NCBI GenBank assembly: GCA_934643435.1
Contig: CAKUCJ010000010.1
Coordinates: forward strand, 1 to 13,442
Source of the DNA: an uncultured Collinsella sp.
Lineage (GTDB): Bacteria > Actinomycetota > Coriobacteriia > Coriobacteriales > Coriobacteriaceae
DNA: 13,442 nt
Direction of reading: 5' to 3'
A program made the translations under genes and the position numbers. Shown here piece after piece: positions 1 through 13,442 of this stretch; the stretch's first letter is position 1; each line of letters opens with the position of its first letter. A model generated the notes under the pieces. That model saw only the letters and a program-made list of their open reading frames with translations, was not told the origin of the DNA and did not search any database.

Positions 1-342
1 AACCTCACGGCTCTCATCGAGCCCCCATTCCGCACATCGGATTTGAAGATTCTCAACCGCACTGAGGGACTGGTATGTTCCGCTGGAATCTGGCACATAG
101 CCGACACGCGCCCGCATCAGGCTAAGCTCTCTTTTTGACTTGCCTCCAAAGAGCTCCACACTCCCCGATGACGGCTCACAGAGGCCCAATATGATTTTAA
201 TGAGCGTGCTTTTGCCCGCCCCGTTCGCACCAACAAGGGCACAGAGCTCAGACTGATGCACCTCGAAGGAAACGTCATGCAAAACACGTCGTTTCCCATA
301 GCGCTTTGACACCTTTGATAGCTTTATCGCTGATGCGTTCAT
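1..342 (-). CDS. ABC transporter ATP-binding protein, N-terminal part (runs off window)
   Basis: The 114 visible residues are the start of an ABC-type ATPase, the subunit that hydrolyses ATP on the cytoplasmic face of a membrane transporter. A Walker A motif GANGAGKST lies at residues 38-46, preceded by the usual beta-strand region (KVSKRYGKRRVLHDVSFEV) and followed by ILGLCEPSSGSV and GYVPD, which is the Q-loop region with Asp where many members have Gln or Glu. Signature and Walker B motifs lie outside the window, so integrity and substrate are unknown; the overall look is that of single-domain exporter or antibiotic/lantibiotic-immunity ATPases. The ATG at 342 has a strong GGGGG-containing ribosome site a few bases upstream. 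A promoter is visible at 381-409, so the gene is probably transcribed separately from the regulator genes at 483-1387, although the same regulator may control it. Confidence 0.93.
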   Translation of the reverse strand, partial: MNASAIKLSKVSKRYGKRRVLHDVSFEVHQSELCALVGANGAGKSTLIKIILGLCEPSSGSVELFGGKSKRELSLMRARVGYVPDSSGTYQSLSAVENLQIRCAEWGLDESREV

Positions 343-380
343 ATCGTTCCCCCTTTCTCTTATCGTATTTACTTTTAGTT

Positions 381-409
381 ATTGTTTGTCGATAACTTAT
401 ATTTGTCAA
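381..409 (-). promoter_or_regulatory. Probable sigma-70 promoter of the ABC gene, overlapped by a GTTATCG-type site
   Basis: On the minus strand a perfect -35 box TTGACA (404-409) is followed after 17 bases by AACAAT (381-386), a 4/6 match to the -10 box. An imperfect inverted repeat GTTAT (378-382) / ATAAC (392-396) overlaps the -10 and spacer. The heptamer GTTATCG (390-396, minus) also occurs upstream of the XRE/DUF2975 operon, so this could be an operator. Promoter inference is from consensus match only. Confidence 0.5.
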
Positions 410-416
410 GATAATC

Positions 417-447
417 TCAAAAGATAGAGCCCGTGTTAGACACGGGC
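417..447 (-). terminator. Probable intrinsic terminator of the DUF2975-XRE operon
   Basis: A perfect 8-bp stem GCCCGTGT / ACACGGGC (429-436 and 440-447) with a TAG/CTA triloop lies about 35 bases after the XRE stop codon. On the minus strand it is followed by TCTATCTTTTGAG, a modest U-rich tail. It separates the regulator operon from the ABC gene. Confidence 0.6.
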
Positions 448-482
448 CCCATCGCACTGATATTTCGTTTTAGCTTTTCGCC

Positions 483-818
483 TTATGCTACTTCGTCGCT
501 CAAATCGACAGCAAAGACTGATGTCGGAAGCGACGCCTCGTTGCCTCCGCCATCCCGCATCTGTCTCACGACATTTTTTGCACGCTCGACAATAAGCTCC
601 TCAAGCTCTTTTTCGCTCACACGCTGAATAATATCTCCCGGTTGACAATCAAGTTCATCACAGATATCGAGAAGCGTCTTTAGGCGAATAGCTTTTATCT
701 TTCCGTTTCTTAGCTTTGAAATATTAGCCGGAGTATGCCCCGTCGCCCGGATCAGATCGGCACTGGTCTTTCCGGTCTTAAGCAGCTGCGTCTCAAGCTC
801 GATGATGAGATAGCTCAT
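483..818 (-). CDS. XRE/Cro-C1 family transcriptional regulator (YozG-like)
   Basis: A 111-residue DNA-binding protein. Residues 5-66 form a helix-turn-helix of the Cro/C1 type: LIRATGHTPANISKLRNGK includes the turn and recognition helix, followed by IKAIRLKTLLDICDELDCQPGDII, the typical last helices of YozG-like regulators. Residues 67-111 are an acidic extension with no recognised domain. The ATG at 818 follows an AGGAGG ribosome site that lies over the stop codon of the upstream gene, so the two are translationally linked. YozG-like regulators are commonly encoded beside DUF2975 membrane proteins, and the pair is seen here in the order membrane protein then regulator. Its target is unknown; autoregulation and control of the ABC gene downstream are plausible because a GTTATCG motif occurs in both upstream regions. 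Confidence 0.9.
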   Translation of the reverse strand: MSYLIIELETQLLKTGKTSADLIRATGHTPANISKLRNGKIKAIRLKTLLDICDELDCQPGDIIQRVSEKELEELIVERAKNVVRQMRDGGGNEASLPTSVFAVDLSDEVA

Positions 819-826
819 GTTTCCTC

Positions 827-1387
827 CTACACAAGCTCGTCAGACTGCTCTTGGAGCAGCGAGGCATAACTCCAGATCGCCGAGATAAACAAACAGACAA
901 CCGCGCCGATAAACGACCCCGCATCAAAGGTAGCGCCTTGGCAAATCTCAATAACGAAGGAATGAGGCACGATGTAAAGCTCTAGTCCACCAATGGTGAG
1001 ATTGACCGATCCATAGGCACCAACAAGCGAAACCACGGCGTTTACAGCAAAGGCAAGCGCAAGAACACGGATAAGCCGCACATGCGTCCTGGTAAAGGGC
1101 GAGACGCCCCGCGAGATGTTACGGCTGATTCCGCACAAAACGACAAGCGAAACACCCGCGACAAGCGCCATGCACAGTCCGCTTGGGATAACGATGCGCC
1201 CGCCATCGAGAAGCGTCACGACACCGAAAGAATCGACGGAAGCAACGTTTGCAATCGCATACCAGATCACGTAAACAACCAACGCGGCAAAAGCGACGAG
1301 CATTCCCGCAAAAACGACCGTCATGCAAAAACCGAGCTTCCTGATATTTTCGCGCGCCTTGGTCATGCGCTGAACGCTGTTGGACAT
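827..1387 (-). CDS. DUF2975 family integral membrane protein
   Basis: A 186-residue protein with four likely transmembrane helices at about 19-45, 67-88, 102-122 and 159-179. Between helices 2 and 3 it has SRGVSPFTRTHVRLIRV, resembling the conserved PF...N...LR region of DUF2975 proteins, and it sits directly before a YozG-like regulator as that family usually does. The start was set at the ATG at 1387, preceded by GAGGGTGAG, rather than at a further upstream codon at 1486, whose extension is Cys/Arg-rich and lacks a ribosome site. Function of the family is not established; a role in sensing or modulating the paired regulator is a guess from context. Eight bases separate its stop from the regulator's start. 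Confidence 0.82.
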   Translation of the reverse strand: MSNSVQRMTKARENIRKLGFCMTVVFAGMLVAFAALVVYVIWYAIANVASVDSFGVVTLLDGGRIVIPSGLCMALVAGVSLVVLCGISRNISRGVSPFTRTHVRLIRVLALAFAVNAVVSLVGAYGSVNLTIGGLELYIVPHSFVIEICQGATFDAGSFIGAVVCLFISAIWSYASLLQEQSDELV

Positions 1388-1408
1388 ACACTCACCCTCA
1401 TTGAACCT

Positions 1409-1440
1409 ATCGTTATCGGAATAGTTTATCGAACAACGAT
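1409..1440 (-). promoter_or_regulatory. Candidate operator region upstream of the DUF2975-XRE operon
   Basis: Reading the plus strand, GTTATCG (1412-1418) is followed by GTTTATCG (1424-1431), a tandem near-repeat, and the outer hexamers ATCGTT (1409-1414) and AACGAT (1435-1440) are complementary. GTTATCG recurs within the ABC-gene promoter. No convincing -35/-10 pair could be assigned here. Assignment to the XRE protein is inference. Confidence 0.35.
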
Positions 1441-1529
1441 ATGGATTGCATGCGGAAAGCCCCGCCAGTGCGCATAGCCCACTCACTAATCAGAATGGGT
1501 GAGAGTGGATTTTTGGACACGTATCGAAC

Positions 1530-1593
1530 GAGAGTGGATAATCTCCCACTTTGAGGCCGCCACCGGGCCTAAAACGGGAGATTATCCACTCTC
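1530..1593. repeat. 64-nt near-perfect palindrome (REP/MITE-like intergenic element)
   Basis: Arms GAGAGTGGATAATCTCCC (1530-1547) and its exact complement (1576-1593) form an 18-bp stem; the 28-nt interior adds a 3-bp stretch and a 5-bp AGGCC/GGCCT stem capped by 7 nt. The first ten bases, GAGAGTGGAT, occur again as a direct copy at 1501-1510. There is no T-run on either side, so it is not a typical terminator, although it is the only strong hairpin downstream of the Hpt gene. It lies in a 274-base gene-free gap (1388-1661). Confidence 0.7.
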
Positions 1594-1661
1594 ATAGTCA
1601 TTGGGGACGCCCTTTTATGTCTACATCAACGGACTCTGGGCGGCACAAGGCCTACAAGCCC

Positions 1662-2018
1662 TTACTCAGCCGCCTCACGCAGGGCCGACATCGTTGCCGC
1701 ATACTGCTGCCGTAGCGCATGTATCCCATCACGGGCGCCGTCAACGGTATCGGCATCGCGCAACGCCTCGGTCACCACAACCGCCGGCTCGTACAGATTG
1801 TCGAACCCCAGGTTCTGGCTCACGCCCTTGAGCGTATGCACGGCCATAAACGCACTCTCGGCGTCTCCTGCCGCCATAGCGGCCTCGAACTTGTCCATGC
1901 TCTCATCATCCAGGAACTTAAGGGCAAAGCGGGCGAGCATCTCCTCGCCCATCAGCCGAACGGATGCGCCATCGTAATCGGCGCCGATCTTCTCATACGC
2001 TTCACGCATGGAAATCAT
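1662..2018 (-). CDS. Stand-alone histidine phosphotransfer (Hpt) protein
   Basis: A 118-residue all-helical protein with the Hpt signature AVHTLKGVSQNLG; His61 is the expected phosphoacceptor and Lys64-Gly65 the conserved pair after it. Hpt proteins carry phosphoryl groups between receiver domains or from hybrid kinases in the cytoplasm. The ATG at 2018 follows AAGGAG with a spacer of about 9 bases; the ATG three codons later would be too far. The gene begins 23 bases after the stop of the REC/HD-GYP gene, so it is almost certainly cotranscribed and its natural partner is probably that receiver domain. No histidine kinase is present in the window. No clear terminator follows, only the palindrome at 1530-1593. 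Confidence 0.88.
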   Translation of the reverse strand: MISMREAYEKIGADYDGASVRLMGEEMLARFALKFLDDESMDKFEAAMAAGDAESAFMAVHTLKGVSQNLGFDNLYEPAVVVTEALRDADTVDGARDGIHALRQQYAATMSALREAAE

Positions 2019-2041
2019 GGAATGAAACTCCTTCGATCAAA

Positions 2042-3922
2042 CTAAATCGTGGGAAACGCGACAACGTCGGCAGGGCGTGCCAGCGTTTCGGCAATACGAT
2101 CCTGCACCTCGAGCAGGCAGTCGAGCAGTAGCGGGTTAAACTCACCGCACTTGCCGTCCAGAATCATCTGAATCGCTTCCTGGTGCGGGATGGCGTCCTT
2201 GTACACGCGCACGCTCGTGAGCGCATCGTATACGTCGGCCACCGAAACCACCTGCGCGGCGATGGGGATATCGTTGCCCTTAAGGCCGTCGGGATAGCCC
2301 TTGCCGTCCCAGCGCTCGTGGTGCCAGCGCGCGATCTGGTACGCGTACTCCAGCAAGGGATTGCCGGCGTGTTGGCGGCCCAACTCAAGCAGCATATCGG
2401 CACCGAGGGTGGTGTGCGTCTTCATGATCTCGAACTCCTCGGACGTCAGGCGTCCGGGCTTGTTGAGGATCGCATCGTCGATCGACATCTTGCCGATATC
2501 GTGCAATGCCGAGGCCATGGCGATCGTGGAACGCTGTTCGTTGTCGAGCGGGAACTTGTCGCTGCGATGCACCAGGCAGCCCAACAGCAGCTCGGTCAGC
2601 TTTTCGATATGCGTGACATGTAGGCCGCTCTCGCCGTTGCGGAGCTCCATGACGCCGGCCATGATATCGATCAGCATGCGGCTGTTCTTGACGCGCTCGT
2701 TGTACTGCTGAGACAGCAGGCTCGTCAGACGACGCTGCTTGGCATACAGGCGGATGGTATTACTCACGCGGCGGCGCACGACGCGCGCGTTGAACGGACG
2801 GTTGATGTAATCCGATGCACCCAGCTCGTAGGCGCGCAGCACCACGTCGTCGGAATCTTCGCTCGAAATCATAATGACGGGCAGGTTATCGGCGGCAGAT
2901 CGACGTGACAGATCGCCCAGCACCTCAAAGCCGTTCATGCCCGGCATGACGATGTCGAGCAGCACAAGCGATAGCTCATCGCCGTAGCGGTCGACCATAT
3001 CGAGCGCCGCGCGGCCGTTGTCCGCCTCCAGGATGCGGTACTCGTCCTTGAGCATCTCGTTGAGGATGACACGGTTCATCTCGGAGTCATCGACGATAAG
3101 AATCGAAGGCTTATCGCTTTGGAAGGTCTCGATTGCATCGGCGTCAGTCACGACCGTACCGGGCTTTGCCTTGGCATGGCTCAACAATTGGACCGCGCGG
3201 CTTACGCCCTCGTCGACCGTCTCGCCATTGATGTGAACACCGCCCACGCATGCCGTAAGGCTTACATGCTCGTGGCCGGGGACAATCGTGGCGTGGACGG
3301 CATCGGATACATGACGCAGACGACGGGCGAAGTCATCGGAGGGGATATTGGGCATGACGGTCACGAACTTGTCGCAGCCAAGGCGCACAAGCTCGTCAGT
3401 CGAGCGAATGCCGCTGCGAATGGCTGCCGCCACAGCGCCGAGCGCGAGATCGCCGGCATGACGGCCACAGGTATCGTTGAAGACCCTAAAATCATCGAGG
3501 TCGATCATCGCCACGCCGGCGTTCATGCGGGCACTACGAAGCTTTTCCTCGTAATATCGGCGATTACGAACGCTCGTCAGCACATCGGTGTAGACAAGAT
3601 CCTCTTCTGTGGTCTCTTGCTCATCGATAGGGCGCACCATCAGCAAAACGTGAGGCTCGCCCTCGACCGTCAAAGAGCGCACACGGGCACGGTACTCAAC
3701 GCCGTCGTTGAGCAGCCGCTCCGATATCTCATCGGAGCTTGCCATGGCCTCAAGACTTGACTGGCGCAGGCAAGGGCACCGATCGCCGGCGAGCAGGCAG
3801 TTGCGGTCGCTCTTGACCTGATCGGCAGACAGCAGACGCACCACGGGGTAGATCTTCGCGGCACGGGCAACCTCGGCGGCAGCCTCCTCGTCGCTTAGAT
3901 TGGCCTCGTGATTATTGAGCAT
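2042..3922 (-). CDS. PAS-like/degenerate GGDEF/REC/HD-GYP cyclic-di-GMP signalling protein
   Basis: A 626-residue cytoplasmic protein with four parts. Residues 1-105 are PAS-like and contain a cysteine cluster (Cys42, Cys49, Cys51 in NCLLAGDRCPCL). Residues 111-255 are a GGDEF domain retaining IDLDDF and ND.CGRHAGD, but the catalytic motif reads GCDKF (182-186), so it is probably not a working diguanylate cyclase. Residues 273-390 are a receiver domain with Asp278-Asp279 and phosphoacceptor Asp323 (LLDIVMP); the usual KPF is RPF. Residues 415-611 are an intact HD-GYP domain with HDIGK (474-478) and HHERWDGKGYPDGL (534-547), the metal and active-site motifs of c-di-GMP phosphodiesterases. The likely role is phosphorylation-controlled c-di-GMP breakdown with the GGDEF part sensing or scaffolding. 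The ATG at 3922 has AAGGGG six bases upstream, favouring it over a TTG at 3937. The Hpt gene follows. Confidence 0.93.
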   Translation of the reverse strand: MLNNHEANLSDEEAAAEVARAAKIYPVVRLLSADQVKSDRNCLLAGDRCPCLRQSSLEAMASSDEISERLLNDGVEYRARVRSLTVEGEPHVLLMVRPIDEQETTEEDLVYTDVLTSVRNRRYYEEKLRSARMNAGVAMIDLDDFRVFNDTCGRHAGDLALGAVAAAIRSGIRSTDELVRLGCDKFVTVMPNIPSDDFARRLRHVSDAVHATIVPGHEHVSLTACVGGVHINGETVDEGVSRAVQLLSHAKAKPGTVVTDADAIETFQSDKPSILIVDDSEMNRVILNEMLKDEYRILEADNGRAALDMVDRYGDELSLVLLDIVMPGMNGFEVLGDLSRRSAADNLPVIMISSEDSDDVVLRAYELGASDYINRPFNARVVRRRVSNTIRLYAKQRRLTSLLSQQYNERVKNSRMLIDIMAGVMELRNGESGLHVTHIEKLTELLLGCLVHRSDKFPLDNEQRSTIAMASALHDIGKMSIDDAILNKPGRLTSEEFEIMKTHTTLGADMLLELGRQHAGNPLLEYAYQIARWHHERWDGKGYPDGLKGNDIPIAAQVVSVADVYDALTSVRVYKDAIPHQEAIQMILDGKCGEFNPLLLDCLLEVQDRIAETLARPADVVAFPTI

Positions 3923-3945
3923 ATGGGGCCCCTTCAATCGTTGCG

Positions 3946-3984
3946 TTTGATAGCAGTTGGTATCAAATGGTACAAGGGTAGCAT
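3946..3984 (-). promoter_or_regulatory. Candidate promoter/operator upstream of the HD-GYP gene
   Basis: An inverted repeat TTTGATA (3946-3952) / TATCAAA (3961-3967) with an 8-nt spacer lies 24 bases before the start codon. On the minus strand TTGTAC, 17 bases, then TATCAA gives a weak sigma-70-like arrangement whose -10 falls inside the repeat. The rest of the 200-base gap (3923-4122) holds a 7-bp stem ATACCGT/ACGGTAT with a 21-nt loop (4010-4044) and nothing else I can assign. Confidence 0.3.
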
Positions 3985-4122
3985 CTTGTCGATGCAGGTA
4001 AGCACGTGAATACCGTTACATTTTCATGAGTTGGCAGACGGTATGTTTGGAGGTGCAGGCGCAAGGTTTTGAGGGCATTTGTTAACACCGCCGAAACGCT
4101 TGCGAGTGGGTTGGCGCGACTG

Positions 4123-4920
4123 CTACGACCCCAGGATTCCGCGGACGGCCTGGGCCGCCGGCGCCGGGCGATCGCGCAGGCCGTTATGCGCTCCAGGAAT
4201 CGTCACGAGCGGGCAGTTCAGGAGCTCTGCAGCCGCTCGCGTGCCCACCTCGCGGGTCGTGCCAATCGAAAGCTCGCCCAAGAGCACGGCCGCCATGGCC
4301 TTTGATGCGCGAACGCGGTCCCAATCGGGAACGTAAGTCATGTTGATCCCGTATTCGTTTGCCATAAAGCTACGCCCATTGCGCAGAGCGTGCTTGGCTT
4401 CCGCCTCGGTTGTTTTGGGAGCTTCGGGATCTGGGTCGCCGATGGCACCCAGGAAGGCCCTCAATGCCCTCGAGACCTTCCCCGCTGCAATCATGTCGAG
4501 CAAAACAGGGGCCGCGCCCAGGCCAACGCCCTCGCCCGTCACGGCGGGCTCGTGCAGGATCGCACGCGAAACGACGGCCGGATTTGTACGAAGAAGCTCC
4601 AGGGCCACCAGCGTACCGGCACTGTGCGCGAGCACATTTGCCGGAGCGCCGATGTGCTCGATAACGGCTTGCAGGTCGGCAGCCTGAACGACGAGGTCAT
4701 AGCGACCGTCCGCAGCATCGCTGCTCTCACCGCAGCCGCGGCGATCGTAGGCAATTACGCGGTAGTCGCGGCTGAGCTCGCGGGCGATGCCGTCAAAAAA
4801 GACGCCATCGACGCAGGCTCCGTGCACGCATACCAGAGCAGGCGCATCGAGCGGCATGTCCGGGCGCGCATACTCGCGACATGCAATCGTGGTGCCCTCA
4901 TTCTCAACCGTAAAATCCAT
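4123..4920 (-). CDS. Alpha/beta hydrolase fold protein (small esterase-like)
   Basis: A 265-residue protein with the alpha/beta hydrolase fold. The HG oxyanion element is at 33-34 (LVCVHGACVDGVFF), followed by YDRRGCGES (58-66) as in small epoxide hydrolase/haloperoxidase-like members. The nucleophile elbow is AHSAG with Ser100, and the late catalytic histidine is probably His245 in IPGAHNG. The acid is not obvious: the usual position after strand 6 reads LLGELS (Glu216), so the triad may be unconventional. There is no signal peptide, so it should be cytoplasmic. Substrate cannot be read from the sequence. It stands alone, 200 bases before the signalling operon and downstream of a palindrome-rich gap. 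The ATG at 4920 has GGGGA seven bases upstream. Confidence 0.88.
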   Translation of the reverse strand: MDFTVENEGTTIACREYARPDMPLDAPALVCVHGACVDGVFFDGIARELSRDYRVIAYDRRGCGESSDAADGRYDLVVQAADLQAVIEHIGAPANVLAHSAGTLVALELLRTNPAVVSRAILHEPAVTGEGVGLGAAPVLLDMIAAGKVSRALRAFLGAIGDPDPEAPKTTEAEAKHALRNGRSFMANEYGINMTYVPDWDRVRASKAMAAVLLGELSIGTTREVGTRAAAELLNCPLVTIPGAHNGLRDRPAPAAQAVRGILGS

Positions 4921-4938
4921 ACTGTGTCCCCATCGTCA

Positions 4939-4985
4939 ATGGCACCAGACCGCGCCGAGGTGCGACTCGACCGGTCTGGTGCCAT
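4939..4985. repeat. Palindrome upstream of the alpha/beta hydrolase
   Basis: ATGGCACCAGACCG (4939-4952) and its exact complement (4972-4985) form a 14-bp stem; inside the 19-nt loop CGAG/CTCG (4956-4959, 4966-4969) adds a 4-bp tip around GTGCGA. No T-run follows on either strand. It begins 18 bases upstream of the hydrolase start codon, so it lies in or next to the 5' leader. Confidence 0.6.
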
Positions 4986-5044
4986 GTTACGCATACTTAA
5001 ATGCGTTTACTGTACCCGACTCGCGCCCTTTCATGACAGGGTTC

Positions 5045-5168
5045 CGGAAGTGCGGGGAAAAATCGAAAACCGGTAAGCACAACTGGTTTTTTGTCAACAA
5101 AACCCCAGGTCACAGATGGCCAAAATGGTTGTCTGGTCGGCAAGTTCTCGGTTTTCCCCTCACTTCCG
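5045..5168. repeat. 124-nt structured inverted-repeat element
   Basis: Outer arms CGGAAGTGCGGGGAAAA (5045-5061) and TTTTCCCCTCACTTCCG (5152-5168) pair at 16 of 17 positions. The left arm continues into a second GAAAACCG that can alternatively pair with CGGTTTTC of the right arm, as if about 9 bases were duplicated there. The interior has further hairpins: AAAACC..GGTTTT (5066-5090), TTTTG/CAAAA around TCAA, and CAGATGGCCA (5113-5122) pairing fully with TGGTTGTCTG (5126-5135) if G-U is allowed. It looks like a repeat element or structured RNA. Confidence 0.5.
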
Positions 5169-5296
5169 AAATATGGCTTTGCGAGACTTACGTCGGTCGG
5201 TCCCATGGGCCAGAAACAGTGGGTTCAAAGCGCTGGATGGAATCATTGCTATCCCCTCTCGCAACAAGTCCCGAATGTATGGACAGATGGAAGACG

Positions 5297-5335
5297 AAAA
5301 AATCGACCGGACAATCTTGCAAAAGACGTCCGGTC
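5297..5335 (-). terminator. Intrinsic terminator of acpS
   Basis: A perfect 8-bp GC-rich stem GACCGGAC / GTCCGGTC (5305-5312 and 5328-5335) with a 15-nt loop starts 14 bases after the acpS stop codon. On the minus strand it is followed by GA and six T residues (5297-5302). Orientation and tail fit Rho-independent termination of acpS. Confidence 0.85.
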
Positions 5336-5349
5336 TATACGAAATCAAG

Positions 5350-5724
5350 TTATTGCGCCAGCACGATAGCCGTGGCCAGATCTCGCTCGTTGGTAATGGA
5401 GACAAGCAACTCGGTTACATCAGCCTCGGCGAGCACCGACGCAAGTGGTCCCGCGAGCGTGATATGCGGTGCGCCGCTAACGTCTTCCAGTGTTTCAACG
5501 ATCCGCAAGTCGAAGCCTTCGGTCGTAAGGCGTGCCAAAGCCTTGAACGCCGCCTCCTTGACGGCAAACTTGCCGGCGAGGACTTGAGCCGTATCATGCC
5601 TTAAGGCAGCCTGGGTACATTCGGCCTCGGTGAAGGTGCGGCGAACGAACGCCCCGTCCAAGTCGGAACAAAGTCGGCGCATCTCCTCAATATCGACCGT
5701 ATCGATCCCTATACCTTTGACCAT
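5350..5724 (-). CDS. acpS: Holo-[acyl-carrier-protein] synthase
   Basis: A 124-residue protein of the AcpS-type phosphopantetheinyl transferases, which move 4'-phosphopantetheine from CoA to the serine of apo-ACP. The N-terminal GIGIDTVDIEEM contains Asp8, the expected Mg ligand; GKFAVKEAAFKAL (51-63) contains Glu57, the second ligand, in place of the common FAAKEAFSKAL; and LLVSITNERDLATAIVLA is the C-terminal strand, normally HVSISH..... The motifs are recognisable but diverged. The ATG at 5724 puts the conserved segment at residues 3-14 as in the family; a TTG 18 bases upstream is the alternative, and neither has a strong ribosome site. It is followed by a clear terminator and separated by 323 bases from the operon that encodes an ACP at 11083-11334, so it may be either the housekeeping enzyme or tied to that ACP. 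Confidence 0.92.
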   Translation of the reverse strand: MVKGIGIDTVDIEEMRRLCSDLDGAFVRRTFTEAECTQAALRHDTAQVLAGKFAVKEAAFKALARLTTEGFDLRIVETLEDVSGAPHITLAGPLASVLAEADVTELLVSITNERDLATAIVLAQ

Positions 5725-6047
5725 GTCGGGCCCATCTTTCAAAATCGAAACAACAGCGACGTTTCAGGATAATACCCCGCACCCAAACCAAAGAACACCG
5801 CGCATATACGACCGCTCGCTGGCACGGACAAAGATGTCCCAATGGAGGGTGTCGAAGCAGGACAAACCCGTCGGCACCGTCCCGCACCTCATATCCCCAA
5901 CGCCGTTGACGTGCGACTTTGCACCGAGCCGACATCCGCGACCTGTGCTTCTATCGCTCCCTTCTTCATGCAGCTGTACCTCACCGAAGGGACGAACCCT
6001 TGAAGCTTGAAAGGCGCGCTTTTGGCGATCCTTCTTGACGAAAATCT
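5725..6047. other. 323-base intergenic region between the MFS gene and acpS
   Basis: I see no gene here. Just after the MFS stop are two competing weak hairpins on the minus strand: AAGGG/CCCTT with a 5-nt loop (5987-6001) and TCCCTTC/GAAGGGA with a 21-nt loop (5958-5992). Neither has a T-run, so termination of the long operon is uncertain. TATTAT on the minus strand (5769-5774) lies about 45 bases before the acpS start and could be its -10 box, but no good -35 accompanies it. Confidence 0.5.
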
Positions 6048-7346
6048 CTATTTACGGCGCAGGGCAAGCATGCCAAAGGCAAAGCAGAGGACCATGCAGA
6101 CGACGGACAGGCCAAACATGAGCGTGAAGCCACCGGGCAGATCGATCACAAAGCCCCAGAAGATCGAGGCGACCGCGCTGCCAAGAGCTCCAGCGATCGA
6201 CACACGCGAGTAGATGTTGGCGTAGTCGAGCGACCCAAAGGCGGAGCGCACCAACAGCGGCGTCTGTACCGTGGTACACGCGTAGACAAAGCCAAAGGCG
6301 AAAGCGCCCGCGAGCAGGGCCACGCTGATTCCGGGGACGAGCGCCATGAGGGCAACACCCAGAATGCCGCAGGCCACGCCAAGCGAGAGCCCGAGCTTGG
6401 CCGACCTGTCGTTGACCACGCCGAGCACGACCTTGCCGATCGCTTGGCCCGCCATGCAGGCGCTTGCCACCACGCCCGAGATCGCAGCAATCGCGGGTGC
6501 GGAGTCAGCAAACGAGAGACAGTACGACGGCAAGAATTGGTAAACCGTCTGGTTGACCGTGATAACGAAGGAGAACACGACAAGCGCAAAGAACGCGGGC
6601 ATGCGCATGGCCTGCGCAGCCATCACACCTTGCTCGGTGGGGGCGGCAGCCGCGCCTTCAGTTACGCTCCCATCCTCGGAAGCAACGTCCTCGGCACCGT
6701 AGGGAAGCAGGCCCTTATCCGCCGGCTTGGAACGAACCACAAGAAACGTGAACGGCAGGGCGACGATAAGCACAATCAGACCGAAGATCAGATACCCCAT
6801 GCGCCAGCCCTCGGCACCCGACGAGATCAGCGCCGTACCGAGCGGGTTAAAGACGACGCCGCCGATACCGGTAAACGCCATGCAGAGGCCCACGAAGAAA
6901 CCGACCCTCTTCTTGCACCACGCGTTGATGAGCGTGGGGACGGCGAGATAGATGAGCGGCGCCGTACCGATACCAAGCGCTATGCCCGCGATATAGAACA
7001 TCCAGACAGCGGTGAAGCGCGACATGGCGACAAGCGCGATGCCATCGAGGGCGACGGCAGCCGAGAGCACAGCACGCGTGTCGAATCGGCTCATAAGCTT
7101 GCCCGCAACCGGCAACATGAGCATCATCGCCAAGTTGAGGATCGAGAAATACATGGTGAACGATGCACGGGCGACGCCAAAATACTCGCTCACCGGGGTG
7201 AAGAAGATACCGGCACAGCTCAGCACGAGCGCGCACGGGATGCCGGCGATCACGATACCGGCAGCCACGATCAGGTATGCATAGTGAAACCCGCTGCGGC
7301 AGGCGGGGGCCTGAGCCCCCGCAGCAGAAGTTGTTCCCAGTGACAC
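6048..7346 (-). CDS. MFS transporter (second carrier of the operon)
   Basis: A 432-residue polytopic membrane protein of the major facilitator superfamily with about 12 transmembrane helices in two halves. The first-half motif A reads GKLMSRFDTR at about 82-91; a charged central loop at roughly 205-240 (SKPADKG...EDVASEDGSVTEG) separates the halves. It resembles monocarboxylate or oxalate/formate-type carriers, which move small organic acids, but the substrate is not readable. The start was set at a GTG at 7346 because AAGGGGGA lies immediately upstream at the usual spacing; an ATG at 7370 inside the end of buk has no ribosome site. The gap to buk is then 10 bases, so it is cotranscribed and is likely to export the acid released by the kinase or import the substrate. 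It is the last gene of the operon. Confidence 0.9.
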   Translation of the reverse strand: MSLGTTSAAGAQAPACRSGFHYAYLIVAAGIVIAGIPCALVLSCAGIFFTPVSEYFGVARASFTMYFSILNLAMMLMLPVAGKLMSRFDTRAVLSAAVALDGIALVAMSRFTAVWMFYIAGIALGIGTAPLIYLAVPTLINAWCKKRVGFFVGLCMAFTGIGGVVFNPLGTALISSGAEGWRMGYLIFGLIVLIVALPFTFLVVRSKPADKGLLPYGAEDVASEDGSVTEGAAAAPTEQGVMAAQAMRMPAFFALVVFSFVITVNQTVYQFLPSYCLSFADSAPAIAAISGVVASACMAGQAIGKVVLGVVNDRSAKLGLSLGVACGILGVALMALVPGISVALLAGAFAFGFVYACTTVQTPLLVRSAFGSLDYANIYSRVSIAGALGSAVASIFWGFVIDLPGGFTLMFGLSVVCMVLCFAFGMLALRRK

Positions 7347-7356
7347 CGCGTCCCCC

Positions 7357-8481
7357 TTATGCCTCGACATCGGCAAAGGCGCCGGGCATCGTGAAGCCCT
7401 TCCAAGAAGGCTCGCCGGTGAAGGTCATGACGTCCTCGGTTCCCTCGAGGGCACGAATGGCACCGGATGCGAGGGCATCCATCTCGAAGTCGCCGCCGTA
7501 GATCTTGACCGGCGCGATCCACTCAACGCGCTCGCGCACATAGCCGGTGAAGTACGGGTCATTGGAGACACCGCCGGTGAGAACGATGCCGTCGACCTTG
7601 CCCTTGAGCGCGGTCGCGAAAGCACCGATATACTTGGCGACCTGGTAGGCCATGGCGTCATAGACGACTTTCGCCCACTCGTCGCCCTCCTCGATGCGCT
7701 TGCAGATGATGCGGGCATCGTCGGTACCGCACAGACCCACGAGGCCGCCGGTCTTGCCAATCACGCCGTCCATCTTCTTCTTGTCGGCGCCCTCGGAGAA
7801 AGCGATCTTAACGACGGGCTTGAGCGGAGCATCGCCCGAGCGGTTGGGCGCGAAGGGGCCGGAGCCCTCGAGCACGTCGTTGGTGTCGATCATACGACCA
7901 TGGTTGTGGCAGGCCACGGAAAGGCCGCCGCCCACGTGCGCGACGATAAAGTTGCCCTCGGCATAGGTGGTACCGAGCTCGGCAGCGCAGCGAAGGGCGC
8001 ATTCCTTCTGGTTGAGGCAGTGCACGTGGCTCTTGCGATAGACACCGGGGTAACCGGTAATACGGGCGACGTCCTCGAGCTCATCGGTATCGGGCTGGTT
8101 GACGGCGTAGGCGGGCTTGCCCACCTGCTGGGCAAAAGCATGCAGCAGCGGCGCACCCAAAATGGCGGGGTGGTTGACGCCGGCATTCATGACGTGGTCG
8201 CAAACCGTATCGTCGATTGCAAAGATGCCACCAACGGTGGGGCCCATGGAGCCGCAGTAGCCGGAGAACGCATCGATGTCCTCGAGCTCGATACCGTGCT
8301 CCTCGAGAGCGGCAAGAATGGTCTCCTTGCGGTATTCGAACTGGTCAGCCGCCTGGTCGAAGCGGGCGAGCTCATCGGCCGGATGGGTGACGTTAAGACG
8401 GAACAGAGCCTCGGTGCCGTCGAACACGGCGACCTTGGTGGAGGTGGAACCCGGGGAGAGGGTCAGGATCTTGTAACTCAT
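7357..8481 (-). CDS. buk: Butyrate kinase (acyl-phosphate kinase)
   Basis: A 374-residue ASKHA-fold kinase that interconverts acyl phosphate plus ADP and the free acid plus ATP in the cytoplasm; in fermenters it runs towards ATP. Family motifs are all present: LSPGSTSTKVAVFD (8-21) for phosphate binding, NHPAILGAPLLHAFA (103-117), HVGGGLSVACHNHGRMID (182-199), GPFAPNRSGDAP (208-219) and LTGGVSNDPYF (301-311), ending with IYGGDFEMDALASGAIRAL. Length is normal for the family (about 355-375). The ATG at 8481 has AAAGGAAG upstream. True butyrate specificity is not assured: branched-chain and other short acyl phosphates are accepted by relatives, and its phosphotransacylase partner here is of the Pta type. 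It lies 101 bases downstream of the small membrane protein and just before an MFS carrier. Confidence 0.93.
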   Translation of the reverse strand: MSYKILTLSPGSTSTKVAVFDGTEALFRLNVTHPADELARFDQAADQFEYRKETILAALEEHGIELEDIDAFSGYCGSMGPTVGGIFAIDDTVCDHVMNAGVNHPAILGAPLLHAFAQQVGKPAYAVNQPDTDELEDVARITGYPGVYRKSHVHCLNQKECALRCAAELGTTYAEGNFIVAHVGGGLSVACHNHGRMIDTNDVLEGSGPFAPNRSGDAPLKPVVKIAFSEGADKKKMDGVIGKTGGLVGLCGTDDARIICKRIEEGDEWAKVVYDAMAYQVAKYIGAFATALKGKVDGIVLTGGVSNDPYFTGYVRERVEWIAPVKIYGGDFEMDALASGAIRALEGTEDVMTFTGEPSWKGFTMPGAFADVEA

Positions 8482-8582
8482 GAAAGCTTCCTTTCTATCT
8501 GGGAAAACGAATCAACAGGGGCAAGCGGTGTTACCGAGGATGAAAATGAAGGCCCGGTGACGGAGACCGGCGGCGTTACCGG

Positions 8583-8981
8583 CTAGCGGTTTTGGATAGC
8601 GAAAAGTACAAGCGACGTCACGTAGCCGATAAGTACGAGCTGGATATACGTCGCGAGCCACGCGGCGACGACATCGCCACCCGCCGGCGTCTGGATCAGA
8701 GCCATGGTGAAGGAGATGCACGTCACGAAGACGAAGTTCTCGACAAAGACTTGGACAATGGGACGCCAACGGTGCTCTCCCACCCATCCGGTCATCGCGA
8801 CGGCAAACCCGGGAACGGGCAGCACGAGTTGCAGCAGCACATTGGTGAAAAACGCCGACGCCACGCCCGGATACCAAGATTGAAATGCGATCTCGGCACC
8901 GCCGATGAGCATCGCCGAAGTGTTGATAACCAACGCAAGCACGAGGTCGCAGAGGATAGTCGCGATATTCCATTTACACAT
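8583..8981 (-). CDS. Small four-helix membrane protein of unknown function
   Basis: A 132-residue hydrophobic protein with likely transmembrane helices at about 6-28, 40-62, 76-97 and 104-128. The loop GWVGEHRWRP (65-74) is the only strongly hydrophilic stretch. I do not recognise the family with certainty; it loosely resembles small DUF2798-like proteins. The ATG at 8981 follows CAGGAGTAG, a good ribosome site that overlaps the stop codon of the esterase gene only five bases upstream, so it is clearly part of the operon. Position between the esterase and the acyl kinase suggests a role in transport or membrane anchoring for this pathway, which is a guess. Confidence 0.8.
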   Translation of the reverse strand: MCKWNIATILCDLVLALVINTSAMLIGGAEIAFQSWYPGVASAFFTNVLLQLVLPVPGFAVAMTGWVGEHRWRPIVQVFVENFVFVTCISFTMALIQTPAGGDVVAAWLATYIQLVLIGYVTSLVLFAIQNR

Positions 8982-8986
8982 GGCGG

Positions 8987-9955
8987 CTACTCCTGATCTT
9001 CAAGGCCGGGAAACGGCACGTCATGGCATGCCGGTCCGAGCAGATGTTCAAGGGACGTTTTGACGGCGCGGGCAGCAGCATGTTGGAACCCACGGGGCCG
9101 TGCGGCGACGGTCTCGGGCATCGAGATGGCACGGAACGTCTCCGTATCGGCCGCATCCTCGATGTAGCCGTGGTAGACCCCCGCGACGGGATTCCAGACG
9201 CTAGGCGCACCCGCATCGGCCATACGGCGGTACAGCGTCTCCGCCTGAGGCAGGAGCGCGTCACCCTCGACCGGGCAGAACACCGTGGGCGGCAACGCGG
9301 CGAGCTCACCATCGCTTGCATACACGGGAGACATCAGCGGATCGGTCTCGTCACGCTCCCCCGCATACATCGCCGAGAACGCGGCCATCTTGTCGACCGG
9401 CAGGTCGCAAGCACGTACGCCGTTCGGATCGATCCGCTCGGCCACATCGAGACATGGATAATGAAGCGCCAGACCCGAGACAGGTGGAGCCGAATTGTCG
9501 CGCTGAGAGAGCAGGGCGTAGGCGACGGCCAGGTTCGCTCCGGCACTGTAGCCCATGAGCACGGCATGGGCCGACGCAACCTCGACCTCACTGCCGTCGA
9601 CGATGCGCCGGACCGTGCCCGCCACGTCGTTGAGTGCGGCGGGAAACGGATGCTCCGGCGCCAAGCGGTACTCGATCCCCACGACGTTGACATCGAAGGT
9701 GTCGCGCACCCAAGCGCGCAACGCATCGCCCTTGCGGGCATCGCCGAGCGCGAAGCCGCCCCCGTGAAGTTCGAACACCACAGGTCGGGGTGACGTGTCA
9801 GCCGCACGATGCAGCCAGCAACCACTCGCGCAACCAAGCTCGAGCTCGGGCATTAGCCACTCTCCCGTCATGACGCGGGCGTCGAGAGCGCGCGCGGTCT
9901 GACGGCGCAGATACGGAAGCGCCGCCGCGAAGCCGCCCACGTCCATATCGGCCAT
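8987..9955 (-). CDS. HSL-family alpha/beta hydrolase (carboxylesterase/acetamidase-like)
   Basis: A 322-residue esterase of the hormone-sensitive lipase family. HGGGF (64-68) forms the oxyanion hole, GYSAG (135-139) holds nucleophile Ser137, YRLAPEHPFPAAL (96-108) is the typical segment after strand 4, Asp232 in EGDALLPQ is the acid and His262 in GVYHGY the base, so the triad is complete. Relatives cleave short- and medium-chain esters and some aryl amides in the cytoplasm; no signal peptide is seen here. The ATG at 9955 overlaps the phosphotransacylase stop in TGATG, implying translational coupling; an ATG three codons later is possible. Coupling to a phosphotransacylase suggests it supplies or removes the acyl group that the pathway handles. 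Confidence 0.93.
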   Translation of the reverse strand: MADMDVGGFAAALPYLRRQTARALDARVMTGEWLMPELELGCASGCWLHRAADTSPRPVVFELHGGGFALGDARKGDALRAWVRDTFDVNVVGIEYRLAPEHPFPAALNDVAGTVRRIVDGSEVEVASAHAVLMGYSAGANLAVAYALLSQRDNSAPPVSGLALHYPCLDVAERIDPNGVRACDLPVDKMAAFSAMYAGERDETDPLMSPVYASDGELAALPPTVFCPVEGDALLPQAETLYRRMADAGAPSVWNPVAGVYHGYIEDAADTETFRAISMPETVAARPRGFQHAAARAVKTSLEHLLGPACHDVPFPGLEDQE

Positions 9956-10950
9956 CAGCGAGCCGAGAGGACGAGCATCGCGATGTCGCCGACGATCTCG
10001 TCGACCGTGGCACCGCGCGAGCTGTCGGCGACAGGACACTTGAAACCCGAGAGACTGTGGCCGTAAGCCGCACCGTGGGCAAAACGCTGGATCAGCTTGA
10101 CGGCAATGTTCGCGGCATTGAGGTCGGGGAACACGAGCACGTTAGCACGGCCGGCCACGTCGCTCTCGCGCTTGACCTTCTTGGCGGCGACAGCCGGATC
10201 GATCGCGGCGTCGAGCTGAAACTCGCCGTCAACGGCGAGTTCGCCTCGACGCTCGAGGACAATCTTGATGGCTTCATCGACACGGTCGACCGAGGCGCCA
10301 GCACCGGACCCATCCGTGGAGAATGACAGGAACGCCACGCGGGGCTCCCAGCCCATCATGGCCGCAGAGCCGTCCGCCGCCGCGATGGCGATGGATGCCA
10401 GCTCCTCGGCCGTGGGCTCGGGGTTGAGGCCACAATCGGTAAAGCAGATGACGCTGCCCTCGGGGCCCTCGAAGCCCGGAGTGTCGACGAGCGCAAAGAT
10501 GCTCGGAACGTCGACGCCCTCGGCGAGACCGATAATCGTCTGCGCCGCCATGAGCACATCGCCCGTGGTGTTGACGTGGCCGCAGAACGTGCAGTCGACG
10601 TCGCCCTGCTCCTCCATCATCATGGCGTAGTACATCGGGTTCTTGATCTTGCGGCGGCTGCCCTTGGCGCTGATGAGACGCGGGCCTCCGGCCATGTAGC
10701 GCTCGGCGAGCACATCGGCCTCAGCCTCGTCAGTGTTGTCGACGATCTCCATGCCCTCGAGCGACACGCCAGCACGCGCAGCGGTCTCCTCGATCACGGA
10801 ACGAGGGCTCACGAGGACCGGGGTACCGATACCCTCGTCGAGCACGCGGCGTGCGGCGAGAAGGGTCTTCTCTGCCTCGCACTCGGGAAGCGCCACACGC
10901 TTGGGCGCGCCCTTGGCGTCCTCGATGAGCTTTTCGATCAGGGTTGCCAT
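9955..10950 (-). CDS. Phosphate acetyl/acyltransferase (Pta-type phosphotransacylase)
   Basis: A 331-residue enzyme exchanging a thioester-bound acyl group with phosphate to give acyl phosphate. Matches to the Pta family run through the chain: RVALPECEAEKTLLAARRV (18-36), NPMYYAMMM (104-112), TDCGLNPEPTAEELASIAI (171-189), EPRVAFLSFSTDGSG (202-216), VFPDLNAANIAVKLIQRF (273-290) and the phosphate-site SRG (311-313). It is closer in pattern to Pta than to the shorter phosphate butyryltransferases, yet pairs with a butyrate kinase. Around 123-136 it has CGHVNTTGDVLMAAQ where Pta usually has an HTTADT- or HSTGDT-like stretch, and the last segment reads SGFKCPVADSSRG rather than QGL.KPVNDLSRG, so the acyl pocket may differ. 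The ATG at 10950 follows GGATGGAG. Downstream it overlaps the esterase gene by one base; upstream, two hairpins separate it from the ACP gene. Confidence 0.92.
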   Translation of the reverse strand: MATLIEKLIEDAKGAPKRVALPECEAEKTLLAARRVLDEGIGTPVLVSPRSVIEETAARAGVSLEGMEIVDNTDEAEADVLAERYMAGGPRLISAKGSRRKIKNPMYYAMMMEEQGDVDCTFCGHVNTTGDVLMAAQTIIGLAEGVDVPSIFALVDTPGFEGPEGSVICFTDCGLNPEPTAEELASIAIAAADGSAAMMGWEPRVAFLSFSTDGSGAGASVDRVDEAIKIVLERRGELAVDGEFQLDAAIDPAVAAKKVKRESDVAGRANVLVFPDLNAANIAVKLIQRFAHGAAYGHSLSGFKCPVADSSRGATVDEIVGDIAMLVLSAR

Positions 10951-10995
10951 CTTGTCTCCATCCTTTCGCAGTGAGTTGAGGCGATGCAGCCTCGC

Positions 10996-11026
10996 TATGG
11001 GATCCGAACCTCTGCCAGATCCCATA
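10996..11026 (-). repeat. Stem-loop 2 between the ACP and phosphotransacylase genes
   Basis: TATGGGATC (10996-11004) and GATCCCATA (11018-11026) form a perfect 9-bp stem with a 13-nt loop. It lies 45 bases upstream of the phosphotransacylase start and has no T-run. Within an operon such a hairpin could stabilise RNA ends after processing or attenuate read-through. Confidence 0.55.
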
Positions 11027-11047
11027 ACGGCGCTGCAACGATTAGAC

Positions 11048-11074
11048 GGGGCGACGGCAGATCGCCGCCGCCCC
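11048..11074 (-). repeat. Stem-loop 1 just after the ACP stop codon
   Basis: GGGGCGACGGC (11048-11058) pairs with GCCGCCGCCCC (11064-11074) at 10 of 11 positions, loop AGATC, very GC-rich. It begins 9 bases after the ACP stop. The minus-strand tail is GTCTAATCG, too poor in T for a strong terminator, so partial termination or 3'-end protection of the ACP message is more likely. Confidence 0.6.
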
Positions 11075-11082
11075 AGTGCGAA

Positions 11083-11334
11083 CTACATCGAGAGGGTGTC
11101 GTCGATGAGCTTCGCAGCGTCGGCGAAGGTCTTGCACTTGTTGAGCTGCATGAAGGGCACCTCGACCTCGTACTCGTCCTCGAGTGCAGAGGCGAACTGG
11201 ACGATGTTCACGCTCTTGCAACCCAAGTCGTCGACAAAGGAGGTCTCGGCCGAAAGGCTGTCACGGTCGCTACCGAAAATCTCGACGGCCTTGTCCTTGA
11301 GAATATCGACGACCTCTTCCTGGAATTCGTTCAT
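11083..11334 (-). CDS. Acyl carrier protein with atypical KSV phosphopantetheine motif
   Basis: An 83-residue acidic helical protein of ACP size and pattern. The attachment region reads DDLGCKSVNIVQFASALEDE (35-54); Ser41 aligns with the serine that carries 4'-phosphopantetheine and the following helix ending EDEYEVEVP matches ACP helix II and strand. The standard DSL is KSV here, so the aspartate normally used by AcpS is Lys40, and Cys39 and Cys67 are unusual extras. The ATG at 11334 follows AAGGAAAGGAA. It sits between an OFA-like carrier (114-base gap) and a phosphotransacylase (132-base gap), away from fatty-acid genes, which suggests a pathway-specific carrier rather than the fatty-acid ACP. 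What loads it is not visible; the AcpS at 5350-5724 may activate it. Confidence 0.88.
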   Translation of the reverse strand: MNEFQEEVVDILKDKAVEIFGSDRDSLSAETSFVDDLGCKSVNIVQFASALEDEYEVEVPFMQLNKCKTFADAAKLIDDTLSM

Positions 11335-11448
11335 GATGTGTTCCTTTCCTTGTGGGACTGGATGCCGGGCGAACACTCGGCTAGGTTTACAAAAGCTTGT
11401 CTGGCGGCTGCGATGTTCCGGCTCAATGGATGCACAGCTGCTAGACGG

Positions 11449-12741
11449 CTACTCTCCGCGGACGTTAGATGCGATCTGCCTGTAGGGCAGCGCAATCACG
11501 GGGACGAGCGCGATGGCGCAGATGACAAAGACCGCGAGCATCACGTTCTGCTGGCCGGCGACGGCGGCGACGGTCGACATGACCGAAACGCCGGCGAAGT
11601 TGAGCACGTTGAAGATGACCTGGATGGGTGTGTAGGCGACTTCAAAGTCCTCACGGCCGTAGATAGAGGCCGTAAGCGACATGCAGACGTTTGCCGCACC
11701 CGAGAGACCGAACATGAACATGCCCGTGGCCACGGCGCAGACGACGGAGTTCGCACCGCCGAGCCTCACTAGGAGACCACCGAGCCCCAGCACGCAGATC
11801 ACGACAAGCGTGGTCTTCTTGGTGCCGATCTTTTGGTCGAGCACGCCGATCAGATAGTGGCCGAGCAGACCGATGGGCCACATGGAGGATAGGAGCACGA
11901 CGCCGAACATCGGGTCCTGGCCATAGGAGGCGAGCGTGGGAACGAGCAGGGCGATCGTACCGGCGCCGACCATCATGGGAAGGCCGGTTCCAAGACCGAT
12001 AAGCCAGGTCTGAGGCGTCTTGAGGACGCGGGCTGTGGTCCAAGGGCTCGTCTTCTTGTACTCGAGGGCAGCCTTGAACTCGGCCTCGAGCTCTTCACGG
12101 CTCACGGACTGGTCGTTATCGGGATAAGCGCCAGCCTCCTCCGGATTGTTCTTGACAAAGAGGAAGACGACGACGGCCGTGATCGCAACGATAGCGGCCA
12201 TAGCCCAGAAGAAACCAGAGATGCCGAAGGCGCTTCCGGCAAACCCCAAGATGATGGGGTTGAGCGTCGCCGAGGAGATGGTCATACCCATGGTGGCGAT
12301 ACCCATGAAGGCACCCTTGGTACGCGGGAACCACGAAGACCCGAGGAGTCCTACGCCGATGGTGGCGTAGGCAACCATCGAGAAGTTGAAGATCACAACG
12401 CCCGCGGCAAAGACCTCGAACGTGTGGGCGCACGCCAGCACGGCAAAACCGATAGCCGACCCGGCAAGGCCGATGACCGAAACCATCTTGGCGCCGATCT
12501 TGCGGCCGAGCGTGCCGAAGAGCACGACAGCGATCAGGCTGATCCAGCCGGCGATGGTGATGACATAGGACATGTCGGTCTGCTGCCAGCCGTACATCTC
12601 GTTAAAGAGGCCGAACAGCGTGTTGGTGGCCGCGTTCCAGAATGAATAGAAGTAGAAGAAGATGAAGCAGGCAATGGTGATGCCCCAACCCTTGGCGCCA
12701 AAATTGGGCAACCAGGCGTTGAATTTCTTGTTTTCTGCCAT
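11449..12741 (-). CDS. OFA-like MFS transporter (oxalate/formate antiporter family type)
   Basis: A 430-residue carrier with about 12 transmembrane helices. Motif A is GTLGRKIGAK (76-85), repeated in the second half as GVLDQKIGTKK; GSSWFPRTKGAFMGIATMGM is characteristic of OFA/monocarboxylate-type MFS members; a charged central loop (about 197-235, NPEEAGAYPDNDQS...EELEAEFKAALEYKK) separates the halves. Family members exchange or co-transport small carboxylates across the cytoplasmic membrane. The ATG at 12741 follows AGGGAG. It lies between the CocE-like hydrolase and the ACP gene in the operon, so it likely brings in the substrate or exchanges it for the acid product. Its sequence differs clearly from the other MFS protein at 6048-7346, so they are not a recent duplication. 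Confidence 0.9.
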   Translation of the reverse strand: MAENKKFNAWLPNFGAKGWGITIACFIFFYFYSFWNAATNTLFGLFNEMYGWQQTDMSYVITIAGWISLIAVVLFGTLGRKIGAKMVSVIGLAGSAIGFAVLACAHTFEVFAAGVVIFNFSMVAYATIGVGLLGSSWFPRTKGAFMGIATMGMTISSATLNPIILGFAGSAFGISGFFWAMAAIVAITAVVVFLFVKNNPEEAGAYPDNDQSVSREELEAEFKAALEYKKTSPWTTARVLKTPQTWLIGLGTGLPMMVGAGTIALLVPTLASYGQDPMFGVVLLSSMWPIGLLGHYLIGVLDQKIGTKKTTLVVICVLGLGGLLVRLGGANSVVCAVATGMFMFGLSGAANVCMSLTASIYGREDFEVAYTPIQVIFNVLNFAGVSVMSTVAAVAGQQNVMLAVFVICAIALVPVIALPYRQIASNVRGE

Positions 12742-12761
12742 AAAAACGGCTCCCTAGATAA

Positions 12762-12795
12762 GGCGGGAGGCGGAGAGAGGCTAGACCCTCCCGCC
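12762..12795 (-). repeat. Stem-loop B in the leader of the OFA-like transporter gene
   Basis: GGCGGGAGG (12762-12770) and CCTCCCGCC (12787-12795) form a perfect 9-bp GC stem with a 16-nt loop. On the minus strand it ends 7 bases before the AGGGAG ribosome site of the transporter, so it could affect initiation. Confidence 0.55.
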
Positions 12796-12802
12796 GGATG
12801 GC

Positions 12803-12826
12803 GCCCCGGGACTTATGTCCCGGGGC
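12803..12826 (-). repeat. Stem-loop A between the CocE-like gene and the transporter
   Basis: GCCCCGGGAC (12803-12812) and GTCCCGGGGC (12817-12826) form a perfect 10-bp stem with a TTAT loop (ATAA on the minus strand). No T-run follows. It begins 64 bases after the CocE-like stop codon and 8 bases from stem-loop B. Confidence 0.6.
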
Positions 12827-12889
12827 CGTCAGGCACGCATGCGTGGAATGCGCACCCCTAAAAATCGTGAACGATCGCGCTCAGGAGAC

Positions 12890-13442
12890 TTAGGCGCAAT
12901 CGCCACGCCAGATGTAGTCGCCCACCTTGTATTTGGGGGGAACGACCGGGATCTGCAGGTAGGACTGGTGCTCGCCACCGGTGTGGATGACATGCATGCC
13001 GTCGCCGTTATCGGTCTTATGGTTCATATCGTTATCGTGGAACCACTCGGTCTTGATAAAGCGACCGGCAATGACGACCTGGAGCTTCTCGCCCTTGTGC
13101 CAGAAACGGGAGTGCGGGTACATCTCCACGTCCACCGGGACGATCTCGCCCGGCTGCATGCGCTCCTCCTTCTCGTGGGAGTGCACGGGCTGGAAGTCGC
13201 TGGCGTACTTGGGGTCGAGGTCGCGGTGGCTGCAGCGGAGGAACCCCCACGCGCCGCGGAAGGGGGCGCCCATGACGCGGATGGGCACGTAGTTACCGTC
13301 GCGGTCCAGCTTGATGACCCAGGGGAAGAGGTCCATGTTGTCGTAGCCACGGCACTCCACGTTGAGGTGGAGCTTCATGTAGCCGGTGATCTCGGTGTCC
13401 TCGGTGAACTGGTAGGTGAACGTCGTGGTCTCGGTCTTGGGG
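12890..13442 (-). CDS. CocE/NonD-family hydrolase, C-terminal part (5' end outside window)
   Basis: The 183 visible residues end at a TAA at 12890. They are beta-rich: YQFTEDTEITGYMKLHLNVE is followed by DLFPWVIKLDRDGNYVPIRVM, FRGAWGFLRCSHRDLD, PGEIVPVDVEMYPHSRFWHKG, EKLQVVIAGRFI and a final HTGGEHQSYLQIPVVP. This is the pattern of the C-terminal jelly-roll of X-Pro dipeptidyl-peptidase/CocE-type hydrolases (PepX_C), including the late HTGGEHQSYLQIPV strand. In that family the catalytic serine, aspartate and histidine are in the preceding alpha/beta domain, which lies beyond 13442, so activity cannot be judged. Members cleave esters, amides or beta-lactam-like acyl bonds. As first visible gene of the operon it probably performs the initial cleavage of the substrate. 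Confidence 0.85.
   Translation of the reverse strand, partial: PKTETTTFTYQFTEDTEITGYMKLHLNVECRGYDNMDLFPWVIKLDRDGNYVPIRVMGAPFRGAWGFLRCSHRDLDPKYASDFQPVHSHEKEERMQPGEIVPVDVEMYPHSRFWHKGEKLQVVIAGRFIKTEWFHDNDMNHKTDNGDGMHVIHTGGEHQSYLQIPVVPPKYKVGDYIWRGDCA

Follow-up and report, generated by a model that had tools for sequence, protein, structure and literature searches.

The window analysed here, a 13,442-nucleotide stretch of DNA from an uncultured Collinsella sp., carries a cluster that we suggest, with a probability of about 0.5, represents a catabolic module built around a dedicated acyl carrier protein (ACP), which substitutes for CoA. With the same probability, clusters of this kind may constitute a general energy-conserving module that uses ACP in place of CoA at each stage between the cleavage of a bond and the formation of acyl phosphate, with interchangeable front ends (a CocE-family enzyme or a thiolase-DUF35 pair) that would pass a C-C-derived or otherwise activated acyl group directly to the ACP, and a phosphotransacylase (PTA) that would form an acyl-ACP-specific subfamily, found in the Coriobacteriia, sporadically in other bacteria and in one archaeal bin. 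The sequence-only reading of this DNA had proposed that an acyl group passes via ACP to phosphate, giving ATP; the recurrence of ACP, PTA and kinase as a unit and the loss of CoA-contact arginines from the PTA support the core of this idea, a support that extends neither to the flow towards ATP nor to an ester or amide as the substrate. If the proposal is correct, substrate-level phosphorylation would proceed with a protein carrier replacing CoA, the labels "phosphate acetyltransferase" and "acyl carrier protein" would require revision across a family, and the module would point to a new energy substrate for gut, oral and rumen bacteria. The family can be recognised in other genomes by its residue signature and ACP neighbour.

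Genes of the cluster and their conservation

The ten window proteins were scanned against Pfam and NCBIfam, and the families agree with the eight consecutive same-strand genes of the sequence-only reading, all of which are present as minus-strand open reading frames where it had placed them. The first encodes the C-terminal 183 residues of a CocE/NonD-family serine hydrolase (12890-13441; PF08530, PepX_C, 2.9e-25), the gene being cut by the window edge, and is followed by an MFS carrier (11449-12741; PF07690, MFS_1) that resembles bile-salt, lactate and oxalate-formate carriers, in all cases below the NCBIfam cut-offs. The ACP gene (11083-11376 as listed; PF00550, PP-binding, 2.2e-09) probably starts at the ATG at 11334, behind AGGAAAGGAA, and would then span 11083-11334 and encode 83 residues. 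It is succeeded by genes for the PTA (9955-11025 as listed, likely start 10950; PF01515, PTA_PTB, 1.2e-88), an HSL-family esterase (8987-10039 as listed, likely start 9955; PF07859, Abhydrolase_3, 4e-41), a 132-residue hydrophobic protein (8583-8981), an acyl kinase (BUK; 7357-8481), whose assignment to the butyrate kinase type is strongly indicated by TIGR02707 (374.4 bits, cut-off 289.1), and a second MFS carrier (6048-7376; MFS_1). The 132-residue protein had been described as a membrane protein, a label read from its sequence only; it has no match in Pfam or NCBIfam. The inventory had also overlooked acpS, encoding an AcpS-type phosphopantetheinyl transferase on the same strand (5350-5742, likely start 5724; PF01648, 4e-13). 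An alpha/beta hydrolase, also on the minus strand (4123-4920; PF12697, 3.6e-18), is possibly accessory; a 29% identical relative directly follows PTA-BUK in locus L011, which also contains a PucR-type regulator (PF13556). With the likely starts, gaps across the eight genes range from -1 to 148 bases, excepting the BUK and second MFS genes, which overlap by 14-20 bases with their listed starts. Promoter and terminator scans gave results close to the shuffled expectation.

A phylogenetic profile of 296 Coriobacteriia genomes revealed the ACP type in 31 and a CocE relative in 34, the two occurring together in 31/31 ACP-bearing genomes (Fisher 6e-39), always on the same strand and 52-2054 bases apart (358 or fewer in 27/31). 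PTAs at least 54% identical to the window PTA are found in 23 genomes, every one of them ACP-bearing (Fisher 7e-28), at a distance from the ACP of 13-150 bases in ten, 2.3-18.4 kb in 11 and on a separate contig in the remaining two. The gene order is also conserved: CocE, ACP and PTA occur in the window order at all ten Coriobacteriia loci (L001-L010), and the outcome that had been named as counting against the proposal, an ACP not conserved beside pta/buk, was absent. Nine of these loci (L001-L009) also contain BUK and a relative of the second carrier; no BUK is seen in the DNA read for L010. ACP, PTA and kinase recur as a unit, and the shared gene order exceeds chance. The first MFS gene sits between CocE and ACP in L001, L010, L074 and L075, and neither CocE nor BUK is present in the DNA read for L012-L014. 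By our own gene calls the HSL family is represented at 4 and the 132-residue family at 9 of 58 loci, and both look accessory. No enzyme that would name the substrate was found to be common to the 58 loci. Flavodoxin-like reductases (read by eye, 18/58), PucR-type regulators and hydrophobic proteins recur at these loci.

The window ACP is unlikely to be a fatty-acid carrier, an identity disfavoured by its motif, by the other ACPs of the same genomes and by the phylogenetic profile. Its carrier motif, DLGCKSVNIVQF, has Lys-Ser-Val in place of the Asp-Ser of fatty-acid-synthesis ACPs; Lys-Ser is present in 14/14 aligned rows (alignment A2), with Arg-Ser in L097. All 11 NCBIfam ACP models among the matches listed fell below cut-off. 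Each of ten genomes checked encodes additional ACPs, with Asp-Ser ACPs seen in nine, and at least two copies of AcpS, one of which is no more than 6.5 kb from the ACP in eight; a relative of the window AcpS is in range at all ten loci L001-L010. Outside the Coriobacteriia, a profile search at E 1e-12 listed mostly weaker ACP matches. Matches of about 1e-30 were found in 1/199, 2/295, 1/20 and 1/150 genomes of the groups searched; apart from the genomes that had served as centres, G648 was the only one with such a match. Of the 47 ACP-like loci from the search that gave L001-L010, 29 (L019-L047) show no PTA; their ACP matches are weak. A plasmid search with the Enterococcus ACP as query returned no match.

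Front-end enzymes and the proposed route

Full-length relatives of the CocE-family enzyme comprise about 600 residues, and the window part is 89-96% identical to its L001-L010 counterparts. The full-length L001 relative contains S15 and PepX_C domains and scores 190.8 bits against TIGR00976 (cut-off 66.3; the window piece alone, 25.4). The nucleophile Ser is present in all rows of the alignment and the presumed His in all except Bauldia (Asn); the catalytic acid is not evident. ACP-linked enzymes have GNS[GACW] at the nucleophile, compared with GSSA in three relatives without this ACP (L178-L180). Since the CocE relative is the most constant neighbour of the ACP (31/31), the ACP-loading enzyme need not lie further out. 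In sister cassettes a thiolase-DUF35 pair takes the place of CocE, and in L272 and L273 thiolase-DUF35, ACP, PTA, BUK and AcpS form a single row.

In the proposed route the MFS carriers would import the substrate, AcpS would arm the ACP, and the CocE-family enzyme may well cleave the substrate, holding the acyl group on its serine before handing it to the phosphopantetheine thiol of the ACP. The PTA would then probably transfer this group onward to phosphate, as its linkage and residues suggest; our confidence in this step was lowered slightly because the window PTA type retains an Arg in the Lys90 column. Finally, the butyrate-kinase-type enzyme would yield ATP and free acid, a direction that we somewhat favour. 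Ordinary esters and amides yield scarcely enough energy to pay for ATP, and therefore a 1,3-dicarbonyl (split at a C-C bond) or some other activated acyl donor is the likelier substrate.

The PTA and kinase reactions are both reversible, and loading with subsequent ester formation poses little energetic difficulty. It is thus conceivable, but on balance unlikely, that the cluster runs in reverse, the kinase and PTA consuming ATP in order to attach a free short-chain acid to ACP and the CocE or thiolase-DUF35 enzyme acylating an acceptor in biosynthesis or detoxification; a precedent exists in a thiolase/DUF35-type complex that can act as an acylase, according to excerpts of PMC6392133. The carriers and the PucR-type regulator near the clusters fit substrate uptake and use, and speak weakly against this direction. 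A further alternative, which we consider improbable, is that CocE is an ACP thioesterase or editing enzyme and that the loader lies elsewhere, for example a thiolase-DUF35 pair serving both ACPs. Serine hydrolases are often thioesterases, and thiolase-DUF35 genes are located near CocE-ACP at L077, L079, L080, L082, L092 and other loci; however, no thiolase relative was found in the 17-20 kb read at L095 and L018, small clusters that encode CocE-ACP-PTA-BUK with AcpS and carriers, and CocE-ACP-PTA with AcpS and an acetate-kinase-like gene, respectively.

Residues of the phosphotransacylase

Alignment with the Methanosarcina thermophila enzyme (M. thermophila Pta) places Gly and Met of the window PTA at the CoA-contact positions Arg87 and Arg133, and Arg in the Lys90 column, so that the 3'-phosphate loop may still be partly basic. 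The catalytic Ser309 and Arg310 are kept (DSSRG aligned to DLSRG). Pfam (0.001) found only PTA_PTB in this protein, with no match to the PlsX family, and the NCBIfam pta models match below cut-off. We compared 57 related PTAs with 19 housekeeping Ptas: Arg87 is present in 4/57 of the former and 19/19 of the latter, Arg133 in 0/57 and 18/19 (one His), and both are gone in 53/57 and 0/19. Ser309 is retained in 57/57 related PTAs and Arg310 in 56/57; the Lys90 column holds Arg in 18/57, and Asp316 is replaced by Glu in 49/57, L103 and L138 having neither Asp nor Glu. A single branch with support of 100/100 separates the two sets, and hence the residue change may have been a single event. In chain 1vmi, which we take to be EutD, the Arg87 loop is absent and Arg133 kept in the alignment.

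In the parts of PMC6461089 available, Porphyromonas gingivalis (P. gingivalis) D318A, which matches Asp316, is among the mutants that retain little or no activity, and the two arginines have only moderate effects in the P. gingivalis Pta and affect mainly Km in M. thermophila. Excerpts of PMC7902834 describe contacts of acetyl-CoA in MaeB through R535/K538 to the 3'-phosphate and R581 to the pyrophosphate, and the abolition of its binding in R535A/E; from the equal spacing of 46, these residues presumably correspond to Pta positions 87/90 and 133.

Loss of the arginines accompanies the ACP elsewhere. Both are lost in 5/47 PTAs from two groups outside the Coriobacteriia, and an ACP lies in the 1.5-kb flanks of 4/5 of these against 0/42 of the others (p 2.8e-5), the fifth having one at 2.1 kb. 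Among the 57 related PTAs, 12 have no ACP within 2.5 kb. That the cluster encodes an ordinary CoA-dependent Pta and butyrate kinase beside an unrelated ACP is highly improbable: the family assignments are correct and the CoA loop may have stayed partly basic, but the ACP linkage extends over 31 genomes, two CoA-contact arginines are gone, and usual-type Ptas are encoded apart from the cassette at 17 loci of ACP-bearing genomes, with an ACP within about 2 kb at 0/20 usual-type loci. It is scarcely credible that the PTA is a non-catalytic sensor with ACP as ligand, like hybrid malic enzymes, a role that loss of the arginines would allow, given that the Ser-Arg pair kept in the related PTAs occurs in 0/13 fused malic-enzyme-like domains.

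Comparison with known systems

No description of ACP-PTA-kinase catabolism was found in the literature at title and abstract level, a scope mostly outside subscription journals. Nothing on an ACP-linked PTA appears in the portions consulted of papers on acetate metabolism in E. lenta (PMC10234575) and in archaea (PMC4500148). The phloroglucinol pathway was not adopted as a model; the kinases of that pathway act in a CoA route, and the term "acyl carrier" is absent from the text available of PMC10470551. The phosphotransacetylase-acetate/butyrate kinase pathway shares with the cluster its PTA and kinase families, catalytic Ser/Arg and expected ATP yield, but here two CoA-contact arginines are replaced, and an ACP and AcpS are in the neighbourhood.

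ACP-tethered catabolism occurs in citrate lyase and malonate decarboxylase, and here too a dedicated ACP is proposed to carry the acyl group in catabolism; in contrast, the window has an AcpS-type enzyme and the acyl group would pass to phosphate, and the ten window proteins scanned include no lyase or decarboxylase subunits and no products of special prosthetic-group synthesis genes. PlsX is an acyl-ACP:phosphate acyltransferase and thus carries out the reaction proposed for the PTA (acyl-ACP and Pi to acyl phosphate), whereas the window enzyme belongs to the PTA_PTB family and has an acyl kinase partner. The CocE/NonD hydrolases, which include the closest solved chain (3ib3/3iii), have the same Peptidase_S15 and PepX_C domains and nucleophile Ser; the window type differs in GNS[GACW] at the nucleophile and in its ACP neighbour. 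Thiolase-DUF35 (ChsH2-like) pairs are known, for example, from BbsAB and PhlACB, the match to the BbsB model being below cut-off. Such pairs form the front end of the sister cassettes, where, unlike in the known systems, they stand in one row with ACP, PTA and kinase, and in L272 and L273 with AcpS as well.

Gene content and conservation of the cluster

The eight genes proposed to form an ACP-linked, ATP-yielding catabolic operon, encoding CocE, an MFS carrier, a small acyl carrier protein (ACP), a phosphotransacylase (PTA), HSL, a 132-aa protein, butyrate kinase (BUK) and a second MFS carrier, were all recovered on the minus strand (6048-13442), the CocE gene being truncated where the window ends. 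The likely starts of ACP (11334) and PTA (10950) are each preceded by a purine-rich stretch, and a ninth gene on the same strand, acpS, encoding a phosphopantetheinyl transferase (AcpS), is located 305 bases past the second carrier, by the listed starts. Elsewhere in the window, a 631-aa protein (2042-3937) with, by eye, GGDEF-like, receiver and HD-GYP parts adjoins a small Hpt-like protein (1662-2018, also by eye).

When genomes were scanned with 32 aligned ACPs, 47 loci were recovered; a PTA relative is present in 18/18 of L001-L018 versus 0/29 of L019-L047, the latter being weak ACP matches. A lack of conservation of the ACP beside pta/buk in related genomes, which would have refuted the sequence-only reading, is not seen in the Coriobacteriia loci (L001-L010), all ten of which encode CocE, ACP and PTA in order with AcpS in range, and nine of which also retain BUK and the second carrier. 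ACP is also found beside PTA in Erysipelotrichaceae (L011), in Parasporobacterium (L012-L014, with CocE and BUK absent from the DNA read), in an archaeal bin (L016) and, together with acpS, in Enterococcus raffinosus (L017), while Bauldia (L018) has CocE-ACP-PTA. The E. raffinosus genes (L017, L100) sit at a contig end near a gene that looks by eye like phosphoketolase, and among the 19 further genomes searched from its genus none gave a match to this ACP type near 1e-30.

Counted at E 1.1e-17 or better, the ACP type is present in 31/296 Coriobacteriia genomes; the next matches (2.4e-15 and weaker) are other ACPs, at least two of which (G032, G038) have a separate PTA nearby. A CocE relative (E 1e-60) is encoded in 34/296 genomes, comprising all 31 that bear the ACP and three without it (G081, G097, G161). 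PTAs of 54% or more occur in 23/296, all with the ACP, at a distance of 13-150 bases in 10 genomes, 2.3-18.4 kb in 11 (9 on opposite strands) and on different contigs in 2. For the remaining eight ACP-bearing genomes a PTA of 45-49% was listed, and Arg133 is absent in the seven of these that were fetched. CocE and the ACP share a strand in 31/31 genomes, with 52-2054 bases between the matches. On these counts CocE is the most constant neighbour of the ACP and hence the natural candidate for the ACP-loading step.

The Lys-Ser carrier site is invariant across 14 aligned ACP rows (alignment A2); the L097 ACP has Arg-Ser. Ten genomes checked contain 3 to 12 PP-binding matches and 2 to 4 AcpS matches each. 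Asp-Ser carriers were seen in nine, with none found among the loci returned for G141, and in eight the ACP has one AcpS no more than 6.5 kb away (exceptions G133, G223).

Phosphotransacylase residues at the CoA contacts

The phosphopantetheine of ACP carries neither the 3'-phosphate nor the pyrophosphate of CoA, and an ACP-dependent PTA is therefore predicted to lose the arginine contacts to these groups. Positions 87, 90 and 133 are Arg, Lys and Arg in the reference M. thermophila Pta and align with Gly, Arg and Met in the window PTA. In MaeB of Bdellovibrio, the acetyl-CoA 3'-phosphate is contacted by R535/K538 and the pyrophosphate by R581 (PMC7902834); because a spacing of 46 is common to both proteins, these residues would correspond to 87/90 and 133, respectively.

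The comparison covered 76 distinct PTAs. Of these, 19 are of the usual type and come from 20 loci (L105-L124; a duplicate was left out, and 17/20 loci are from ACP-bearing genomes). The 57 others are all the remaining distinct PTAs then available, irrespective of a nearby ACP (12 have none within 2.5 kb), and do not include the window PTA. Arg87 is present in 19/19 usual-type versus 4/57 other PTAs (L016, L097, L136, L137), Lys90 in 19/19 versus 0/57, and Arg133 in 18/19 (one His) versus 0/57, such that both arginines are lost in 0/19 versus 53/57. A looser text pattern for the Arg87 loop matches 4/57 others, at a different place. The Lys90 column holds Arg in 18/57, as it does in the window PTA, and with this Arg the loop in the window type may stay partly basic. 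Among the 57, the catalytic residues Ser309 (57/57) and Arg310 (56/57) are kept; Asp316 is replaced by Glu in 49 and retained in 6, and L103 and L138 have some other residue there. A single branch (support 100/100) separates the two sets, so it is possible that the arginines were lost in one evolutionary event. In the alignment, chain 1vmi is without the Arg87 loop and retains Arg133; when the two arginines were mutated in characterised enzymes, the consequences were moderate or concerned Km (PMC6461089).

Outside Coriobacteriia, a PTA search covered 295 genomes of one group and 111 of another, and the best 30 loci from each were examined. Thirteen of these 60 are fused malic-enzyme-like domains (Ser-Arg pair in 0/13) and were left out; of the 47 PTAs remaining, three are in ORFs of 717-848 aa and one has Lys for Arg310. 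Both arginines are lost in 5/47, and an ACP is found in the 1.5-kb flanks of 4/5 of these versus 0/42 others, five of which have one flank shortened (Fisher 2.8e-5). In the fifth (G648) an ACP lies 2.1 kb away; counting this genome as ACP-bearing gives 6.5e-7, with only L274 and L275 of the controls examined that far. Three of the five genomes had previously been found through their ACP; G765 and G661 had not, and both encode thiolase-DUF35-ACP-PTA-BUK-AcpS in a single row. With Arg133 loss as the lone criterion, an ACP is nearby in 5/7 versus 0/40.

Related cassettes encoding thiolase and DUF35

Cassettes that combine thiolase and DUF35 with a second ACP type, PTA and BUK are found in seven of loci L077-L092 (L077, L079, L080, L082, L087, L088 and L092; some other loci are incomplete) and in 11/20 of L125-L144, with variants in L125, L136, L137 and L138. 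The latter loci were chosen from the PTA list, G032 and G038 with a same-contig ACP match already known. An ACP lies no further than 2.5 kb away in 14/20 of them, versus 0/20 for usual-type Ptas (flanks about 2 kb). New-type PTAs with no ACP inside 2.5 kb include those of L125, L127, L128, L129, L130 and L134; L086, from the genome and contig of L130, has thiolase-DUF35-ACP2 located elsewhere. In L137 one PTA-ACP-AckA set is flanked by two thiolase-DUF35 pairs. The Cys of the thiolase nucleophile region matches the search pattern in 27/30 rows, and the pattern used for the second thiolase Cys gave no match in these 30 rows.

A third paralogue, a more divergent ACP-PTA-BUK-MFS set (L103, 9798-13425) in the same genome as L010, has AcpS 2.5 kb further on, the carrier motif FKSVQ and Gly in place of PTA Asp316. 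Flavodoxin-like reductases (by eye) recur beside cassettes (L077, L079-L083, L086-L088, L092, L132, L135, L139-L142, L144, L181), and may hint at the substrate; all the reductase sequences inspected contain a CTGC motif.

Proposed reactions and relation to known systems

In the proposed pathway CocE would transfer an acyl group to the carrier (acyl-X + HS-ACP -> acyl-ACP), PTA would convert acyl-ACP and Pi to acyl phosphate, and BUK would use acyl phosphate and ADP to yield the acid and ATP. The best supported of these three steps is that from acyl-ACP to acyl phosphate. In L095 and L018, CocE, ACP and PTA are accompanied by a kinase and AcpS, and the stretch examined contains no thiolase relative. 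Alkyl esters and amides are poorly suited as donors for thioester and ATP formation, whereas a 1,3-dicarbonyl undergoing retro-Claisen cleavage is well suited; by analogy, the parallel with thiolase-DUF35 would point to the latter type of donor. The genes may instead operate in reverse, as an ATP-consuming acylation, although this is the less probable direction. Catabolism through ACP, PTA and kinase was not described in the titles and abstract openings searched. Each component protein belongs to a known family, and it is the combination of genes and PTA residues that appears to be new.
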